This document shows, in pieces, positions 1-64,000 of a stretch of 64,000 bases of DNA; position 1 is the stretch's first letter, and every line of letters begins with the position of its first letter. The DNA is from Agrococcus sp. ARC_14 (GTDB taxonomy: Bacteria > Actinomycetota > Actinomycetes > Actinomycetales > Microbacteriaceae). A program made the position numbers and the translations under genes. The DNA lies in assembly GCF_022436485.1 (NCBI RefSeq), contig NZ_JAKUDO010000001.1:1054001-1118000 (forward strand), given 5' to 3'. Under the pieces are notes generated by a model that had not been told where the DNA came from, ran no database searches, and saw nothing but the letters and a program-made list of their open reading frames with translations.

Positions 1-1
1 C

Positions 2-331
2 GACGTGGCAGCCCTGCTGGATGCGCAGGGCGTGCAGTTCGTGCTGCTCGAGCAGGAGCGCGAGGGCGCCGCCGCCGAGCACGACCGGGCGCAGCGCTCG
101 CTCGACGCCCGCGGCGACCTGCAGGCCATCGGCCAGACCGAGGCAGGGCTGCTGTGGCAGCGCGACGACGTGCCGAGCAGCCCGCAGCCCGACCGGCCCA
201 CGTGGGCGGGTTGGCTGCTGCTCGCGCAGCTCGTGGCGCTCGGCGGGGCAGTCGTCGCCGCGCTGCCGTCGCTGCGCCGAGGTGCGCGCGTGCGCACACG
301 ACGACTCGAGGGAACGGGGGAGTGGCAGTGA
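2..331 (+). CDS. C-terminal end of a large membrane glycosyltransferase (partial)
   Basis: The reading frame is open from the window edge to the TGA at 329-331, so only about 109 C-terminal residues are present. They end in a transmembrane segment (near residues 66-87, starting AGWLLLAQL) and a basic cytoplasmic tail. No catalytic domain is in view. The call rests on context: in related actinobacteria a long family-2 glycosyltransferase membrane protein stands directly before the DUF5719 gene, and the stop here overlaps the GTG of that gene in a GTGA arrangement, implying translational coupling. The identification is inference from gene order and membership of the family could not be shown from the fragment. 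Confidence 0.5.
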   Translation, partial: DVAALLDAQGVQFVLLEQEREGAAAEHDRAQRSLDARGDLQAIGQTEAGLLWQRDDVPSSPQPDRPTWAGWLLLAQLVALGGAVVAALPSLRRGARVRTRRLEGTGEWQ

Positions 332-1908
332 CCGATCGCGACCGTGAGGTAGAGCCGCTCGATGACTCGCAGGAGTTCGACGACCCCTCGCCCATCGAGG
401 ACGAGGTGCCGCGCGGGCACCGCCCCGCGCCCGAGGAGCTCGCCGTCGAGGCAGGGGCCGAGCCGACCGGCGACATCGCGAGCGACGTCGCACTGACCGA
501 TCGCGAGGCTGCGGCGAACGACCGCGCAGAGTCGAAGCGCATGGAGCGCCGCGACGTCGCGCGCTGGAGCGCACGCGCAGCCGCCGGCCTCGTCGCCGCG
601 GCCCTCGGCGTCGGCGCGGTGCTGGGCGCGAACGCCATGCCGCAGGACACGCGCATCCAGTCCGCGGCCCCGGCGACGACCGTGCAGCCCGCGTCGCCGC
701 TGCAGTCGCGCGTCTGCGCCGGGCCAGCGCTGCGCGTCGGCTCCTCCGACGGCGACAACGCCCTCGCCGTCGCCGGCATCGGCGACCCCTCCGTCGCGAT
801 CGGCAGCCTCGGCGGCGACGTCGAGCAGACGACGCTGAGCGTCGCAGGCCCCGAGGAGGTGGACGGCGGCGACTCCGTCGTGCAGCGCAACGAGGCCACG
901 ACGCTCTCAGCTGCCCAGAGCCTCGGGCTCGAGCTCGACGGCGTGCGCGGCTTCGCGGCCAGCGAGTGCGCGGAGACGAGTCTCGACCAGTGGCTCGTCG
1001 GCGGATCGACGCGCACCGGCAGGCAGACGGTCCTGACGGTCGCCAACGCGGCAGAGGTGGGCGCGAGCGTCGACGTCACCGTCTACGGTCCGGACGGGCC
1101 GATCGAATCGGTCGGCTCGACCGGCATCGCCGTCGCACCCGGCACCCAAGCGGTGCTCGACCTCGCCGCGATCGCGCCGGGCGTCGCCGACGCCGTCGTG
1201 CACGTCGCATCCACCGGTGCCCCCGTCGTCGCCCATCTGCAGCAGACCACCACTCGCGGACTCGAGCGCGGCGGCTTCGACGTCATCGACCCCGCTGCGG
1301 CGCTCACGAGCGCTGTGCTGCCCGGCGTCGAGGTGTCGGCTGCGACGGGGCTCGAGACCCAGGACGGCTATGACGACATCGTGCCGGTGCTGCGGCTGCT
1401 CTCGCCCGACGGCGGCGACGTGCGCCTCGTGTTCCAGACGGCGGACGACGAGTCGATCGAGTCGCAGGGCACCCTCGAGGCCGGCATCGTCACGGACTTC
1501 CCGCTCGAGGAGCTGCCGGTGGGCGTGATGGCGATCAGGGTGGAGTCGGATGCGCCGGTCGTCGCGGGCGCGAGGGCGCTTGCCACCTCGGGCGAGGGGC
1601 TCGACTTCGACTGGATCGCCGGCGGTCAGGCGCGCTCGGGCAGCGCTGCGATCGCCGTGCCTGCCGGGCCGGGCGCCACGCTGCACATCGTGAGCACGGC
1701 GGGCGCCGACCAGGAGATCACGGTCGACGGCGAGGCCGTGCCGCTCGCGGCCGGCGGGGCGCTCGCTCGACCGGTCGGCGAAGGCACCGTGGAGGTGACG
1801 GGCGAGGATCTCGTGATGTCGGTCTCCTACCGGAGCGACAGGGAGATCGGCAGCTTCACCGCGAGCCCGCAGGGGCCGGCGGCGCAGGGCGTGCAGGTCT
1901 TGCACTAG
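328..1908 (+). CDS. DUF5719 family membrane-anchored protein
   Basis: The protein is 526 aa, starting at the GTG that overlaps the preceding stop, with a purine-rich GGGGGAG stretch upstream. An acidic, disordered N-terminal cytoplasmic part (about 80 aa) is followed by one transmembrane segment near residues 83-103 and a long extracytoplasmic part of Ala/Val/Gly-rich beta-type sequence. This architecture and its place after the glycosyltransferase match DUF5719 proteins of actinobacteria. Function is unknown; the link to a glycosyltransferase suggests a role in a cell-envelope glycan. An earlier ATG at 154 is in frame but lies inside the upstream gene and gives an unlikely arginine-rich extension. 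Confidence 0.75.
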   Translation: MTDRDREVEPLDDSQEFDDPSPIEDEVPRGHRPAPEELAVEAGAEPTGDIASDVALTDREAAANDRAESKRMERRDVARWSARAAAGLVAAALGVGAVLGANAMPQDTRIQSAAPATTVQPASPLQSRVCAGPALRVGSSDGDNALAVAGIGDPSVAIGSLGGDVEQTTLSVAGPEEVDGGDSVVQRNEATTLSAAQSLGLELDGVRGFAASECAETSLDQWLVGGSTRTGRQTVLTVANAAEVGASVDVTVYGPDGPIESVGSTGIAVAPGTQAVLDLAAIAPGVADAVVHVASTGAPVVAHLQQTTTRGLERGGFDVIDPAAALTSAVLPGVEVSAATGLETQDGYDDIVPVLRLLSPDGGDVRLVFQTADDESIESQGTLEAGIVTDFPLEELPVGVMAIRVESDAPVVAGARALATSGEGLDFDWIAGGQARSGSAAIAVPAGPGATLHIVSTAGADQEITVDGEAVPLAAGGALARPVGEGTVEVTGEDLVMSVSYRSDREIGSFTASPQGPAAQGVQVLH

Positions 1909-1911
1909 CGC

Positions 1912-2024
1912 TGTTCCGCTGGTCGAGGAGCGCGCCCGCGGAGCGGGCACGCGTCACGAGACCGGGGCGTGTTGTTCCGCTGGTCGAGGAGCGCGCCCGC
2001 GGAGCGGGCACGCGTCACGAGACC
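1912..2024. repeat. Tandem 52-bp intergenic repeat (REP-like), two copies
   Basis: Two near-identical 52-bp copies lie at 1912-1963 and 1973-2024, 61 bp apart. Each reads TGTTCCGCTGGTCGAGGAGC onward, contains a short GCCCGCGGAGCGGGC stem-loop and ends ACGCGTCACGAGACC. A partly complementary stretch (GAGGTCTCGCGACGC to CTCCTCGACC, about 2036-2080) follows, so the block can fold back on itself. Similar GAGGAGCGCGC/CGCGTCACGA sequence recurs near 52507-52590, marking a dispersed non-coding repeat family. It lies between the end of the DUF5719 gene and a convergent gene. Confidence 0.8.
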
Positions 2025-2080
2025 CGGGGAGCGGCGAGGTCTCGCGACGCCTGCGGCCTGCGGCCGCGGGCTCCTCGACC

Positions 2081-2133
2081 TTGAGCCCTCCGGACGCAAC
2101 GTCGCTTCGCGACGTTGCGTCCTCCGGGCTCAA
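2081..2133. repeat. 53-bp near-perfect palindrome, probable bidirectional terminator
   Basis: The arms run from TTGAGCCC at 2081 to GGGCTCAA at 2133, about a TTC centre at 2106-2108. Only three internal positions of the 25-bp arms fail to pair. It lies between two convergent genes, which suits a bidirectional terminator, but there is no T-tract. A second 53-bp palindrome with the same ends (TTGAGTCC/GGACTCAA) is at 52454-52506. Confidence 0.75.
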
Positions 2134-2552
2134 TGGTGCCGCCAGCGATCCGGCGCGACCTCCCAGGGGTCGCGACCGATGAGCTCTGCCGCCGCGCGGA
2201 ACACCGCGCCCTCGATGGCCACCTGGCGGTGCCACGGGTCGTCGATGTGCACGCGCGGCAGCCGCTGCAGCGGCAGTCGGTAGATCGTGATCGTCCGCCG
2301 CTGCGGGTCGATCGCCCACTCCGGCACCTCGTCGAGGTGATCGGCGAGCGCCTTCGGCGGCATGTCGGCCCAGCGGAACCGCACGTCGCCGAGCTCGGCG
2401 GGCCACAGCGACAGCACGTAGTCGGCAGCATCCGCCGCGATGTCCTCGAAGCGCGTCTCGCGCGAGGAGAGGAAGGGGAGCACGGGGCCGGCGACGGACG
2501 AACGGACCTCGCGGCCGTGGCGCGATCCGCGGGAGTGCTGGCGCGCAGGCAT
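2130..2552 (-). CDS. Metallopeptidase-family (zincin-like) protein without a visible HExxH
   Basis: This 140-aa protein has the length, gene position and central pattern (RRTITIYRLPLQRL) of the small actinobacterial metallopeptidase-family protein that neighbours DUF3499 and phosphomannomutase genes. Proteins of that fold usually carry HExxH; where it should stand this protein reads WHRQVAIEGAVFRAAAELIG, so the zinc-binding histidines and catalytic glutamate appear absent. The first 35 residues are basic and probably disordered. It may be a non-catalytic member. It ends inside the right edge of the 53-bp palindrome and is transcribed away from the DUF3499 gene. Family assignment is from context and pattern, without a search. 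Confidence 0.6.
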   Translation of the reverse strand: MPARQHSRGSRHGREVRSSVAGPVLPFLSSRETRFEDIAADAADYVLSLWPAELGDVRFRWADMPPKALADHLDEVPEWAIDPQRRTITIYRLPLQRLPRVHIDDPWHRQVAIEGAVFRAAAELIGRDPWEVAPDRWRHH

Positions 2553-2608
2553 GGCGACATCCTACGTGTCGCGCGGCAGTGGGCCGCGGCGCCGCTACCC
2601 TTGGGCGG

Positions 2609-2845
2609 ATGGATGACAGGATGTGCTCGCGGCCCGGGTGCCGCCGGTACGCCGACCGCAGCGTGACGGTCGACTACGCGGAGCAGCTCCTCGTCGTCGG
2701 CCCCCTGCAGCCCGCCAGCAGGCGCGGCGCGATCGAGGGCAGCTACGACCTGTGCGAGCCCCACGCCGATCGTCACGCGGGACCGACCGGGTGGCAGGTC
2801 GTCCGCTACGAGCCTGCCGCCGACACCAGATTCGACGAACGATAG
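2609..2845 (+). CDS. DUF3499 family protein
   Basis: A 78-aa protein beginning MDDRMCSRPGCRRYADRSV. The CSRPGC start and a later C-E-P-H (YDLCEPHAD) form a likely Cys/His zinc site, and LLVVGPLQP is a typical DUF3499 segment. TACCCT at 2596-2601 lies 7 nt before the ATG at 2609, as in leaderless transcripts; the ATG at 2621 is an alternative. The gene ends 7 nt before phosphomannomutase, so the two probably form an operon. The molecular function of the family is not known. Confidence 0.8.
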   Translation: MDDRMCSRPGCRRYADRSVTVDYAEQLLVVGPLQPASRRGAIEGSYDLCEPHADRHAGPTGWQVVRYEPAADTRFDER

Positions 2846-2852
2846 AGGAACC

Positions 2853-4241
2853 ATGGCGCTGACGGACATCGTGAAGGCCTATGACGTGCGAGGCCTCGTC
2901 GACGGGCAGCTCACCGAGCAGGTCGTGCGGGCGCTCGGCGCCGCCTTCGCCGACGAGGTGGGCACGGCGAAGCCGATCGTCATCGGGCACGACATGCGCC
3001 CCTCCTCGCCCGCGCTCGCCGCAGCTGCGGCCGATGGCGTGCGGGCGCGCGGCGCCGACGTGGTGCTCATCGGGCTGTGCTCCACCGACGGCACCTACTT
3101 CGCCTCCGGTGACCTCGACGCCCCCGCGATGATGTTCACCGCATCCCACAACCCCGCCGCCTACAACGGCATCAAGTTCTCGCGCGCGGGCGCGCGCGGC
3201 GTGAGCCTCGACACCGGCCTCGCCAGCATCCGCGACGGCGCGCAGCGCTACCTCGACGAGGGGCTGACCGAGGTCGCCGAGCACGGTGAGCTCACCGAGC
3301 GCGACGTGCTCGCCGACTACGCGGCGCACCTGCGCTCGCTCGTCGACCTGCGCGGCATCCGGCCCCTGAAGGTCGTCGTGGATGCGGCGAACGGCATGGG
3401 CGGGATGACGGTGCCTGCGGTGCTCGGCGAGGCTGCGGGGCTGCCGGGCCTGCCGCTGGAGATCGTGCCGATGTACTTCGAGCTCGACGGCACCTTCCCG
3501 AACCACGAGGCGAACCCGCTGGAGCCGAAGAACCTGGTCGATCTGCAGGCCGCCGTGGTGGAGCACGGTGCCGACATCGGCCTCGCCTTCGACGGCGACG
3601 CCGACCGCTGCTTCGTCATCGACGAGCTCGGCGGCGCGGTGTCACCCTCTGCGGTCGCCGCGATCGTCGCCGAGCGCGAGATCCGGCGGGTGCAGGCGGA
3701 GGGGGAGCGCGATGTCGTCGTGATCCACAACCTCATCACCAGCCGCGTCGTGCCGGAGGTGATCGCCGATGCCGGCGCCACGCCCGTGCGCACTCGCGTC
3801 GGCCACTCGCTCATCAAGGACGAGATGGCGCGCACCGGTGCCGTCTTCGGCGGCGAGCACTCGGCGCACTACTACTTCCGCGACTTCTGGGGCGCTGACA
3901 ACGGCATGCTGGCCGCGATGCACGTGCTCGCGACGCTCGGCTCGAACGACGAGCCGATGTCCGCGCTCGCCGGGCGCTACACGCCCTACTGCTCCTCCGG
4001 CGAGATCAACTCCACCGTCGCCGACGTGCCTGCCGCCTACACGCGGGTGGTCGAGGCGTTCTCGGGCCGCGGCGAGTTCGACGAGCTCGACGGCCTCACC
4101 GTCACCTCGCCCGACGGTGCCTGGTGGTTCTCGGTGCGCCCGTCGAACACCGAGCCGCTGCTGCGGCTGAACGCCGAGGCCGAGACTGAGGCGACCATGG
4201 TGCAGATCCGTGACGAGGTGCTGGCGCTCATCCGCGCCTGA
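2853..4241 (+). CDS. manB: Phosphomannomutase/phosphoglucomutase
   Basis: A 462-aa alpha-D-phosphohexomutase interconverting hexose 6- and 1-phosphates (mannose, possibly glucose), supplying GDP-mannose for glycans. The phosphoserine loop TASHNP is near residues 96-101 (S98), the Mg-binding DGDADR near 247-252, the sugar-binding GGEHS in the third domain and the phosphate-binding RPSNTEP near 429-435, in the normal order. Length is normal. An AGAGGAA ribosome site precedes the ATG. It follows the DUF3499 gene by 7 nt, as in other actinobacteria. Whether it prefers mannose or glucose cannot be told from the sequence. Confidence 0.93.
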   Translation: MALTDIVKAYDVRGLVDGQLTEQVVRALGAAFADEVGTAKPIVIGHDMRPSSPALAAAAADGVRARGADVVLIGLCSTDGTYFASGDLDAPAMMFTASHNPAAYNGIKFSRAGARGVSLDTGLASIRDGAQRYLDEGLTEVAEHGELTERDVLADYAAHLRSLVDLRGIRPLKVVVDAANGMGGMTVPAVLGEAAGLPGLPLEIVPMYFELDGTFPNHEANPLEPKNLVDLQAAVVEHGADIGLAFDGDADRCFVIDELGGAVSPSAVAAIVAEREIRRVQAEGERDVVVIHNLITSRVVPEVIADAGATPVRTRVGHSLIKDEMARTGAVFGGEHSAHYYFRDFWGADNGMLAAMHVLATLGSNDEPMSALAGRYTPYCSSGEINSTVADVPAAYTRVVEAFSGRGEFDELDGLTVTSPDGAWWFSVRPSNTEPLLRLNAEAETEATMVQIRDEVLALIRA

Positions 4242-4322
4242 CGGCAGATCTCCGCCTACCGTTGTGCCAACGCCGCCAGTCGCGGTGCAGCAGTGAGCCC
4301 GAGCCGAAGTAGCCTGTTCCTC

Positions 4323-5219
4323 ATGCCGCATTCCGTCACCAAGGCCGTGATCCCTTCTGCTGGGCTGGGCACGAGGTTCTTGCCCGCGACGAAGGCGCTC
4401 CCGAAGGAGATGCTCCCGGTCGTCGACAAGCCCGTCATCCAGTACGTCGTGGAGGAGGCGGTGCGCGCCGGCCTCGAGGACGTGCTGTTCGTCACCGGCC
4501 GCAACAAGAACGCGCTGGAGAACCACTTCGACCGGGCGACCGAGCTCGAGGCGATCCTGCGGAACAAGGGTGACGAGCAGAAGCTCCAGCGGGTCGCGGA
4601 GTCGACGGATCTCGCGAACGTGCACTACGTGCGTCAGGGCGACCCGAAGGGCCTGGGCCACGCGGTGCTGCGCTCGAAGGCGCATGTGGGCGACGACTCG
4701 TTCGCGGTGCTGCTGGGCGACGACATCATCGACGGCCGCGATCACCTGCTCGAGCGGATGCTCGAGGTGCACGATCAGCGCGACACGTGCGTGGTGGCGC
4801 TGATGGAGGTCGAGCCCTCGCAGGCGCACCTCTACGGCATCGCGACGGTCGAGGCGACGGATGAGGACGACGTGGTGCGGGTGCGTGGGCTGGTGGAGAA
4901 GCCGGAGCCCGGCACGGCGCCGTCGAACCTGGCGGTCGTGGGCCGCTATGTGCTCAAGCCCGAGATCTATCCGGTGCTGGAGCGCACAGGTCCCGGGCGA
5001 GGCGGTGAGATCCAGCTGACGGATGCGCTGCTGACGATGGCAGACGACGACACGGTGGGCGGCGTGCACGGTGTCGTGTTCCGTGGTCGCCGCTACGACA
5101 CCGGCGACCGGCTCGACTACATCAAGGCCAACGTGCAGCTCGCCGTCGAGCGCGAGGATCTCGGTCCCGGGCTGCGCAGCTGGCTCAAGGAGTTCGTCGC
5201 CACGTTCGACGACGCCTGA
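4323..5219 (+). CDS. galU: UTP-glucose-1-phosphate uridylyltransferase
   Basis: The 298-aa enzyme makes UDP-glucose from UTP and glucose 1-phosphate, the activated sugar for envelope polysaccharides and trehalose. The nucleotide-binding [19 protein letters not shown] is near residues 14-32, and the C-terminal [12 protein letters not shown] segment is typical of GalU. The ATG at 4323 is chosen because TAGCCT (4310-4315) lies 7 nt before it, a leaderless arrangement, and the protein then begins right at the Rossmann strand. A longer in-frame start at 4293 would add ten unconserved residues. It follows phosphomannomutase, which can supply its substrate if it also works on glucose. Confidence 0.95.
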
Positions 5220-5257
5220 TCAGGCCACGCCGCTCCGGTGGTGGGAGGATGGTCGGC

Positions 5258-6694
5258 ATGACCGACACCGCCCCCCGCATCCTCGAGCACCACGTGCGCG
5301 ACCTCGGCCTCGCCGAGGCCGGCCGCCACCAGATCCGCCTCGCCGAGCACGAGATGCCCGGCCTGATGGAGCTGCGCCGCCGCTACGCCGACGCGCAGCC
5401 GCTCGCCGGCCAGCGCATCGCAGGCAGCCTGCACATGACCGTGCAGACGGCCGTGCTCATCGAGACGCTCGTGGCGCTCGGCGCCGAGGTGCGCTGGGCG
5501 AGCTGCAACATCTTCTCCACGCAGGATGAGGCGGCCGCGGCGATCGCCGTCGGCTCCGGCACGCCCGAGGCGCCCGCGGGCGTGCCCGTCTTCGCCTGGA
5601 AGGGCGAGACGCTCGAGGAGTACTGGGCCTGCACCACCCGCATCTTCGACTTCGAGGGCGGCCCGACGCTCATCCTCGACGACGGCGGCGACGCGACCAT
5701 GCTCGTGCACAGGGGTCGGGATGCCGAGCTCGCGGGCAGCGCGCCGGTCACGCCGGCGGGCGCCCCCGATGAGCTGCACGTGATCGATGCGCTCATCGCT
5801 CGCACGCTCGCCGACGACCCGCAGCGCTGGACGCGCATCGCCGAGCAGCTGCGCGGCGTCACCGAGGAGACCACCACCGGCGTGCACCGCCTCGAGCAGC
5901 TCTTCGCCGAAGGGCGTCTGCTCTTCCCGGCGATCAACGTGAACGACTCGGTCACGAAGTCGAAGTTCGACAACCGCTACGGCATCCGCCACTCGCTGCC
6001 CGACGGCATCAATCGCGCGACCGACGTGCTCATCGGCGGCAAGACGGCCTTCGTGGTCGGATACGGCGATGTCGGGAAGGGCGCTGCGGAGGCGCTGCGC
6101 GGCCAGGGCGCGCGCGTCATCGTGAGCGAGGTCGACCCGATCTGCGCGCTGCAGGCTGCGATGGACGGCTTCCAGGTCGCGCGCGTCGAGGATGCGATCG
6201 ACACGGCCGACATCTGGGTCACGACGACCGGCAACGAGCACGTCATCACGCTCGAGCACCTGCAGTCGATGAAGCACCTCGCGATCGTCGCCAACGTCGG
6301 GCACTTCGACAACGAGATCGACATCGCGGGCCTCGAGCGATCGGGGGCCGAGCGCATCGAGATCAAGCCGCAGGTGCACGAGTGGCGCTTCGCCTCGGGC
6401 CGCGCGATCCTGGTGCTCTCCGAGGGCCGCCTGATGAACCTCGGCAACGCCACCGGGCATCCCTCGTTCGTCATGTCGAACTCCTTCTCCAACCAGGTGC
6501 TGGCGCAGATCGAGCTGGCGACGAAGGAGTACGAGCTGGGCGTGTTCCGGCTGCCGAAGGTGCTCGACGAGGAGGTCGCCCGCCTCCACCTCGACGCGCT
6601 CGGCGCGCGCCTCACGACGCTCAGCCCCGAGCAGGCGGCCTACATCGGCGTGCCCGTCGAGGGGCCCTTCAAGCCCGAGCACTACCGCTACTGA
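5258..6694 (+). CDS. sahH: Adenosylhomocysteinase
   Basis: The 478-aa enzyme hydrolyses S-adenosylhomocysteine to adenosine and homocysteine, removing the product inhibitor of methyltransferases. It has the substrate-domain segment [16 protein letters not shown] near the N terminus, the NAD-binding loop GYGDVGKG near residues 267-275 and the family C terminus KPEHYRY. GGGAGGA at 5243-5249 is correctly placed for the ATG at 5258, better than the ATG at 5249. Length is usual for actinobacteria. A small membrane-protein gene starts 1 nt after its stop. Confidence 0.96.
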
Positions 6695-6695
6695 C

Positions 6696-7130
6696 GTGCG
6701 CGAGCTGCGGCTGCGGGGACGGCCACCGCTGCTCTACGTCTTCTTGGGCCTCACGACTGCCGCGATGGCGCTGCTGATGATCGGCACGCCCGTGTGGCTG
6801 CTGGCGCTGCCGCTGGGCGCGCTGGCCGTCGTCTGCGGGCTGCTCGCCGTGCGCGCCGGCACCACCCGCTTCGCGCTGGAGCCCTCGCCGGAGCCCACGC
6901 TCGAGCTGGGCAGCGCATTCGGCCGTGCGCGCGTGCCGCTGGCGGCGATCGCGCTGGTGCGGCGACGGCTGGTGCTGGCGAGCCGAGGATCGAGCTATGA
7001 GGTGTGGGAGGTGCTCGGGCACGACGGGGCAAGGCTCGCCAAGGCTGCCGATCTCGGCCTGTCCGTGGCTGGCACCCGGGAGCTCGAGACCGAGCTGCGG
7101 CTCGCGAGGGTGCCGCTCGATCCGGCCTGA
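6696..7130 (+). CDS. Small membrane protein of unknown function
   Basis: A 144-aa protein starting at a GTG one base after the sahH stop, so probably co-transcribed and coupled with it. Two adjacent hydrophobic segments (about residues 11-30 and 33-51) form a hairpin in the membrane. A soluble C-terminal part of about 90 residues follows, rich in Leu, Arg and Glu. The layout resembles small PH-domain-like membrane proteins of actinobacteria, but no motif was recognised. The coding frame is clearly supported by codon use and lack of a competing frame. Confidence 0.6.
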   Translation: MRELRLRGRPPLLYVFLGLTTAAMALLMIGTPVWLLALPLGALAVVCGLLAVRAGTTRFALEPSPEPTLELGSAFGRARVPLAAIALVRRRLVLASRGSSYEVWEVLGHDGARLAKAADLGLSVAGTRELETELRLARVPLDPA

Positions 7131-7141
7131 GCCGATCCCGC

Positions 7142-7159
7142 CTGAGCCAGGAGGCTCAG
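7142..7159. terminator. Hairpin between convergent genes
   Basis: CTGAGCC-AGGA-GGCTCAG forms a perfect 7-bp stem. It overlaps the stop codon of the MarR gene on the minus strand and lies 12 nt after the stop of the plus-strand membrane protein, so it can serve both. There is no T-tract, as is usual in such GC-rich genomes. Confidence 0.6.
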
Positions 7160-7644
7160 AGCATCGCGTCGGCGAGCACGCGCAGCAGCTCTGCCAGCCG
7201 GGCCTGGTCGTCGGCGGGGATGTCTCGCAGCAGTCGGCGCTCGGCTTCGAGCAGCGCATCGAGCGCCACGTCGACCCGGTCGATGCCCTCGTCGGTGAGC
7301 GCCACGAGCCGCACGCGCCGGTCACTGGAGCCGTCGACGCGCTCGACGAGTCCGGATGCGACCAGGTTGTCGATGCGGTTCGTCATCGTGCCGCTCGTGA
7401 CCATGGTCTGCGCGATGAGGTCCTTCGGGCTGAGCGCACCGTCCTGACGGCGGAGCGCCGCCAGCACATCCCATTGCCAGGACTCGAGCCCGGCAAGCTG
7501 GAAGGCCTCGGCGCGCACTCGGCCGAGCTGGCGCGAGATGCGGGTCATGCGGCTGAGCACGTCGAGCGGCGAGACGTCGGCGTCCGGCCGCACGCGCATC
7601 CACTGCTCCATGATGCGATCGACGTCATCGCGGTGCGCGGCCAT
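7156..7644 (-). CDS. MarR family transcriptional regulator
   Basis: The 162-aa protein has the MarR winged-helix layout: an N-terminal dimerisation helix, a segment reading LSPKDLIAQTMVTSGTMTNR as the recognition region near residues 75-95, then the wing with SSDRRVRLVALTDEG. Such proteins bind palindromes and release on a small ligand, often an aromatic acid or oxidant. The ATG at 7644 is preferred because GAGACT lies 6 nt upstream on the coding strand; a GTG at 7665 would add seven residues. Its target is not evident: the convergent neighbour is the sahH-linked membrane protein and the upstream neighbour is a tRNA. Confidence 0.88.
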   Translation of the reverse strand: MAAHRDDVDRIMEQWMRVRPDADVSPLDVLSRMTRISRQLGRVRAEAFQLAGLESWQWDVLAALRRQDGALSPKDLIAQTMVTSGTMTNRIDNLVASGLVERVDGSSDRRVRLVALTDEGIDRVDVALDALLEAERRLLRDIPADDQARLAELLRVLADAML

Positions 7645-7776
7645 GGCGTCAGTCTCGCACGCCACGACCCTCGACCTTCATCCCGCCAGAGCGGGCGGCC
7701 GAGTGCACATTGCGGCTGGGCGGCCGGTGTCGCGGGTTCTGCGTTGCGCTCCGTCGCTCCCTGCGGTCGCGACTTG

Positions 7777-7847
7777 CTCCGCCACCAGGATTCGAACCTG
7801 GACAAACGGCTCCAAAGGCCGCTGTGCTGCCGTTACACCATGGCGGA
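7777..7847 (-). tRNA. tRNA-Gln (anticodon TTG)
   Basis: Read on the minus strand the gene starts TCCGCCATGGTGTAACGGC and ends TGGCGGA plus discriminator G. These ends give a seven-pair acceptor stem. The T loop reads GGTTCGAATCC, and the anticodon loop CTTTGGA gives TTG, which reads CAA/CAG. The 3' CCA is not encoded. Confidence 0.93.
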
Positions 7848-7897
7848 TCGCGGCTACCAGGCTAGCCGCCCCACGTGGATCCGGCAGACTGGTGCGC

Positions 7898-8821
7898 ATG
7901 CCATCGACCGCTGCAGACGTCGTCGCCGTCGCCGTCACCTACCGGCCGGACGATGGCGCCATCGCTGACGTGCTCGAGCGCGCGGCAGCGCAGGTCGGCA
8001 CCCTGGTCGTGCTCGACAACGACAGCCCCGAGGTCGACGGCGCCCACTGGAGCGCCCGCGTCGCGCTGCCCGCGGGCGTCGAGCTCGAGCGCAGCCGGGC
8101 GAACGTCGGCCTCGGCGCCGCCTACAACCGCGCAGCCGCCATCGCGCGCGAGCGCGGCGCCCGCTTCGTGCTGCTGCTCGACCAGGATTCCCAGCTCGAC
8201 GCCGGCTGCGTCGACGCGCTGCTGCTGCACGCCGATCGCCGCGAGGCCCGCGGCCCGCTCGGCGCCGTCGGCCCCACCTTCATCGATGCCCGCAGCGGCG
8301 AGCGCGCGCCGTTCGTGCGCTTCGGCTTCCCGCTCAATCACAAGCTCCACGCGCCCGCAGGCGGCGACGTCGACGCCGACTTCCTCATCTCCTCCGGCTC
8401 GCTCATCCCGCTCACCGCGCTCGAGCAGGCCGGCTCGTTCGACGAGGGCCTCTTCATCGACAGCGTCGACATGGAGTGGTGCTTCCGCGCCAAGGCCGCC
8501 GGCCTGCAGCTCGTCGGGGTCGCCGACGCCCGCATGCTGCACACCATCGGCGACGAGCTCGTGCGGCTGCCCGGCGGCGGCTCGATGTTCGTGCACTCGC
8601 CGCTGCGGCTCTACATGATGACGCGCAACCGCGTGGCGCTCTGGCGCCGCCCCGGCACCCCGCGCGTGTGGACGGCGCAGGATGTGCCGCGCATGCTCTT
8701 CAAGCTCGGCCGCATGACCGCCTTCGCCGCTCCGCGCATCCCCAACGCCCGGGCGATGCTGCGCGGGATGCGCGACGGCTGGGGCGGCAGGCAGGGACCG
8801 CCGCCCTCCCAGCGCAGGTAG
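7898..8821 (+). CDS. Family 2 glycosyltransferase (rhamnosyltransferase-like)
   Basis: A 307-aa soluble GT-A enzyme. It begins with the nucleotide-sugar strand VVAVAVTYRPDD, carries LLLDQDSQ near residues 92-99 (the metal-binding acidic motif in the form common in rhamnosyltransferases), and a later DSVDMEWCFRAKAAG acceptor-side motif (ED/EWxxR-like). It probably adds a deoxysugar to a lipid- or wall-linked glycan. The ATG at 7898 is chosen because CAGACT (7885-7890) lies 7 nt before it and the protein then starts at the Rossmann strand; in-frame codons upstream run through the tRNA and are not coding. Acceptor and donor cannot be deduced. Confidence 0.85.
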   Translation: MPSTAADVVAVAVTYRPDDGAIADVLERAAAQVGTLVVLDNDSPEVDGAHWSARVALPAGVELERSRANVGLGAAYNRAAAIARERGARFVLLLDQDSQLDAGCVDALLLHADRREARGPLGAVGPTFIDARSGERAPFVRFGFPLNHKLHAPAGGDVDADFLISSGSLIPLTALEQAGSFDEGLFIDSVDMEWCFRAKAAGLQLVGVADARMLHTIGDELVRLPGGGSMFVHSPLRLYMMTRNRVALWRRPGTPRVWTAQDVPRMLFKLGRMTAFAAPRIPNARAMLRGMRDGWGGRQGPPPSQRR

Positions 8822-8846
8822 CCTGAGTCCGAACCGTACGCATCCG

Positions 8847-10289
8847 ATGGGAGAGTCCGTGCCCCAGGTCGCCGTGATCGTGCTCGCCGCTGGCGCGGGC
8901 ACCCGCATGAAGAGCCGCACGCCGAAGCCGCTGCACCCTTTGGCGGGCAGGCCGCTCATCGCCCACGTGCTCAGCACCGCCGGTGAGCTGCACCCCACCT
9001 CGATCGTGGCGGTCGTGCGCCACGAGCGCGAGCGCATGGCCGCAGCCGTGCTCGAGTTCGCGCCGCACGTGCTCATCGCCGACCAGGACGACGTGCCCGG
9101 CACCGGCCGCGCCGTCGAGCAGGGCCTCGAGGCGATCGCCGACTTCGAGGGGCATGTGGTCGTGCTCTCCGGCGACGTGCCGCTCATCGACGCCGACACC
9201 CTCGGCCGCCTCATCGAGCGCCACGAGCGCGAGGCCAACCAGCTCACGCTGCTCTCCGCCCACCTGGCCGACCCGACCGGCCTCGGCCGCATCGTGCGCG
9301 ACGAGGCAGGCACCTTCGTGCGCATCGTCGAGCAGAAGGACGCGAGCGAGGCAGAGCGCGCCATCGACGAGGTCAACGGCGGCATCTACGTCTTCGATGC
9401 CGCGGCACTGCGCGCGGCGCTCGGCACCATCGACCGCGACAACGCGCAGGGCGAGATGTACCTGACGGATGCGGCGGTGCGGATCCAGGCGTCCGGCGGC
9501 CGCATCCAGGCCGTGCCCGCCTCCGACAGCTGGGCGATCTGGGGCATCAACGACCGCGTGCAGCTCGCCGCCGCGGCGCACGAGCTCAACGACCGCATCA
9601 TCCGCCGCTGGCAGCGCGCCGGCGTCACCGTCGTCGACCCCGCATCCACCTGGATCGACGTCGACGTCACGCTCGGCGAGGACGTCACGATCCTGCCTGG
9701 CTCGCAGCTGCACGGCGCGAGCGTCGTCGCGGCAGGGGCCACGATCGGCCCCGACACCACGCTCGTCGACACCGAGGTGGGGGAGGACGCGGTCGTGAAG
9801 CGCACCGACGCGACCCTGTCGGTGATCGGGGCCCGCGCATCCGTCGGTCCGTGGGCCTACCTGCGCCCGAACTCGGTCATCGGCGACGGCGGCAAGGTCG
9901 GCACCTTCGTCGAGCTGAAGAACGCACAGCTCGGAGCCGGCAGCAAGGTGCCGCACCTGTCGTACATCGGCGACGCGACGATTGGCGAGGGCGTGAACGT
10001 CGGCGGCGGCGCCATCACCGCCAACTACGACGGCGTGAGCAAGCACCGCACGGTCATCGACGACCAGGTGCAGACGGGCGTCCACAACAGCTTCGTCGCC
10101 CCGGTTAGGATTGGTGCGGGTGCGAAGACCGGAGCCGGCGCCGTCGTCCGCAAGGATGTCGAGCCGGGTGCGCTGGCGATCTCGGTCGCACCGCAGCGCA
10201 ACATGACGGGCTGGGTCGAGGCGCATCGACCCGGGTCGAAGGCAGCCGACGCAGCCGCGGCGGCCAAGCATGATGCACCTGAGGCCTAG
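8847..10289 (+). CDS. glmU: Bifunctional UDP-GlcNAc pyrophosphorylase / glucosamine-1-phosphate acetyltransferase
   Basis: The 480-aa enzyme makes UDP-N-acetylglucosamine for peptidoglycan and mycothiol. The N-terminal uridylyltransferase has LAAGAGTRMKSRTPKPLHPL. The C-terminal half is a left-handed beta-helix acetyltransferase with the hexapeptide run around KVPHLSYIGDATIGEG and GGGAITANYDG. Both halves are complete. ATG 8847 is used; GTG 8859 (VPQVAVIV) is a plausible alternative. The tail is alanine-rich, as in other actinobacteria. prs follows 11 nt downstream, so glmU-prs is an operon as in many Gram-positive bacteria. Confidence 0.95.
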   Translation: MGESVPQVAVIVLAAGAGTRMKSRTPKPLHPLAGRPLIAHVLSTAGELHPTSIVAVVRHERERMAAAVLEFAPHVLIADQDDVPGTGRAVEQGLEAIADFEGHVVVLSGDVPLIDADTLGRLIERHEREANQLTLLSAHLADPTGLGRIVRDEAGTFVRIVEQKDASEAERAIDEVNGGIYVFDAAALRAALGTIDRDNAQGEMYLTDAAVRIQASGGRIQAVPASDSWAIWGINDRVQLAAAAHELNDRIIRRWQRAGVTVVDPASTWIDVDVTLGEDVTILPGSQLHGASVVAAGATIGPDTTLVDTEVGEDAVVKRTDATLSVIGARASVGPWAYLRPNSVIGDGGKVGTFVELKNAQLGAGSKVPHLSYIGDATIGEGVNVGGGAITANYDGVSKHRTVIDDQVQTGVHNSFVAPVRIGAGAKTGAGAVVRKDVEPGALAISVAPQRNMTGWVEAHRPGSKAADAAAAAKHDAPEA

Positions 10290-10300
10290 GAGGCACCCGA

Positions 10301-11278
10301 GTGGGATCGATCGTCGCGAAGAACCGCAAGCACCTCGTGCTGGCGACCGGAAGGTCGCACCCGGAGCTGGCGAGCGCCGTGGCAGCCGAGATCGGCACCG
10401 ACCTGATGGATGTCGACAGCCGCACCTTCGCGAACGGCGAGATCTACGCGCGCTTCGAGGGCTCGGTGCGCGGCGCCGACGTCTTCATCATGCAGTCGTA
10501 CTGCAAGCCGGTGAACGAGTGGCTCATGGAGCAGCTCATCATGGTCGACGCGCTCAAGCGCGCCTCGGCCAAGCGCATCACCGTCGTCATGCCCTACTAC
10601 CCGTACTCGCGGCAGGACAAGAAGGGCCGCGGGCGCGAGCCGATCTCCGCGCGCCTGGTCGCTGACCTGTTCAAGAAGGCCGGCGCCGACCGCATCATGT
10701 CGATCGACATCCACGCGGCGCAGATCCAGGGCTTCTTCGACGGCCCCTTCGACCACCTGTTCGCGATGCCCGTGCTGCTCGAGCACTTCCGGCACACGGT
10801 TGACGCCGACACCCTCACCGTGGTCTCGCCCGACATGGGCCGCGTGCGCGTCGCCGACGTCTGGAGCGACAAGCTCGGCGCCCCGCTCGCGATCATCCAC
10901 AAGCGCCGCGACCCGCTGGTGCCGAACCAGGTCTCGGTGCACGAGATCGTCGGCAAGGTCGAGGGCCGCACGTGCCTGCTCGTCGACGACATGATCGACA
11001 CCGGCCGCACCATCGTGAAGGCCGCGGAGGCGCTGAAGGCTGCGGGAGCGACGAACGTGATCGTCGCCGCGACCCACGCGATCTTCTCCGACCCGGCGAG
11101 CGAGATCCTGAACGCCGACGTCATCGACAAGGTCGTCGTCACCGACACGCTGCCGCTGTCCGAGGATCAGAGGTTCGAGAAGCTCCAGGTGCTCTCGATC
11201 GCGCCGCTGCTCGCCCGCGCCATCACCGAGGTCTTCGAGGACGGCTCGGTCACGAGCCTGTTCGACGGCGCCGCCTGA
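10301..11278 (+). CDS. prs: Ribose-phosphate pyrophosphokinase
   Basis: The 325-aa PRPP synthetase transfers pyrophosphate from ATP to ribose 5-phosphate, feeding nucleotide, histidine and tryptophan synthesis. It shows the ATP/Mg loop DIHAAQIQGFFDGPFDHL and the ribose-phosphate loop LLVDDMIDTGRTIVKAAEAL; length is normal. The GTG at 10301 has TAGGAGG at 10287-10293 upstream, overlapping the glmU stop, so translation is likely coupled. rlmC begins 10 nt after its stop. Confidence 0.96.
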   Translation: MGSIVAKNRKHLVLATGRSHPELASAVAAEIGTDLMDVDSRTFANGEIYARFEGSVRGADVFIMQSYCKPVNEWLMEQLIMVDALKRASAKRITVVMPYYPYSRQDKKGRGREPISARLVADLFKKAGADRIMSIDIHAAQIQGFFDGPFDHLFAMPVLLEHFRHTVDADTLTVVSPDMGRVRVADVWSDKLGAPLAIIHKRRDPLVPNQVSVHEIVGKVEGRTCLLVDDMIDTGRTIVKAAEALKAAGATNVIVAATHAIFSDPASEILNADVIDKVVVTDTLPLSEDQRFEKLQVLSIAPLLARAITEVFEDGSVTSLFDGAA

Positions 11279-11288
11279 TCAGGTTCCC

Positions 11289-12425
11289 ATGATCGCGGCC
11301 GGCGAGCTGCAGTGCGCCTACTTCGACGCCTGGCGCTGCCGCTCCTGCACCCTGCTCGAGACGCCCTACGCGCGGCAGCTCGCCGAGCAGCAGTCGCGCA
11401 TCGAGGCGCTGCTGCCCGCGATGCCGTGGGATGCGCCGCACGCGAGCGCCGTCGGCGGGTTCCGCAACAAGGCCAAGATGGCCGTCGCAGGCAGCCTCGC
11501 CGAGCCCACGATCGGCATCCTCGCCATCGATGGCACCGGCATCGACCTGCAGGCGTGCCCGCTGCACGAGCAGCCGATCGTCGACGCCATGCCGGTGCTC
11601 GAGCAGCTCATCCGCGATGCCCGCATCACGCCGTACGACGTGCCGGGCAGGCGTGGCGAGCTCAAGCACCTCATCCTCACCTCCTCACCCGACGGCGAGC
11701 TGGCGCTGCGCATCGTGCTGCGATCGAGCGAGGCGCTGCCGCGCATCCGCAAGCACCTGCCGCTGCTGGACGGCCTGCCGCTCGCGAGCGTCTCCGCCAA
11801 CCTGCAGCCGGAGCACAAGGCCGTGCTCGAGGGCGATGAGGAGGTGCTGCTGGCGGGCGCAGGCGTGCTCGTGATGCGCATCAACGGCATCGGTCTGCGG
11901 CTGCGCCCGCGCAGCTTCTTCCAGACCAACACCGCCGTCGCATCCGCCCTCTACCGGCAGGCGACCGAGTGGATCGACGAGGCCGACCCGGCGAGCATGC
12001 TCGACCTCTACTGCGGCGTCGGCGGCTTCGCGCTGCACGCCGCGCGGGCTGGCCGCTCGGTCGCGGGTGTCGAGGTGACGACCGAGGCGATCGATGCGGC
12101 GCGCGAGACCGCTGCGGACATGGGGGCGGATGCGTCGTTCACGGTCGGCGACGCCCTGCAGGTCGGCGCGCATGGCGTCGACCTCGAGGGCGCGCGGGCG
12201 CCGGAGCTCGTGGTGGTGAACCCGCCACGCCGGGGCATCGGCCCGCTCGCCTCGCGACTGGACGCATCCGCCGTCAGTCGTGTCGTCTACTCGAGCTGCA
12301 ACCCCGTCTCGCTCGCACGCGACCTCGCCGCGATGCCGGGCTTCGAGCCCGTGCGGGGGCGGGTGTTCGACATGTTTCCGCACACCGAGCACGCCGAGGT
12401 GCTCGTCGAGCTCCAGCGGCGCTGA
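11289..12425 (+). CDS. rlmC: 23S rRNA (uracil-C5)-methyltransferase, RlmC/TrmA family
   Basis: The 378-aa protein resembles RumB/RlmC, which makes m5U747 in 23S rRNA with SAM. Cysteines at residues 9, 17 and 20 (ELQCAYFDAWRCRSC) and one in LQACPLHEQ form the 4Fe-4S site typical of RlmC rather than TrmA. The methyltransferase domain has SAM motif MLDLYCGVGGFALHAA, NPPRRGIG and the catalytic cysteine in SSCNPVSLARDL. It follows prs by 10 nt. RlmD is the main alternative, but the short N terminus without a TRAM domain favours RlmC. Confidence 0.88.
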   Translation: MIAAGELQCAYFDAWRCRSCTLLETPYARQLAEQQSRIEALLPAMPWDAPHASAVGGFRNKAKMAVAGSLAEPTIGILAIDGTGIDLQACPLHEQPIVDAMPVLEQLIRDARITPYDVPGRRGELKHLILTSSPDGELALRIVLRSSEALPRIRKHLPLLDGLPLASVSANLQPEHKAVLEGDEEVLLAGAGVLVMRINGIGLRLRPRSFFQTNTAVASALYRQATEWIDEADPASMLDLYCGVGGFALHAARAGRSVAGVEVTTEAIDAARETAADMGADASFTVGDALQVGAHGVDLEGARAPELVVVNPPRRGIGPLASRLDASAVSRVVYSSCNPVSLARDLAAMPGFEPVRGRVFDMFPHTEHAEVLVELQRR

Positions 12426-12695
12426 GCGGCCCTCGAAGCGCAGCCTGCGAGCCTCTCGATTCGCCATGGGCGGGCTTTGCTGCGACAGTGAAGGGACTGG
12501 CCCGTGGTCAGCACCGACGCTTGGATGCCTCGCTCGGGTCGTATGAAGGCACATCGCAGACCCGCGTGAGCAGGGTCGGTGGAGCCCCGCGGGCAGTGCC
12601 CGCGAGATCGAGCCAGGCTCGATGCGAACCGTCAGCGCGGCAGGACGTCCGGCGTGCCCGCCGATCGATCCTCGCCGCCGAAGGAGAGGAACTGG
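12426..12695 (+). promoter_or_regulatory. 270-bp leader region before the symporter, with several compact hairpins
   Basis: No open frame with coding character was found. Between 12535 and 12623 three stems follow one another: CGGGTC/GACCCG (12535-12540 with 12559-12564), CGCGGGC/GCCCGCG (12588-12594 with 12598-12604) and ATCGAGCC/GGCTCGAT (12607-12623). A GAAGGAGAGG ribosome site ends the region. The cluster may be a structured 5' leader or merely a terminator for rlmC. It did not match the riboswitch consensus sequences I could recall. Confidence 0.4.
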
Positions 12696-14426
12696 ATGCC
12701 GCCTGCGCAGGAGCTCGTACAGCTGGGAATCGTCGCCGTCGCGGTGCTGCTCGTGGTGTTCTACGGCGGCACGCTGCTGATGACACTGGGCATCGGCCGC
12801 AAGCAGGAGAACGCCGACGGCTACATGACCGCCGGCAACAAGATCGGCTTCGGCATCTCGGCCGCATCGATGACCGCCACCTGGATCTGGGCGTCCTCGA
12901 TGTACGCCTCCGCCACGGCGGGCTACACCTACGGCATCTCCGGCCCCATCCACTACGGGCTGTGGGGCGCGCTGATGATCCTGTTCATCTACCCCTTCGG
13001 CAAGCGGATCCGCAAGGTGGCACCGCGAGCGCACACCCTCGCCGAGGTCATGTACGCGCGCCACGGCCGCTCCTCGCAGCTCATGCTCGCCGGCTCCAAC
13101 GTGCTCGGCTCGCTCATCTCGCTCACGTCGAACTTCATCGCCGGCGGCGCGCTGATCGCCATGCTGTCGCCGCTGAGCTTCGGTGCCGGCATCCTCATCA
13201 TCGCCGCCGGAGTGCTGCTCTACACGCTCTGGTCGGGCTTCCGCGCATCGGTGCTCACCGACTTCGCACAGGTCGTGTGCATGCTGGGCGCCGCTGTCGT
13301 GGTGATCCCGGTCATCTTCTTCGCCGCGGGTGGTCCCGCGATGTTCGAGGCCGGCGTGGCCGCGGGCAACGTCACGCCCGAACAGCAGGACTTCCTGTCG
13401 TCGGATGCGTTCATGAACCAGGGCGCGCCCTACATCGCCGCGGTGCTCGCCTATGCGATCGGCAACCAGACCATCGCCCAGCGGCTGTTCGCGGTGCGTG
13501 AGGATCTCATCAAGCCGACCTTCATCACCGCCACCATCGGCTACGGGGCCACCGTGATCGGCATCGGCATGCTCGGCGTCATGGCGCTCTACCTGGGCAT
13601 CCAGCCGATCGACGGCGACGTCAACAACCTCATCCCGCAGATGGCCGCGACCTACCTGCCGTGGATCCTGCTCGCGCTCGCGTTCCTGATGATCATCGGC
13701 GCGCTGTCCTCGACCGCCGACTCCGATCTGGCGGCGCTGTCATCGATCGTCATGACGGATGTCTACGGCCAATCGGTCGGCAAGGACAAGGCCAACCCGA
13801 AGACGATGCTGCTCGTCGGGCGACTGACGATGATCGTCGCGACCGGCGCGGCGCTGTTCTTCGCGACCAGCCAGTTCAACATCCTGGATCTGCTGGTGTT
13901 CGTCGGCGCGCTCTGGGGCTGCCTGGTGTTCCCGGTGATCGCCTCGTTCTACTGGAAGAAGGTCACCAATCTCGCGTTCACGGCGTCGGTGATCGCCGCG
14001 CTCGTGGTGTTCATCCCGGTGCGCTTCGAGTGGATCTCGCTCACGGGCGTGCTCGCGCTGCCCTTCGAGGTGCTCTCGACGATCGGCATCGGTGTGGTGC
14101 TCGGCATCATGGCATTCGGATTCTTCGGCCTGCGCACGGGCGTCATCGTCGGCATCGTGGGTGCGCTCGCTGCCGCACCGATCACGCTGTTCTACCTGCG
14201 CGACTACACGGTGCTGTCGGCCTCCCTCCTCGCCTATGCGGTCTCCTACCTGGTGTGCTCCCTGATGTCGTTCCGCTCGAAGCAGCGATTCGACTTCTCG
14301 ACCATCAAGGACGTGACGGGCGACTTCGACCCCGTGACGCCGCAGGCGGGCCAGGCCGAGACCGAGACCGATGGTCTCGACGACCAGGGCGGCGCTGCCG
14401 CCGCTGCAGCCCGAGCACGAGACTGA
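12696..14426 (+). CDS. Sodium:solute symporter (SSS family)
   Basis: A 576-aa integral membrane protein with about 13-15 hydrophobic segments and the LeuT-like SSS pattern. The second segment reads MTATWIWASSMYASATAGY, followed by GISGPIHYGLWGALM, which recalls the urea/DUR3-like branch rather than the proline (PutP) branch. SSTADSDLAALSSIVMTD carries the serine pair expected in the sodium site. The C-terminal tail is hydrophilic. The ATG at 12696 follows AAGGAGAGG. A 42-aa membrane protein lies 14 nt downstream. Substrate is unknown; urea, a short amide or a carboxylate are possible. Confidence 0.85.
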   Translation: MPPAQELVQLGIVAVAVLLVVFYGGTLLMTLGIGRKQENADGYMTAGNKIGFGISAASMTATWIWASSMYASATAGYTYGISGPIHYGLWGALMILFIYPFGKRIRKVAPRAHTLAEVMYARHGRSSQLMLAGSNVLGSLISLTSNFIAGGALIAMLSPLSFGAGILIIAAGVLLYTLWSGFRASVLTDFAQVVCMLGAAVVVIPVIFFAAGGPAMFEAGVAAGNVTPEQQDFLSSDAFMNQGAPYIAAVLAYAIGNQTIAQRLFAVREDLIKPTFITATIGYGATVIGIGMLGVMALYLGIQPIDGDVNNLIPQMAATYLPWILLALAFLMIIGALSSTADSDLAALSSIVMTDVYGQSVGKDKANPKTMLLVGRLTMIVATGAALFFATSQFNILDLLVFVGALWGCLVFPVIASFYWKKVTNLAFTASVIAALVVFIPVRFEWISLTGVLALPFEVLSTIGIGVVLGIMAFGFFGLRTGVIVGIVGALAAAPITLFYLRDYTVLSASLLAYAVSYLVCSLMSFRSKQRFDFSTIKDVTGDFDPVTPQAGQAETETDGLDDQGGAAAAAARARD

Positions 14427-14440
14427 CACGAGGAGCTTCC

Positions 14441-14569
14441 ATGACCATCGCCTTGACCATCTACTTCCTCGTCTGGCCCGTGATCGTCGCGGGCGTGCTG
14501 TTCGTCATCTGCCGCGCATTCTTCCGTGAGATGCGTGAGGCCAAGCGAGAGGGCAGGCCGATCATCTGA
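14441..14569 (+). CDS. Putative transporter small subunit
   Basis: A 42-aa protein beginning MTIALTIYFLVWPVIVAGVL. It is one transmembrane helix followed by a charged cytoplasmic tail (FFREMREAKREGRPII). It has its own GAGGAG ribosome site and starts 14 nt after the symporter stop. Tiny proteins of this size and ending (REGRPxI) accompany SSS transporters in other actinobacteria and are named putative small subunits there. It is short enough to be missed by length cut-offs. A role in stabilising or regulating the symporter is inference. Confidence 0.75.
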   Translation: MTIALTIYFLVWPVIVAGVLFVICRAFFREMREAKREGRPII

Positions 14570-14633
14570 TCGGCAGCGCACGCAGGCGCGGCGCGACAGC
14601 GGGTGTTCATGCTGCCCGGATAGCGTCGTGCGC

Positions 14634-15890
14634 ATGACCCAGCTCGAGCGCCGCATCGGCGTGCCCGGCGCGATCGCGATCGGGCTCGGCGCCATGATCG
14701 GCGCTGGCCTGTTCTTCGTCTGGGCGCCGGCTGCGGCGCTCGCCGGGCCGTGGTTGCCGGCATCCATCGCGCTCGCCGCCGCCATCGCCGTGCTCAACGC
14801 CCTCTCCACCGCGCAGCTTGCGATGGAGCACCCGGTCTCGGGCGGTGCCTACGCCTACGGCCGCGCCGAGGTGGGGGAGCGCGTCGGCTTCGCGGCCGGC
14901 TGGATGTTCCTGACCGGCAAGACCGCTTCGGCCGCCGCGATCGCCGTCATCGCAGGCCAGCACCTGTGGCCGGAGCATGCCTCCTGGGTCGCCGCGGCCG
15001 CGGTGGCAGCGCTCGCGGGGCTGAACATGCTCGGCGTCCGCGTGACCGCGTGGGTGTCCACCGGCATCGTCGCGATCGTGCTCGTCGTCGTGCTCGCCGT
15101 GCTCGGCTGGGTCGCCCTCGGGCTGCCGTTCGCGCCGGGTGCCGGCGACTTCGCCTACATCGGTGGGGCGGAGGGCACACCGGGCTCCGGCGGCCCGCTG
15201 GGCTGGCTCACCGCCGCGGGCATGCTCTTCTTCGCGTTCGCCGGCTACGCCCGCATGGCTACGCTCGGCGAGGAGGTGCGCGACCCCCGCCGCACGCTGC
15301 CGATCGCGATCGTGCTGGGCCTGGCGGTCGTGCTGGCGCTCTACGTGGCCGTCGGCTGGGCGACCAGCGCCCGGCTCGGTCCGGCGCTCCCGAGCTCGAC
15401 CACCCCGCTGGCCGATCTCGTCGGCAACCCCGTGCTGCACGCGATCGTGCTCGGTGCGGGCGCGCTCGCGTGCCTCGGCTCGCTCATGGGCATCCTCGCG
15501 GGCCTGAGCCGCACGAGCCTCGCGATGGCCCGACACCGCGACCTGCCCGGCCCGCTCTCGCACGTCGCCGCGCGCACTCGCACGCCCGTGATCGCCGAGG
15601 CCGCCGTGGCGCTCGTCGCGATCGTGGCCGCGCTGCTGCTGCCAGCCGGCAGCCTGGTCGCCTTCTCCTCGACGTGCGTGCTCGCCTACTACGCCGTCGC
15701 CCATCTGTCGGCGATCCGGATGCGCGCCACGAGCCGGGCCGGCATGTGGCTGCCCGCCTGGATCCCGTGGCTCGGGGCCTTCGCGTGCCTGGTCGTCGTG
15801 CTCACCCTGCCTTGGCAGGGCGTGCTCGGTGCCGCCGCCTGGCTGATGCTCGGTCTCGCCGCGCGAGCGGTCCTGCGCGGCCGCGGCTGA
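14634..15890 (+). CDS. Amino acid permease, APC superfamily
   Basis: A 418-aa membrane protein with about 12 hydrophobic helices. It opens with GVPGAIAIGLGAMIGAGLF, the helix-1 APC motif whose broken G-x-G forms the substrate site, and continues with HPVSGGAYAYGRAEVG on helix 2-3. It is a little short of the usual 440-500 aa. TAGCGT (14621-14626) lies 7 nt before the ATG at 14634, a leaderless promoter pattern; the in-frame codons upstream give unlikely Cys/Arg-rich sequence. Substrate unknown; the compact YjeH/CAT-like branch is possible. Confidence 0.85.
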   Translation: MTQLERRIGVPGAIAIGLGAMIGAGLFFVWAPAAALAGPWLPASIALAAAIAVLNALSTAQLAMEHPVSGGAYAYGRAEVGERVGFAAGWMFLTGKTASAAAIAVIAGQHLWPEHASWVAAAAVAALAGLNMLGVRVTAWVSTGIVAIVLVVVLAVLGWVALGLPFAPGAGDFAYIGGAEGTPGSGGPLGWLTAAGMLFFAFAGYARMATLGEEVRDPRRTLPIAIVLGLAVVLALYVAVGWATSARLGPALPSSTTPLADLVGNPVLHAIVLGAGALACLGSLMGILAGLSRTSLAMARHRDLPGPLSHVAARTRTPVIAEAAVALVAIVAALLLPAGSLVAFSSTCVLAYYAVAHLSAIRMRATSRAGMWLPAWIPWLGAFACLVVVLTLPWQGVLGAAAWLMLGLAARAVLRGRG

Positions 15891-15922
15891 CGGCTCCCAG
15901 CGACCGGGCATACGCTCCCCAC

Positions 15923-16477
15923 GTGCGCACCCGATCCGCCCGCTTCGCGACCGCTGTCCTGCTGCTCGGCAGCGCGCTGGGCCTCGCAGCCTGCCAGACG
16001 CCGCCCGTGCCGGAGCTCACGCCACGCAGCATCGAGCAGCTCGAACCCTTCGTCGGCGAGTGCGGCAAGGCGGTCCCCGCGGCGACCGGCGACACCTCGT
16101 TCACGGCCGAGCTCAGCATGACCGACGCGTCGGGCATGCGCCTCGCGATCGCCGTCGAGGCGGCGGGCGGCGAGCACGGCGAGCACGAGCTCGGTCGCAC
16201 GAGCCTGCGCGTGGTCGACGGCGCTGGCAGGGTCGTCGGCATCGTGATGGCGGATGCCTGGCGCGACCTCTCGGGGCTGCGCGGCACGCTCGCGGCCGAG
16301 CTGGGCTCGTGCCCTGGGGAGTCGGGCGATGTCGGCGCGCCGCTGGACGATGGGGCGTACAGCATCGTCGCCTCCGGCGGCATCAGACCGATCGACCACG
16401 TGCACGCTCAGGAGGAGGTGTGGCTCGCCGAGCCGCTCGCTGTCGACGTGGTGGGCGGGGCGATCGTCGCCGACTGA
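15923..16477 (+). CDS. Secreted lipoprotein of unknown function
   Basis: A 184-aa precursor. The signal peptide has a basic start (VRTRSARF), a hydrophobic core and the lipobox LGLAAC, which would leave a lipid-modified cysteine at about residue 22. The mature part is a small, mostly beta-type domain with two further cysteines (VGECGK and LGSCPG) that may form a disulphide. GTG 15923 is chosen since TACGCT (15911-15916) lies 6 nt upstream. It stands alone before a terminator. No family was recognised. Confidence 0.75.
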   Translation: MRTRSARFATAVLLLGSALGLAACQTPPVPELTPRSIEQLEPFVGECGKAVPAATGDTSFTAELSMTDASGMRLAIAVEAAGGEHGEHELGRTSLRVVDGAGRVVGIVMADAWRDLSGLRGTLAAELGSCPGESGDVGAPLDDGAYSIVASGGIRPIDHVHAQEEVWLAEPLAVDVVGGAIVAD

Positions 16478-16484
16478 CGAGAGC

Positions 16485-16518
16485 GGGCCCGAGCCCCGCG
16501 GATGCGGAGCCCGGGCCC
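16485..16518. terminator. Strong hairpin between convergent lipoprotein and dctA genes
   Basis: GGGCCCGAGC at 16485-16494 pairs with GCCCGGGCCC at 16509-16518. The intervening 14 nt contain a second small stem (CCGC/GCGG). It lies 8 nt after the lipoprotein stop and 17 nt from the dctA stop, so it probably ends transcription from both sides. Confidence 0.75.
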
Positions 16519-16534
16519 TAGGTCGTGGCTCTCG

Positions 16535-17971
16535 TCACCGGCGCTCGATGCGCTCCACCGCATCCGTCGTGCGTCGATCCCGCTCGGCGTCGAGCGCGCC
16601 GCGCTCGATCGGCTCGGCCTCGATCGCGGCCGGGCCCTCATCGCCGGGCAGCGCACCGTGCTCGTCGGCGAGCATCGTGCGCTCGTCGAAGGGCCGCTCG
16701 CCCGCGAGCACGCCGCGCACCTGGTCCATGTCGATCTGCTTCGTCCAGGTGCCGATCAGCAGCGTCGCGACGGCATTGCCGGTGAAGTTCGTGAGCGCAC
16801 GCGCCTCCGACATGAAGCGGTCGATGCCCACGATCACGCCGACGCCGTCGACGAGGTCCGGCCGGTAGGTCTGCAGGCCGCCAGCAAGCGTCGCCAGGCC
16901 CGCGCCCGTGACGCCCGCCGCGCCCTTCGAGGCGATGATCATGAACACCAGCAGGCCGATCTGCTCGGGGATCGACATCGGCATGCCCATCGCGGTCGAG
17001 ATGAACAGCGACGCCATCGTCAGGTAGATCGCCGTGCCGTCGAGGTTGAACGAGTATCCCGTCGGCACGGTGATGCCGACCACGGGCTTCGAGACGCCGG
17101 CGTGCTCCATCTTGGCGATCAGCCGGGGCAGTGCGGACTCGGACGACGAGGTGCCGACGATCAGCAGGTACTCGCGGCCCAGGTACCGCATGAGGCGGAA
17201 GATGTTGACGCCCGTCACCACCCGCAGCAGCGTGCCGAGCACGACCACGATAAAGACGATGCAGGTGGCGTAGAAGCCCAGCATGAGGGTCGCGAGCGCG
17301 ACGACCGCACCCCATCCGGTCGAGCCGACGACACCGGCGATGGCGCCGAACGCGCCGATCGGGGCGACCCAGAGGATCATCGTCAGCACGCGGAAGACGA
17401 GCGTCTGCAGCTGCTTGACGACGTTGAGGATCGGCTTGCCGCGCTCACCCATCGCCTGCACGGCGAAGCCCACCAGCAGCGCCACGAAGAGCGTCTGCAG
17501 CACCGACTCGCCCGTCAGCGGCGAGAAGAGCGTCGTGGGGATGATGCCGAGCAGGAAGTCGGTCGTCGACTCGGCCTCGCCCTCGGTCTCGTAGGTGGCG
17601 CCCGCGATGTTCAGGCCCTCGCCGGGGTGCACGAAGTTGCCGACCACGAGGCCGATCGCCAGTGCGAAGGTCGACATGACGAGGAAGTAGATGAGGGCCA
17701 GGCCGCCGACCTTGCCGACCGTCGCGGCCTTCGCGATCGATCCGATGCCGACCACGATGGTGCAGAAGATCACCGGCGCGATCATCATCTTGATGAGCGC
17801 CACGAAGCCCTTGCCGATCGGCGCGAGCGACTCGCCGACCTCTGGTGCGACGAGCCCGATGATCGTGCCGAGCACCACCGCGATGATGACCGCGATGTAG
17901 AGCCAGTGGGTCTTGTCCATCCTGCGGAGTCGGCCGAGTCGTCGGCCGTCGGTGCTGGGCGTCGTTGCCAT
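16535..17971 (-). CDS. dctA: C4-dicarboxylate:cation symporter (DctA/GltP family)
   Basis: A 478-aa secondary transporter for succinate, fumarate and malate or for glutamate/aspartate. Eight transmembrane helices and two re-entrant loops are suggested. The serine-rich loop GTSSSESALPRLI and the helix-7/8 motif GYSFNLDGTAIYLT are diagnostic for the DAACS family. The hydrophilic C-terminal tail of about 60 residues is acidic. The ATG at 17971 is preceded on the coding strand by GCGAGGAGC. It is divergent from a CitA/DcuS-like sensor kinase, the common arrangement for carboxylate-induced uptake, which favours a C4-dicarboxylate substrate. Confidence 0.92.
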   Translation of the reverse strand: MATTPSTDGRRLGRLRRMDKTHWLYIAVIIAVVLGTIIGLVAPEVGESLAPIGKGFVALIKMMIAPVIFCTIVVGIGSIAKAATVGKVGGLALIYFLVMSTFALAIGLVVGNFVHPGEGLNIAGATYETEGEAESTTDFLLGIIPTTLFSPLTGESVLQTLFVALLVGFAVQAMGERGKPILNVVKQLQTLVFRVLTMILWVAPIGAFGAIAGVVGSTGWGAVVALATLMLGFYATCIVFIVVVLGTLLRVVTGVNIFRLMRYLGREYLLIVGTSSSESALPRLIAKMEHAGVSKPVVGITVPTGYSFNLDGTAIYLTMASLFISTAMGMPMSIPEQIGLLVFMIIASKGAAGVTGAGLATLAGGLQTYRPDLVDGVGVIVGIDRFMSEARALTNFTGNAVATLLIGTWTKQIDMDQVRGVLAGERPFDERTMLADEHGALPGDEGPAAIEAEPIERGALDAERDRRTTDAVERIERR

Positions 17972-18134
17972 GCTGTGCTCCTCGCATCGGGCGTCGCCAC
18001 TGCGCGACGCTTCCGAGCAGTCAGCCTGGGCCCCGACCCGCGAGCGGAGCGTGTTTCGTGCATAGTGTTCACAGCGCGAGCGGGACCGGTGCGAGCGGAT
18101 GGGGCCGACGGGGCCGAGCGGATGGGGCGGTGCG
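17972..18134. promoter_or_regulatory. Divergent promoter region dctA / sensor kinase
   Basis: This gap must hold promoters for both directions. On the plus strand CATAGT at 18060-18065 is a fair -10 box. The stretch TTTCGTGCATAGTGTTCACA next to it is AT-rich by local standards and is a candidate site for the response regulator. No clear inverted repeat was found. Confidence 0.4.
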
Positions 18135-19811
18135 ATGCGACGGTGGTGGCGGTCGGCGAGCATCGCCACGCGCGTCTTCGTGCAGACCGCGGCACTGCTG
18201 GCGGCGGCGGCGATCGCCGCGTTCGCGCTGCTCGCGCTCGACGCCCAGCGTGAGCAGGAGCACGAGGCGGCGCTCGCGAGCGAGGAGCTCGCGCTCGCCA
18301 TGGCGGCGACGCCCACCGTGCGGCAGGCGGTCGCCTCGGCCTTCGAGGCCTACCCCGACGACCGCGAGGGTGCGATCGCCGCCGCGTCGGCAGCGATGCA
18401 GCACTACGTGGAGGATGTGCGGGCGGCGACGCGGCTCGACTTCGTCACCGTCATGCACGTCGACGGCACGCGCTACACGCATCCGGACCCTGACGAGATC
18501 GGGCACGAGTTCCTCGGCACGACCGCGCCGGCGCTCGCGGGAGAGACCTTCACGGAGGTCTTCGAGGGCACGCTCGGCCCGTCGATGCGCGCCGTGACGC
18601 CGATCGTCGAGGACGGCCGGGTGGTCGGGCTGGTCGCGGCTGGCGTCACGATCGAGCGCGTCGGCTCGCTGGTCGTCGCGCGCCTGCTGGTGGTCGGCGC
18701 GCTGCTGGTGGGTGCGCTGCTGCTGGCGGCGCTGGGCGCTTGGCTGCTCGCGCGCAGGCTCGAGCGGGCCACCGGCGGCAAGGCGCCGGAAGAGCTCGCA
18801 CGGCTCTTCGCCGCGCACGAGGCGGCGCTGCACTCTGTCGACGATGGGCTCGTGCTGATCGAGGGCGACAGCGTGGTGCTGGCGAACGACCGTGCGCGCT
18901 CGCTGCTCGGCGTCGGGGAGATCGCGACGCCGATCGGTCCGGATGCGCCGCTGCCGCCCGGTGTGCGTGCTGTGCTGGAGGGCGAGGGCCAGGTGCGCGT
19001 CGGCGACCGCTGGCTCGTCGTCGAGCGGCACGCGGCAGCCCAGCCGGCCACCACCACCCTCACGATCCGCGACCGCACCGAGCTGCAGCAGATGACGGGA
19101 GAGCTGGATGCGGTGCGCACCCTCGCGAGCGCGCTCCGGGCGCAGACGCACGAGTTCGGCAACCGGATGCACACGGTCGCGACCCTCATCGAGCTCGACG
19201 AGCCGCAGCGGGCGCTCGAGGTGGCGACAGCGGGGCGCGACCTCGGCCAGCGGCTTGCCGATCGCGTCGTCAGCGATCAGGAGGAGCCGGTGATCGCCGC
19301 GCTGCTGCTCGGGAAGGCCGCGCAGGCGCACGAGCGCGGCGTCGAGATGCACGTCGAGACGCACCTGGCCCCCGGCACCCACGGCATCGACCCGGTCGAC
19401 TTCGTGACGGTGCTCGGCAACCTCGTCGACAACGCGATCGACGCGGCCGCGGATCGGGCCGCGCGGGCGCCGGCGGGCGGCGGGCAGGCATGGGTCGAGG
19501 TCTACCTCGACGAGGTCGACGAGTCGATCGTGCTGCAGGTGAGCGACAGCGGTGCGGGCCTGCCGGCCGAGCAGCGCGAGCGAGCCTTCGCGCCGGGCTG
19601 GTCGACGAAGCCGGCGGGCGCGCACGGCCGCGGCTTCGGGCTGAGCATCGTGCGCGAGACGCTCGAGCGGCTCGGCGGCACCATCGAGTTCGACGCGGGC
19701 GCGGATGGCGCCAGCGCGGACGGCGCGGGCGAGCTCGGCGCGGGCGCGGTCGGGGCCGGGGCCGGCGCAGTCGTCACGGCGACGCTGCCGCGCCCGGGCG
19801 GTGCCTCATGA
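18135..19811 (+). CDS. Sensor histidine kinase, CitA/DcuS/DctS type
   Basis: A 558-aa membrane kinase. Two transmembrane helices (about residues 12-32 and 178-205) bracket an extracytoplasmic sensor domain of the PDC/CitA type (HYVEDVRAATRLDFVTVM and MRAVTPIVEDGRVVG). A cytoplasmic PAS-like part follows, then the dimerisation box LRAQTHEFGNRMHT with the phosphorylated histidine near residue 339, the N box DNAIDAA, and G boxes DSGAGLP and HGRGFGLSIV. CitA/DcuS sensors of this build detect citrate or C4-dicarboxylates outside the cell. The TGA overlaps the ATG of the regulator. ATG 18099 is an alternative start. Confidence 0.9.
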   Translation: MRRWWRSASIATRVFVQTAALLAAAAIAAFALLALDAQREQEHEAALASEELALAMAATPTVRQAVASAFEAYPDDREGAIAAASAAMQHYVEDVRAATRLDFVTVMHVDGTRYTHPDPDEIGHEFLGTTAPALAGETFTEVFEGTLGPSMRAVTPIVEDGRVVGLVAAGVTIERVGSLVVARLLVVGALLVGALLLAALGAWLLARRLERATGGKAPEELARLFAAHEAALHSVDDGLVLIEGDSVVLANDRARSLLGVGEIATPIGPDAPLPPGVRAVLEGEGQVRVGDRWLVVERHAAAQPATTTLTIRDRTELQQMTGELDAVRTLASALRAQTHEFGNRMHTVATLIELDEPQRALEVATAGRDLGQRLADRVVSDQEEPVIAALLLGKAAQAHERGVEMHVETHLAPGTHGIDPVDFVTVLGNLVDNAIDAAADRAARAPAGGGQAWVEVYLDEVDESIVLQVSDSGAGLPAEQRERAFAPGWSTKPAGAHGRGFGLSIVRETLERLGGTIEFDAGADGASADGAGELGAGAVGAGAGAVVTATLPRPGGAS

Positions 19812-20491
19812 TCCGGGTGCTGATCGTCGAGGACGAGCGCGGCACGGCTGCGGCGCACGTCGCCTACGTGCAACGCGTCGAGGGCTTCGAGGTGGCCGCG
19901 GTGGCGCACACCGCGGCCGCGGCGCTCGTCGCCATGCGCGAGGCCGCCGCCGCGGGCGCGCCCATGCAGCTCGTGCTGCTCGACATGCAGCTGCCCGACG
20001 GCCACGGCCTGGACGTCTGCAGGCGGATGCGCGCTGAGGGCCATTTGGTCGACGTCATCGCCGTGACGGCCGAGCGGGGCCTGGAGACGGTGCGGGACGC
20101 GATCGCCGTCGGGGTCGTGCAGTACCTCATCAAGCCGTTCGCTTTCTCGGCGCTGGCCGAGCGGTTGCAGCGCTTCCGCGCGTATCACGAGCGGGTCGAC
20201 GGCACCGGCAGGGTCACGCAGCAGGAGGTCGACCAGGCGATCGCTGCGCTGCGCACGACGAACGCGCCGGGGCTCGCGAAGGGACTCTCCGCCGAGACGC
20301 TCGACGCGGTCGCGGCGCTGCTCGCCGACGGCGTCGCGCGCTCCGCGGCGGAGGTGGCCGCCGACCTCGGGCTCTCGCGCGTGACCGCTCGCCGCTACCT
20401 GGAGCACCTGGCCGCGACGGGCGACGCCGAGCGCGCGCCACGCTACGGCGCCCGCGGCCGCCCTGAGCTCGAGTACGCCCGCCCCGCCTGA
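19808..20491 (+). CDS. Response regulator, CitB/DctR type
   Basis: A 227-aa protein with an N-terminal receiver (LIVEDE at the start, phosphorylated aspartate D58 in LLDMQLPDG, lysine in YLIKPF) and a C-terminal helix-turn-helix (GVARSAAEVAADLGLSRVTA, ARRYLEHL) of the CitB class. Its ATG overlaps the kinase stop (ATGA), so both are made together. By position and class it probably activates the divergent dctA gene when the kinase senses dicarboxylates. Confidence 0.92.
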   Translation: MIRVLIVEDERGTAAAHVAYVQRVEGFEVAAVAHTAAAALVAMREAAAAGAPMQLVLLDMQLPDGHGLDVCRRMRAEGHLVDVIAVTAERGLETVRDAIAVGVVQYLIKPFAFSALAERLQRFRAYHERVDGTGRVTQQEVDQAIAALRTTNAPGLAKGLSAETLDAVAALLADGVARSAAEVAADLGLSRVTARRYLEHLAATGDAERAPRYGARGRPELEYARPA

Positions 20492-20510
20492 CGTCCTCTG
20501 CGCGCCAGCG

Positions 20511-20568
20511 CAGAATGTCAGGTCTGTGCAGGATCGTCGCGACAATCGAGCACAGACCTGACAATCTG
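20511..20568. terminator. Long inverted repeat, bidirectional terminator
   Basis: CAGAATGTCAGGTCTGTGC (20511-20529) pairs with GCACAGACCTGACAATCTG (20550-20568) with one mismatch over 19 bp. The 20-nt centre is itself partly palindromic (GATCGTCGCGACAATC). Outer GCGCCAG/CTGGCG-like bases extend it. It stands between the response regulator and the convergent gnd gene, 19 nt after the former stop. Confidence 0.8.
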
Positions 20569-20613
20569 GCGTGCGCCAGCGGCGTGCAGCGCGGCGCGGC
20601 GAATGCCCGCGCG

Positions 20614-22056
20614 TCAGTGCGTGTCGACAGCCTCGATCTCGGTGCGGTCGCTCGACCACTGCGTGTGGAAGGTGCCCTCGCGGTCGATGCGGCGGTAGGT
20701 GTGGGCGCCGAAGAAGTCGCGCTGGCCCTGCACGAGTGCCGCGGGCAGGCGGTCGGCGCGCAGGCCGTCGTAGTAGGCCAGCGACGACGAGAACGCGGGC
20801 GAGGGGATGCCCGCCCGCGCTGCCGCGACGACCACGCGGCGCCAGGCCTCCTGCGTCGCGGCCATCACCTCGCGGAAGTACGGCGCGAGGATGAGGGCAG
20901 GCAGCTCGGGCGTTGCGGCGTAGGCGTCGGTGATGTCGTTCAGGAAGCGCGCGCGGATGATGCAGCCGGCGCGCCAGATGCGCGCGACCTCGCCCTTCTG
21001 GATGTCCCAGTCGTGCTCCTGGGCGGCGGCGACGATCTCGTCGAAGCCCTGTGAGTACGCGACGATCTTCGACGCGAACAGGGCCCGCCGCACGTCCTCG
21101 ATGAACGCATCCGCGTCGTCGACCTGCCATGCCTCTGCCGGTCCGGGCAGGTCGGTGGCGGCGGCGCGCTGGTCGAGCTTCGACGACAGTGAGCGGGCGA
21201 AGACGGCCTCGGCGATGCCGGAGACGGGCACGCCCAGGTCGAGCGCGGTCTGCACCGTCCAGGCACCGGTGCCCTTCGCGCCCGCGGCGTCGAGGATCAC
21301 GTCGACGAGCGGCGTGCCGGTGGCGGCGTCGACCTGCCGCAGCACCTGCGCGGTGATCTCGATCAGGTAGGACTCGAGCTCGCCCGTGTTCCACTCGTCG
21401 AACACGTCGGCGATCTCGGCCGGGGACTTGCCGGTGCCGCGGCGGATGAGGTCGTAGGCCTCGGCGATGAGCTGCATGTCGGCGTACTCGATGCCGTTGT
21501 GCACCATCTTCACGAAGTGGCCGGCGCCGTCGGTGCCGATGTGGGTCACGCACGGCTCGCCCTCGGCGACCGCGGCGATCGAGCGCAGGATCGGGCCGAG
21601 CGTCTCGTACGACTCGACCGTGCCGCCGGGCATGAGCGAGGGGCCGTTGAGCGCGCCCTCCTCGCCGCCGGAGATGCCGCAGCCGACGAAGTGGATGCCC
21701 GTCTCGCGCACCGCGGCCTCGCGGCGGATGGTGTCGGTGAACAGCGCGTTGCCGCCGTCGACGATGATGTCGCCGGGCTCGAAGACCGAGGCGAGCTCAT
21801 CGATCACGGCATCGGTGGCCGTGCCGGCCTTCACCATGATGATCGCGGTGCGAGGCGCCTGCAGCGAGTCGGCGAGCTCCTGCATCGTCGCCGCCTTGAC
21901 GAATCCGGCCTCGGGATGCGCGGCGAGCAGGTCGTCGGTCTTGGAGGTCGTGCGGTTGTAGACCGCGACCGTGTTGCCCTCGCGGCTGGCGAGGTTGCGG
22001 GCGAGGTTCGAGCCCATCACGGCGAGGCCGACGACGGCGATGTTGGCGGTGGTCAC
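20614..22056 (-). CDS. gnd: 6-phosphogluconate dehydrogenase, decarboxylating
   Basis: The 480-aa enzyme oxidises 6-phosphogluconate to ribulose 5-phosphate and CO2, normally with NADP+. The Rossmann start is IAVVGLAVMGSNLARNLASR and the next loop YNRTTSKTD carries the Arg/Thr typical of NADP binding. Substrate residues lie in CGISGGEEGAL and HNGIEYADMQ. The GTG start follows AGGAGG on the coding strand. It closes the gluconate route encoded by gntK and idnD/idnO on the other strand a few kb away. Confidence 0.95.
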   Translation of the reverse strand: MTTANIAVVGLAVMGSNLARNLASREGNTVAVYNRTTSKTDDLLAAHPEAGFVKAATMQELADSLQAPRTAIIMVKAGTATDAVIDELASVFEPGDIIVDGGNALFTDTIRREAAVRETGIHFVGCGISGGEEGALNGPSLMPGGTVESYETLGPILRSIAAVAEGEPCVTHIGTDGAGHFVKMVHNGIEYADMQLIAEAYDLIRRGTGKSPAEIADVFDEWNTGELESYLIEITAQVLRQVDAATGTPLVDVILDAAGAKGTGAWTVQTALDLGVPVSGIAEAVFARSLSSKLDQRAAATDLPGPAEAWQVDDADAFIEDVRRALFASKIVAYSQGFDEIVAAAQEHDWDIQKGEVARIWRAGCIIRARFLNDITDAYAATPELPALILAPYFREVMAATQEAWRRVVVAAARAGIPSPAFSSSLAYYDGLRADRLPAALVQGQRDFFGAHTYRRIDREGTFHTQWSSDRTEIEAVDTH

Positions 22057-22129
22057 GGGCTGTCCTCCTGGACGTCGGGGTCTGATGCCAAGGCTACCGA
22101 GCGGCGGATGCGTCGGGCGGGCGGGCGGG

Positions 22130-23032
22130 TCAACGCTCGGCGATGACGCGGCGAGCGACGGTGATGTCGCGCTCGCCGTGGCCGCGCTCGACGATCTCGT
22201 CGAAGAAGGCGCGCAGCGTCGGCAGCAGCGCGGGGCTTGTGCCTGTCGCCGCGGCGATGTCGGCTGCGAAGCCGAGGTCCTTGATCATGTAGCGCGCGAT
22301 GCCCGAGGGGGAGTCGTCGCCGGCGACGAGCTTGTCGCGCCGGCTCGCCAGCAGGTTGGAGCCCGCGTAGCCGCCGCCGAGCAGCGTCCAGAGCGCGTCG
22401 AGGTCGAGCCCGGATCGGTCGGCCAGCACGGTCGCCTCGCCCAGCGCCGTGATGGTCGCCGCGACGACGAGCTGGTTGCAGGCCTTCGCCACCTCGCCGG
22501 CACCGATCGGCCCGAGGTGCACGGGCGTGCCGCAGGGCGCGAGCAGCGCAGCAGCCCGCGCGGAGTCATCCGCTCGGCCGCCCAGCATGATCGAGAGCGT
22601 GCCGGCGATCGCGCCGTCGACGCCGCCGGAGACCGGGCAGTCCACCACGCGCACGCGGCCTGCGGTCTCGTCGCCCAGACGCTCCGCCAACGCGCGCACG
22701 GCGGGTGCCGAGGAGGTCGAGCCGACGAGCAGCAGCAGCTCGTCGTCGTCAGCGAGGCCAGCGAGCAGGCCGTCCGGTCCGCCCAGCGCCTCCTCCAGCT
22801 GCGGCAGGTCGGGCAGCATCGACAGCACCGCGCTCGCACCTGTCGCGAGCTCGCGGGGCGTCTGGCCCCAGGTGGCACCTGCCGTGACGAGCGCGGGCCT
22901 GGGGGAGCGACCCGTGATGACGACCGCGCGCTGCTCGGCGAGCAGCCGTCGCACCATCGGCTCGCCCATCGCGCCGAGGCCGATCACGCCGATGGTCTCT
23001 GCGCGCATTCCGTGCTGGATCTGGGTGCTCAT
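22130..23032 (-). CDS. Beta-hydroxyacid dehydrogenase (3-hydroxyisobutyrate / tartronate semialdehyde reductase family)
   Basis: A 300-aa NAD(P)-dependent dehydrogenase with Rossmann start TIGVIGLGAMGEPMVRRLL, substrate-binding DCPVSGGVDGAIAGTLSIML and the catalytic lysine in GAGEVAKACNQLVVAATI. Relatives reduce tartronate semialdehyde or oxidise 3-hydroxyisobutyrate, sulpholactate or other short acids. Its place beside IclR and sugar-acid genes suggests a step in sugar-acid breakdown, but the substrate is unknown. On the coding strand TAGCCT lies 6 nt before the ATG, a leaderless pattern. Confidence 0.85.
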   Translation of the reverse strand: MSTQIQHGMRAETIGVIGLGAMGEPMVRRLLAEQRAVVITGRSPRPALVTAGATWGQTPRELATGASAVLSMLPDLPQLEEALGGPDGLLAGLADDDELLLLVGSTSSAPAVRALAERLGDETAGRVRVVDCPVSGGVDGAIAGTLSIMLGGRADDSARAAALLAPCGTPVHLGPIGAGEVAKACNQLVVAATITALGEATVLADRSGLDLDALWTLLGGGYAGSNLLASRRDKLVAGDDSPSGIARYMIKDLGFAADIAAATGTSPALLPTLRAFFDEIVERGHGERDITVARRVIAER

Positions 23033-23132
23033 GGCGGCAGGCTAGCGCAGGGCCAGCATGTCGAACAGTGTCCAGGCGGTTGGATGCGACGTAGGGTGGT
23101 GGCGCATCGACCTCGACCGCGAAGGAGCGGCC

Positions 23133-23930
23133 ATGACTGACACCACCTCGACTGCGAAGGGCGACCGCGATCCGGCACCCGCGGTCTCACGCGCGCTGCG
23201 CATCCTCTCCCTCCTCGCCGAGGCGGAGGGCGTGCCGATGACGCTGAGCGACATCGCCAGAGCGCTCGGGATCGCAAAGTCGTCCACCGCCAATCTGTGC
23301 GCCGCCCTCGAGGACGGCGCGGTGATCGAGCGGGAGGCGGGCGGCTACCGGCTGGGGCGTCGCACGGCAGAGCTCGGCGGCGCCTATGCGCAGCAGTTCA
23401 ACCAGGTGCGGGAGTTCTACCGCGTCGTCGCAGCCTCGCCGGAGCTGCACCGCGAGGTCGTGCAGATCGCGATGCTCGATGGCGAGGATGCCCTCTACCT
23501 CGCCCGCCACGAGGGACGCTCGCCCTACCGGCTCGGCACGCCGCTGGGCTCCCGGCTGCCGGCGGCGCTCAGCGCAACGGGCGTCGCGCTGCTGGCGCGC
23601 ATGGACGACGACGCCGTGCGGTCGCTGCTGCAGGACGCCGCGCCCTTCCCGCGGCTGACCCCCGAGAGCATCACGACGGTGGACGAGCTGCTGCTGCAGC
23701 TGGCCGAGGCACGCGAGCGGGGCTACGCAGTCGACCGCGGCGGCTCGTTCGGGGGCATCGTCGGGGTCGCTGTGGCACTCGACCCCTGGGCGCCCGCCGA
23801 TCCGCCGCTCGCCCTGGGCGCGGCACTGCCGGCCGAGCACGTCGACGACGCGCGCATCGTCGAGGTCGCCGCGGGGCTGCAGGCGGTCGTGCTGGCGCTC
23901 ACGAACCCGCTCGGCGGTCGGAGCGGCTGA
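23133..23930 (+). CDS. IclR family transcriptional regulator
   Basis: A 265-aa regulator: N-terminal winged helix (RALRILSLLAEAEGVPMTL, then IARALGIAKSSTANLCAAL) and a C-terminal effector domain with LHREVVQIAMLDGEDALYL and the ligand-loop region SATGVALLARM. Such proteins sense small acids, for example gluconate or ketoacids. It is divergent from the beta-hydroxyacid dehydrogenase and just upstream of the sugar-acid operon, so it is the obvious candidate regulator of both. The ATG at 23133 follows GAAGGAG; an ATG at 23058 would add 25 unlikely residues. Confidence 0.9.
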   Translation: MTDTTSTAKGDRDPAPAVSRALRILSLLAEAEGVPMTLSDIARALGIAKSSTANLCAALEDGAVIEREAGGYRLGRRTAELGGAYAQQFNQVREFYRVVAASPELHREVVQIAMLDGEDALYLARHEGRSPYRLGTPLGSRLPAALSATGVALLARMDDDAVRSLLQDAAPFPRLTPESITTVDELLLQLAEARERGYAVDRGGSFGGIVGVAVALDPWAPADPPLALGAALPAEHVDDARIVEVAAGLQAVVLALTNPLGGRSG

Positions 23931-24045
23931 GCCGCGCCCCACGGGACACGCCGCACGCATCGTTCAGTGGGTTGTACGGTGTCCAACCGGCTGATACCTT
24001 CGCCAGAAGCAACGAAGCCAGCAGGACTGTCGAAGGAGATGGACC
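23931..24045 (+). promoter_or_regulatory. Promoter/leader of the sugar-acid operon
   Basis: The gap contains TTGTAC (about 23971-23976) and, 17-18 nt on, TGATAC (about 23992-23997), a fair -35/-10 pair. Between them GTTGTACGGTGTCCAAC is an imperfect inverted repeat (GTTG/CAAC). A related GTGTCCA stretch occurs in the IclR promoter near 23071. Both are possible IclR sites, which is inference. GAAGGAG precedes the transporter GTG. Confidence 0.45.
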
Positions 24046-25446
24046 GTGAGCCAGACCACCCCGCAGCACCCCGCGCACACCGATGATCCGGAGTACGCGG
24101 CCAACCTCCGCCGCGCGACCCTCGCGTCGAGCGTGGGCAGCGCCCTCGAGTATTTCGACTTCGCCCTCTACGGGCTGGCGTCGGCGCTCATCTTCAACGG
24201 GCTCTTCTTCTCCTACCTGCCGCCGGAGCTCGGCGTCGTGGCGGCACTCGCCTCGTTCGGCGTGGGCTTCCTCGCTCGTCCGCTCGGCGGCCTCTTCTTC
24301 GGCACCCTCGGCGACCGCCTCGGCCGCAAGTGGGTGCTGGTCGTCACGATCCTGCTGATGGGTGGCGCGACGACGCTCATCGGCCTGCTGCCCACGTTCG
24401 AGACGATCGGCATCTGGGCGCCCATCCTGCTGACCCTGCTGCGCCTGCTGCAGGGCTTCGGCGCCGGCGCGGAGCAGGCGGGCGCGACCGTGCTGATGGC
24501 CGAGTACTCGCCCGTCAAGCGCCGCGGCTTCTTCACCTCGCTGCCGTTCATCGGCATCCAGCTCGGCACCCTGATGGCTGCACTGGTCTTCTCGCTGCTG
24601 TCCTCGCTGCCCGACGAGGTGTTCCTCGGCTGGGCATGGCGCGTGCCGTTCCTCGCCTCGTTCGTGCTCATCCTGGTCGCGCTCTTCATCCGGCTCCGGC
24701 TGCGCGAGACGCCGACCTTCGTCGAGCTCGAGAAGCACGAGCAGATCGCCGAGCGCCCGATCCGCGAGATCTTCACCAGGGGTCTGCCCGGGGTCGTCGT
24801 CGGCATCGGCCTGCGGATGGCCGAGAACGGCGGCTCCTACATGTTCCAGACGCTCGCGCTCTCGTTCGCGACGACCACCGCCGCCGTGACGGTCGACGGC
24901 TCGCTGGCCGCCTGGGGCGTGACGATCGGCTCGCTGATCGGCATGGGCACGATCCCGCTGACCGGCCACCTCTCCGACCGCTTCGGCCGCCGTGCCGTCT
25001 ACCGCTTCGGCGCGCTGTTCATGCTCGTCTACGCCTTCCCGGCGTGGTGGGCGCTGCAGCTCGGCAGCGCGCCGCTGGTCATCGCGGTGGTCGCGATCGG
25101 CATCGGCGTCGGCGTCAACTCCATGCTCGGCCCGCAGTGCGCGATGCTGCCCGAGCTCTTCGGCAACCGCCACCGCTACCTCGGCGTCGCGATGGCGCGC
25201 GAGATCTCGGCGGTGCTCGCCGGCGGCCTCGCGGGCGTGCTCGGCGCCTACCTGCTCGCGGTCTCCGACGGCGACTGGCTGCTGCCGGCCATCTACATGG
25301 CGACCCTGGCCCTCATCACCACGGCCTCGACCTTCCTGGTGCCAGAGACCCGCGGTCGTGACCTGCTGCGCTACGAGGACGCCGTGCGCATCTCGGGCGA
25401 CGAGACCGGCGACGCGCACACGAAGCCCGAGCCGGCGCGCGTCTGA
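24046..25446 (+). CDS. MFS transporter, metabolite:H+ symporter type
   Basis: A 466-aa 12-helix transporter. It has the MHS-family start LASSVGSALEYFDFALYGLA, the loop-2/3 motif GTLGDRLGRKWVL and the repeat LTGHLSDRFGRRAVYRFG in the second half. Members of this branch (ShiA, KgtP, ProP, CitA) move carboxylates with protons. The GTG start has GAAGGAG upstream. It is first in an operon of sugar-acid enzymes; the FAH-family gene overlaps its stop by one base. A sugar acid or ketoacid is the likely substrate. Confidence 0.9.
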   Translation: MSQTTPQHPAHTDDPEYAANLRRATLASSVGSALEYFDFALYGLASALIFNGLFFSYLPPELGVVAALASFGVGFLARPLGGLFFGTLGDRLGRKWVLVVTILLMGGATTLIGLLPTFETIGIWAPILLTLLRLLQGFGAGAEQAGATVLMAEYSPVKRRGFFTSLPFIGIQLGTLMAALVFSLLSSLPDEVFLGWAWRVPFLASFVLILVALFIRLRLRETPTFVELEKHEQIAERPIREIFTRGLPGVVVGIGLRMAENGGSYMFQTLALSFATTTAAVTVDGSLAAWGVTIGSLIGMGTIPLTGHLSDRFGRRAVYRFGALFMLVYAFPAWWALQLGSAPLVIAVVAIGIGVGVNSMLGPQCAMLPELFGNRHRYLGVAMAREISAVLAGGLAGVLGAYLLAVSDGDWLLPAIYMATLALITTASTFLVPETRGRDLLRYEDAVRISGDETGDAHTKPEPARV

Positions 25447-26207
25447 TGCGCATCGCGAGGGCCGTGGTGGGCGGCGAGCCGCAGCACGTGCGGGTCGATG
25501 CGGATGCGTTGGTGCCGATCGAGGATCCCTACGTCGCGCTCGCAGCGGGTCGGGACCCTGCCGACCTGGGCACGCCGATCGCCGCGACCGACAGGGTGCT
25601 GCTGCCGCCCGCCGTGCCCACCGTGCTCGTCGGCATCGCGCAGAACCGCGGCGCCTCCGATCATCCCTCGCCCGTGCAGGCATGGTTGAAGAGCCCGCGC
25701 ACCGTCGTGGCGCACGGTGAGCCGGTGCGGGTGCGCCGGGACGCCGGGCGCCTCGTGGTGGAGGCCGAGATCGCGGTGGTCATCGGCCGCGACACCGGCG
25801 ACCCCACGGCACCCGTCGTGACCGAGGCGAATGCCCACGAGTTCATGCTGGGCGTCACCGCGGTGAACGACATCTCGTATCCCGACCGCGCCGTGCTCGA
25901 CCCGCGCAACTTCGAGTCGAAGGGCGGAGAGGGATCGACGCCGCTCGGCCCGTGGATCGACACCGACGCATCCATCGACGACCTGGAGCTCGCCCTCGAG
26001 CTCGACGGCGAGCGCGTGCGTGACACGAGCGCGCAGGCGATGCCCGTGCCCGTGCGCGAGGCGATCGCCTACGTCGCCCGGTGGGTGCGACTCGGCCCCG
26101 GCGACGTCATCATGGCCGGAGCACCGCTCTCGAACCACGAGGCCTCCGCGGGCCAGACTGCCGTGGTCGTCGTCGGTGCGATGCGCCTCGAGACCCCGCT
26201 GCGCTGA
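25446..26207 (+). CDS. Fumarylacetoacetate hydrolase (FAH) family protein
   Basis: A 253-aa protein of the FAH fold, which covers C-C hydrolases, ketoacid decarboxylases and sugar-acid dehydratases. The metal site glutamates lie in LVVEAEIAVVIGR and the DISYPDR stretch; ESKGGEGSTPLGPWI is the FAH substrate-loop motif. The ATG shares its A with the transporter stop (TGATG), so the two are coupled. In this operon a hydrolase or dehydratase acting on a ketodeoxy sugar acid is plausible, but the true reaction cannot be told. Confidence 0.82.
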   Translation: MRIARAVVGGEPQHVRVDADALVPIEDPYVALAAGRDPADLGTPIAATDRVLLPPAVPTVLVGIAQNRGASDHPSPVQAWLKSPRTVVAHGEPVRVRRDAGRLVVEAEIAVVIGRDTGDPTAPVVTEANAHEFMLGVTAVNDISYPDRAVLDPRNFESKGGEGSTPLGPWIDTDASIDDLELALELDGERVRDTSAQAMPVPVREAIAYVARWVRLGPGDVIMAGAPLSNHEASAGQTAVVVVGAMRLETPLR

Positions 26208-26262
26208 ACACGCCACAGCGGCATCCCGCCGCTCGATAGCCTTGACCAGTCAGGAGATGCCC

Positions 26263-27318
26263 ATGTCTGAGCCCACCCTCAAGGTCGCCGTCGCGGTGAG
26301 CCTCGACGACGCGTCCGCCGAGCGGATCGTCACGCTCGAGCCCCGCATCGAGCTGCTGCGCGATCCCGCGCTCACTCGCCCGTGGCGGTGGACGGGCGAC
26401 TGGGAGGGCGACCCCGCCTGGCAGCGCAGCCCAGAGCAGCAGGAAGCCTTCGACACGATGATCGACGGGGCGGATGCGCTGTTCGGCCTTCCGGACGTCT
26501 CACCGGCCGCGCTCGCCCGCACCGTGCGTGCCAACCCGAGCCTGCGCTGGCTGCACACCACGGCCGCGGGCGGCGGCGGCCAGGTCAAGAACGCCCAGCT
26601 GACCGAGCAGGAGCTCGAGCGCGTGGTCGTCACCACCAGTGCGGGCATGCACGCCTCGACGCTCGCCGAGTGGGCCGTCTTCGGTGTGCTTGCGGGGGCC
26701 AAGGGTCTGCGTCGGCTCGAGGCCGACCAGGCCTCTCGCACCTGGGGCGACGGGCGCCGGCTGATGCGCCACGTCAGCGAGATGACCGTGCTGGTCGTCG
26801 GCCTCGGCGGCATCGGCGCCGTCGTCGCCGAGCGCTTCTCGGCGCTCGGCGCGACCGTCTGGGGCACCACCCGCAGCGGCAAGCCCGTGGAGCACGTCGA
26901 CCGCCTCGTCCCCATGGACGAGCTGGTCGAGGCGGCGGCGCAGGTCGATGCGATCGTCACGACCCTGCCCGGCACCACGCACACCACCGGCCTCATCGGC
27001 GAGGCAGTGCTCGGCGCCGTGCAGCCCGACACCATCCTCGTCAACGTCGGCCGTGGCGCCGTGGTCGACGAGCCGGCGCTGCTCGACGCGCTCGACGACG
27101 GCCGCATCGGCTTCGCGGCGCTCGACGTCACCGCCGTCGAGCCGCTGCCGACCGACAGCCGCATCTGGGAGCACCCGAGCGTGCTGCTGAGCCCCCACAC
27201 GGCAGCGCTCTCGGTGCAGGAGCCGCGCCGCATCGCCGAGCTCTTCGCCGCCAACGCGACCCGCCTGCTCGACGGCCAGCCGCTGCACAACGTCATGAGC
27301 ACCAAGGAGTTCTACTGA
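26263..27318 (+). CDS. D-isomer specific 2-hydroxyacid dehydrogenase
   Basis: A 351-aa NAD(P)-dependent enzyme. The cofactor domain has VLVVGLGGIGAVVAERFSAL, the active-site arginine in LVNVGRGAVVDEPALLDAL, the glutamate in ALDVTAVEPLP and the histidine in SPHTAALS, giving the full R-E-H triad. It may act as a 2-ketoaldonate (glyoxylate/hydroxypyruvate type) reductase, in keeping with the neighbours. AGGAG at 26252-26256 suits ATG 26263. Its stop overlaps the ATG of the next gene. Confidence 0.87.
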   Translation: MSEPTLKVAVAVSLDDASAERIVTLEPRIELLRDPALTRPWRWTGDWEGDPAWQRSPEQQEAFDTMIDGADALFGLPDVSPAALARTVRANPSLRWLHTTAAGGGGQVKNAQLTEQELERVVVTTSAGMHASTLAEWAVFGVLAGAKGLRRLEADQASRTWGDGRRLMRHVSEMTVLVVGLGGIGAVVAERFSALGATVWGTTRSGKPVEHVDRLVPMDELVEAAAQVDAIVTTLPGTTHTTGLIGEAVLGAVQPDTILVNVGRGAVVDEPALLDALDDGRIGFAALDVTAVEPLPTDSRIWEHPSVLLSPHTAALSVQEPRRIAELFAANATRLLDGQPLHNVMSTKEFY

Positions 27319-28109
27319 TGGCCGCCGACACCGCTCGCACGGGCAGCGCCCTGTTCGACCTCACCGGCAGGGTCGCGCTGGTCACGGGCTCGAGCCAGGG
27401 CATCGGCCGCGCGCTCGCGCAGGGGCTCGCCGAGGCGGGCGCCACGGTCGTGGTGCACGGCCGCGACCGCGCCAAGGCCGAGCGCGCCGCTGCCGAGATC
27501 GCCGACTCGACCGGCCGCGAGACGCACGTGGCGATCTTCGACGTGACGGATGCCTCGGCGGTCGACTCGGGGCTGGCCGACGTCGAGGCGCGGCTCGGCA
27601 CGCCCGACATCCTCGTCAACAACGCCGGCATCCAGCGCCGCAACCCCATCGCCGAGTTCTCGGACGACGACTGGCACGACCTGCTCGCGACCAACCTCAC
27701 CAGCGCGTTCCTGCTCTCGCGCCGCGTCGCGAAGGGCATGATCGAGCGCGGCTCCGGTCGCATCGTCTCGATCGGCTCGGTGCAGTCGCAGCTCGCCCGC
27801 CCGTCCATCGCGCCCTACAGCGCCACCAAGGGCGCGATCGTGATGCTCACGAAGGGCCTGTGCGCCGATCTGGCGCCGCACGGCATCAGCGTCAATGCGC
27901 TCGCTCCCGGCTACTTCGCCACCGAGCTCACCCAGAAGCTCGTCGACGACGCCGAGTTCTCGGCCTGGGTCGCGCAGCGCACCCCGGCGGGCCGCTGGGG
28001 CGCCGTCGAGGATCTCGTCGGCACGCTCGTCTTCCTCGCCAGCGACGCGAGCGCATTCGTCAACGGCCAGACGATCTACGTCGACGGCGGCATGACCGCG
28101 GTCGTCTGA
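27318..28109 (+). CDS. idnO: Short-chain dehydrogenase, probable gluconate 5-dehydrogenase
   Basis: A 263-aa SDR: TGSSQGIGRALAQGL for the cofactor, NNAGIQRRNPIAEF, catalytic serine in SIGSVQSQLARPSIAPY and the YSATKG active site. The segment NNAGIQRR and the C terminus YVDGGMTAVV match gluconate 5-dehydrogenases, which reduce 5-ketogluconate to D-gluconate. The next genes (idonate dehydrogenase, gluconokinase, gluconate permease) make this the natural reading. Its ATG overlaps the preceding stop. Confidence 0.85.
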   Translation: MAADTARTGSALFDLTGRVALVTGSSQGIGRALAQGLAEAGATVVVHGRDRAKAERAAAEIADSTGRETHVAIFDVTDASAVDSGLADVEARLGTPDILVNNAGIQRRNPIAEFSDDDWHDLLATNLTSAFLLSRRVAKGMIERGSGRIVSIGSVQSQLARPSIAPYSATKGAIVMLTKGLCADLAPHGISVNALAPGYFATELTQKLVDDAEFSAWVAQRTPAGRWGAVEDLVGTLVFLASDASAFVNGQTIYVDGGMTAVV

Positions 28110-28131
28110 CCGGCCGCAGACAGGAGCAGAG

Positions 28132-29202
28132 ATGACCGAGGACGTTGCCGGCAACTGGGCGCTCGTCGCCCACGCCAAGGAGGATGTGCGGGTCGAGGCG
28201 CTGCCCGAGCCCGTGCCCGCGGCCGATGAGGCGGTCGTCGCGATCGCCTACGGCGGCATCTGCGGCTCTGACCTGCACTACTGGCTGCACGGCGCCGCCG
28301 GGCAGTCGATCCTGCGTGAGCCCATGGTGCTCGGTCACGAGATCGTCGGCACGGTGCTGACGGCGGCGGTCGACGGCAGCGGGCCGACGGTCGGCTCTCG
28401 CGTCGCGGTGCACCCGGCGACGCCCGTCGACGACGGCTCCGCGCCCTTCCCCGCCGACCGCCCGAACCTCAGCCCCGCTGGCACCTACCTCGGCTCCGCG
28501 GCACGCATGCCGCACACCCACGGAGCCTTCGCCAGCCGCGTCGCCCTGCCTGCCCGCATGCTCCGCGTCATCCCCGAGGGCCTCGATCTCCGCCTCGCGG
28601 CGCTCGCCGAGCCTGCCGCTGTCGCGTGGCACGGCGTCGGACAGGCGGGCGAGATCGCGGGCCGACGCGTGCTCGTCATCGGCACCGGCCCCATCGGCGC
28701 GCTCGCGATCGCGGTCGCGAAGCACCACGGCGCGAGCGAGATCGTCGCGACCGACCTGCACGAGCACCCGCGCGCGCTCGCAGAGCGCCTGGGCGCCCGC
28801 GCGGTCGACGCCACGGATGCGGAGGGGATCGCGGCCGTGCACGCCGACGTCGTCATCGAGTCGTCGGGCACCGTGCCGGGCCTCGCCGCAGCGATCAGCG
28901 GCGCGCGCCGCGGCGGCACGGTCGTCATGCTCGGCCTGCAGCGCGCCGGCGACATCGCCGTGCCGATGGCGAGCGCCATCACGCGCGAGCTCACCCTGGT
29001 CGGCTCGTTCCGCTTCAACGACGAGATCGACGAGGTGCTGGTGGCGCTCGCGGACGGCTCGCTCGACGCCGCGGCGGTCATCAGCCACGAGCTGCCGATC
29101 GCCGAGGGGCTGCGCGCCCTCGACCTCGCGCGCGATGCATCCGTATCCTCGAAGGTGCTGCTGACGTTCCCAGCGGCGGACGGCGAAGGAGCTGGGCGAT
29201 GA
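28132..29202 (+). CDS. idnD: L-idonate 5-dehydrogenase (zinc-type alcohol dehydrogenase)
   Basis: A 356-aa medium-chain dehydrogenase oxidising L-idonate to 5-ketogluconate. The catalytic zinc site lies in GGICGSDLHYWLHG, the exact style of IdnD, followed by LREPMVLGHEIVG. The Rossmann part has VLVIGTGPIGALAIAVAKHHG. The structural four-cysteine zinc loop of many relatives is missing, its place being taken by RPNLSPAGTYLGSAARMP. It lies 22 nt after idnO, with a CAGGAGCAG site, and its stop overlaps the gntK ATG. Confidence 0.88.
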   Translation: MTEDVAGNWALVAHAKEDVRVEALPEPVPAADEAVVAIAYGGICGSDLHYWLHGAAGQSILREPMVLGHEIVGTVLTAAVDGSGPTVGSRVAVHPATPVDDGSAPFPADRPNLSPAGTYLGSAARMPHTHGAFASRVALPARMLRVIPEGLDLRLAALAEPAAVAWHGVGQAGEIAGRRVLVIGTGPIGALAIAVAKHHGASEIVATDLHEHPRALAERLGARAVDATDAEGIAAVHADVVIESSGTVPGLAAAISGARRGGTVVMLGLQRAGDIAVPMASAITRELTLVGSFRFNDEIDEVLVALADGSLDAAAVISHELPIAEGLRALDLARDASVSSKVLLTFPAADGEGAGR

Positions 29203-29783
29203 GCGAGACGCGATATCCGTCGATGATCATCATGGGCGTGCAGGGATCCGGCAAGTCGACGATCGGCTCGGCCCTCGCCGAGCGACTGAACATCGACTTC
29301 ATCGACGGCGACGACCTGCACCCGAAGGCCAACAAGGACAAGATGGCCAGCGGCACGCCGCTCACCGATGAGGATCGCGTGCCCTGGCTCAAGATCATCG
29401 GCCAGACCATCGCCGACGGGTCGGCCAAGGGCCGGGTCACCATCGTCGCCTGCTCGGCGCTCAAGCGCTGGTACCGCGAGCTGCTGCGCTCGAGCGACGC
29501 GTCGCTCGTGTTCGTGCACCTCGTCGGCGACAAGGATCTGCTTGCCGACCGCCTTGCCCATCGCGACCACGAGTACATGCCGAGCACATTGCTCGACAGC
29601 CAGATCGACACCCTCGAGCCGCTGGCCGAGTGGGAGCGCGGCATCGCGATCTCCATCGAGCAGCCTCCCGCCGCGATCGTCGACGAGGTGACCCGCATCC
29701 TCATGGGTCGCGCCGCCGGGCGCCCTGTCGAGCCTTCCGAGAGCGCTACGATCACCGGCACGATCGACGTCCAACCGGCCTGA
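29199..29783 (+). CDS. gntK: Gluconokinase
   Basis: The 194-aa kinase phosphorylates D-gluconate to 6-phosphogluconate. The P-loop GVQGSGKST is near residues 12-20, then DGDDLHPKANKDKMASGTPL, a GntK hallmark, and ACSALKRWYRELLR. Length is slightly above normal owing to a 20-residue tail. The ATG overlaps the idnD stop (ATGA). Together with gnd on the other strand it drains the idonate/gluconate route into the pentose phosphate pathway. Confidence 0.95.
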   Translation: MSETRYPSMIIMGVQGSGKSTIGSALAERLNIDFIDGDDLHPKANKDKMASGTPLTDEDRVPWLKIIGQTIADGSAKGRVTIVACSALKRWYRELLRSSDASLVFVHLVGDKDLLADRLAHRDHEYMPSTLLDSQIDTLEPLAEWERGIAISIEQPPAAIVDEVTRILMGRAAGRPVEPSESATITGTIDVQPA

Positions 29784-29789
29784 CCTGCC

Positions 29790-29825
29790 GTCGCGCACCG
29801 CGACACCACCGTCGCGCACCGCGAC
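29790..29825. promoter_or_regulatory. Twin 15-bp palindromes before the gluconate permease
   Basis: GTCGCGCACCGCGAC occurs at 29790-29804 and again, identical, at 29811-29825. Each is a perfect GTCGCG/CGCGAC inverted repeat around CAC. Their centres are 21 bp apart, two turns of B-DNA, so two dimers could sit on the same face. They lie 7 nt after the gntK stop and 38 nt before gntP. They may be an operator pair or hairpins that reduce read-through. Confidence 0.6.
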
Positions 29826-29863
29826 ACCCCTCCGCACCGCACACGCACACTCTGGAGACATCC

Positions 29864-31273
29864 ATGGAAGACCTCGTCCTGAACTGGGATCTCGGCACGG
29901 GAGGTCTGCTGCTGCTCGCGGCAGCATCGATCGCGCTCCTGCTCGTGCTCATCATGGCGTTCAAGATCCACGCGTTCCTCGCGCTGATGATCACGAGCCT
30001 GCTGACCGCGGTCGCGGCCGGCATCCCCTTCGACCAGCTGATCGCCGCGATCGCCTTCGGCTTCAACCCGACGCTCGGCAACGTGATGCTGCTCGTGGCG
30101 CTCGGTGCGATGCTCGGCCGCATGATCGAGACCTCCGGCGGCGCGAGAGTGCTGACCGACAAGCTCATCTCGGTGTTCGGCGAGCAGCGCGCCGCGATGG
30201 CCGTCGGCATCGCGAGCCTGCTGATGGGCTTCCCGATCTTCTTCGACGCGGGCCTGGTCGTCATGATGCCGATCATCTATGCCGTCGCACGCCGGCTCGG
30301 CGGATCGCTGCTGACCGTCGCGTTCCCCGCGGCGCTGGCCTTCAGCTCCATGCACATCTTCGTGCCGCCGCACCCGGGCCCGGTCTCGGCATCCGCCATC
30401 CTCGGCGCCGACGTCGGCCTGGTGCTGATCCTCGGCCTCGTGGTCGCCCTCCCCGTCTGGTACCTCGTGGGCGTGCTGTTCGGCGGCTACGTCGGCCGCA
30501 AGTACGACATCGCGGTGCCCACGATCCTCGACGGCACGCCCGATGAGGATCGCGAGATGGAGTCGAACCCCTCGTTCGGCAAGATCATCGCGCTGCTCGT
30601 GCTGCCGCTCGTGCTCATCCTGCTGAACACCGGCCTCAACATGTTCGCCGCCACGACCGAGGACCCGGACGCGTTCAAGGCTCAGCCGGTCATCGCGCTG
30701 CTGCGCGTGCTCGGCGAGACCCCGATCGCCCTGCTCATCACCGTGATCGTCTCGATGTGGCTGCTCGGCTGGGGGATGGGCAAGTCCGGCTCCCTCATCG
30801 AGAAGGTCGCCGACAGCGCGCTCGGCCCGATCTGCGCCGTCGTGCTCGTCACCGGCGCCGGCGGCATGTTCGGCGGCGTGCTGCGCGTCACCGGCATCGG
30901 CGACGCGATCGCCGAGTCGCTCAACTCGATCGGCATGCCGGTGATCGTGGCGGCCTTCCTCATCGCGCTCATCGTGCGCATCGCCCAGGGCTCGGCCACC
31001 GTCGCGCTCACCACCGCGGCGTCGCTGATGGCGGGCGTCGTCGTCGACGGCGGCTTCAACCCGGTCGAGGTGGCCGCCATCGTGCTCGCGACCGCAGCGG
31101 GCTCCGTGGGCTTCAGCCACGTGAACGACTCGGGCTTCTGGCTCGTCAGCAAGTTCTTCGGCCTCGACGTCAAGACGACGCTGAAGACCTGGACGGTGGC
31201 GCAGGGCCTCATGGCGATCGTCGGCTTCGTGCTCTCGTTCGCGATCTACCTGATCGCAGGCCTGTTCGGCTGA
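29864..31273 (+). CDS. gntP: Gluconate:H+ symporter (GntP family)
   Basis: A 469-aa permease with 12-14 hydrophobic segments. FKIHAFLALMITSLLTA, then GFPIFFDAGLVVMMPI, and SMHIFVPPHPGPVSASAILG are the conserved GntP blocks, and GFSHVNDSGFWLVSKFFGL closes the C-terminal half. It imports D-gluconate or a related aldonate for the kinase encoded just upstream. Twin palindromes in the 80-bp gap before it suggest partly separate control. CTGGAGA precedes the ATG. Confidence 0.94.
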   Translation: MEDLVLNWDLGTGGLLLLAAASIALLLVLIMAFKIHAFLALMITSLLTAVAAGIPFDQLIAAIAFGFNPTLGNVMLLVALGAMLGRMIETSGGARVLTDKLISVFGEQRAAMAVGIASLLMGFPIFFDAGLVVMMPIIYAVARRLGGSLLTVAFPAALAFSSMHIFVPPHPGPVSASAILGADVGLVLILGLVVALPVWYLVGVLFGGYVGRKYDIAVPTILDGTPDEDREMESNPSFGKIIALLVLPLVLILLNTGLNMFAATTEDPDAFKAQPVIALLRVLGETPIALLITVIVSMWLLGWGMGKSGSLIEKVADSALGPICAVVLVTGAGGMFGGVLRVTGIGDAIAESLNSIGMPVIVAAFLIALIVRIAQGSATVALTTAASLMAGVVVDGGFNPVEVAAIVLATAAGSVGFSHVNDSGFWLVSKFFGLDVKTTLKTWTVAQGLMAIVGFVLSFAIYLIAGLFG

Positions 31274-31287
31274 CACGCCCAGCGGTC

Positions 31288-31360
31288 ATCGAGTAGGCGG
31301 CGCAGCCGTCGTATCGAGATGGGGACGATCTCGATACGCGGCCTGCGGCCGCTGCTCGAT
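31288..31360. repeat. 73-bp imperfect palindrome (REP-like), probable terminator
   Basis: The left arm starts ATCGAGTAGGCGGC at 31288 and reaches GTATCGAGAT at 31320. The right arm runs from ATCTCGATACGCGG at 31328 to CTGCTCGAT at 31360. The 33-bp arms pair with a few mismatches about a GGGGACG loop. It lies 14 nt after the gntP stop, before the L25 promoter. TCGAG-ended palindromes of this kind recur in intergenic DNA of Microbacteriaceae. Confidence 0.75.
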
Positions 31361-31507
31361 CGCCGTTGCGCTAGAGTAAGAGGCTGAACTTCGGCGAGGG
31401 ATGCACGAGCATCCGTGATCGACGCGGTGGGAGCAGCAGACCTGGTCCTCACGCATGAGCGTTCGAGTCGACAAGACGACGGGCTGCGGCCCACAAGGAG
31501 CACTTCC

Positions 31508-32158
31508 ATGGCTACTGAGTACGACAAGCTCGAGACCGACATCCGCGAATCCTTCGGCAAGGGCGCTGCCCGCAAGCTGCGCGCCGTCGGCAAGGTCCCC
31601 GCGGTCCTCTACGGTCACGGCACCGAGCCGCAGCACCTGACGGTCGACGCACACGCGCTCTACCTCCTCGTGCGCCGCTCGAACGCCATCATCGACCTGC
31701 AGATCGCCGGCAAGTCGCAGCTCGCCCTCGTGAAGGACGTGCAGCGCAACCCGGTGCTCCAGGGCATGCCCGCCATCGAGCACATCGACCTCGTGATCGT
31801 CAAGCGCGGCGAGAAGGTCACCGTCGACGTGCCCGTGCATCTCGAGGGCGAGTCGGCCCCCGGCACCATCTCCAACCACGAGTCGACCTCGCTGTCGATC
31901 GAGGTCGAGGCGCTCCACATCCCCAACTCCATCACGGTCTCGATCGAGGGCCTCGAGGAGGGCGCGCACATCGTCGCCAGCGCCATCGAGCTCCCCAAGG
32001 GTGCAGTGCTCCTCACCGACCCCGACACGCTCGTCGTCGGCATCGTGGTCCCCGCCGCGCCTCAGCTCGAGGACGAGGACGCCGCGGCCGCAGAGGGCGA
32101 GACGGCAGCGGCAGCCGAGGAGGCCGCCGAGGAGTCCACCGAGGGCGCCTCGGAGTAG
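31508..32158 (+). CDS. rplY: 50S ribosomal protein L25/general stress protein Ctc
   Basis: A 216-aa long-form L25 (TL5/CTC type) that binds 5S rRNA. The N-terminal beta-barrel carries RESFGKGAARKLRAVGKVPAV and LYGHG; the C-terminal domain has GEKVTVDVPVHLEGE and ends in a long acidic Glu/Ala tail. The ATG at 31508 follows AAGGAG; the frame is open earlier, but upstream codons lack conservation. TAGAGT at 31372-31377 is a fair -10 box, which would give a leader of about 125 nt. pth follows after 21 nt, the usual pair. Confidence 0.95.
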   Translation: MATEYDKLETDIRESFGKGAARKLRAVGKVPAVLYGHGTEPQHLTVDAHALYLLVRRSNAIIDLQIAGKSQLALVKDVQRNPVLQGMPAIEHIDLVIVKRGEKVTVDVPVHLEGESAPGTISNHESTSLSIEVEALHIPNSITVSIEGLEEGAHIVASAIELPKGAVLLTDPDTLVVGIVVPAAPQLEDEDAAAAEGETAAAAEEAAEESTEGASE

Positions 32159-32179
32159 TCCTCCATCGACGGAGCCGGC

Positions 32180-32758
32180 ATGGCGCAGACGTGGCTCGTG
32201 GTCGGGCTCGGGAATCCCGGGCCCGACTACGCGCGCACGCGCCACAACATCGGCCAGCTGGTCGCCGCAGAGCTCGAACGGCGAGCAGGCGCGAACCCGA
32301 AGAAGCACGGCCGCGCGGATGCACTGGTGGCAGAGTCGCGCGTCGTCGGGGGTCCGAAGGTCGTGACGGCCTTCCCGCTCTCGTACATGAACCGCTCGGG
32401 CGGCCCGGTCGCGAAGCTGATGGACTGGTACGGCGTCGACGTGGAGCACGTGATCGTGCTCCACGACGAGCTCGACCTGCCGCTGGGGGAGATCCGGCTC
32501 AAGCAGGGCGGCGGGCACGGCGGCCACAACGGCATGCGCGACATCATCGCTGCGCGCGGGCCCGAGGTGCTGCGCGTGCGCCTCGGCATCGGCCGACCGC
32601 CCGGCAGGCAGGACGCCGCCGACTTCGTGCTGAAGCCCTTCGCGAAGGCAGAGCAGCCCGAGGCGGAGCTGCTGGTGCAGCTCGGCGCCGACGCCGTCGA
32701 GCGCATCATCGCCGACGGATTCCTGGCCGCGCAGCAGAGCGTCCACTCCCCGTCCTAG
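32180..32758 (+). CDS. pth: Peptidyl-tRNA hydrolase
   Basis: The 192-aa enzyme releases tRNA from stalled peptidyl-tRNA. The first strand VVGLGNPGPDYARTRHNIG holds the catalytic histidine (near residue 23) and the asparagine; the acidic partner is in VLHDELDLPLG, and GGGHGGHNGMRDI is the phosphate-binding segment. Length is normal. It follows rplY, a conserved pairing. Confidence 0.96.
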   Translation: MAQTWLVVGLGNPGPDYARTRHNIGQLVAAELERRAGANPKKHGRADALVAESRVVGGPKVVTAFPLSYMNRSGGPVAKLMDWYGVDVEHVIVLHDELDLPLGEIRLKQGGGHGGHNGMRDIIAARGPEVLRVRLGIGRPPGRQDAADFVLKPFAKAEQPEAELLVQLGADAVERIIADGFLAAQQSVHSPS

Positions 32759-32807
32759 CTCTCGGATGAGCGCCGCTAGCATGAAGTGCCGATCGAAAGA
32801 AGGTCCC

Positions 32808-33281
32808 GTGCGTCGTATCGCCACCACTGCCGCCGCTGTCATCGCGGTGACGCTGGCGCTCGTCGGATGCGCCCCCGCCGACAGCGAGACCCGTGCACCC
32901 GAGGGCCCGAACGGCTACACGCTGTCTGCCTCCTTCGACGGGCACGAGCTGTGGTGGGACCGCAGCACGGAGTCGGGCATGACCGACCTCATCGTCGAGG
33001 ACGCGGATGGCTTCCGCGTCGGCACCTGCCTGAGCGCCGAGCCGATCTACTGCCTCTCGGGCGAGAACGAGGCGAAGGTCGTGCTCGTGATCGGCCCCGA
33101 GGGCGCTGAGCGGGCCGTGATGCACTGGTTCGGCGAGGATGTCGAGCTCGTCAGGGGCGAGGCGTCCGGAGAGGGCGCACCACCGGTGTTCGGCGCGATC
33201 ATGCCGCCCATCGCCGACGAGTCCGCCGGCTTCCAGCTCGAGGTCCTCGACGGCGCAGGTGCAGTCGTCTTCACCTCGTGA
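32808..33281 (+). CDS. Small lipoprotein of unknown function
   Basis: A 157-aa precursor with a short signal peptide (VRRIATTAAAVIAVTLALVG) and lipobox LVGC at about residues 18-21. The mature domain (about 135 aa) is acidic, with two later cysteines (GTCLS and IYCLS) likely to form a disulphide. GTG 32808 is preferred over an ATG at 32766: a GAAAGAAGG site precedes it and the signal peptide is then normal. Its stop overlaps the mfd GTG. No family was recognised. Confidence 0.75.
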   Translation: MRRIATTAAAVIAVTLALVGCAPADSETRAPEGPNGYTLSASFDGHELWWDRSTESGMTDLIVEDADGFRVGTCLSAEPIYCLSGENEAKVVLVIGPEGAERAVMHWFGEDVELVRGEASGEGAPPVFGAIMPPIADESAGFQLEVLDGAGAVVFTS

Positions 33282-36200
33282 GCCTCCAGCCACTGCTCGA
33301 GCTGCTGCAGCGCAGCGCGCTCGAGCCGGTCGTCGAGGCCAGCGTCGGCGGTGCCCTCACCGGCATCGAGGCGATGCGCGCGCCGGTCGTCGCGACGCTC
33401 GCCAGCACGCACGAGCGCCCGCTGCTCGTCGTCACCGCCACCAGGCGTGAGGCCGAGGCGGTGCGCGACGACCTGCGCGCGTGGCTGCCGGAGGCGCAGA
33501 TCCTCGACCTGCCGGCTTGGGAGACGCTGCCGCACGAACGGCTGAGCCCCTCGGCCGAGACCGTCGGGCAGCGCGGCGCGACGCTGCGCGCCGTCGCCGA
33601 GCGCGACCCATCCAGGCCGACCGTCATCATCGCCTCGGTGCGCGCTGCGCTGCAGCCCGTCGCCGACAACCTGCTCGACGTCGCGCCCGTCGAGCTCGTC
33701 GCCGGTGCCCGCGGTGTCGACCTGACGGCGCTCTCCAGGCAGCTCGTCGACCTCGCGTACGCGCGCGTCGACATGGTCACCAGGCGCGGCGAGTTCGCCG
33801 TGCGCGGCGGCATCGTCGACGTGTTCAGCCCGGCAGAGGACCACCCCGTCCGCATCGAGCTGTTCGGCGACGAGGTCGACCAGATGCGCTGGTTCCACGT
33901 CGCCGACCAGCGCTCCGACCCCGACCCCGTCGAGCGCATCGTGCTGCCACCCAGCCGGGAGCTGCTGCTGACGGAGGCGGTGCGCACGCGTGCGCGCCAG
34001 CTGGCGCCCGAGTTCCCCGGCATCCGGCAGATGCTGGAGAAGATCGCAGAGGGCATGCCCGTCGAGGGCATGGAGTCGCTCGCCCCCGCCCTGCTCGAGC
34101 GGCTCGTGCCCATCACGCACTACCTGCCGGGCGCCGGCGTCGTGGTGCTCGGGCCGGAGCGCATCCGCGACCGGGTCGCGAGCCTCAACGAGACGAACCA
34201 GGAGTTCCTCGAGGCCTCCTGGAGCGCAGCGACGGCAGGCGGGCTGGCGCCCGTCGACCTCTCGAGCGGCTTCCTGAGCCTCGACGAGCTGCGCGCAGCG
34301 GTCGACGCGCCCTGGTGGACCTTCTCGGTGCTCGCGGCCGACGAGACGGTCACGGCAGTCGAGGGGCAGCCGGTGCCGAGCTTCACGGGCGTCGCCGACG
34401 GCGCCGTCGCGCACCTGCGCGAGCATGCTCGCGAGGGCTGGCGCATCGTCGTCACCGCTGCCGGCCACGGCCTGGTGGATCGCGCGGCGCAGGTGCTCGG
34501 CGAGCACGAGGTGGGTGCCAGGGTCGTCGACGCCCTCCCCGTCGAGCTCGAGCCCGGTGTCGTGCACGTGACGCAGGCCTCGGTCGAGCACGGCTTCCTG
34601 CTGCCAGATGAGCGCATCGAGCTGGTGAGCGAGGCCGAGTTCTTCGGCCGCGCCGTCGGCGTCGACGCCCGCCAGCCGCACAAGCTCGCCGGCCGCCGCC
34701 GCTCGGTCGTCGACCCCCTGCAGCTCAAGGCCGGCGACTACGTCGTGCACGAGACGCACGGCGTCGGCCGCTTCGTCGAGCTGACCCAGCGCACGGTCTC
34801 CTCCGGCGGCCGCAACCCGGTGAAGACCACTCGCGAGTACCTCGTGATCGAGTACTCCGCATCCAAGCGCGGCCACCCCGGCGACCGCCTCTCCGTGCCG
34901 ACCGATCAGCTCGACCAGCTCAACCGCTACGTCGGCGGCGAGGCACCGCAGCTGTCGAAGATGGGCGGCAGCGACTGGCAGCAGTCGAAGGCGAAGGCAC
35001 GCAAGGCCGTGCGCGAGATCGCGGTCGAGCTCGTGCAGCTCTACTCGAAGCGCATGGCGTCGAAGGGTCGGCGCTTCGGGCCCGACAGCCCCTGGCAGCG
35101 CGAGCTCGAGGATGCCTTCCCCTACGCGGAGACGCCGGATCAGCTCACGACCATCGACGAGGTGAAGCGCGACATGGAGCGCGAGGTCCCGATGGATCGC
35201 CTGCTCTCCGGAGACGTCGGCTACGGCAAGACCGAGGTCGCCGTGCGCGCCGCCTTCAAGGCCGTGCAGGATGGCACGCAGGTCGCGGTGCTCGTGCCGA
35301 CGACGCTGCTGGTGCGCCAGCACTTCGAGACCTTCGCGGCCCGCTTCGCCGGCTTCCCCGTGCAGGTGCGCGCGCTCAGCCGCTTCCAGTCCGACAAGGA
35401 GGTGCGCGAGACGATCGCGGGGATCACCGACGGCACCGTCGACGTCGTCATCGGTACCCACCGCATCCTCTCGGAGAACGTGCACTTCAAGGAGCTCGGC
35501 CTCGTGATCATCGACGAGGAGCAGCGCTTCGGCGTCGAGCACAAGGAGCGGCTCAAGTCGTTGAAGACCAACGTCGATGTGCTCTCGATGTCAGCGACGC
35601 CCATCCCACGCACGCTCGAGATGGCGGTGACCGGCATCCGCGAGATGTCGACGCTCGCGACGCCGCCGGAGGCGCGGCACCCGGTGCTCACCTTCGTCGG
35701 CGCCTACAACGAGCAGCAGGTGGCCGCCGCGATCCGTCGTGAGCTGCTGCGCGAGGGCCAGATCTTCTTCGTGCACAACCGCGTCTCGTCGATCAACCGG
35801 GTGGCGGCCCAGCTGGCGGAGCTCGTGCCGGAGGCCCGCATCGGCGTCGCGCACGGCAAGATGCACGAGACGGCGCTCGAGCGCGTCATCGTCGACTTCT
35901 GGGAGAAGCAGTACGACGTGCTCGTCTCCACCACGATCGTCGAGACCGGCCTCGACATCCCCAATGCGAACACGCTCATCGTCGACCACGCCGAGCGCTA
36001 CGGCCTCAGTCAGCTGCACCAGCTGCGCGGCCGCGTCGGCCGTGGTCGCGAGCGCGCATACGCCTACTTCCTCTACGACGGCGAGAAGCCGCTGTCGGAG
36101 ACGGCGCACGACCGGCTCGAGACCATCGCGGTGCACAACGAGCTCGGCGCCGGCATGCAGGTGGCGCTGAAGGACCTCGAGATCCGCGGAGCAGGCAACC

Positions 36201-36826
36201 TGCTGGGCGGCGAGCAGTCCGGCCACATCGCCGGCGTCGGCTTCGACCTCTACCTGCGGATGGTCGGGGAGGCCGTCGCGGTCTTCCGCGGGGAGAAGGA
36301 CGAGGGGCCACGCGAGCTCCGCCTCGAGCTGCCCGTCGACGCGGTGATCCCCGAGGACTACGTCGACTCCGAGCGCCTGCGCCTGGAGGCCTACCAGAAG
36401 CTCTCGGCCGCGGCCTCGGCGCGCGACGACGGCGCGATCGACCACGTGCTCGACGAGCTGCGCGACCGCTACGGCGAGCCGCCGTCGCAGGTCGCCGCGC
36501 TCATCGCGATCGCCCGGCTGCGCCGCAAGGCGCAGGCTGCGCGGCTCTCGGAGGTCATCACCGTCGGCCCGAACCTGCGGGTCGGCCCCGCCGAGCTCGC
36601 CGACTCGGTGCAGCTGCGGCTGCGTCGCATGTACCCGGATGCCAAGCTCAACGCGACCGCCAAGACGATCGTCGTGCCGATCCCCACCGCAGGCGGCGGC
36701 AGGCTGGCCGGCACGCAGGCCGATGCGCTGCCCGACGCCGAGCTCATCGAGTGGGTCGACGCCCTGCTGACGGCGATCTTCCCGCCACCGAAGCCGGTGG
36801 CCGAGCCCGAGGAGCAGAGCGCGTGA
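33278..36826 (+). CDS. mfd: Transcription-repair coupling factor
   Basis: The 1182-aa translocase strips stalled RNA polymerase and recruits UvrA. Domains follow the standard order: UvrB-like N-terminal module (to about 400), RNA-polymerase interaction domain around VHETHGVGRFVELTQR (near 490), helicase with Walker A GDVGYGKTEVA (about 644-654), Walker B IIDEEQRFGVEH and motif III SATPIPRTLEMA, the second RecA lobe ending LRGRVGRGRERAYAY, and the C-terminal autoinhibitory domain. The GTG overlaps the lipoprotein stop (GTGA). Confidence 0.97.
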   Translation: MSLQPLLELLQRSALEPVVEASVGGALTGIEAMRAPVVATLASTHERPLLVVTATRREAEAVRDDLRAWLPEAQILDLPAWETLPHERLSPSAETVGQRGATLRAVAERDPSRPTVIIASVRAALQPVADNLLDVAPVELVAGARGVDLTALSRQLVDLAYARVDMVTRRGEFAVRGGIVDVFSPAEDHPVRIELFGDEVDQMRWFHVADQRSDPDPVERIVLPPSRELLLTEAVRTRARQLAPEFPGIRQMLEKIAEGMPVEGMESLAPALLERLVPITHYLPGAGVVVLGPERIRDRVASLNETNQEFLEASWSAATAGGLAPVDLSSGFLSLDELRAAVDAPWWTFSVLAADETVTAVEGQPVPSFTGVADGAVAHLREHAREGWRIVVTAAGHGLVDRAAQVLGEHEVGARVVDALPVELEPGVVHVTQASVEHGFLLPDERIELVSEAEFFGRAVGVDARQPHKLAGRRRSVVDPLQLKAGDYVVHETHGVGRFVELTQRTVSSGGRNPVKTTREYLVIEYSASKRGHPGDRLSVPTDQLDQLNRYVGGEAPQLSKMGGSDWQQSKAKARKAVREIAVELVQLYSKRMASKGRRFGPDSPWQRELEDAFPYAETPDQLTTIDEVKRDMEREVPMDRLLSGDVGYGKTEVAVRAAFKAVQDGTQVAVLVPTTLLVRQHFETFAARFAGFPVQVRALSRFQSDKEVRETIAGITDGTVDVVIGTHRILSENVHFKELGLVIIDEEQRFGVEHKERLKSLKTNVDVLSMSATPIPRTLEMAVTGIREMSTLATPPEARHPVLTFVGAYNEQQVAAAIRRELLREGQIFFVHNRVSSINRVAAQLAELVPEARIGVAHGKMHETALERVIVDFWEKQYDVLVSTTIVETGLDIPNANTLIVDHAERYGLSQLHQLRGRVGRGRERAYAYFLYDGEKPLSETAHDRLETIAVHNELGAGMQVALKDLEIRGAGNLLGGEQSGHIAGVGFDLYLRMVGEAVAVFRGEKDEGPRELRLELPVDAVIPEDYVDSERLRLEAYQKLSAAASARDDGAIDHVLDELRDRYGEPPSQVAALIAIARLRRKAQAARLSEVITVGPNLRVGPAELADSVQLRLRRMYPDAKLNATAKTIVVPIPTAGGGRLAGTQADALPDAELIEWVDALLTAIFPPPKPVAEPEEQSA

Positions 36827-37497
36827 GCGCGCTCGACGATCTCGTCGCCGTGATGGCGCGGCTGCGTGGCCCCGGCGGCTGCCCGTGGGACGCGGAGCAG
36901 ACGCACGTCTCGCTCGCGCCCTATGCGATCGAGGAGGCCCACGAGCTCGCAGAGGCCATCGAGAGCGGCGATGACGCGCACCTGCGCGAGGAGCTCGGCG
37001 ACGTGCTGCTGCAGGTCGTCTTCCACGCCGACATCGCGCGCGCCGATGGCCGCTTCGACCTCGACGACATCGCCGCCACCCTCACTGAGAAGCTGCGCCG
37101 CCGGCATCCGCACGTCTTCGCCGACACCGCGGTCGACGGCGTGGCCGAGGTGGTCGCGAACTGGGATGCCATCAAGCGCGCCGAGAAGCCGGAGCGCGAC
37201 AGCGCGCTCGACGGCATCCCGGTGAGCCTGCCCGCGCTCGCGAGGGCCGAGAAGGTGCTGCGCCGCGCGCAGCGCGCCGGTCTCGAGCCGACGACCGAGA
37301 CGTCGGCGGATGGGTCGGCGCCGGACACCGAGGAGGCCCTCGGCGCCGCGCTGCTCGGCGTGGTCCGCGGCGCGGCAGCTCGCGGGCTCGACGCCGAGCG
37401 GGCGCTCCGCGGCGCGATCCGCCAGCTCGACGGCGAGCTGCGCGCGCGGGAGACGGCGCGGGACGCCGCCCATCATCCCGCCGGGCCGCGCACCTAG
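36823..37497 (+). CDS. mazG: Nucleoside triphosphate pyrophosphohydrolase MazG
   Basis: A 224-aa protein that removes pyrophosphate from (d)NTPs and helps clear damaged nucleotides. The MazG helix block reads GGCPWDAEQTHVSLAPY, EEAHELAEAIESGD and REELGDVLLQVVFHADIA, giving the metal-binding ExxE12-28ExxD set. The second repeat is degenerate, as in mycobacterial MazG. The GTG overlaps the mfd stop, a conserved mfd-mazG coupling. Confidence 0.93.
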   Translation: MSALDDLVAVMARLRGPGGCPWDAEQTHVSLAPYAIEEAHELAEAIESGDDAHLREELGDVLLQVVFHADIARADGRFDLDDIAATLTEKLRRRHPHVFADTAVDGVAEVVANWDAIKRAEKPERDSALDGIPVSLPALARAEKVLRRAQRAGLEPTTETSADGSAPDTEEALGAALLGVVRGAAARGLDAERALRGAIRQLDGELRARETARDAAHHPAGPRT

Positions 37498-37507
37498 GGT
37501 GATGGCT

Positions 37508-38125
37508 ATGGCGACGGAGGCGATGCGGGCGAGCGCGCTGGCGCGCCGCCAGCGCGCGCTCGCGGCCTCGCTCGTCGTCTCGGCCGCCACCACCGTCGTC
37601 ACCGGCCTCGCGCACTCGCTCGGCGGGGGAGCAGCGCCCGACCCGCTGCTGCTCGCGACCGCGTTCGTCGTCACGCTGCTCGTGCTGGCACCGGTGCTGG
37701 GCACTCGCGGCTCGTTCGCCCGTCAGGCCGTCGCCGTCACCGCCGCGCAGCTGGTGCAGCACGGCCTGTACTCGCTGCCGCAGGCCGCGGGCTCCGCAGC
37801 GCACGGCGCCCACGCGCACGGCTCCCACGCGCACGACGCTGCCGTCGCCCTCCAGCCAGTCGCCCTCCACGAGCACGCGGGCATGCCGCTCGCGCACGTC
37901 GTCGCCGGTGCCGTCACGCTCGCGCTGCTGCGGCTCGTGCCGCGCGCCGTCGAGGCCTGTCTCGATGCCATGTCGCTGCGACGCGTCGTCGCCGTGCTCG
38001 TCTGGACCGCCGCACCTGCGCGCCGCCGCGCATCCGTCACCGCCGTCCGTCCCGCATTCCGCCGCGCGCTCGATGTGCTCCGCTGCGCGCACGGCACCCG
38101 CGGCCCGCCGCTCCTGGTCGTCTGA
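37508..38125 (+). CDS. His-rich membrane protein, probably metal-related
   Basis: A 205-aa protein with four to five hydrophobic segments and, between two of them (residues about 98-128), a histidine-rich loop reading HGAHAHGSHAHD and then ALHEHAGMPLAH. TAGGGT at 37495-37500, which overlaps the mazG stop, lies 7 nt before ATG 37508, the leaderless pattern; ATG 37502 is also possible. The following genes encode a YcnI copper protein and a PepSY membrane protein, so a role in copper binding or transfer across the membrane is likely. No sure family assignment. Confidence 0.7.
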   Translation: MATEAMRASALARRQRALAASLVVSAATTVVTGLAHSLGGGAAPDPLLLATAFVVTLLVLAPVLGTRGSFARQAVAVTAAQLVQHGLYSLPQAAGSAAHGAHAHGSHAHDAAVALQPVALHEHAGMPLAHVVAGAVTLALLRLVPRAVEACLDAMSLRRVVAVLVWTAAPARRRASVTAVRPAFRRALDVLRCAHGTRGPPLLVV

Positions 38126-38132
38126 CCCCATC

Positions 38133-38151
38133 CGGATGCCTTCGGCATCCG
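38133..38151 (+). terminator. Hairpin after the His-rich membrane protein
   Basis: CGGATGCC-TTC-GGCATCCG is a perfect 8-bp stem with a 3-nt loop, 8 nt after the stop codon. It separates this gene from ycnI, whose own promoter should lie in the next 85 nt. Confidence 0.7.
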
Positions 38152-38235
38152 AACTACTCTGGCGACCGCTCATGCGGCCAGCCCTTCACACGACTGCGCG
38201 GCCCACGCGCCGCGCACCAGCAGCAGGAGCTTGCA

Positions 38236-38994
38236 ATGCACACGTCCACCACACCCACACGATCCACTCCCACGCGCACCCGCACTCGCGTCGTCGCCGG
38301 CATCGCAGCCGGCATCGGCGCAGCCGCACTCGTGCTCGTCGCGCCCGTCGCCGCGAACGCGCACGTGCACGTCACGCCCACCTCGACTGAGGCTGGGGCC
38401 GACTCGGAGCTCGCGTTCTCGTTCAGCCACGGCTGCGACGGCTCGCCGACGACTGCCGTCGAGGTGACGATCCCCGAGGAGGTCACCTCCGTCGCCCTGA
38501 TCGCCAATCCCGGCTGGGATGTCGCCTCGGCGCTGCAGGATGGCGCCCGCACCGTGGTCTTCACCGCGGACGAGCCGATGCCCGACGGCGTGCGCGAGAC
38601 GCTCGAGGTCGAGGTGACCCTGCCGGAGGGCGCGGCCGACGGCACCGTGCTCGCGTTCCCGGCGCTGCAGGTCTGCGAGACGGGCGAGACGCTGTGGGGC
38701 GACGCCGATCCCGAGGCGGAGCTGCCGGCACCGGTGATCACGATCGGCGAGACGGCGGATGCGCACGGGGAGGCCGGGCACGGCGAGGCCGCGGCCGAGG
38801 CTGGGACCGAGGGCGACCACGCCGCAGAGGGCCACGCGGAGGGTGCTGCCGCTGACGATGCGACCGCGTCGGCACCGGCGGAGGATGCCGGCATGAGCGC
38901 CGCAGTGCCGCTCTCGATCGCCGCCGTCGTGCTGGCGGCACTTGCCGCTGTGCTCGCCGTGGTGTCGCTGCGCCGGCAGGCGCACGGGCGATGA
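38236..38994 (+). CDS. ycnI: YcnI family copper-binding membrane protein (DUF1775)
   Basis: A 252-aa exported protein. The signal peptide ends at ANA and leaves HVHVTPTSTEAG as the new N terminus. YcnI proteins hold one Cu(II) by this terminal histidine together with a glutamate and a tryptophan; candidate partners are the glutamates of ELAFSF and the Trp of NPGWDVASAL. Two cysteines (HGCDG and QVCETG) may pair. A His/Glu/Ala-rich linker (about 172-215, with four HGE/HAE units) precedes a C-terminal membrane anchor. GGAG precedes the ATG. The next gene overlaps its stop. Confidence 0.9.
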   Translation: MHTSTTPTRSTPTRTRTRVVAGIAAGIGAAALVLVAPVAANAHVHVTPTSTEAGADSELAFSFSHGCDGSPTTAVEVTIPEEVTSVALIANPGWDVASALQDGARTVVFTADEPMPDGVRETLEVEVTLPEGAADGTVLAFPALQVCETGETLWGDADPEAELPAPVITIGETADAHGEAGHGEAAAEAGTEGDHAAEGHAEGAAADDATASAPAEDAGMSAAVPLSIAAVVLAALAAVLAVVSLRRQAHGR

Positions 38995-40421
38995 CCGCGA
39001 CCGGCTCCCGATCCGCAGAGGCGCCGCCAGAGCGGCCTCCGGCCGATCGGCCGGGAGGCGAGCCTGCGCCCGGTCGATCCGGGCCGTGGCTCACGCCGCT
39101 GCTGCGCCGGCTGCACTGGCTCGCCGGCGTGCTGGTCGGGCCGTTCATCCTGGTCGCCGCGCTCTCCGGCGCGGCCTATGCGCTGGCGCCTTCCGCCGAG
39201 CAGGTGCTCTACAGCGAGGCGCTCACGGCGCCGACCGAGGGCGAGCCGCTGCCGCTCGCCGAGCAGGTGCGGCTCGCGCAGCAGGAGGCGGGGGATGCCT
39301 CGCTGTCGGCGCTGCGCCCGGCACCGGAGGCCGGCGCCACGACCCGGGTGCTGTTCGCCGAAGACGGGCTGGTCGACAGCGAGAGCCGCGCGATCTTCGT
39401 CGATCCGGTGAGCGGTGCGATCCGCGGCGACATGACGGTCTACGGCACCAGCGGATCGCTGCCGCTGCGCACGGCCATCGACCACTTCCATCGCGGTCTG
39501 GGGCTCGGCGACGTCGGCCGGCTCTACTCCGAGCTCGCGGCGAGCTGGCTCGGCATCGTGGTGCTCGCGGGTGTCGGCCTCTGGATCGGCAGGTGGCGCA
39601 CCGGCCGTCGCAGGCGTGACCTCGTGCGGCCGGACCTCGGCGCGACCGGGGTCCGCCGGCTGCACACGTGGCACGCCTCGCTGGGCATCTGGCTCGCGCT
39701 CGGCGCGCTCTTCCTCTCGATGACGGGCATCACCTGGTCGCAGCTCGCCGGTGCCAACGTCACCGAGCTGCGATCCGCGCTGGGCTGGTCGACGCCGACG
39801 GTGTCGACCGCGCTCGCGGGCGCCGAGGGCGACGCGGATCCGCACTCGGACCACGGGGCCGCGACCGCCGCCGCCGAGGTCGATCCGGCGCGATTCGACG
39901 AGGTGCTCGCGGTTGCCCGCACCGAGAACGTGAACGTCGGGCTCGTCGAGATCCGGCCGCCAGCCGACGCGCAGTCTGCGTGGGTTGTGCAGGAGATCCA
40001 GCGGTCGTTCCCGACGGAGGTCGACACCGTCTCGGTCGACGGTGCGACGCTCGAGGTGGTCGACCGCGTCGACTTCGCCGACTTCGGGCTGATCTCGAAG
40101 CTCGCGCGCTGGGGCATCGACCTGCACATGGGATCGATGTTCGGGCTGCCGAACCAGCTGGTGCTCGCGGCGCTGGCGCTCGGCATCGCCACGATGGTCG
40201 CGCTGGGCATGCGGATGTGGTGGCGCCGGGGCCCGTACGGCAGGCCGGGCGCTCCGCCGAAGGCAGGCGCGCTCGCCCGCGCGCCGTGGTGGGGGATCGT
40301 GGCGGTCGTGGCGGTCGGTGCCGCCGTCGGACTGCTGCTGCCGCTCGTCGGGTGGGGCCTGCTCGGCTTCGTCGTCATCGACAGAGTGCTGGTCGCGGCG
40401 CGCACCCGCAGCCGCGTGTGA
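38991..40421 (+). CDS. PepSY-associated transmembrane protein
   Basis: A 476-aa membrane protein of the PepSY_TM family. A proline-rich N terminus is followed by the first helix (RRLHWLAGVLVGPFILVAAL), an extracytoplasmic PepSY-like part, the helix pair around ASWLGIVVLAGVGLWIGRWR and RRLHTWHASLGIWLALGALF, a second PepSY-like part, and C-terminal helices. Conserved histidines in LHW, DHFHRGL and LHTWH suggest metal or haem ligands. The ATG overlaps the ycnI stop. In other actinobacteria ycnI-PepSY pairs belong to copper homeostasis. The ORF is complete. Confidence 0.87.
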   Translation: MTATGSRSAEAPPERPPADRPGGEPAPGRSGPWLTPLLRRLHWLAGVLVGPFILVAALSGAAYALAPSAEQVLYSEALTAPTEGEPLPLAEQVRLAQQEAGDASLSALRPAPEAGATTRVLFAEDGLVDSESRAIFVDPVSGAIRGDMTVYGTSGSLPLRTAIDHFHRGLGLGDVGRLYSELAASWLGIVVLAGVGLWIGRWRTGRRRRDLVRPDLGATGVRRLHTWHASLGIWLALGALFLSMTGITWSQLAGANVTELRSALGWSTPTVSTALAGAEGDADPHSDHGAATAAAEVDPARFDEVLAVARTENVNVGLVEIRPPADAQSAWVVQEIQRSFPTEVDTVSVDGATLEVVDRVDFADFGLISKLARWGIDLHMGSMFGLPNQLVLAALALGIATMVALGMRMWWRRGPYGRPGAPPKAGALARAPWWGIVAVVAVGAAVGLLLPLVGWGLLGFVVIDRVLVAARTRSRV

Positions 40422-40495
40422 GCGGCCGGGTCGCGGCTGCCGTGCCCTCGGCGCCATGAGCAGCCGCGGCAGCTGCGGCAGCTGCCGCAGCTGCC

Positions 40496-40586
40496 GCACA
40501 ACGCAAGCCCGTCAGGCACGACTGGCACCCGCGCGGACTCCCGCCGCCTGCGGGCACTGGCTCGTCTGCGCGGGCTTGCGTTGTGC
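40496..40586. terminator. Perfect 16-bp inverted repeat between convergent genes
   Basis: GCACAACGCAAGCCCG (40496-40511) is the exact complement of CGGGCTTGCGTTGTGC (40571-40586), with 59 nt between. Just before it, 40469-40497 is a run of overlapping CAGCTG-centred palindromes (GCGGCAGCTGCCGC type). The unit lies between the PepSY gene and the convergent oxidoreductase and probably terminates both. Confidence 0.65.
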
Positions 40587-40603
40587 TCGGTGCCGGGTGG
40601 CGC

Positions 40604-41551
40604 CTACGGCCGCACGACCACGTTGCCGACCTTGTGGCCCGAGTCGACGATCTCGTAGGCGCGCGCGATCTCGTCGAGCGACATCGACTCCTGGATCACC
40701 GGGTCGAGCTCGCCGCGCTCGAGCAGTGGCATCAGCCGCTCCACGAGGGCAGCGCCGCCGGGCGCGGTGCCCGCCGTGACCGGGCCTCGCGCGCTGAGCA
40801 TCTGCCGCAGGTCGGCGGCCGCCAGCACGGCGGTGCCGCCCTCGCGCACGAGCGCCCTGGCGGTCTGCGGCGTCAAGGTGCCAGCCGCATCGAGGATGAC
40901 GTCGAATCGACGACCGAGCGCTGCGGGATCGCTGTTCGTGTAGTCGACGATCTCGTCGGCCCCGAGCCGCCGCACGAGCTCGGCGTTGCGGCCGCTCGTG
41001 ACTCCCGTCACGGTCGCACCGGCGAGGGCCGCGAGCTGCACCGCGCTGGTGCCGACCGCGCCCGAGGCGCCGACGACGAGCACGTCCTGTCCCGCGCGCA
41101 GCCGCGCGACGTCGTGCAGGAAATGCGCTGCCGTCGTGCCGCCGAAGATCGCAGCGGCGGCCGCGTCGGGCGAGACTCCCGCGGGCTTGTGCACCAGCCG
41201 CGAGGCCTCGATCGCAAGCAGCTCGGCGTGGGCGCCCATCCGCGCACCGGCCATGCCGGCGACCTCGTCGCCGATGGCGAAGCCCGTCACATCGGCACCG
41301 AGCGCCTCCACGGTGCCGGAGGCGACCATGCCGAGCACGCGGTTGCGCGGCCCGCGCAGCCCGAGCGCGAGCCTGCCGGGCACGCCCATGCCTGCCGGGA
41401 ATCGGGCGGCTCGGATGCGCGCGTCGCCTGCGGTGACCGCGGCGGAGACGACACGCACGAGCACCTGCCCGGCGCGCGGCTCCGGTGCGGGAAGGTCGCT
41501 GATCCGAGCGACGCTTGGGGGGCCATACTGCTCGACGACGACGGCACGCAT
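40604..41551 (-). CDS. NADP-dependent quinone oxidoreductase (zinc-less MDR)
   Basis: A 315-aa medium-chain reductase starting MRAVVVEQYGPPSVARISDL. The cofactor motif is VLVVGASGAVGTSAVQLAAL and the family block AAAAIFGGTTAAHFLHDVA is present; the zinc-binding GHE and cysteines are replaced (LGMVASGTVEALG). Such QOR-like enzymes reduce quinones or enones and often defend against electrophiles. It is divergent from a TetR gene and shares two CTTAC-N4-GTAAG sites with it, so it is very probably the target of that repressor. Confidence 0.9.
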   Translation of the reverse strand: MRAVVVEQYGPPSVARISDLPAPEPRAGQVLVRVVSAAVTAGDARIRAARFPAGMGVPGRLALGLRGPRNRVLGMVASGTVEALGADVTGFAIGDEVAGMAGARMGAHAELLAIEASRLVHKPAGVSPDAAAAAIFGGTTAAHFLHDVARLRAGQDVLVVGASGAVGTSAVQLAALAGATVTGVTSGRNAELVRRLGADEIVDYTNSDPAALGRRFDVILDAAGTLTPQTARALVREGGTAVLAAADLRQMLSARGPVTAGTAPGGAALVERLMPLLERGELDPVIQESMSLDEIARAYEIVDSGHKVGNVVVRP

Positions 41552-41559
41552 GGAAACTC

Positions 41560-41573
41560 CTTACGGGTGTAAG
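41560..41573. promoter_or_regulatory. TetR operator 1 (CTTAC-N4-GTAAG)
   Basis: CTTACGGGTGTAAG has perfect 5-bp arms and lies 9-22 nt upstream of the oxidoreductase ATG. Bound repressor would block its transcription start or ribosome access. Same arms as operator 2, 36 bp away. Confidence 0.75.
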
Positions 41574-41595
41574 ACTGGGGCATCGAGAGCGTACC

Positions 41596-41609
41596 CTTAC
41601 ACTCGTAAG
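41596..41609. promoter_or_regulatory. TetR operator 2 (CTTAC-N4-GTAAG)
   Basis: CTTACACTCGTAAG has the same perfect arms as operator 1. On the minus strand the box TACGCT (41588-41593) stands between the two operators as a likely -10 for the oxidoreductase. The tetR start lies 38 nt (ATG 41647) or 14 nt (ATG 41623) downstream, so autoregulation is expected. Confidence 0.75.
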
Positions 41610-41646
41610 TCCCACAAGGGTCATGGCGAGGTCGGAGGAGGCGAGG

Positions 41647-42315
41647 ATGCCGAAGGCGGCAGTCAAGCAGTCGCTCAGCGCAGACCGCATCGTGGTCGCC
41701 GCAGCCGCCGTCGCGGATCGTGACGGTCTGGTCGGCGTCAGCATGCGCAGCGTCGGGCGCGAGCTCGGCGTCGAGGCCATGTCGCTCTACCACCACGTCG
41801 CGGGCAAGGAGGCGCTGCTCGACCTCCTCGCCGACTGGTTGATGGCGCAGATCGAGGCCCCGACCGCCGACGGCGACTGGCGCGCCGGTCTGCACGCCAG
41901 GGCGCACTCCTCCCGCGCGGCCCTTGGCGCGCATCCGTGGGGCCTCTCGCTGCTCGAGTCGCGCCGCTCGCCAGGCCTCGCCCTGCTCAGGGGTCACGAG
42001 GCGGTGCAGGCCGCGCTGCGGGCCGGCGGCTTCTCGGTGCGGCTGGCCGCGCACGCCTTCTCGGTGCTCGACGCCTACGTCTCCGGCTTCGTGGGCGCCG
42101 AGCAGCAGCTCCCGTTCGAGCCGGGCGGTGCCGACGAGATGATCGAGGAGATGCAGCTGCCCGCCGAGCAGTTCCCGGCCCTCGCCGAGCTCGTGGCCGA
42201 GCTCGTGACCGGCAAGGACTACCGCTACGCCGACGAGTTCGAGTGGGGACTCGAGCTCGTGCTCGACGGCTTCGCCACCAAGCTCGCCGAGGAGCGCGCC
42301 GCCGACTCCCGGTAG
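41647..42315 (+). CDS. TetR family transcriptional regulator
   Basis: A 222-aa repressor with N-terminal helix-turn-helix (ADRIVVAAAAVADRDGLVGV, then MRSVGRELGVEAMSLYHHV) and a TetR_C-like ligand domain containing LHARAHSSRAALGAHPWG. The AMSLYHHVAGKEALL form is typical of the TetR/Tet-class branch. ATG 41647 has GGAGG placed 8 nt upstream; ATG 41623 (MARSEEAR) is possible. It is divergent from the quinone oxidoreductase. Its 3' end overlaps the convergent Pr6Pr gene by 91 bp. Confidence 0.9.
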   Translation: MPKAAVKQSLSADRIVVAAAAVADRDGLVGVSMRSVGRELGVEAMSLYHHVAGKEALLDLLADWLMAQIEAPTADGDWRAGLHARAHSSRAALGAHPWGLSLLESRRSPGLALLRGHEAVQAALRAGGFSVRLAAHAFSVLDAYVSGFVGAEQQLPFEPGGADEMIEEMQLPAEQFPALAELVAELVTGKDYRYADEFEWGLELVLDGFATKLAEERAADSR

Positions 42316-42950
42316 CGCAGCCTGCCGATCCCGGCCACCAGGAGGATGCCGACCAGGAAGGCGAGCAGCACCTGTCCCGTCGGCCACGCCAGGCCAGCCC
42401 ATCCGCCGTGCTCGCCCGGGTCGAGGAACGGGTACGGGTACCAGCCGTCGACGAGGGCGCCCCGCAGCCACGAGCAGACCAGGTAGGCGATCGGGTAGAG
42501 CATCCACCAGATGCCGCGCCCGAAGCGGATCCGGCCGGCTGTCGGCACCAGCAGCCAGTCGAGCCCGACCAGCCACGGGATGATCCGATGCTGCGCCGCA
42601 TTCGTGAACTCGATCGACCACGACCACACCTCGTCGGGCTGAGCCAGCAGCACCGCGTAGACGAGCCCGGTCAGCACGATGTAGGCCGTCGCCGCGCCGC
42701 GCAGGTGATCGAACCACCCGGGCCTGCGCGCCTGCGGCACCAGCAGCATCCAGAGCATCACGACGATCACGAGTAGGTTCGCCTGCACCGTGAAGTACGC
42801 GAAGTGCTCGCTCGCCCGCTCGCCCGAGGCGAGCATGTTCTTGATGTTCCAGGCCTCGGCGAGCACGGCCATCAGCACGATCGCGATGCGCCAGGAGACC
42901 ACGGGCACCGCGCGGTCGTGGAAGGGCCACCGTCGTCGCACGATCCTCAT
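42225..42950 (-). CDS. Pr6Pr family membrane protein
   Basis: A 241-aa integral membrane protein with six predicted helices (FAR-17a/androgen-induced-like Pr6Pr layout). Markers are HFAYFTVQANLLVIVVMLWM near the second helix, IIPWLVGLDWLL and the strongly conserved YPYPFLDPGEHGG near the fifth. The last 25 residues, rich in Ser, are encoded antisense to the end of the tetR gene, a 91-bp convergent overlap. Function of the family in bacteria is not established; eukaryotic relatives hydrolyse lipid esters. Confidence 0.85.
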   Translation of the reverse strand: MRIVRRRWPFHDRAVPVVSWRIAIVLMAVLAEAWNIKNMLASGERASEHFAYFTVQANLLVIVVMLWMLLVPQARRPGWFDHLRGAATAYIVLTGLVYAVLLAQPDEVWSWSIEFTNAAQHRIIPWLVGLDWLLVPTAGRIRFGRGIWWMLYPIAYLVCSWLRGALVDGWYPYPFLDPGEHGGWAGLAWPTGQVLLAFLVGILLVAGIGRLRYRESAARSSASLVAKPSSTSSSPHSNSSA

Positions 42951-43026
42951 GGTGCCAGGCGGATGCCGGATGCGTGCGGATGCGGGGTCGGCAGATCACG
43001 CGCGTCTCGTGCGCGAGAATGGTGCC

Positions 43027-44298
43027 ATGGCAACCCAGGTGAACCCGCCGCGCGGCATGCGCGACTTCCTGCCGGCCGAGAAGCGCGTGCGCGAGCGGGT
43101 GCTGCGCGTGATCCGGCAGGCCTACGAGCACCACGGGTTCGAGGAGATCGAGACGCCGGTGGTCGAGGACGCCGCGCGCCTGCACGCCGGCCTCGGCGGC
43201 GACAACGAGAAGCTCGCCTTCGCCGTCATGCGTCGTGGCCTCACGACCGACGACCTGCGCGCGGCCGAAGCGCCGCTCGACCTGGCAGACCTGGGCCTGC
43301 GGTTCGACCTCACGGTGCCGCTCGCGCGATTCATCGCCTCCCACCGCGCGAGCCTGCCGCCCGTGTTCCGCGCCATCCAGATCGCGCCCGTCTGGCGTGC
43401 CGAGCGCCCGCAGCGGGGCCGCTTCCGCCAGTTCATGCAGTGCGACATCGACATCGCGGGCGAGCCCGGCATCGCGGCGGAGCTCGAGGTGCTGGCGGCG
43501 ACGGGGGATGCGCTCACCAGGCTCGGGATCCCCGACGCGTTCATCCGCATCAATGACCGCCGCATCCTGCTCGCCGCGCTCGAGCACGCAGGCGTGCCCG
43601 CCGACCAGCACGATGGCGCGCTCATCACGGTCGACAAGCTCGACAAGCTCGGTCGTGAGGGCGTGAGCGACGAGCTCGGCACCCGCGGTCTCGACGGCGG
43701 TCGGCTGCTCGAGACCCTCGACGCCATCAGCGATCTCGTGGCAGATCGGCCGGAGGTCGCCGATGCAGCTGCCCCAGAACCCGGCGCGACGCCGCTCGAG
43801 GGCTTCGACGTCGCCCTGCTCGAGCCCGTGCGGGAGCTGTTGGCGGCCAATGTCGGCATCCGGCTCGAGTTCGATGCCACGCTCGTGCGCGGCATGGGCT
43901 ACTACACGGGCCCGATCTTCGAGATCGCGCACCCGGAGCTGCCCTTCTCGATCGGCGGCGGCGGCCGCTACGACGGCATGGTCGGCCGTTTCCTGGGTCA
44001 GGAGCTGCCGGCGGTCGGCATCTCCCTCGGCTTCGAGCGCCTCGTCGACCTCGTGAGCCTGCCGGAGGAGCAGGGCGGCGAGACCGTCGCGCTGCTGCTC
44101 GACAAGTCCGTGGAGCCCTCGGAGGCGCTCGCGATCAAGCGCGAGCTCGTGGCGGCAGGCCAGACGGTGCGCATGCAGCGCCGCACGAAGAACGTGACGG
44201 GCCTGCTGGAGCAGCTGGCCGCATCCGGAGCCACGCACTTCGCATTCGTGCGCCCCGGCGACACCGCCGCGGCGCTCGAGATCAAGCCCATCGCCTGA
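43027..44298 (+). CDS. hisS: Histidyl-tRNA synthetase
   Basis: A 423-aa class II synthetase. Motif 1 and 2 regions include PPRGMRDFLPAEKRVRERV, LRFDLTVPLARFIA and VWRAERPQRGRFRQFMQCD; the histidine-specific loops are LVRGMGYYTGPIFEI and SIGGGGRYDGMVGRF; motif 3 is AVGISLGFERLVDL. A HisRS anticodon-binding domain closes the protein. GAGAAT at 43015-43020 lies 6 nt before the ATG, a leaderless pattern; codons upstream in frame are not plausible. Complete. Confidence 0.96.
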   Translation: MATQVNPPRGMRDFLPAEKRVRERVLRVIRQAYEHHGFEEIETPVVEDAARLHAGLGGDNEKLAFAVMRRGLTTDDLRAAEAPLDLADLGLRFDLTVPLARFIASHRASLPPVFRAIQIAPVWRAERPQRGRFRQFMQCDIDIAGEPGIAAELEVLAATGDALTRLGIPDAFIRINDRRILLAALEHAGVPADQHDGALITVDKLDKLGREGVSDELGTRGLDGGRLLETLDAISDLVADRPEVADAAAPEPGATPLEGFDVALLEPVRELLAANVGIRLEFDATLVRGMGYYTGPIFEIAHPELPFSIGGGGRYDGMVGRFLGQELPAVGISLGFERLVDLVSLPEEQGGETVALLLDKSVEPSEALAIKRELVAAGQTVRMQRRTKNVTGLLEQLAASGATHFAFVRPGDTAAALEIKPIA

Positions 44299-44354
44299 CC
44301 CCTCCCGTCCCGATCCATGGGCACTGCCGCATTGGCGTGCTCGCTCGAACCAGC

Positions 44355-44464
44355 GAGTGGCGCCCTGCGGGATCGAGTGGCGCCTCGCGCCATCGAGTGG
44401 CGCCCTGCGGGATCGAGTGGCGCCCTGCGGGATCGAATGGCGCCCTGCGGGATCGAATGGCGGA
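44355..44464 (+). repeat. 20-bp tandem array A, five full copies and one partial
   Basis: Unit GAGTGGCGCCCTGCGGGATC, copies at 44355, 44375, 44395, 44415 and 44435, then a half copy to 44464. Copy 2 differs in its centre (CTCGCGCC) and the last two start GAATGG. No spacer separates the copies. The reverse complement of the GAATGG form agrees with array B at 14 of 20 positions. Confidence 0.95.
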
Positions 44465-44490
44465 GTGTGCGACCGCCCCCGATGTGATGC

Positions 44491-44710
44491 CGGAAGCCGC
44501 CAATGGATGCCGGAAGCCGCCAATGTATGCCGGAAGCCGCCAATGTATGCCGGAAGCCGCCAATGGATGCCGGAAGCCGCCAATGTATGCCGGAAGCCGC
44601 CAATGGATGCCGGAAGTCGCCAATGGATGCCGGAAGTCGCCAATGGATGCGGGGAGCCGCCAATGGATGCGGGGAGCCGCCAATCGATGTTGGGAGGCGC
44701 CAACGGATGA
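44491..44710 (+). repeat. 20-bp tandem array B, eleven copies
   Basis: Unit CGGAAGCCGCCAATGGATGC, eleven back-to-back copies from 44491 to 44710. Copies alternate between AATGGATGC and AATGTATGC in the first six, carry GTCGC in copies 7-8, GGGGAGCC in 9-10 and decay in copy 11 (TGGGAGGCGCCAACGGATGA). The graded change toward the eno side suggests unequal exchange within the array with older units at the edge. Confidence 0.95.
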
Positions 44711-46108
<1,398 letters not shown>

Positions 46109-46151
46109 GGCGCTCGCCGCATCAGCGCATGACAGGCGGTTCGACCGTCGC

Positions 46152-46190
46152 AGGAGGGCACTCGCCGGTAGCATCGGCGGGTGCCCTCCT
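46152..46190. promoter_or_regulatory. 16-bp palindrome enclosing the ftsB -10 box and start codon
   Basis: AGGAGGGCACTCGCCG (46152-46167) pairs with CGGCGGGTGCCCTCCT (46175-46190) with one mismatch; the 7-nt loop GTAGCAT contains most of the -10 box TAGCAT (46169-46174). The ftsB GTG (46181-46183) lies in the right arm. It may be the eno terminator, an operator, or both. Confidence 0.65.
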
Positions 46191-46633
46191 CGTCTGACGT
46201 CGCCCTCGGGCAGCTGCGCGTCTCGTGGCTGCTGCTGATCGTCGTCGGCCTCGTGGTGGCAGGAGCCGTCGTGCTCGCACCCACCGTCGGCCTGCTGCTC
46301 GAGCAGCGCCGAGACATCGCCGCGCTCGAGGCGCAGGTCGCCGATCAGCAGGCGAACCTCGAGTCGCTCGAAACCGAGTCGGCCCGCTGGGAGGATCCCG
46401 CCTACATCGAGGCGCAGGCCCGCGACCGGCTCTTCTTCGTGTACCCGGATGAGACGAGCTTCGTGCTGCTCGACAACCGCTCCGCGCTCGAGACCGCGTC
46501 GAGCGAGGTGCCCTCCGCGACGCTCGAGGCACCCAGCAGCGACTGGACGGCTGCCGCGGCCAACTCGTTCCTGCTCGCAGGGCTCACCAATCAGGCGCCG
46601 ACCTCCATCGGCACCGCCCCGGAGCCGCAGTGA
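46181..46633 (+). CDS. ftsB: Septum formation initiator (FtsB/DivIC family)
   Basis: A 150-aa bitopic division protein: cytoplasmic N terminus, one transmembrane helix (about 14-36), a leucine-zipper coiled coil (about 40-68, EQRRDIAALEAQVADQQ) and the family motif WEDPAYIEAQARDRLFFV (70-87), then a variable tail. It joins FtsL and FtsQ in the divisome. TAGCAT lies 6 nt before the GTG, so the mRNA is probably leaderless. The eno-ftsB-DUF501 order is conserved in actinobacteria. Its stop overlaps the DUF501 GTG. Confidence 0.92.
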   Translation: MPSSSDVALGQLRVSWLLLIVVGLVVAGAVVLAPTVGLLLEQRRDIAALEAQVADQQANLESLETESARWEDPAYIEAQARDRLFFVYPDETSFVLLDNRSALETASSEVPSATLEAPSSDWTAAAANSFLLAGLTNQAPTSIGTAPEPQ

Positions 46634-47199
46634 GCGCAGCGATCGACCCCGCAACGGAGCGTGACCTCGAGATCATGGCGCTGCAGCTGGGGCGCACCAT
46701 GCGCGGCGTGCTCGGCATCGGCGCACGCTGCGCCTGCGGCGCCCCCACCGTCGTGGTGACGAGCCCGCGGCTGCCCGACGGCACCCCGTTCCCGACCTTC
46801 TACTACCTCACCCATCCGGGAGCCACCGCATCCGCGTCTCGCCTCGAGGCCGACGGCACGATGGCCGAGCTGCAGCTGCGGCTCGAGGAGCCGGGGGTGG
46901 CGGATGCGTATGCCGCGGCACATGCGGCGTACCTCGCCGACCGTGAGGCGCACGGGCACGTCGAGGAGATCGCCGGCATCAGCGCTGGCGGCATGCCGAC
47001 ACGGGTGAAGTGCCTGCACGCGGTGCTGGCGCAGTCCCTCGCGGCCGGGGAGGGCGTGAACCCGATCGGCGACCTGGCCCTCGAGCTGGGCGACTGGTCG
47101 CCGTCGGTGTGCGCGTGCCCGCAGGATCAGCGCGGCAGCCGGCTGGGCGCTGGGGATGCCGCCGGGGTCACCCGCGCGGGCGAGCCGTCGGAATCCTAG
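46630..47199 (+). CDS. DUF501 domain-containing protein
   Basis: A 189-aa cytoplasmic protein. The CACGAPTVVVTSPRLPDGTP segment, FPTFYYLTHPGA and RVKCLHAVLAQSLAAGEGVN, NPIGDLAL are DUF501 landmarks; the conserved cysteines and histidines suggest a metal site. The GTG overlaps the ftsB stop (GTGA). The eno-ftsB-DUF501 block usually also includes a Ppx/GppA phosphatase, which is absent here. Function unknown. Confidence 0.88.
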   Translation: MSAAIDPATERDLEIMALQLGRTMRGVLGIGARCACGAPTVVVTSPRLPDGTPFPTFYYLTHPGATASASRLEADGTMAELQLRLEEPGVADAYAAAHAAYLADREAHGHVEEIAGISAGGMPTRVKCLHAVLAQSLAAGEGVNPIGDLALELGDWSPSVCACPQDQRGSRLGAGDAAGVTRAGEPSES

Positions 47200-47206
47200 G
47201 CCGCGA

Positions 47207-47237
47207 TAGAATCCCGGTATCCACATCTGATACCGGG
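47207..47237 (+). promoter_or_regulatory. ndh promoter with palindrome at the transcription start
   Basis: TAGAAT (47207-47212) is a good -10 box. It is followed at once by CCCGGTATC-CACATCT-GATACCGGG (47213-47237), a perfect 9-bp inverted repeat that would cover the start point. It can act as an operator or fold as a 5' hairpin on the ndh mRNA, ending about 14 nt before the GTG at 47252. Confidence 0.7.
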
Positions 47238-47251
47238 GAAGAAGTGCGTCT

Positions 47252-48586
47252 GTGAACAAGATCCTGATCGTTGGAGGCGGCTACGCCGGCCTGTACACCG
47301 CCCGAGGGCTCGAGCGTCAGCTCGGCGGCTCCGAGGCGGAGATCACCATCGTCGACCCGCTGCCCTACATGACCTACCTGCCGTTCCTGCCGGAGGTCGC
47401 GGCAGGCTCGATCGAGCCCCGCCACATCGTCGTGCCGCTGCGCCGCCACCTCAAGCGCACGCGCATCGTGCAGGCGAAGGTGACGAACGTCGACCACGCG
47501 AACAAGGTCGCGACGATCCAGCCGGAGCTCGGCGAGGAGTCGACGCTCGACTACGACGTCATCGTCGTGACCGCCGGCTCCGTCTCGCGCACGTTCCCGA
47601 TCCCGGGCGTCGCCGACGAGGCGATCGGCATGAAGACCATCGAGGAGGCCGCCGCCGTGCGCGACCGCCTGATCTCGAACTTCGCGAAGGCCGCGGCGCT
47701 CCCCGAGGGCCCGGAGCGCGACCGCCTGCTGACGGTCACGGTCGTCGGCGGTGGCTTCGCCGGCATCGAGACGATCGCCGAGCTGCGCGACTTCGCCACG
47801 CACCTGCTCTCGCGCTACCGCGAGATCACCTTCGACGAGGTCAGTTTCCACCTCGTCGAGGCCATGGGCCGCATCATGCCCGAGGTCAGCGAGCAGACCG
47901 CGCTCTGGGTCGTCGAGGATCTGCGCAAGCGCGGCGTCGACGTGCACCTCGAGACGCAGCTGCAGGGCGCCGTCGATGGCGTCGTCGAGCTCTCGACGGG
48001 CGAGCGCTTCGGCTCCGACCTCATCATCTGGACTGCAGGCGTGATGGCCAACCCGGTCGTGCGTGCGACCGACCTGCCGCTGGACGACCGCGGCCGCATC
48101 ACCGCGCTCGCGACGCTCCAGGTCGCGAAGGACGGCGAGGTCGTGCCGGATGCCTGGACGGCAGGCGACGTCTCGGCCGTTCCCGACAAGTCCAAGACGC
48201 CCGGCCCGGGCGGGTTCTGCGTGCCGAACGCGCAGCACGCCGTGCGCCAGGCGAAGCTGCTGGCGAAGAACATCGTCGCCGTGCTGCGCGGCGAGGCTCC
48301 GCGCGAGTACATCCACGACAACCAGGGCGCCGTCGCGGGCCTCGGGCTCTGGAACGGCGTGTTCCAGAAGGGCAAGCTCGCCATCAAGGGTCCGATCGCC
48401 TGGGTCGCTCACCGCGGCTACCACGGCCTCGCGATGCCGATGTGGGAGCGCAAGCTGCGCGTCTTCGGCGACTGGTGGAACCAGTTCTGGCTGGGCCGCG
48501 ACATCGTCGAGATCTCGGATCGCGAGCGCCCGCGCGTCGCGTTCGAGACCTTCGCGTCGCGCCCGAAGCCCAAGGTCGACGCGTAG
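47252..48586 (+). CDS. ndh: Type II NADH dehydrogenase
   Basis: A 444-aa single-subunit flavoprotein that passes electrons from NADH to menaquinone without pumping protons. FAD binding is by ILIVGGGYAGLYTARGL at the start, NADH binding by VTVVGGGFAGIETIAEL (about 167-183), and TAGDVSAVPD near 310 is the second FAD contact. The C-terminal part (MPMWERKLRVFGDWWNQFWL) is the amphipathic membrane anchor. GTG start after GGGGAAGAAG. A palindrome at the promoter suggests specific control. Confidence 0.94.
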   Translation: MNKILIVGGGYAGLYTARGLERQLGGSEAEITIVDPLPYMTYLPFLPEVAAGSIEPRHIVVPLRRHLKRTRIVQAKVTNVDHANKVATIQPELGEESTLDYDVIVVTAGSVSRTFPIPGVADEAIGMKTIEEAAAVRDRLISNFAKAAALPEGPERDRLLTVTVVGGGFAGIETIAELRDFATHLLSRYREITFDEVSFHLVEAMGRIMPEVSEQTALWVVEDLRKRGVDVHLETQLQGAVDGVVELSTGERFGSDLIIWTAGVMANPVVRATDLPLDDRGRITALATLQVAKDGEVVPDAWTAGDVSAVPDKSKTPGPGGFCVPNAQHAVRQAKLLAKNIVAVLRGEAPREYIHDNQGAVAGLGLWNGVFQKGKLAIKGPIAWVAHRGYHGLAMPMWERKLRVFGDWWNQFWLGRDIVEISDRERPRVAFETFASRPKPKVDA

Positions 48587-48662
48587 CCGCAGCACGCACC
48601 GATCGCCTCGACAGCGCCGCGCCCTCCTCGGATGGGGCGCGGCGCTGTCGTATGGTGAACAC

Positions 48663-48674
48663 GGACGATCGTCC
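48663..48674. promoter_or_regulatory. Palindrome GGACGATCGTCC, probable TetR operator
   Basis: A perfect 12-bp palindrome just downstream of TATGGT (48650-48655), a likely -10 box, and upstream of the broken tetR gene. Its form matches known TetR-family sites with GGAC/GTCC arms. If transcription starts about 48661 the site overlaps the start point, as for autoregulation. Confidence 0.65.
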
Positions 48675-48699
48675 AAGTTCGATGAGGATCGGAGCGCGT

Positions 48700-49299
48700 G
48701 TGGCGCGGAAGCCTGCCGAGGTTCGGCGCAAGGATCTGGTGGAGGCCGGGCTGCGGGTGATCGCCCGTGAGGGCATGCACGCCGCGACGGTGCGTGCCAT
48801 CGTCGCGGAGGCGGATGTGCCGCTCGCCACGTTCCACTACGTCTTCGAGTCGCGCGACGAGATGATCGGCGAGGCCTACGCCTACGTGGTGCTGCCCAGG
48901 GTCGGCGAGCTGCCCATCCCGTTCGGCACGGACTCTGCGCCGCTCGAGGCGGTGCGCGCCGTGCTGCACGACTGGATCGACCGCTTCGTCGCGCATCCCG
49001 AGTAGGAGCTGGCGATCATGGAGATCATGGCGTACTGCAAGCGCACGCCATCGCTGGCGCACCTGCCGGCCGCCGTGCAGGCGCGCTACGTCGAGCTGAT
49101 CTCCACCGTCATCACGACGATGTGCGCGCAGATCGACGTCGAGCCTGCGACGCCGCTGGACGAGCTCGCTCAGCTGGTGCTGCACGTCACCGATGGCCTC
49201 ACCTACCACCTGCTGCGCACCGGCGACGTCGACGCATCCCGTCGCTTCGCCGAGGTCACTGCGCCGCTGCTGACGGCTGCAGTGCTCGGCGAGCGCTGA
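48700..49299 (+). pseudogene. TetR family regulator interrupted by an in-frame TAG
   Basis: One frame encodes a whole TetR protein of about 198 residues except for a TAG at 49003-49005. The first part (GTG 48700 to 49002) has the helix-turn-helix VRAIVAEADVPLATFHYVFE and ends FVAHPE. The same frame continues after the stop as ELAIMEIMAYCKRTPSLAHL, clearly the next helix of the ligand domain, to TGA at 49297-49299. A single base change from a sense codon such as CAG would explain it. ATG 49018 could restart translation behind GGAG, giving a ligand domain without DNA binding. ATG 48682 is an alternative first start. The downstream gene overlaps the final stop. Confidence 0.85.
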
Positions 49300-50513
49300 T
49301 GGCGCTCGACCTGCTGACCGCCGAGTCGTGGTCGGCCGCCGGCCACTGGGAACGGATGGACGCGGCGACCGCAGGCATCGACGGCCCCTTCGCGGCGCTC
49401 TCGCTCGAGGCGCTCGCGGCCAATGCCCGCGACATGGTCGCGCGCGCTGACGGCACGATGCTGCGGCTCGCGACGAAGTCGGTGCGCAGCCGCGCGGTGA
49501 TCGAGGCTGTGCTGGCGACCCCTGGCTGGCGCGGCGTGCTCGCCGCCACGCTGCCCGAGGCGCTCTGGCTGTCGGAGACCGTCGACGACGTGCTGCTGGG
49601 CTACCCGACCGCCGATCGTGCGGCGCTGGCCGCCCTCACGCGCGACGAGCGCGCGCTCGAGCGCGTGACGATCATGATCGACAGCGTCGAGCAGCTCGAC
49701 GCGATCGACGCGGCGATCCCCGGCCATCCAGAGATCCGGGTGGCGCTCGAGCTCGACTCCGCCCTCGAGATGGGGCGCTGGCGGGTGGGCGTGCTGCGCT
49801 CGCCGCTGCGCACGCCGAAGCAGCTGGGCGAGCTCGCGCGCACCGTCGCCGACCGTGCCGGGTTCCGGCTGGTCGGCATGATGTCGTACGAGGCGCAGGT
49901 CGCGGGCGTGCAGAGCGGCCGACGGCGCGGGAGCAATCCGGCGTTCATGATCCGGGCGATGCAGCGGATGTCGGTCTCCGACCTGCTCGACCGCCGCACG
50001 GCGGCGGTGGCGGCCGTGCGCGAGGTCGCGCCGCTCGAGTTCGTGAACGGCGGCGGCACGGGCTCGATCGAGGTCACGGCCGCCGATCCCGCCGTGACCG
50101 AGATCGGCGCGGGCAGCGGGCTGTTCGGTGCGCGCCTGTTCGACGGCTACCGCGGCTTCGCCCCTGCGCCCGCGCTCGCGTTCGCGCTCCCGGTCGTGCG
50201 CAGGCCCGGTCCGGGCATCGTCACGCTGCTCGGCGGGGGCTGGGTCTCCTCGGGCCCGCGCGGCATCGACCGCGATCCGGTCATCGTCTGGCCGGACGGG
50301 CTCGCGCTCGATCCTGGCGAGGGGCCTGGCGAGGTGCAGACGCCCGTGCTGGGCGAGACCGCAGACCGGTTGCGGATCGGCGACCGGGTCTGGCTGCGTC
50401 ACGCCAAGGCGGGCGAGCTGTGCGAACGCACCGACCTGCTGCACCTGGTGGCGGGCGATCAGGTCGTCGCCGCGCTTCCCACGTACCGTGGGGAGGGGAG
50501 GAAGCTGCTGTGA
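49299..50513 (+). CDS. PLP-dependent amino acid deaminase/aldolase (alanine racemase N-terminal fold)
   Basis: A 404-aa fold-type III enzyme related to D-threonine aldolase and D-serine dehydratase. The PLP lysine is in MLRLATKSVRS (near residue 54). The C-terminal D-serine-dehydratase-like domain carries a likely metal site in LLHLVAGDQV preceded by RHAKAGELCERTD (His and Cys). The ATG overlaps the tetR stop (TGATG) and its own stop overlaps the next GTG, so three genes are coupled. Substrate is unknown; D-threonine, D-serine or a related beta-hydroxy amino acid is likely. Confidence 0.85.
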   Translation: MALDLLTAESWSAAGHWERMDAATAGIDGPFAALSLEALAANARDMVARADGTMLRLATKSVRSRAVIEAVLATPGWRGVLAATLPEALWLSETVDDVLLGYPTADRAALAALTRDERALERVTIMIDSVEQLDAIDAAIPGHPEIRVALELDSALEMGRWRVGVLRSPLRTPKQLGELARTVADRAGFRLVGMMSYEAQVAGVQSGRRRGSNPAFMIRAMQRMSVSDLLDRRTAAVAAVREVAPLEFVNGGGTGSIEVTAADPAVTEIGAGSGLFGARLFDGYRGFAPAPALAFALPVVRRPGPGIVTLLGGGWVSSGPRGIDRDPVIVWPDGLALDPGEGPGEVQTPVLGETADRLRIGDRVWLRHAKAGELCERTDLLHLVAGDQVVAALPTYRGEGRKLL

Positions 50514-51802
50514 CATGGACGAACTGGGCGCGCTCGCAGCGCGCTGACCCGCGCTGGGTGCATGCTCCCACGACCATCGACGAGGTGCGCCGGGCGCTCG
50601 AGCAGGTGCGCCAGCGCGGCGGTGCTGTGCGTCCCCTCGGCAGCGGTCATTCGTTCTCGGCGGCAGCGCGCTCCGACGAGGCGCAGCTGACGGTCTCGGC
50701 CCTGCGCGGCGTCGTCTCGCTCGACCCCGAGCTGCGGCGCGTCACGGTGCTGGCAGGCACGACCATCCGCGAGCTCTCAGCGCTGCTGGCCGAACGCGGC
50801 CTCGCGCTCGACACGCTCGGCGACATCGATCGGCAGACCATCGCCGGCGCCATCTCCACCGGCACGCACGGCACCGGCATCCGTCATCAGTCCATCGGCG
50901 CCTCCGTCGTCGCGGCGACGCTCGTGACCGCCGACGGCTCGGTGCTGCGCATCAGCGAGACCGAGCGGCCGGAGCTGCTGCCGGCGGTGCGGCTCGGCCT
51001 CGGCGCTCTGGGCGTGCTGGTCGACGTGACGGTGCAGTGCGTGCCGGCGTTCGCGCTCGAGGCGATCGAGACCGCCGTGCAGCTCGAGGCGGTGCTGGAG
51101 GATTGGATGGGCCTGCTGCAGCGCACCGACCACTTCGAGTTCTTCTGGTTCGCCGCCACCGCCCTGGCCGCAACGAAGTCGAACACGCGCGTCGACGGCC
51201 CGCTCGCTCCGCGCTCTGCGGTCGGGCGCTTCATCGATGAGCGCCTGCTCAACGACATCGGCCACCGGGCGCTGCTCACCCTCGGCGCGCTCGCACCGGC
51301 CAGTGCGCGTGCGGTCAACGAGCTCTCCGCGCGCAGCATGTCGCGCGGTCGCTTCGTCGAGCCCAGCCACCAGGTCTTCGTGGCCAAGCGCACCGTGCGC
51401 TTCCGCGAGCTCGAGTACGGCATCCCGGTGGAGGCGCTGCCCGAGGCGCTGCGCGAGATCGACAGTGCGCTCCGCCGGGCGCGGCTGGTGCCCACGTTCC
51501 CCTTCGAGATCCGTGCGATCGGGGCCGACGACGCGCTGCTGTCGACCGCGAACGGCCGCGACACCGCCTACATCGCAGCGCACCGATGGTGGCGCGAGGA
51601 CCCGCGCCCGCTGTTCGAGCTCGTCGAGCCGATCCTGCTGGCGCACGACGGTCGGCCCCACTGGGGCAAGCACCACTCGCTGCGTGCGGCACAGCTCGCG
51701 GAGCGGGTGCCTGGCTTCGCCACGTTCCTGGCCGTGCGCGACGAGCTCGACCCGGAGCGCACCTTCGCGAGCGACTGGACGCGCAGGGTGCTGGGCGCCT
51801 GA
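50510..51802 (+). CDS. D-arabinono-1,4-lactone oxidase family FAD-dependent oxidoreductase
   Basis: A 430-aa VAO-type flavoprotein. The N-terminal FAD domain has RPLGSGHSFSAAARSDE, then LDTLGDIDRQTIAGAISTGT and HGTG; the C-terminal ALO domain ends with RPHWGKHHSLRAAQL, the HWGKxH signature of aldonolactone oxidases. It oxidises a sugar lactone or alditol with oxygen or another acceptor. The usual His for covalent FAD is not at the SGGH position (SGHSF instead), which fits the bacterial SGHS form. GGGGAGG lies upstream of the GTG that overlaps the previous stop. Confidence 0.88.
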   Translation: MTWTNWARSQRADPRWVHAPTTIDEVRRALEQVRQRGGAVRPLGSGHSFSAAARSDEAQLTVSALRGVVSLDPELRRVTVLAGTTIRELSALLAERGLALDTLGDIDRQTIAGAISTGTHGTGIRHQSIGASVVAATLVTADGSVLRISETERPELLPAVRLGLGALGVLVDVTVQCVPAFALEAIETAVQLEAVLEDWMGLLQRTDHFEFFWFAATALAATKSNTRVDGPLAPRSAVGRFIDERLLNDIGHRALLTLGALAPASARAVNELSARSMSRGRFVEPSHQVFVAKRTVRFRELEYGIPVEALPEALREIDSALRRARLVPTFPFEIRAIGADDALLSTANGRDTAYIAAHRWWREDPRPLFELVEPILLAHDGRPHWGKHHSLRAAQLAERVPGFATFLAVRDELDPERTFASDWTRRVLGA

Positions 51803-51875
51803 GCCTGCTGGTCGTCGCGCTCGCGCGCCAGACCGGTGCGTCCTGCAGCGCGACGTGCACGACCCGATCCTCCAG

Positions 51876-51892
51876 CCGCTCGACACGAGCGG
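51876..51892 (+). terminator. Hairpin after the lactone oxidase gene
   Basis: CCGCTCG-ACA-CGAGCGG is a perfect 7-bp stem with a 3-nt loop, 74 nt after the stop codon and just before the -10 box of the LemA-like gene. Confidence 0.6.
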
Positions 51893-51908
51893 CGCTTAGG
51901 CTGGAGCC

Positions 51909-52457
51909 ATGGACCCCCTGCTCGTCGTCTGGATCATCGCCGGTGCCCTGGTGGTGCTCGGCCTCATCGGGCTCATCGCCACGCTCGCGTCGCGCGCATC
52001 CATGCGCCGGCTCAGCGCGACCGTCGACGAGCGCTGGTCGTCGCTGACCGCGAGCCTCGAGCGCCGCAAGAGCGTCGCCGAGCCGCTGCTGGCCTCGGCG
52101 ACCGAGCAGCAACGGGGCACGGTGGCGGATGCGTTCACCGCGCTCGAGCAGGCGATGTTCCCGTCGACGAAGGCCGAGGCGGAGGCCGAGGTGCAGCGGG
52201 TGCTGCGCCCGCTCGTGCAGGCAGCCGGATCGCAGCCGGCGGGCTCGGATGCTGCCGAGGCGCGAGCTGCGCTCGCCGCGCTCGACGACGAGGCGCAGGC
52301 ACGACGCCGCGACTACAACACGAGCGCTCGCGAGCTGAACGCGAAGGCGCGGCGCTTCCCGACGTCGGCATTCGCGAAGGTTGTTGCCGCACCCCGCGAG
52401 TTCTTCGAGGTGGACAACGCCGGCGCCGTCGCCGAGCCGCCCCGCATCCAGTTTTGA
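51909..52457 (+). CDS. LemA-like membrane protein
   Basis: A 182-aa protein with one N-terminal membrane helix (about 4-26), a helical body, and the LemA-type end DYNTSARELNAKARRFPTSA then FAKVVAAPREFFEVDNAG. TAGGCT (51897-51902) lies 6 nt before the ATG, a leaderless pattern. LemA proteins adopt a long four-helix bundle outside the membrane; their function is poorly defined. The TGA stop lies inside the left end of a 53-bp palindrome. Confidence 0.8.
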   Translation: MDPLLVVWIIAGALVVLGLIGLIATLASRASMRRLSATVDERWSSLTASLERRKSVAEPLLASATEQQRGTVADAFTALEQAMFPSTKAEAEAEVQRVLRPLVQAAGSQPAGSDAAEARAALAALDDEAQARRRDYNTSARELNAKARRFPTSAFAKVVAAPREFFEVDNAGAVAEPPRIQF

Positions 52458-52506
52458 GTCCGCAGCGCTCAACGCGACGAAGTCGCGTCGAGCGCGGAGG
52501 ACTCAA
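52454..52506. repeat. Second 53-bp TTGAG...CTCAA palindrome
   Basis: Arms run from TTGAGTCCGC at 52454 to GGACTCAA at 52506 about a GAA centre, with three or four mismatches. Length and ends equal those of 2081-2133. It starts within the stop codon of the LemA-like gene and may terminate it. Confidence 0.75.
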
Positions 52507-52590
52507 GGCTGAGGAGCGCGCGGCCCTCCGGGCCGCACGCGTCACGAAGCCTCGCTGCCCCGCACGCGTCTCGAAGCCTCGCCGACCCGC
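52507..52590. repeat. Dispersed GAGGAGCGCGC/CGCGTCACGA repeat
   Basis: This follows the 53-bp palindrome directly. GAGGAGCGCGC, then a GGCCCTCCGGGCC stem-loop, then ACGCGTCACGA match the plan of the repeat at 1912-2024, with a different loop. ACGAAGCCTCG and TCGAAGCCTCG are a further short direct repeat here. It separates the LemA-like gene and the convergent glycosylase gene. Confidence 0.65.
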
Positions 52591-52620
52591 TGGGTTGCGA
52601 CCGCGACTGCGACCCGCGCC

Positions 52621-53841
52621 CTAGCGTGCGCGCAGCGCCGCCGCCACCTCCGCCGCCCACGTACCCGGCCCGGTCACCTCGACGCGGTCGAGCCCTTGCC
52701 AGCCGGCGGCCTCGGCGAGTGCGGGCACGAGCCGCGCGGCCAGCTCGCCTGCGCGATCGGCGCTGCCGGGCTCGATCGTCGCGTGCTGCACGCGCAGGAT
52801 TCCCGCCTTGCGGTCGCTCTTGAGGTCGACGCGGCCGACCAGCTCGTCGTCGACGAGCACCGGCAGCACGTAGTAGCCGTGCTCGCGCTGCGGCGCGGGC
52901 GTGTAGATCGAGATGCGGTACGCGAACCCGAACATCCGCTCGGCGCGCGGCCGGAACCAGACGAGCGGGTCGAACGGCGACAGCAGTGCGGTCGATCGGA
53001 TGCGTCGCGGCACCCGGGTGCCGACCGTCAGGAACGCGGGGCGCCCCCACCCGTCGACCTCGACCGGCTCCAGCTCGCCGGCGTCGACGAGCTCGGTGAC
53101 CGCGACGCGCGCATCGGCGATCTTCAGCCGGTAGTAGTCGGCCAGGTCATCCAGGGTCGCGATGCCGAAAGCCCGAGCAGCTCTGCGCACCAGCTCGCGG
53201 TGCGCATCGGCGCGATCGATGCGCGCCTGCCCGTCCTCCGGCAGCACCGAGCCCGCTGCCGCGTAGCGCCGCTCGAAGCGCGTGCGCCCGATGGTGACCA
53301 GCTCGCCCCGCCGGAAGAGCACCGCGGTCGCCCAGTAGGCATCCGACTTGTTCCACCAGCCGCCCTGCATGCGCTGATGCTCTGGATGCTCCATCTCGCT
53401 CGGGCGGATCGGCCCGCGCTCGGCGAACTCGGCGAGCACGTCGTCGACGAGCCCGGCGTGCTCGGTGGCCCACTGCTCGGTGCTGGGGCGCATGGGCTGC
53501 TCGCGCTTCCAGCGCCAGAGCGCCCAGTCGTCGACGGGGATGACCGCCGCCTCGTGTGCGACGAACTCGGTGTAGCCGCCCAGGCCGCGCCCGTGGTCGT
53601 GGTGCAGCAGCCGGTCGAGCACGGTGCGGTCGTAGGGGCCGAGGCGCGCGAGCAGCGGCAGGTAGTGGCTGCGCTCGAAGACGTTGACCGAGTCGAGCTG
53701 CAGCAGGCCGAGCCTCGCGATCGCGCGCTCGAGGGTGCGGATGCCCGTGCGGCCGCGCTCGCCGGGCACGGCGCCGTCGAGACCGGATGCGGCGATGGCG
53801 ATGCGGCGGGCCTGTGCGGGCGAGATCCTGCGTGACGTCAC
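52621..53841 (-). CDS. YcaQ/AlkX-type DNA glycosylase (winged-helix DUF1006 family)
   Basis: A 406-aa HTH_42-family protein. Members flip no base but hydrolyse alkylated or crosslinked bases. Near residue 47 it reads LGLLQLDSVNVFERSHYLPL: the catalytic site is Q-x-D, the form of E. coli YcaQ (AlkX), which unhooks interstrand crosslinks, and not the Q-x-Q of AlkZ. VDLKSDRKAGILRVQ and the winged-helix repeats follow. GTG 53841 is chosen because TAGCCT lies 8 nt before it on the coding strand; the frame is open further upstream only by chance. Confidence 0.85.
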   Translation of the reverse strand: MTSRRISPAQARRIAIAASGLDGAVPGERGRTGIRTLERAIARLGLLQLDSVNVFERSHYLPLLARLGPYDRTVLDRLLHHDHGRGLGGYTEFVAHEAAVIPVDDWALWRWKREQPMRPSTEQWATEHAGLVDDVLAEFAERGPIRPSEMEHPEHQRMQGGWWNKSDAYWATAVLFRRGELVTIGRTRFERRYAAAGSVLPEDGQARIDRADAHRELVRRAARAFGIATLDDLADYYRLKIADARVAVTELVDAGELEPVEVDGWGRPAFLTVGTRVPRRIRSTALLSPFDPLVWFRPRAERMFGFAYRISIYTPAPQREHGYYVLPVLVDDELVGRVDLKSDRKAGILRVQHATIEPGSADRAGELAARLVPALAEAAGWQGLDRVEVTGPGTWAAEVAAALRAR

Positions 53842-53911
53842 GAGTCGTGAGGCTAGCAACGACCGCCCACGCATGGCGGCAGCGCAAGGGTGCGGGACGT
53901 AGGATCGGGCA

Positions 53912-55057
53912 ATGCTGTTCGCAAGACGTCCGCAGGAGAAGCCGGCCACCACGGCGCCCGCCGCCGACGTGCCGCGCGGCATGCGGATCGCCGGAGCCTG
54001 GTCGTGGCGCTTCGTCGCGATCGCGGCGGCCGCGGCCGTCGTCATCTGGCTGATCATGCAGTTCAGCCTCATCGTCATCCCGGTGCTCGTCGCTGCGCTG
54101 CTCACGGCGCTCCTGGGTCCGGCGGTCGACGCCCTCGTGCGGCATCGCTGGCCGCGCGGGCTTGCGGTGGCGCTCGCGCTGGTGGCGCTCATCGTGGTGG
54201 TCAGCGGGCTCGGCTGGCTCGCGGTCTCGCAGATCCGCGCCGAGTATCCGGCGCTGCAGGAGCGCGCGATCACCTTCTGGAACGAGACGCAGGCATGGGT
54301 GCTCTCGCTGCCCTTCGACATCTCCGAGCAGGATGTGCGCGACTTCGGCACGAACATCCTTGGCACGCTGCGCGACGATCTCTCGTCGATCCTCTCCAGC
54401 GCGCTCACGGTGGGCTCCTCGGTCGGCCACTTCGCCGCCGGCCTGCTGCTGACGGTCTTCGCGCTCATCTTCACGCTCGCCGACGGCCGCGGCATCTGGC
54501 GCTGGCTCCTGGGCCTGCTGCCGTCGAACGCCCGCCCCGCCACCGACGGCGCCGCGAGGGCCGGTTGGGTGACGCTCGGCAACTTCGTGCGCGTGCAGGT
54601 GCTGGTGGCGTTCATCGATGCGGTCGGCATCGGCCTCGGCGCGTTCATCCTCGGCCTGTTCTTCGAGGGCGGCATGCCGCTCGTGATCCCGATCGCGATC
54701 CTGGTCTTCCTCGGCTCGTTCATCCCGATCATCGGTGCGGTCGTCACGGGCGCGATCGCTGTGCTCGTCGCGCTCATCTCCTTCGGCCTCCTGCCGGCGG
54801 TCATCATGCTCGGCATCGTGCTGCTCGTGCAGCAGGTCGAGAGCCACGTGCTGCAGCCGATCATCATGGGCACCGCGGTGAAGGTGCACCCGCTCGCCGT
54901 CGTGCTCGCCGTGGCCGCAGGATCGACCATCGCGGGCATCGCGGGCGCGCTGTTCGCGGTGCCGGTCGTGGCCTTCCTCAACAACTTCGTGAAGACGATC
55001 GCCACGGAGTCGTGGCGCACCAACCCCAATCCCACGGTCAAGGACGTCGTCGCATGA
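53912..55057 (+). CDS. AI-2E family transporter
   Basis: A 381-aa membrane protein with eight predicted helices: a first pair near residues 32-70, a hydrophilic part (about 108-160) and then a cluster of five with PIAILVFLGSFIPIIGAVVTG and VESHVLQPIIMGTAV, the hallmark of the AI-2E (PerM) family. Members export signals or exchange sodium for protons. TAGGAT (53900-53905) lies 6 nt before the ATG. Its stop overlaps the ilvA start. Confidence 0.9.
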   Translation: MLFARRPQEKPATTAPAADVPRGMRIAGAWSWRFVAIAAAAAVVIWLIMQFSLIVIPVLVAALLTALLGPAVDALVRHRWPRGLAVALALVALIVVVSGLGWLAVSQIRAEYPALQERAITFWNETQAWVLSLPFDISEQDVRDFGTNILGTLRDDLSSILSSALTVGSSVGHFAAGLLLTVFALIFTLADGRGIWRWLLGLLPSNARPATDGAARAGWVTLGNFVRVQVLVAFIDAVGIGLGAFILGLFFEGGMPLVIPIAILVFLGSFIPIIGAVVTGAIAVLVALISFGLLPAVIMLGIVLLVQQVESHVLQPIIMGTAVKVHPLAVVLAVAAGSTIAGIAGALFAVPVVAFLNNFVKTIATESWRTNPNPTVKDVVA

Positions 55058-56289
55058 GCGCATCCGCACTGCCAGGGCCGACGCTGGCCGACTTCGAGGC
55101 CGCCCGCGAGCGGCTCGTGGGCATCGCGCAGGAGACCCCGATGGAGCTCTCGCGCTACCTGAGCGGCATGCTCGGCGCCGAGGTGCACCTCAAGTGCGAG
55201 AACCTGCAGCGCACCGGGGCCTACAAGATCCGCGGCGCCTACAACATGCTCGCGAAGCTCTCGCCAGAGCAGCGCGCTCGCGGCGTCGTGGCGGCCTCCG
55301 CAGGCAACCACGCGCAGGGCGTCGCCTTCGCGGCCACCGAGCTCGGCGTGCGATCCACCATCTTCATGCCGGTCGGCGTCGCGCTGCCGAAGCTGCAGGC
55401 CACGCGCGACTACGGCGCTGCCGTCGAGCTGCGCGGCCTCGAGTTCCAGACCGCGCTGGCCGCAGCGATCGAGCACGTCGAGCGCACCGGCGCCACCTTC
55501 GTGCCGCCGTTCGACCACGCCGACATCATCGAGGGCCAGGGCACGCTCGGTCTCGAGATCCTCGACCAGGTCCCGGATGCGACCACGGTCGTCGTGCCCA
55601 TCGGTGGCGGCGGGCTGGCGGCCGGGGTGGCCTCCGCCATCCGGCAGCGCGCAGCGCGCGACGGCCGCACGGTGCGGATCATCGGTGTGCAGGCAGAGCG
55701 GGCAGCCTCCTACGTCACGTCGCTGGAGGCGGGGGAGCCCACCACCATCGTGACGCAGTCGACGATCGCCGACGGCATCGCGGTCGCCCGCCCCGGCACC
55801 CTGCCGTTCTCGATCATCCGCGAGACCGTCGATGAGATCGTGACGGTGTCCGAGGATGACATCGCGCGCGCGCTCATCGTGCTGCTCGAGCGCGCCAAGC
55901 TCGTCGTCGAACCGGCCGGGGCGGTCACGACCGCCGCCATCATGACGGGACTGGTCGCATCCGACGGCCCGACGGTCGCGATCGTCTCCGGCGGCAACAT
56001 CGACCCGCTGTTCATGGAGCGCGTGATCGGCAGGGGCCTCGCGGCCTCGCAGCGCTACCTCAAGGTGCGCATGGCGCTGCCGGATCGCCCCGGGCAGCTC
56101 GCGATCATCGCGCAGATCGTCTCCGACGAGCAGGCGAACGTGGTCGAGGTGCTGCACTCGCAGCACGACGCCTGGACCTCCATCGCCGACGTCTCGATCG
56201 ACATCTCGGTCACGACGCGCGGGCCCGAGCACGCCGAGCGTGTGCTCGAGGCGCTGCGCCGGGCCGGATACGAGCCGGTCGTGCTCTAG
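55054..56289 (+). CDS. ilvA: Threonine ammonia-lyase (threonine dehydratase)
   Basis: A 411-aa PLP enzyme turning threonine into 2-oxobutyrate. The PLP lysine is K58 in RTGAYKIRGAYNM; the phosphate loop is VPIGGGGLAAGVA; ASAGNHAQGVAFAA is the substrate motif. A single C-terminal ACT-like domain (about 325-411, RPGQLAIIAQIVSDEQANVV) marks the short TdcB/IlvA form, which may respond to isoleucine or valine. The ATG overlaps the transporter stop (ATGA). A strong terminator follows. Confidence 0.93.
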   Translation: MSASALPGPTLADFEAARERLVGIAQETPMELSRYLSGMLGAEVHLKCENLQRTGAYKIRGAYNMLAKLSPEQRARGVVAASAGNHAQGVAFAATELGVRSTIFMPVGVALPKLQATRDYGAAVELRGLEFQTALAAAIEHVERTGATFVPPFDHADIIEGQGTLGLEILDQVPDATTVVVPIGGGGLAAGVASAIRQRAARDGRTVRIIGVQAERAASYVTSLEAGEPTTIVTQSTIADGIAVARPGTLPFSIIRETVDEIVTVSEDDIARALIVLLERAKLVVEPAGAVTTAAIMTGLVASDGPTVAIVSGGNIDPLFMERVIGRGLAASQRYLKVRMALPDRPGQLAIIAQIVSDEQANVVEVLHSQHDAWTSIADVSIDISVTTRGPEHAERVLEALRRAGYEPVVL

Positions 56290-56297
56290 GGACAGCA

Positions 56298-56326
56298 GAA
56301 TGCCCCGCGGTTGTCGCGGGGCATTC
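56298..56326 (+). terminator. Terminator of ilvA
   Basis: GAATGCCCCGCG-GTTGT-CGCGGGGCATTC, a perfect 12-bp stem and 5-nt loop starting 8 nt after the ilvA stop. The bases after it (TCATGTCT) are modestly T-rich. It can also act toward greA on the other strand. Confidence 0.85.
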
Positions 56327-56378
56327 TCATGTCTCGGGGTGACCGGCGGCCGAGACGGCCGCCGGAGCTGGCGTCGCG

Positions 56379-56402
56379 GCGCAGACCCGAAGGGGTCTGC
56401 GC
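56379..56402 (-). terminator. Terminator of greA
   Basis: GCGCAGACCC-GAAG-GGGTCTGCGC, a perfect 10-bp stem with a 4-nt loop, 14 nt beyond the greA stop on the minus strand. A further GGCGGCC/GGCCGCC stem (about 56345-56363) lies between the two terminators. Confidence 0.8.
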
Positions 56403-56416
56403 TTCAGCTCCAGCGC

Positions 56417-56905
56417 TCAGCCCCGGTAGGTCTGGACGTCGGTGATGACGACCTCGATGGTCGCACCGGACGGGGCTTCGTACGAGGCCTTCGCGCCGAT
56501 CTTCAGCCCCATGATGGCGCTGCCGAGCGGGCTCGCCTCGCTGTAGACGTCGAGCTCGTCGCCGTCCTCGGCGATCTCGCGGTTGCCCACGAGGAAGGTG
56601 GCCTTGTCGCCGGCGATCGTCGCGGTGACGACCGTGCCGGGCTCGACCACGCCGCTGGCCTGGGGCGCCTCGCCGACGGTGGCGTTGCGCAGCAGCTGCG
56701 TGATCTGCGTGATGCGGGCCTCGATCTGAGCCTGGTCGTCCTTGGCTGCGTGGTAGCCGCCGTTCTCCTTGAGGTCGCCCTCGTCGCGGGCTTCCTCGAT
56801 GCGCTTGGCGATCTCGGTGCGGACGGGCCCCTGCAGGTGCTCCAGCTCGCCCTGCAGGCGATCGTGCGCCTCCTGGGTCAGCCAGGTCTCCGTGGTGCCG
56901 TTCAT
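56417..56905 (-). CDS. greA: Transcription elongation factor GreA
   Basis: A 162-aa factor that rescues backtracked RNA polymerase. The N-terminal coiled coil has the tip acidic pair in EEARDEGDLKENGGYHAAKD and the C-terminal FKBP-like domain has ASPLGSAIMGLKIGA. Length is normal. AGGAGA precedes the ATG at 56905 on the coding strand; the frame is open further upstream without conservation. It follows the DUF4307 gene, the actinobacterial mca-DUF4307-greA neighbourhood. Confidence 0.96.
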   Translation of the reverse strand: MNGTTETWLTQEAHDRLQGELEHLQGPVRTEIAKRIEEARDEGDLKENGGYHAAKDDQAQIEARITQITQLLRNATVGEAPQASGVVEPGTVVTATIAGDKATFLVGNREIAEDGDELDVYSEASPLGSAIMGLKIGAKASYEAPSGATIEVVITDVQTYRG

Positions 56906-56960
56906 GTCGTCTCCTGATATGCACAGAACCGGCCCCGAGTGGGCCGGCTCAACTGGCATG

Positions 56961-57353
56961 CTATGGCACCCAGCACTCCGAGACCAATCCTGTGGTCGCC
57001 AGCTCGCTCGTGCGCACGTCCACGACATGCGTGCTCGTGAAGGCTTCTGCGGGCGGCAGCTCGAGCTGCACCCATCCGACGATGCCGTAGGCCTGGTTGA
57101 GCGCCTCGACCGCGCACTCCACCGGTGTGCCGGCATCCACCGACACCTCGAAGATCACCTCGACCGATGCGTCGTCGACGATCTCGTGGCCGATCGTGCG
57201 CGTCTGCAGCTGGGTGGACGCAGGATCGGTGCCCACCCACCAGACCCACATCGTCGCGGCGAGCAGGATGGCAACGCCCACCGCGATGCCGAGGATCTTC
57301 TCGCGCCGGGTGCGCGACCGCGTGCGGCCGTAGCGCGCTTCGAGATCGGTCAT
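56961..57353 (-). CDS. DUF4307 family membrane protein
   Basis: A 130-aa protein starting MTDLEARYGRTRSRTRREKI, with one membrane helix (about 19-41) and an extracytoplasmic domain with two cysteines (PVECAVEAL and VSECWVP) that may pair. The start YGR and the EVIFEVSV strand are typical of DUF4307. It lies between greA and the divergent mca gene, as in other actinobacteria. Function unknown. Confidence 0.88.
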   Translation of the reverse strand: MTDLEARYGRTRSRTRREKILGIAVGVAILLAATMWVWWVGTDPASTQLQTRTIGHEIVDDASVEVIFEVSVDAGTPVECAVEALNQAYGIVGWVQLELPPAEAFTSTHVVDVRTSELATTGLVSECWVP

Positions 57354-57439
57354 GTGGCCTGTCCGTGGGAAGATGAAGAGAGTTCCAGCCTATCCGTCGT
57401 GCCATCGGCGCGGCGTTGCGCTGGCGGGAGGGAGAGGCC

Positions 57440-58294
57440 GTGCGACGACTGCTCGCAGTGCATGCGCACCCGGACGACGAGTCGAGCAAGGGGGCGGCGA
57501 CGCTCGCGCGCTACGCGGCGGAGGGCGCAGACGTCACCGTCGTCTCCTGCACCGGTGGCGAGAGCGGCAGCGTGCTCAACGAGCGCTTCGAGCTCGGACA
57601 CCGAGCCGCTCGCGACATGACGGGAGTGCGCAGGCTCGAGATGGCCGCGGCGCAGGCCGCGCTCGGCATCGGGCACGCGTGGCTCGGCTACGTCGACTCG
57701 GGCATGCCGGACGAGGGCGAGCCGCTGCGCGCACTCTCCTTCGCCACCATCCCGCTCGAGATCTCCGGCCGCCCGCTCGTGCGGCTCATCCGCCGCCTCA
57801 TGCCCCAGGTGGTCGTCACGTATGACCAGACCGGCGGCTATCCGCATCCCGACCACATCCGCTGCCACGAGGTGACGATGTGGGCCGTCGAGCACGCCGC
57901 AGCAGGACTGCCCGAGCTCGGTGAGCCGTGGGAGGTGCAGAAGCTCTACTTCGACCGCAGCATGAGCGGCGCGCGGCTGCATGCGCTGCTGACGGCGCTG
58001 GAGGCCACCAGCCCAGACGACGACCGGCTGCCGTTCATGCGTGAATGGGCGGAACGACTGGGGACGCGCGGCGACACCATGACGACGCGCATCGACGTCG
58101 GCGCGCACCTGGATGCGCGCGATGTCGCCCTGCGGGCGCACGCGAGCCAGGTCGACCCGGAGTCGCGCTTCTTCTTCTGGCCGAACGAGCTGCTGCGGCA
58201 GGTGTGGCCGACCGACGACTACGAGCTGGTGCGATCGCGTGTGCAGGGCGAGCCGCAGGAGGACGACCTGTTCGCGGGCGTCGAGGAGGACTGA
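57440..58294 (+). CDS. mca: Mycothiol S-conjugate amidase
   Basis: A 284-aa zinc amidase of the PIG-L/LmbE fold that cleaves mycothiol conjugates during detoxification. The first zinc motif is AVHAHPDDESSKGAAT (H10, D13) and the third ligand lies in GYPHPDHIRCHE. The conserved FFFWPNELLRQVWPTDDYEL end favours Mca over the biosynthetic MshB, which differs there. GTG 57440 follows GGGAGGGAGAGG. Its presence shows the organism makes mycothiol. The stop overlaps the next ATG. Confidence 0.92.
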   Translation: MRRLLAVHAHPDDESSKGAATLARYAAEGADVTVVSCTGGESGSVLNERFELGHRAARDMTGVRRLEMAAAQAALGIGHAWLGYVDSGMPDEGEPLRALSFATIPLEISGRPLVRLIRRLMPQVVVTYDQTGGYPHPDHIRCHEVTMWAVEHAAAGLPELGEPWEVQKLYFDRSMSGARLHALLTALEATSPDDDRLPFMREWAERLGTRGDTMTTRIDVGAHLDARDVALRAHASQVDPESRFFFWPNELLRQVWPTDDYELVRSRVQGEPQEDDLFAGVEED

Positions 58295-58605
58295 TGCACG
58301 CACTGTTCGTCCAGGAGCTGCCGTACGATCCCAATCAGGTGACGCCTGGCGTCATCGGCTTCGCGGTCACAGCGCTCGTCGCAGTCGCCGTGATCCTGCT
58401 GCTGTGGGACTTCAATCGCCGCGTGCGCCGCATCAACGACCGCGCCGACGCTCGGGAGCGTCTGCTCGCGGAGGTCGCGGCCGCGCAGCGCCCGGCACGT
58501 GCGGATGCGGGAGTCGAGGGTGCCGCGTCGGACACAGCCGCGTCAGCCGAAGGCACTCCCTCCATCACCGACGAACCCGGCGGCGCGCAGCCGCCTCGGG
58601 CGTAG
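58294..58605 (+). CDS. Small single-helix membrane protein
   Basis: A 103-aa protein coupled to mca by a TGATG overlap. It has one helix (about 22-42, VIGFAVTALVAVAVILLLWD) followed by RRVRRINDRADARERLLAEV and an Ala/Pro-rich acidic tail. Similar small proteins follow mca in other actinobacteria. Function unknown. Confidence 0.75.
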   Translation: MHALFVQELPYDPNQVTPGVIGFAVTALVAVAVILLLWDFNRRVRRINDRADARERLLAEVAAAQRPARADAGVEGAASDTAASAEGTPSITDEPGGAQPPRA

Positions 58606-58612
58606 CTCGCCG

Positions 58613-59026
58613 CTAGAGCACCCCGATGGCGGTCGCCCGCCAACGCCCGTCGAGCCCTTCGAGCCGGATCGCCACGGCGCGCGTGCGACCTGCGGAGCGC
58701 ACGACCACCGCGCCCTCGACCACACCGTCGGCGGTATGGCAGGTGCGCACGCTGCTGATCTCGAACCCCGGCACCGTGCGCTGCAGCTGCAGCGCTCTGG
58801 CCCGCTTGGCCGTCAGCGCCCGCTGCGTCAGCAGCTCATAGGTCGACTCGGTCACCCAGCGCGCGATCTGCTGCACCTCGCGCACGCCCAGCAGGATCTC
58901 GATGACCCCGGTGGCGAGATTCTCGATCAAGGGATCCGGGTCGGGCAGGCCCGCTGACGAGCAGGGCTGGAAGTCGAAGAACTCCTCGGCGTCGACCGCC
59001 GTCATCCGTCGTCTCGTCTCGCGCAC
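58613..59026 (-). CDS. Rv3235-family protein
   Basis: A 137-aa protein. The segment LATGVIEILLGVREVQQIAR and WVTESTYELLTQRALTAK, then VRTCHTADGVVEGAVVV and AVAIRLEGLDGRWRATAIGV, fit the small actinobacterial Rv3235-like family found near prfB/secA. GTG 59026 is chosen because AGGAG lies 5 nt before it; ATG 59005 and GTG 59047 are possible. Function unknown. Confidence 0.7.
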   Translation of the reverse strand: MRETRRRMTAVDAEEFFDFQPCSSAGLPDPDPLIENLATGVIEILLGVREVQQIARWVTESTYELLTQRALTAKRARALQLQRTVPGFEISSVRTCHTADGVVEGAVVVRSAGRTRAVAIRLEGLDGRWRATAIGVL

Positions 59027-59181
59027 GTTGTCTCCTCGCACCCGCATCCGCGGTCTGCGGTCCGAGGCGGCACCGCCGTGGGGGAGAAGGTAGTCGGTCC
59101 GGCGCGGGCCGCGGGATGGGGACTTCTGCCCTGTGGAGAACTCTGCACGCAGCTCTGCCGGTGGCGGTTAGATTCGCCCGC

Positions 59182-59751
59182 GTGCGCTTCGAGGATCTGT
59201 TCGACGACCTGGAGAGCCAGCTCGAGGCCGAGCTGGGCGCCGAGCAGCGCGACCTGGCGGGCGAGGAGGAGCGCTTCCGCATCGGCAGGCTCGAGCTGCG
59301 CGATCGCATCGCCGCGGCACCTCGACTGCTCGACCTGACGCTGCGCGCCGGCAGCCGGCTGCGGCTGCAGCGCATGGCGCTCGGGCGCGACTGGCTCAAT
59401 GGCCTCGTGCTCGAGGGCGCACCGGCAGAGACAGGCGCGATCGTGCCGCTGCACGCGATCGTCGGCATCGAGCTCGACGGCGATGGCGCCGCCGCATCCG
59501 TGCTGCCGGCGAAGGAGGCCGGCGACCTGCAGGCGCGGCTGAGCTTCGCGTTCGCGCTGCGCGATCTCGCGCGACGGCGCGCGTCCGTCATCCTCGAGGG
59601 CCCGATGCCGGTCGCCGGCACGATCGATCGCGTCGGCCGCGACCACCTCGACCTCGCCGTGCACGAGCCCGGGGAGCGGCCGCGACGGGGAGCGGTGCGC
59701 TCGTGGCGCGTCGTGCCGTTCGCTGCGTTCGACTGGGTGCGGCTGCCCTGA
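59182..59751 (+). CDS. Conserved hypothetical protein (189 aa)
   Basis: An acidic helical start (VRFEDLFDDLESQLEAELGA) is followed by two SH3-like beta modules around LVLEGAPAETGAIVPLHAIV and VILEGPMPVAGTIDRVGRDH, LDLAVHEPGERPRRG. The repeat and the second line suggest a small beta-barrel domain. GTG 59182 is preferred since TTAGAT lies 8 nt upstream; ATG 59116 would need a GC-rich extension. It stands between Rv3235-like and HTH genes. No function recognised. Confidence 0.65.
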   Translation: MRFEDLFDDLESQLEAELGAEQRDLAGEEERFRIGRLELRDRIAAAPRLLDLTLRAGSRLRLQRMALGRDWLNGLVLEGAPAETGAIVPLHAIVGIELDGDGAAASVLPAKEAGDLQARLSFAFALRDLARRRASVILEGPMPVAGTIDRVGRDHLDLAVHEPGERPRRGAVRSWRVVPFAAFDWVRLP

Positions 59752-59790
59752 CGCGAACGCGGCCGTCGGTGCCGCGCTGCGGACCTCGCC

Positions 59791-60039
59791 TCAGCGGTCG
59801 CCGAACAGGTCGGCGATGCTTGCCGACTGCGCCTGCCGCCACAGCCCGCGGCGGCGCTCCACCTCGAGCTCGCGATCGATCCAGGCCTGCACCTCGTCGT
59901 CTGCGACCCGCCACGCGCCGCGCACGCGCACGCCGCGCAGCTCGCCGGCCTCGAGCAGCTCGACGATGGCGTTCGGCGTCGTGCCGAGCACGTCGGCGAC
60001 ATCGGCGACCGCGAGGAAGCGTCGGGGTTCCATCGACAT
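59791..60039 (-). CDS. Helix-turn-helix protein of the MerR/excisionase (BldC-like) type
   Basis: An 82-aa protein that is nearly all one wHTH domain: FLAVADVADVLGTTPNAIVE, LLEAGELRGVRVRGAWRV and VQAWIDRELE. CACAAT lies 6 nt before ATG 60039 on the coding strand. BldC-like proteins control development or stress genes in actinobacteria; excisionase function is unlikely as no integrase is near. It is divergent from the SAF-domain gene. Confidence 0.82.
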   Translation of the reverse strand: MSMEPRRFLAVADVADVLGTTPNAIVELLEAGELRGVRVRGAWRVADDEVQAWIDRELEVERRRGLWRQAQSASIADLFGDR

Positions 60040-60145
60040 GGCCCCATTGTGGGCCAGTCCGGGCTGGCACGAGCGGAGGCTGTGGAGAACTTCAGCGACG
60101 TGTCGCCGCGACCTGCCAGGTTGAGTCCGTCGACGAGGAGGAGTC

Positions 60146-60757
60146 ATGGCTGCACGCCGCACATGGATGGATCCGAGGCTCGTGATCGGGGTCGTCCTCG
60201 TCATCGCCTCGCTCGCCGGCGTGTGGTTCGTGGTGCAGCAGTCCGCGCGCACCGAGACCGCCTGGGCCGCCACCCGCACGCTGCTGCCCGGCGACATCGT
60301 CGCGGTCGGCGACGTGCAGCAGGTCGATGTACGCCTGCCGCAGTCGCAGGATCGATACCTGGATGCGTCGGCCGACCCCGTGGGCATGGTCGTCGCTTCG
60401 ACGGTCGGCGAGGGCGAGGTGCTGCCGCTCCGCGCGCTGGGGGCGGCAGCGAGCGAGGATCGCGCCGCTGTCGTCATCGACCTCCAAGGCGCGCTGCCGA
60501 GCTCGGTGCGCGCGGGCTCGCTCGTCGACGTCTGGACGGCGGCACCGACCGAGGAGGGCTTCGAGGCGCCTGCGGTGCTCGTCGACGAGGCGATCGTGGT
60601 GGGCGTCGTCGAGGACGAGGGCATCCTCGCCTCCTCCGCCCAGCAGCTCGAGCTGCTGGTGCCGAGCGCCGAGACGTCGCTGCTGCTGGCGGCGATGTCG
60701 AACGAGCACGTGCTGAGCGTCGTGCCGCTCGCGCAGCCTGCAGAGGCCGCACCGTGA
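60146..60757 (+). CDS. SAF-domain protein (CpaB/RcpC-like)
   Basis: A 203-aa bitopic protein with a membrane helix (about 12-31) and a SAF domain beginning ATRTLLPGDIVAVGDVQQVD and VGMVVASTVGEGEVLPLRAL. RcpC/CpaB proteins shape the outer channel of Flp/Tad pili or act on the envelope. GAGGAGGAG precedes the ATG. Its stop overlaps the GTG of the ATPase gene. The rest of a tad operon is not in the window. Confidence 0.78.
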   Translation: MAARRTWMDPRLVIGVVLVIASLAGVWFVVQQSARTETAWAATRTLLPGDIVAVGDVQQVDVRLPQSQDRYLDASADPVGMVVASTVGEGEVLPLRALGAAASEDRAAVVIDLQGALPSSVRAGSLVDVWTAAPTEEGFEAPAVLVDEAIVVGVVEDEGILASSAQQLELLVPSAETSLLLAAMSNEHVLSVVPLAQPAEAAP

Positions 60758-62007
60758 TCGGCATCGCGGTCTCCGCGCCGCTCGAGCGAGAGGATGCGAT
60801 CGTCCGCGAGGCGGCCCGCCACGGCCACCGCGTCGCGATCCGCGCTGCGACCGCCGCCGACCTCATCGAGCGGCTCGCCGCCCGGCCGGTCGATGCCGAT
60901 CCGCCCATCGACCTCGTGCTCGTCGTCGCCGACGAGCGGCACGTCAGTCGCGACCTCGTGCACACCTGCGACGAGCGCGGGATGCGACTGCTGGCGCTCG
61001 CCGACGACGCGGCCGAGCGCGCCAGGGCCCAGGCGCTCGGCGTCGATGCGGTCGCCTGGAGCGACGGCTTCGCGGGCATCGAGGCGCAGGCACGACCGTC
61101 GGCGGATGCGGCGGGCGAGCCCGCGCACGCGCGCGGGCGCGTCGTCACGGTCTGGGGTCCGGCCGGCGCTCCCGGTCGCTCGACCGCGGCCATCGCACTC
61201 GCCGCGGAGCTCGTGCTCCTCGGGCAGCGGGTCGCGCTCGTGGACGCCGACACGACCAGCGCCTCGATCGCGCCCGCGCTCGGCCTGCTCGACGAGTCGC
61301 CGGGGTTCGCGGCCGCGGCGCGGCTCGCCAGGGCCGGGAGCCTGACCGTCGACGAGCTCGATCGCATCAGCCAGCAAGTGCCGACCATGGGCGGCACGGT
61401 GCGGGTGCTGACGGGCATCGGCCGAGCAAGCCGCTGGCCAGAGCTGGGTGGCGACCGGGTCGCCGAGGTGCTCGACCGCTGCCGCGACTGGGCCGACACG
61501 ACCGTCGTCGATGTCGCAGCCAGCCTCGAACGCGACGAGGAGATCTCGAGCGACCTGTTCGCCCCGCGCAGGCACGCGGCGACGCTCGCGGCGCTCGAGG
61601 CGGCCGACGAGGTGGTCGTGATCGCGGGCGGCGACGCCGTCGGCATCGCCAGGCTCGTGCGCGCACTGCCAGAGCTGCGCGAGCTCGTGCCGCAGGCGAG
61701 CGTGCGCGTGGTCGTGAACAAGGTGCGCGCCGCCGCGATCGGCATCGCGCCGGAGCGGGCCGTCCAGGAGACCCTGCGCAGGCTCGCCGCCGTCACGCCA
61801 GAGGCCTGCTGGCCGTTCGACGCCCGGGCCGCCGACGCAGCGCTGCTCGAAGGGCGGCCGCTCGTCGATGTCGCGGGCCGCTCGCGGCTGCGACGGCGCG
61901 TGCAGGAGCTCGCGACCGGCCTCGTCCCGGCCGCGGCCCCGGCGAGCCGAGCATCGCTGCGCGCAGCCGAGCGGCCCAAGCGCCGATGGCTGCCCGCGCT
62001 ACGCTGA
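60754..62007 (+). CDS. CpaE/MinD-like P-loop ATPase
   Basis: A 417-aa protein: an N-terminal receiver-like part (about 1-115), then an ATPase domain with the loop VWGPAGAPGRSTAAIALAAE (near 132-151) and LVDADTTSASIAPALGLL. The signature lysine of the MinD/ParA loop (KGGxGKT/S) is absent and reads GAPGRST, common in actinobacterial septum-site proteins. VVVNKVRAAAIG is the nucleotide-base motif. It may act in pilus or division-site positioning. GTG overlaps the SAF stop. Confidence 0.75.
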   Translation: MIGIAVSAPLEREDAIVREAARHGHRVAIRAATAADLIERLAARPVDADPPIDLVLVVADERHVSRDLVHTCDERGMRLLALADDAAERARAQALGVDAVAWSDGFAGIEAQARPSADAAGEPAHARGRVVTVWGPAGAPGRSTAAIALAAELVLLGQRVALVDADTTSASIAPALGLLDESPGFAAAARLARAGSLTVDELDRISQQVPTMGGTVRVLTGIGRASRWPELGGDRVAEVLDRCRDWADTTVVDVAASLERDEEISSDLFAPRRHAATLAALEAADEVVVIAGGDAVGIARLVRALPELRELVPQASVRVVVNKVRAAAIGIAPERAVQETLRRLAAVTPEACWPFDARAADAALLEGRPLVDVAGRSRLRRRVQELATGLVPAAAPASRASLRAAERPKRRWLPALR

Positions 62008-62011
62008 TCTG

Positions 62012-63523
62012 GTGACGAGCCTGACGTCGATCGCCGAGCGCTACGGCGTGCTGAATGACCACGATGTGCACTGGCTCCATCGGCTGGTCGCCGACTTCCA
62101 GCTGCTCGCCGACCTCGCCATCGGCGACATCGTGCTGTGGCTCGCGACCGGCGACGACGATGGCTACATCGCCGTGCAGCACGCACGACCAGCAGGCGCT
62201 GCGACGCTCTTCTACCGCGACATCGTGGGCCAGCCGGTGCGGAACGCCTGGCGCGAGCAGGTCGGCCGCGCCTTCGAAGAGGGCGTCACGCTCGATGCCG
62301 ACTCGCCCGAGTGGGGCGTCGAGTCCGACGCCAAGGTGCGCGCCATCCCGGTGCGGCGCCGAGAGGTCGAGCCCTCGACCGCGCTCGTGCGGCAGCCCAT
62401 CGCCGTCATCACGCGGCACGCGAACCACGCAGACACGCGCAGCGCTGGTCGCCTGGAGCGCACCTTCAAGGAGTGCGCCGACGAGCTGTTCCGGATGATC
62501 GCCGACGGCGACTTCCCCGACCAGGCGGCTCCGTCCGTTCCCCGCCGGGGCGCGGCCCGCGCATCCGACGGCCTCATCAGGCTCGACCATGCGGGCACGG
62601 TCACCTTCGCGAGTCCCAACGCGCTCTCGGCCTTCACCCGCCTCGGCTTCCGCGGCGAGCTCGAGGGCGAGTCGCTCGCCGAGGTCACGACCGACCTCAT
62701 CGACGAGTCGCACGAGGTCGACGAAGCCCTGCCGCTGGTCGTCACAGGCAGGGCGCCGTGGCGCACCGACATCGAGACGCGACTGGTCACGCTCACGCTG
62801 CGAGCCGTGCCGCTGCGGCAGCGCTCGTCACGGCTCGGCGCCTTCGTGCTCGTGCGCGACGTCACCGACCTGCGCGCGCAGGAGCAGACGCTCATCACCA
62901 AGGACGCGACGATCCGCGAGATCCACCACCGCGTGAAGAACAACCTGCAGACCGTCGCTGCACTGCTGCGCATCCAGTCCCGACGCTCCAAGAGCGAGGA
63001 GTCGCGCACCGCCCTGCAGAACGCCGAGCGCCGCGTCTCGTCGATCGCCGTCGTCCACGACACCCTCTCGGAGGGGCTGAGCCAGTCGGTCGACTTCGAT
63101 CAGGTCTTCGACCGCTCGATGAAGCTCACGAGCGAGCTCGCCTCGATCCACGGCGCGAAGGTGCGCACCGAGCGCCAGGGCTCGTTCGGGGTGCTGCCGA
63201 GCGGCTACGCGACCCCGCTCGCGCTCGCGCTCACGGAGCTCGTGACGAACGCGGTCGAGCACGGACTCGCGGGCCGCCAGGACGGTCTCGTGCGCATCAC
63301 TGCCGCGCGCGACGACGCCTGGCTGACGGTGCGCGTGTGCGACAACGGCTCGGGGCTCCCGCCCGGCCGTGTCGGCTCGGGGCTCGGCACGCAGATCGTC
63401 AAGACCCTGGTGACGGGCGAGCTCTCAGGCTCGATCGACTGGGGAGCTCGTGCCGTCGAGGGCACCGAGGTCACCGTGAAGGTGCCGCTGTCGTACATCC
63501 GCGAGGACGACGAGATCGTCTGA
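62012..63523 (+). CDS. pdtaS: Sensor histidine kinase PdtaS
   Basis: A 503-aa soluble kinase: N-terminal GAF-like domain (VADFQLLADLAIGDIVLWLA), a PAS domain (about 185-285, GLIRLDHAGTVTFASPNALS), then HisKA_2 with REIHHRVKNNLQTVAALLRI (phosphorylated His near 305) and HATPase motifs LTELVTNAVEHG, CDNGSGLP and GSGLGTQIV. In mycobacteria PdtaS signals to the RNA-binding antiterminator PdtaR; that gene is not in this window. TACGCT lies 6 nt before the GTG. The pdtaS-whiB1 convergent pair is conserved. Confidence 0.92.
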   Translation: MTSLTSIAERYGVLNDHDVHWLHRLVADFQLLADLAIGDIVLWLATGDDDGYIAVQHARPAGAATLFYRDIVGQPVRNAWREQVGRAFEEGVTLDADSPEWGVESDAKVRAIPVRRREVEPSTALVRQPIAVITRHANHADTRSAGRLERTFKECADELFRMIADGDFPDQAAPSVPRRGAARASDGLIRLDHAGTVTFASPNALSAFTRLGFRGELEGESLAEVTTDLIDESHEVDEALPLVVTGRAPWRTDIETRLVTLTLRAVPLRQRSSRLGAFVLVRDVTDLRAQEQTLITKDATIREIHHRVKNNLQTVAALLRIQSRRSKSEESRTALQNAERRVSSIAVVHDTLSEGLSQSVDFDQVFDRSMKLTSELASIHGAKVRTERQGSFGVLPSGYATPLALALTELVTNAVEHGLAGRQDGLVRITAARDDAWLTVRVCDNGSGLPPGRVGSGLGTQIVKTLVTGELSGSIDWGARAVEGTEVTVKVPLSYIREDDEIV

Positions 63524-63554
63524 TCGCGGCGTGCGGGGTCACCCGTGCACACGA

Positions 63555-63584
63555 CAGCGGGGCCGCCAGAAGGCGACCCCGCTG
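63555..63584. terminator. Hairpin between pdtaS and whiB1
   Basis: CAGCGGGG (63555-63562) pairs with CCCCGCTG (63577-63584); the inner GCC-AGAA-GGC adds a second stem. It lies 31 nt after the pdtaS stop and 14 nt after the whiB stop on the other strand. Confidence 0.7.
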
Positions 63585-63598
63585 GGATGCGTGTGGTG

Positions 63599-63847
63599 TC
63601 AGCCGGCGCGGCGGGCGCGCGCTGCGCGGCGCTTGAGCGCTCGGCGCTCGTCCTCCGACAAGCCTCCCCAGACACCCGAGTCCTGGTTCGTCTCGAGTGC
63701 GTACTGGAGGCACATCTCGGTGACCGGGCAGGTCGCGCACACGGCCTTCGCCTTCTCGATCTGCTCGAGCGCCGGCCCGGTGTTGCCGACCGGGAAGAAC
63801 AGCTCGGGGTCTACCGTGAGGCAGGCAGCGTCATCACGCCAATCCAT
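63599..63847 (-). CDS. whiB1: WhiB1-like iron-sulfur transcriptional regulator
   Basis: An 82-aa Wbl protein. Cysteines 9, 37, 40 and 46 (AACL and AVCATCPVTEMCLQY) hold the 4Fe-4S cluster; GVWGG at 58-62 and the basic RRALKRRAARARR tail form the sigma-factor/DNA part. WDWRDD-type start MDWRDDAACL with ELFFPVGNTGPAL is characteristic of WhiB1, a NO-sensitive essential regulator. AAGGAG precedes the ATG. The upstream 150 bp (63848-64000) must hold its promoter; GATACC on the coding strand is a possible -10. Confidence 0.93.
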   Translation of the reverse strand: MDWRDDAACLTVDPELFFPVGNTGPALEQIEKAKAVCATCPVTEMCLQYALETNQDSGVWGGLSEDERRALKRRAARARRAG

Positions 63848-64000
63848 ACATGTGCTCCTTGTACATTGGAGGGGGGAAGTCGCGCTTCGCGGTATCCGCG
63901 GCGCAGAAGTCTCAGGGCGCAGCACCGGTGCCGCCCGACGTTCCATGCTTCCACAGCCCCCCCACGAGAGGCAAGGGTTTTCTTCTGTGAGCGATCACGC

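Follow-up and report, generated by a model that had tools for sequence, protein, structure and literature searches.

What are the two 20-bp tandem repeat arrays that lie between hisS and eno in Agrococcus sp. ARC_14, and what maintains them? We analysed them within a window of 64,000 nucleotides of this genome (the source genome, G000) and across 24 Agrococcus genomes. Both fall between the end of hisS (44298) and the start of eno (44828), and both were recovered by Tandem Repeats Finder (TRF; Table 1). A single degenerate unit pattern catches the two arrays on opposite strands; it matches the window 16 times, with 15 matches falling inside the arrays. This is far above the expectation from window shuffles (mean 0.90 matches, 0 of 100 shuffles reaching 16), so the two adjacent arrays reported in the initial annotation are real. 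The minus-strand unit of array B, ATTGGCGGCTTCCGGCATC, is identical to the array A unit, AGTGGCGCCCTGCGGGATC, at 14 of 19 positions. Given that array B is the reverse complement of the array A unit family, the arrays are not separate, as had been annotated, but form the inverted arms of a single element, further copies of which lie at other places in the genome. The gap between them is 23 bp by the TRF bounds, rather than 26 bp.

Table 1. Coordinates of the features discussed. Positions are those of the window, except for the P0001 gene, which is located on the source genome.
Feature	Coordinates	Strand	Basis and description
Array A (forward arm)	44354..44462	+	TRF, unit pattern; 5.4 units of 20 bp, 89% matches, consensus CGAGTGGCGCCCTGCGGGAT
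Inter-arm loop, 23 bp	44463..44485	.	Interval between TRF bounds
Array B (reverse arm)	44486..44709	-	TRF, minus-strand pattern matches; 11.2 units of 20 bp, 93% matches, minus-strand unit TGGCGGCTTCCGGCATCCAT
TAGGCT in short promoter-side eno block	44773..44778	+	Sequence; shared with eno leaders of array-free Agrococcus genomes
P0001 gene	G000 C1:1876867-1877751		295 residues, related to DUF559 and MTES_1575

Several features of the initial description hold. The units run head to tail with no unique spacers between them, and a CRISPR array was rejected on this ground; the units are non-coding, as a period of 20 is not a multiple of 3. Decay of the edge units is present as a trend: in arrays of at least six units, with each unit scored against its own array consensus, the outermost units match at 17.4 of 20 positions and the middle units at 18.6. 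Exchange between units, which had been proposed, is likewise supported. An Rfam scan of the window returned one tRNA and no match at the arrays, and no described element with this unit was found in a search of an open-licence PMC library. Elsewhere in the window, a 61-bp GC-rich unit occurs twice at 1912-2029 and a 27-bp unit occurs twice at 52533-52590, both with CGTCACGA-like parts.

The position upstream of eno had suggested a minisatellite that tunes this gene, and a comparison of the hisS-eno spacing among relatives had been proposed. The interval is readable in 22 of the 24 Agrococcus genomes (G019 only in part; G003 and G015 were excluded as unreadable), and arrays are present in only four of them: the source genome, G004, G013 and G019, where the array lies at a contig start. 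With 18 of 22 readable intervals free of arrays, tuning of eno is not supported and control of this gene was rejected; judged from these genome sequences, the block is not required for eno within Agrococcus. A suggested role as a source of structured RNA fared no better. Folding of the block does not exceed that of dinucleotide shuffles (z -0.59), the whole hisS-eno intergenic region gives z +0.78, and selected RNA structure was rejected on these two values. At hisS-eno, neither the borders of an insertion nor a target duplication could be delimited. In a set of 60 relatives, matches to the window region were found in 18 of 24 Agrococcus genomes (source included) and in 1 of 36 others; this lone non-Agrococcus match (L018) is array-free, and in G002, G009 and G018 the best match comprises the eno leader only. 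The TAGGCT hexamer of the short promoter-side block might, as a guess, be the -10 element of eno; a consensus promoter scan detected no promoter at this block. In G010 (L276) and G018 (L277), a different long palindrome, ATCTCAACGTG...CACGTTGAGAT, occupies the array position between hisS and eno.

The hisS-eno element is one of a dispersed set. Three-unit matches in exact 20-bp phase number 34 forward and 32 reverse in the source genome, with none for a reversed control pattern, and together with a search for shorter arrays they group into about ten loci. Comparable elements occur in most Agrococcus genomes, and we fetched 89 loci, picked for earlier array or gene matches (9 from the source genome and 80 from 12 others); one of these, L334, has no array of three units, and the context counts use the other 88. 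Where at least three units are present in each orientation, the forward arm lies to the left of the reverse arm without exception (67 of 67 qualifying loci among 90, the window included). Steps between units are exactly 20 bp in 970 of 1020 cases across 155 arrays, in a chain search that accepted steps of 18-22 and 40 only. One arm is unusually long, with 45 forward units against 10 reverse units at L329 of G011 (2921-4031). Short arrays occur in outlying Agrococcus genomes: L011 in G023, L019 in G021, L182 in G008, and L015 and L183 in G007.

The array clusters are extragenic, with gene overlap flagged in 1 of 88. By a crude custom gene caller, and at loci partly orthologous between genomes, the flanking genes are convergent at 55 loci, codirectional at 26, divergent at 4 and unassigned at 3; thus, of 85 clusters with known context, only four lie in divergent (promoter) intervals. 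Among control gene pairs at the same loci separated by at least 30 bp, 20 of 241 are convergent. This excess (55 of 85 versus 20 of 241) would suit bidirectional terminators or 3'-end stabilisers grown by slippage, with any nuclease link secondary, but promoter avoidance would yield identical placement. Given also that the RNA fold is no better than shuffles, that no terminator-like site was found within the arrays, and that the genome-wide core switching and the residue 98 correspondence described below are left unexplained, we regard such a function as improbable.

One element of the source genome stands apart in that its arms are about 1 kb apart and enclose a gene, for the protein P0001. 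Its match to DUF559 (PF04480) scores 20.9 bits in the genome search and 19.5 bits alone, against a curated cut-off of 20.6. The structure model (pLDDT 93.8) matches I-Bth0305I, Vsr and AbiEi, and the fold matches predict an AbiEi-like N-terminus and a Vsr/EDxHD-type nuclease domain in one protein. Among 66 relatives, E191 and D223 are invariant, and H240 and D249 are at least 90% conserved; P0001 thus has both the predicted fold and the E, D, H and D residues of the EDxHD/Vsr type. Several paralogs of the DUF559-type family are present per Agrococcus genome. In an open-licence PMC library, no described function of this nuclease family was found, and no paper there that mentions DUF559 concerns repeats by its title.

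Counting the source genome, 15 of 24 Agrococcus genomes have a P0001 ortholog, at 63-87% identity outside the source; G005 has a broken copy. Wherever examined, the gene sits at a fixed locus between pdtaR and a hotdog thioesterase gene, followed by polA; with these as neighbours, there is no adjacent AbiEii partner, and no AbiEii-type toxin gene was found beside the P0001-type gene in the loci examined. By TRF, 20-bp arrays lie on both sides of 12 intact orthologs and of the broken G005 copy; the flanks in G017 and G007 hold short or degenerate copies, and the locus in G014 is interrupted by a contig end. Three genomes (G021, G008 and G023) have a relative of 46-47% identity at the pdtaR-hotdog locus, and the short-array unit at L019 of G021 resembles the unit beside that genome's own gene. 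In five others (G002, G009, G003, G015 and G012), pdtaR and the hotdog gene adjoin and the gene is absent.

The occurrence of the gene and of the arrays coincides across the genus. Arrays away from the gene are present in 15 of the 16 gene-bearing genomes (broken copy included); the exception is G018, in which none were found except at the gene itself. No arrays were detected in the five gene-less genomes by the GTGGCG pattern or by GGTCAC-type and GGCCAC-type array queries, with G009, G003 and G015 being 65%, 78% and 86% complete. The association has a Fisher p of 3e-4 (with G021, G008 and G023, which have short arrays, omitted), to be read with three of the five gene-less genomes forming one clade. 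The eno tree makes G009 and G002 losses of their own, with weak support for the placement of G002. In G005, dispersed arrays are retained (L306, L134, L144) and the array-linked nuclease gene is broken.

The unit sequence is also specific to the genome. Its core is either GGCGC or GGNCA, and in most genomes nearly pure: 86 of 86 units are GGCGC in G000 and 98 of 98 in G006, and 99 of 101 are GGNCA in G001. When loci were grouped by both flanking genes, 16 groups were common to several genomes (the gene's own locus included), and at 11 of these, as read off the locus list, the core differs between genomes. At one such locus G000 and G019 have GGCG versus GGTC in G005; at another, G016 has GGTC versus GGCG in its sister G014. 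In the three mixed genomes described below (G014, G016 and G022), blocks of both cores occur within single loci (L318, L347 and L372).

One residue of the linked protein, residue 98, tracks the core. In an alignment of 21 proteins it is R wherever the flanking core is GGNCA (12 of 12) and Q, V or H wherever that core is GGCGC (9 of 9), the two core classes having been defined only after R was seen to be common to two core types. Two further proteins, from G014 (Q, GGCGC) and the broken G005 copy (R, GGTCA), also fit, so that the rule holds in 23 of 23. On the protein tree, four core changes are required, and well-supported branches force at least two of these. Columns 58 and 276 likewise split the core classes, but each class has many different residues there. 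A difference in every one of the three sister contrasts is seen at five columns, of which only 98 has a single residue on one side throughout. In label shuffles that ignore the tree, 1 of 2000 yields a column that splits the classes perfectly, counting the 150 columns of lower variability. Residue 98 lies between predicted strands at 86-90 and 102-106, next to R96 and R99, which are invariant in the 21 proteins. The rule was also tried in other genera, to which it does not carry over.

Three related genomes have mixed dispersed units (GGCGC versus GGNCA: 34 versus 50 in G014, 8 versus 129 in G016 and 53 versus 14 in G022), although their genes carry GGCGC arrays. The most extreme is G016, where 129 of 137 dispersed units are GGNCA, yet the gene has Q98 and GGCGC arrays. 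The match of core and protein is therefore not strict, this mixture being its main exception, and we read the mixture as a switch of specificity in progress. The evidence from position, loss, core and residue is concordant, and for genomic data it supports well that the DUF559-type gene and the arrays are cognate; the earlier suggestion of a protein-bound repeat is probably right.

Could passive minisatellites produce the same pattern, arising by slippage, homogenised by ordinary recombination, and adjacent to the gene by descent? Adjacent units are indeed alike within arrays, and the gene locus is vertically inherited, so that the gene-flanking arrays are non-independent cases. However, at many unlinked loci the core follows the genome, and at one and the same locus it varies from genome to genome, which makes a passive origin unlikely. 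In addition, residue 98 covaries with the core, the hisS-eno arrays come and go where gene-side arrays persist, and no arrays were found in the five gene-less genomes; we assign this origin a small probability only. Another possibility is that the arrays are binding sites of a DUF559-type regulator or chromosome organiser, with the nuclease fold rarely or never used and selection matching sites to protein. The AbiEi-like N-terminal fold, the strict 20-bp spacing (970 of the 1020 steps accepted), and the core matched to residue 98 are all consistent with such a protein, and arrays on both sides of the gene would fit autoregulation. Against it, positions are unconserved (the hisS-eno array being missing in 18 of 22 readable genomes), divergent promoter intervals are avoided (4 of 85), and the nuclease residues are conserved, making a purely regulatory role unlikely, if the least so of the alternatives considered here.

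We favour, as fairly probable, a reading in which the hisS-eno block is a non-autonomous dispersed element of a DUF559/MTES_1575-type nuclease that spreads in a manner similar to a homing endonuclease. Such an element would take the form [unit]n - loop - [reverse unit]m, with the nuclease, P0001, encoded elsewhere. The AbiEi-like N-terminal domain would read the unit, and the loop with residue 98 would read the core after GG, while the Vsr/EDxHD domain would nick or cut the units or a hairpin formed by them. Repair from other arrays could then copy units in, such that arrays spread, lengthen and homogenise, much as a homing endonuclease propagates its own gene. Tolerated sites would be intergenic 3' ends, above all between convergent genes. 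Binding, cutting and copying are inferred, with cutting by the protein and copying of units by repair suggested by the fold and the rewriting pattern.

REP and REPIN palindromes are credited to RAYTs, which offer the closest comparison. Two reports (PMC3116915; PMC8049555) describe REPIN/RAYT systems as dispersed extragenic inverted doublets, capable of forming hairpins and tied to a single-copy, vertically inherited nuclease-type gene, with REPs also occurring as tandem higher-order forms. The Agrococcus elements are similarly dispersed extragenic inverted doublets (67 of 67 forward-then-reverse), and repeats of this kind also border the linked gene on both sides (at 12 intact orthologs and the broken G005 copy). 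This common design, as outlined in PMC3116915 and PMC8049555, speaks for a REP-like repeat dispersed by a RAYT (Y1/HuH transposase) that escaped recognition. However, no match to PF01797 was found in any of the 24 Agrococcus genomes, at a sensitivity at which the control detects 5 of 14 known genomes, and a RAYT was rejected as very improbable. Unlike in REPIN/RAYT systems, the linked protein has a predicted Vsr/EDxHD-type fold with an AbiEi-like domain, and the 20-bp arrays keep a 20-bp phase while the unit sequence is replaced at fixed loci. The best reading is that the system works like REPIN/RAYT without being a member, and without a RAYT.

The protein also differs from its nearest structural counterparts. 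Phage EDxHD homing endonucleases such as I-Bth0305I have extended DNA-binding regions, according to a review (PMC3943268). In contrast to these enzymes, the N-terminal half of P0001 is AbiEi-like, the Agrococcus gene stays at one locus, and it is the gene-less repeats that vary elsewhere. Unlike AbiEi antitoxins, the P0001-type gene has no adjoining AbiEii-type partner, and unlike either these antitoxins or Vsr repair nucleases, P0001 fuses both folds in one protein. Neither the enzyme nor the repeat appears to belong to a known repeat system, and the combination, parallel in design to REPIN/RAYT, is possibly new.

Beyond Agrococcus, TRF found no matching inverted 20-bp array pair at any of 64 loci, in a scan of the best 80 of 91 relatives. 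Some DUF559-type genes of other Micrococcales (L210, L234 and L256) lie between long hairpins, the left and right ones being alike. Requiring that the two share an exact run of at least 9 bases, paired hairpins occur at 11 of 58 non-Agrococcus DUF559-type loci (47 fail the rule) versus 2 of 212 control genes at the same loci (Fisher p 1e-6). A looser count gives a hairpin on the left at 26 and on the right at 39 of 68 loci (two more of the 70 chosen were too short, and six of the 68 are from Agrococcus), with shuffles that preserved base composition only. The hairpin of L234, in Arthrobacter, is found 13 times in its own genome (counting the two gene flanks), at 7 and 7 places in two genomes with the same hairpin type and at 2 in a third, so that this type is dispersed in four Arthrobacter genomes; it is absent from four further genomes, of which two are Arthrobacter. 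Hairpin arms commonly measure about 20-25 nt and may begin like an array unit (GATTGG, GAGTTGCC), whereby one array unit is taken as one hairpin arm. Intermediates exist within Agrococcus, from single hairpins (L139 and L131) through about three to six units (L132, L133 and L143) to the longer arrays of the P0001 clade. In 20 other Agrococcus DUF559 stretches, hairpins lie on both sides in four (L405, L416, L421 and L422) and on neither side in seven; the hairpin of the source-genome paralog L405 has 0 matches in the window. The pdtaR-hotdog interval of the gene-less G002 (L380) has a hairpin, CGCGTGTCAGGTTGTTG..., very similar to the one beside the other DUF559 gene of the same genome (L420), a likeness that hints at a separate repeat for each paralog.

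More tentatively, and with rather less confidence than for the block itself, these observations may reflect an as yet undescribed Micrococcales class of interspersed repeats run by DUF559/MTES_1575-type nucleases. Each paralog would have a cognate palindrome, as single hairpins in most genera and 20-bp arrays in Agrococcus, with a residue-98 code and homing-type cut-and-copy rewriting in place upon a change of specificity. The apparent specificity switch in G014, G016 and G022, together with a candidate recognition residue, would make the coevolution of protein and repeat directly testable. If the proposal is true, an unrelated nuclease family would fill a role analogous to that of RAYTs, and a nuclease family rich in paralogs in Agrococcus would gain a role.
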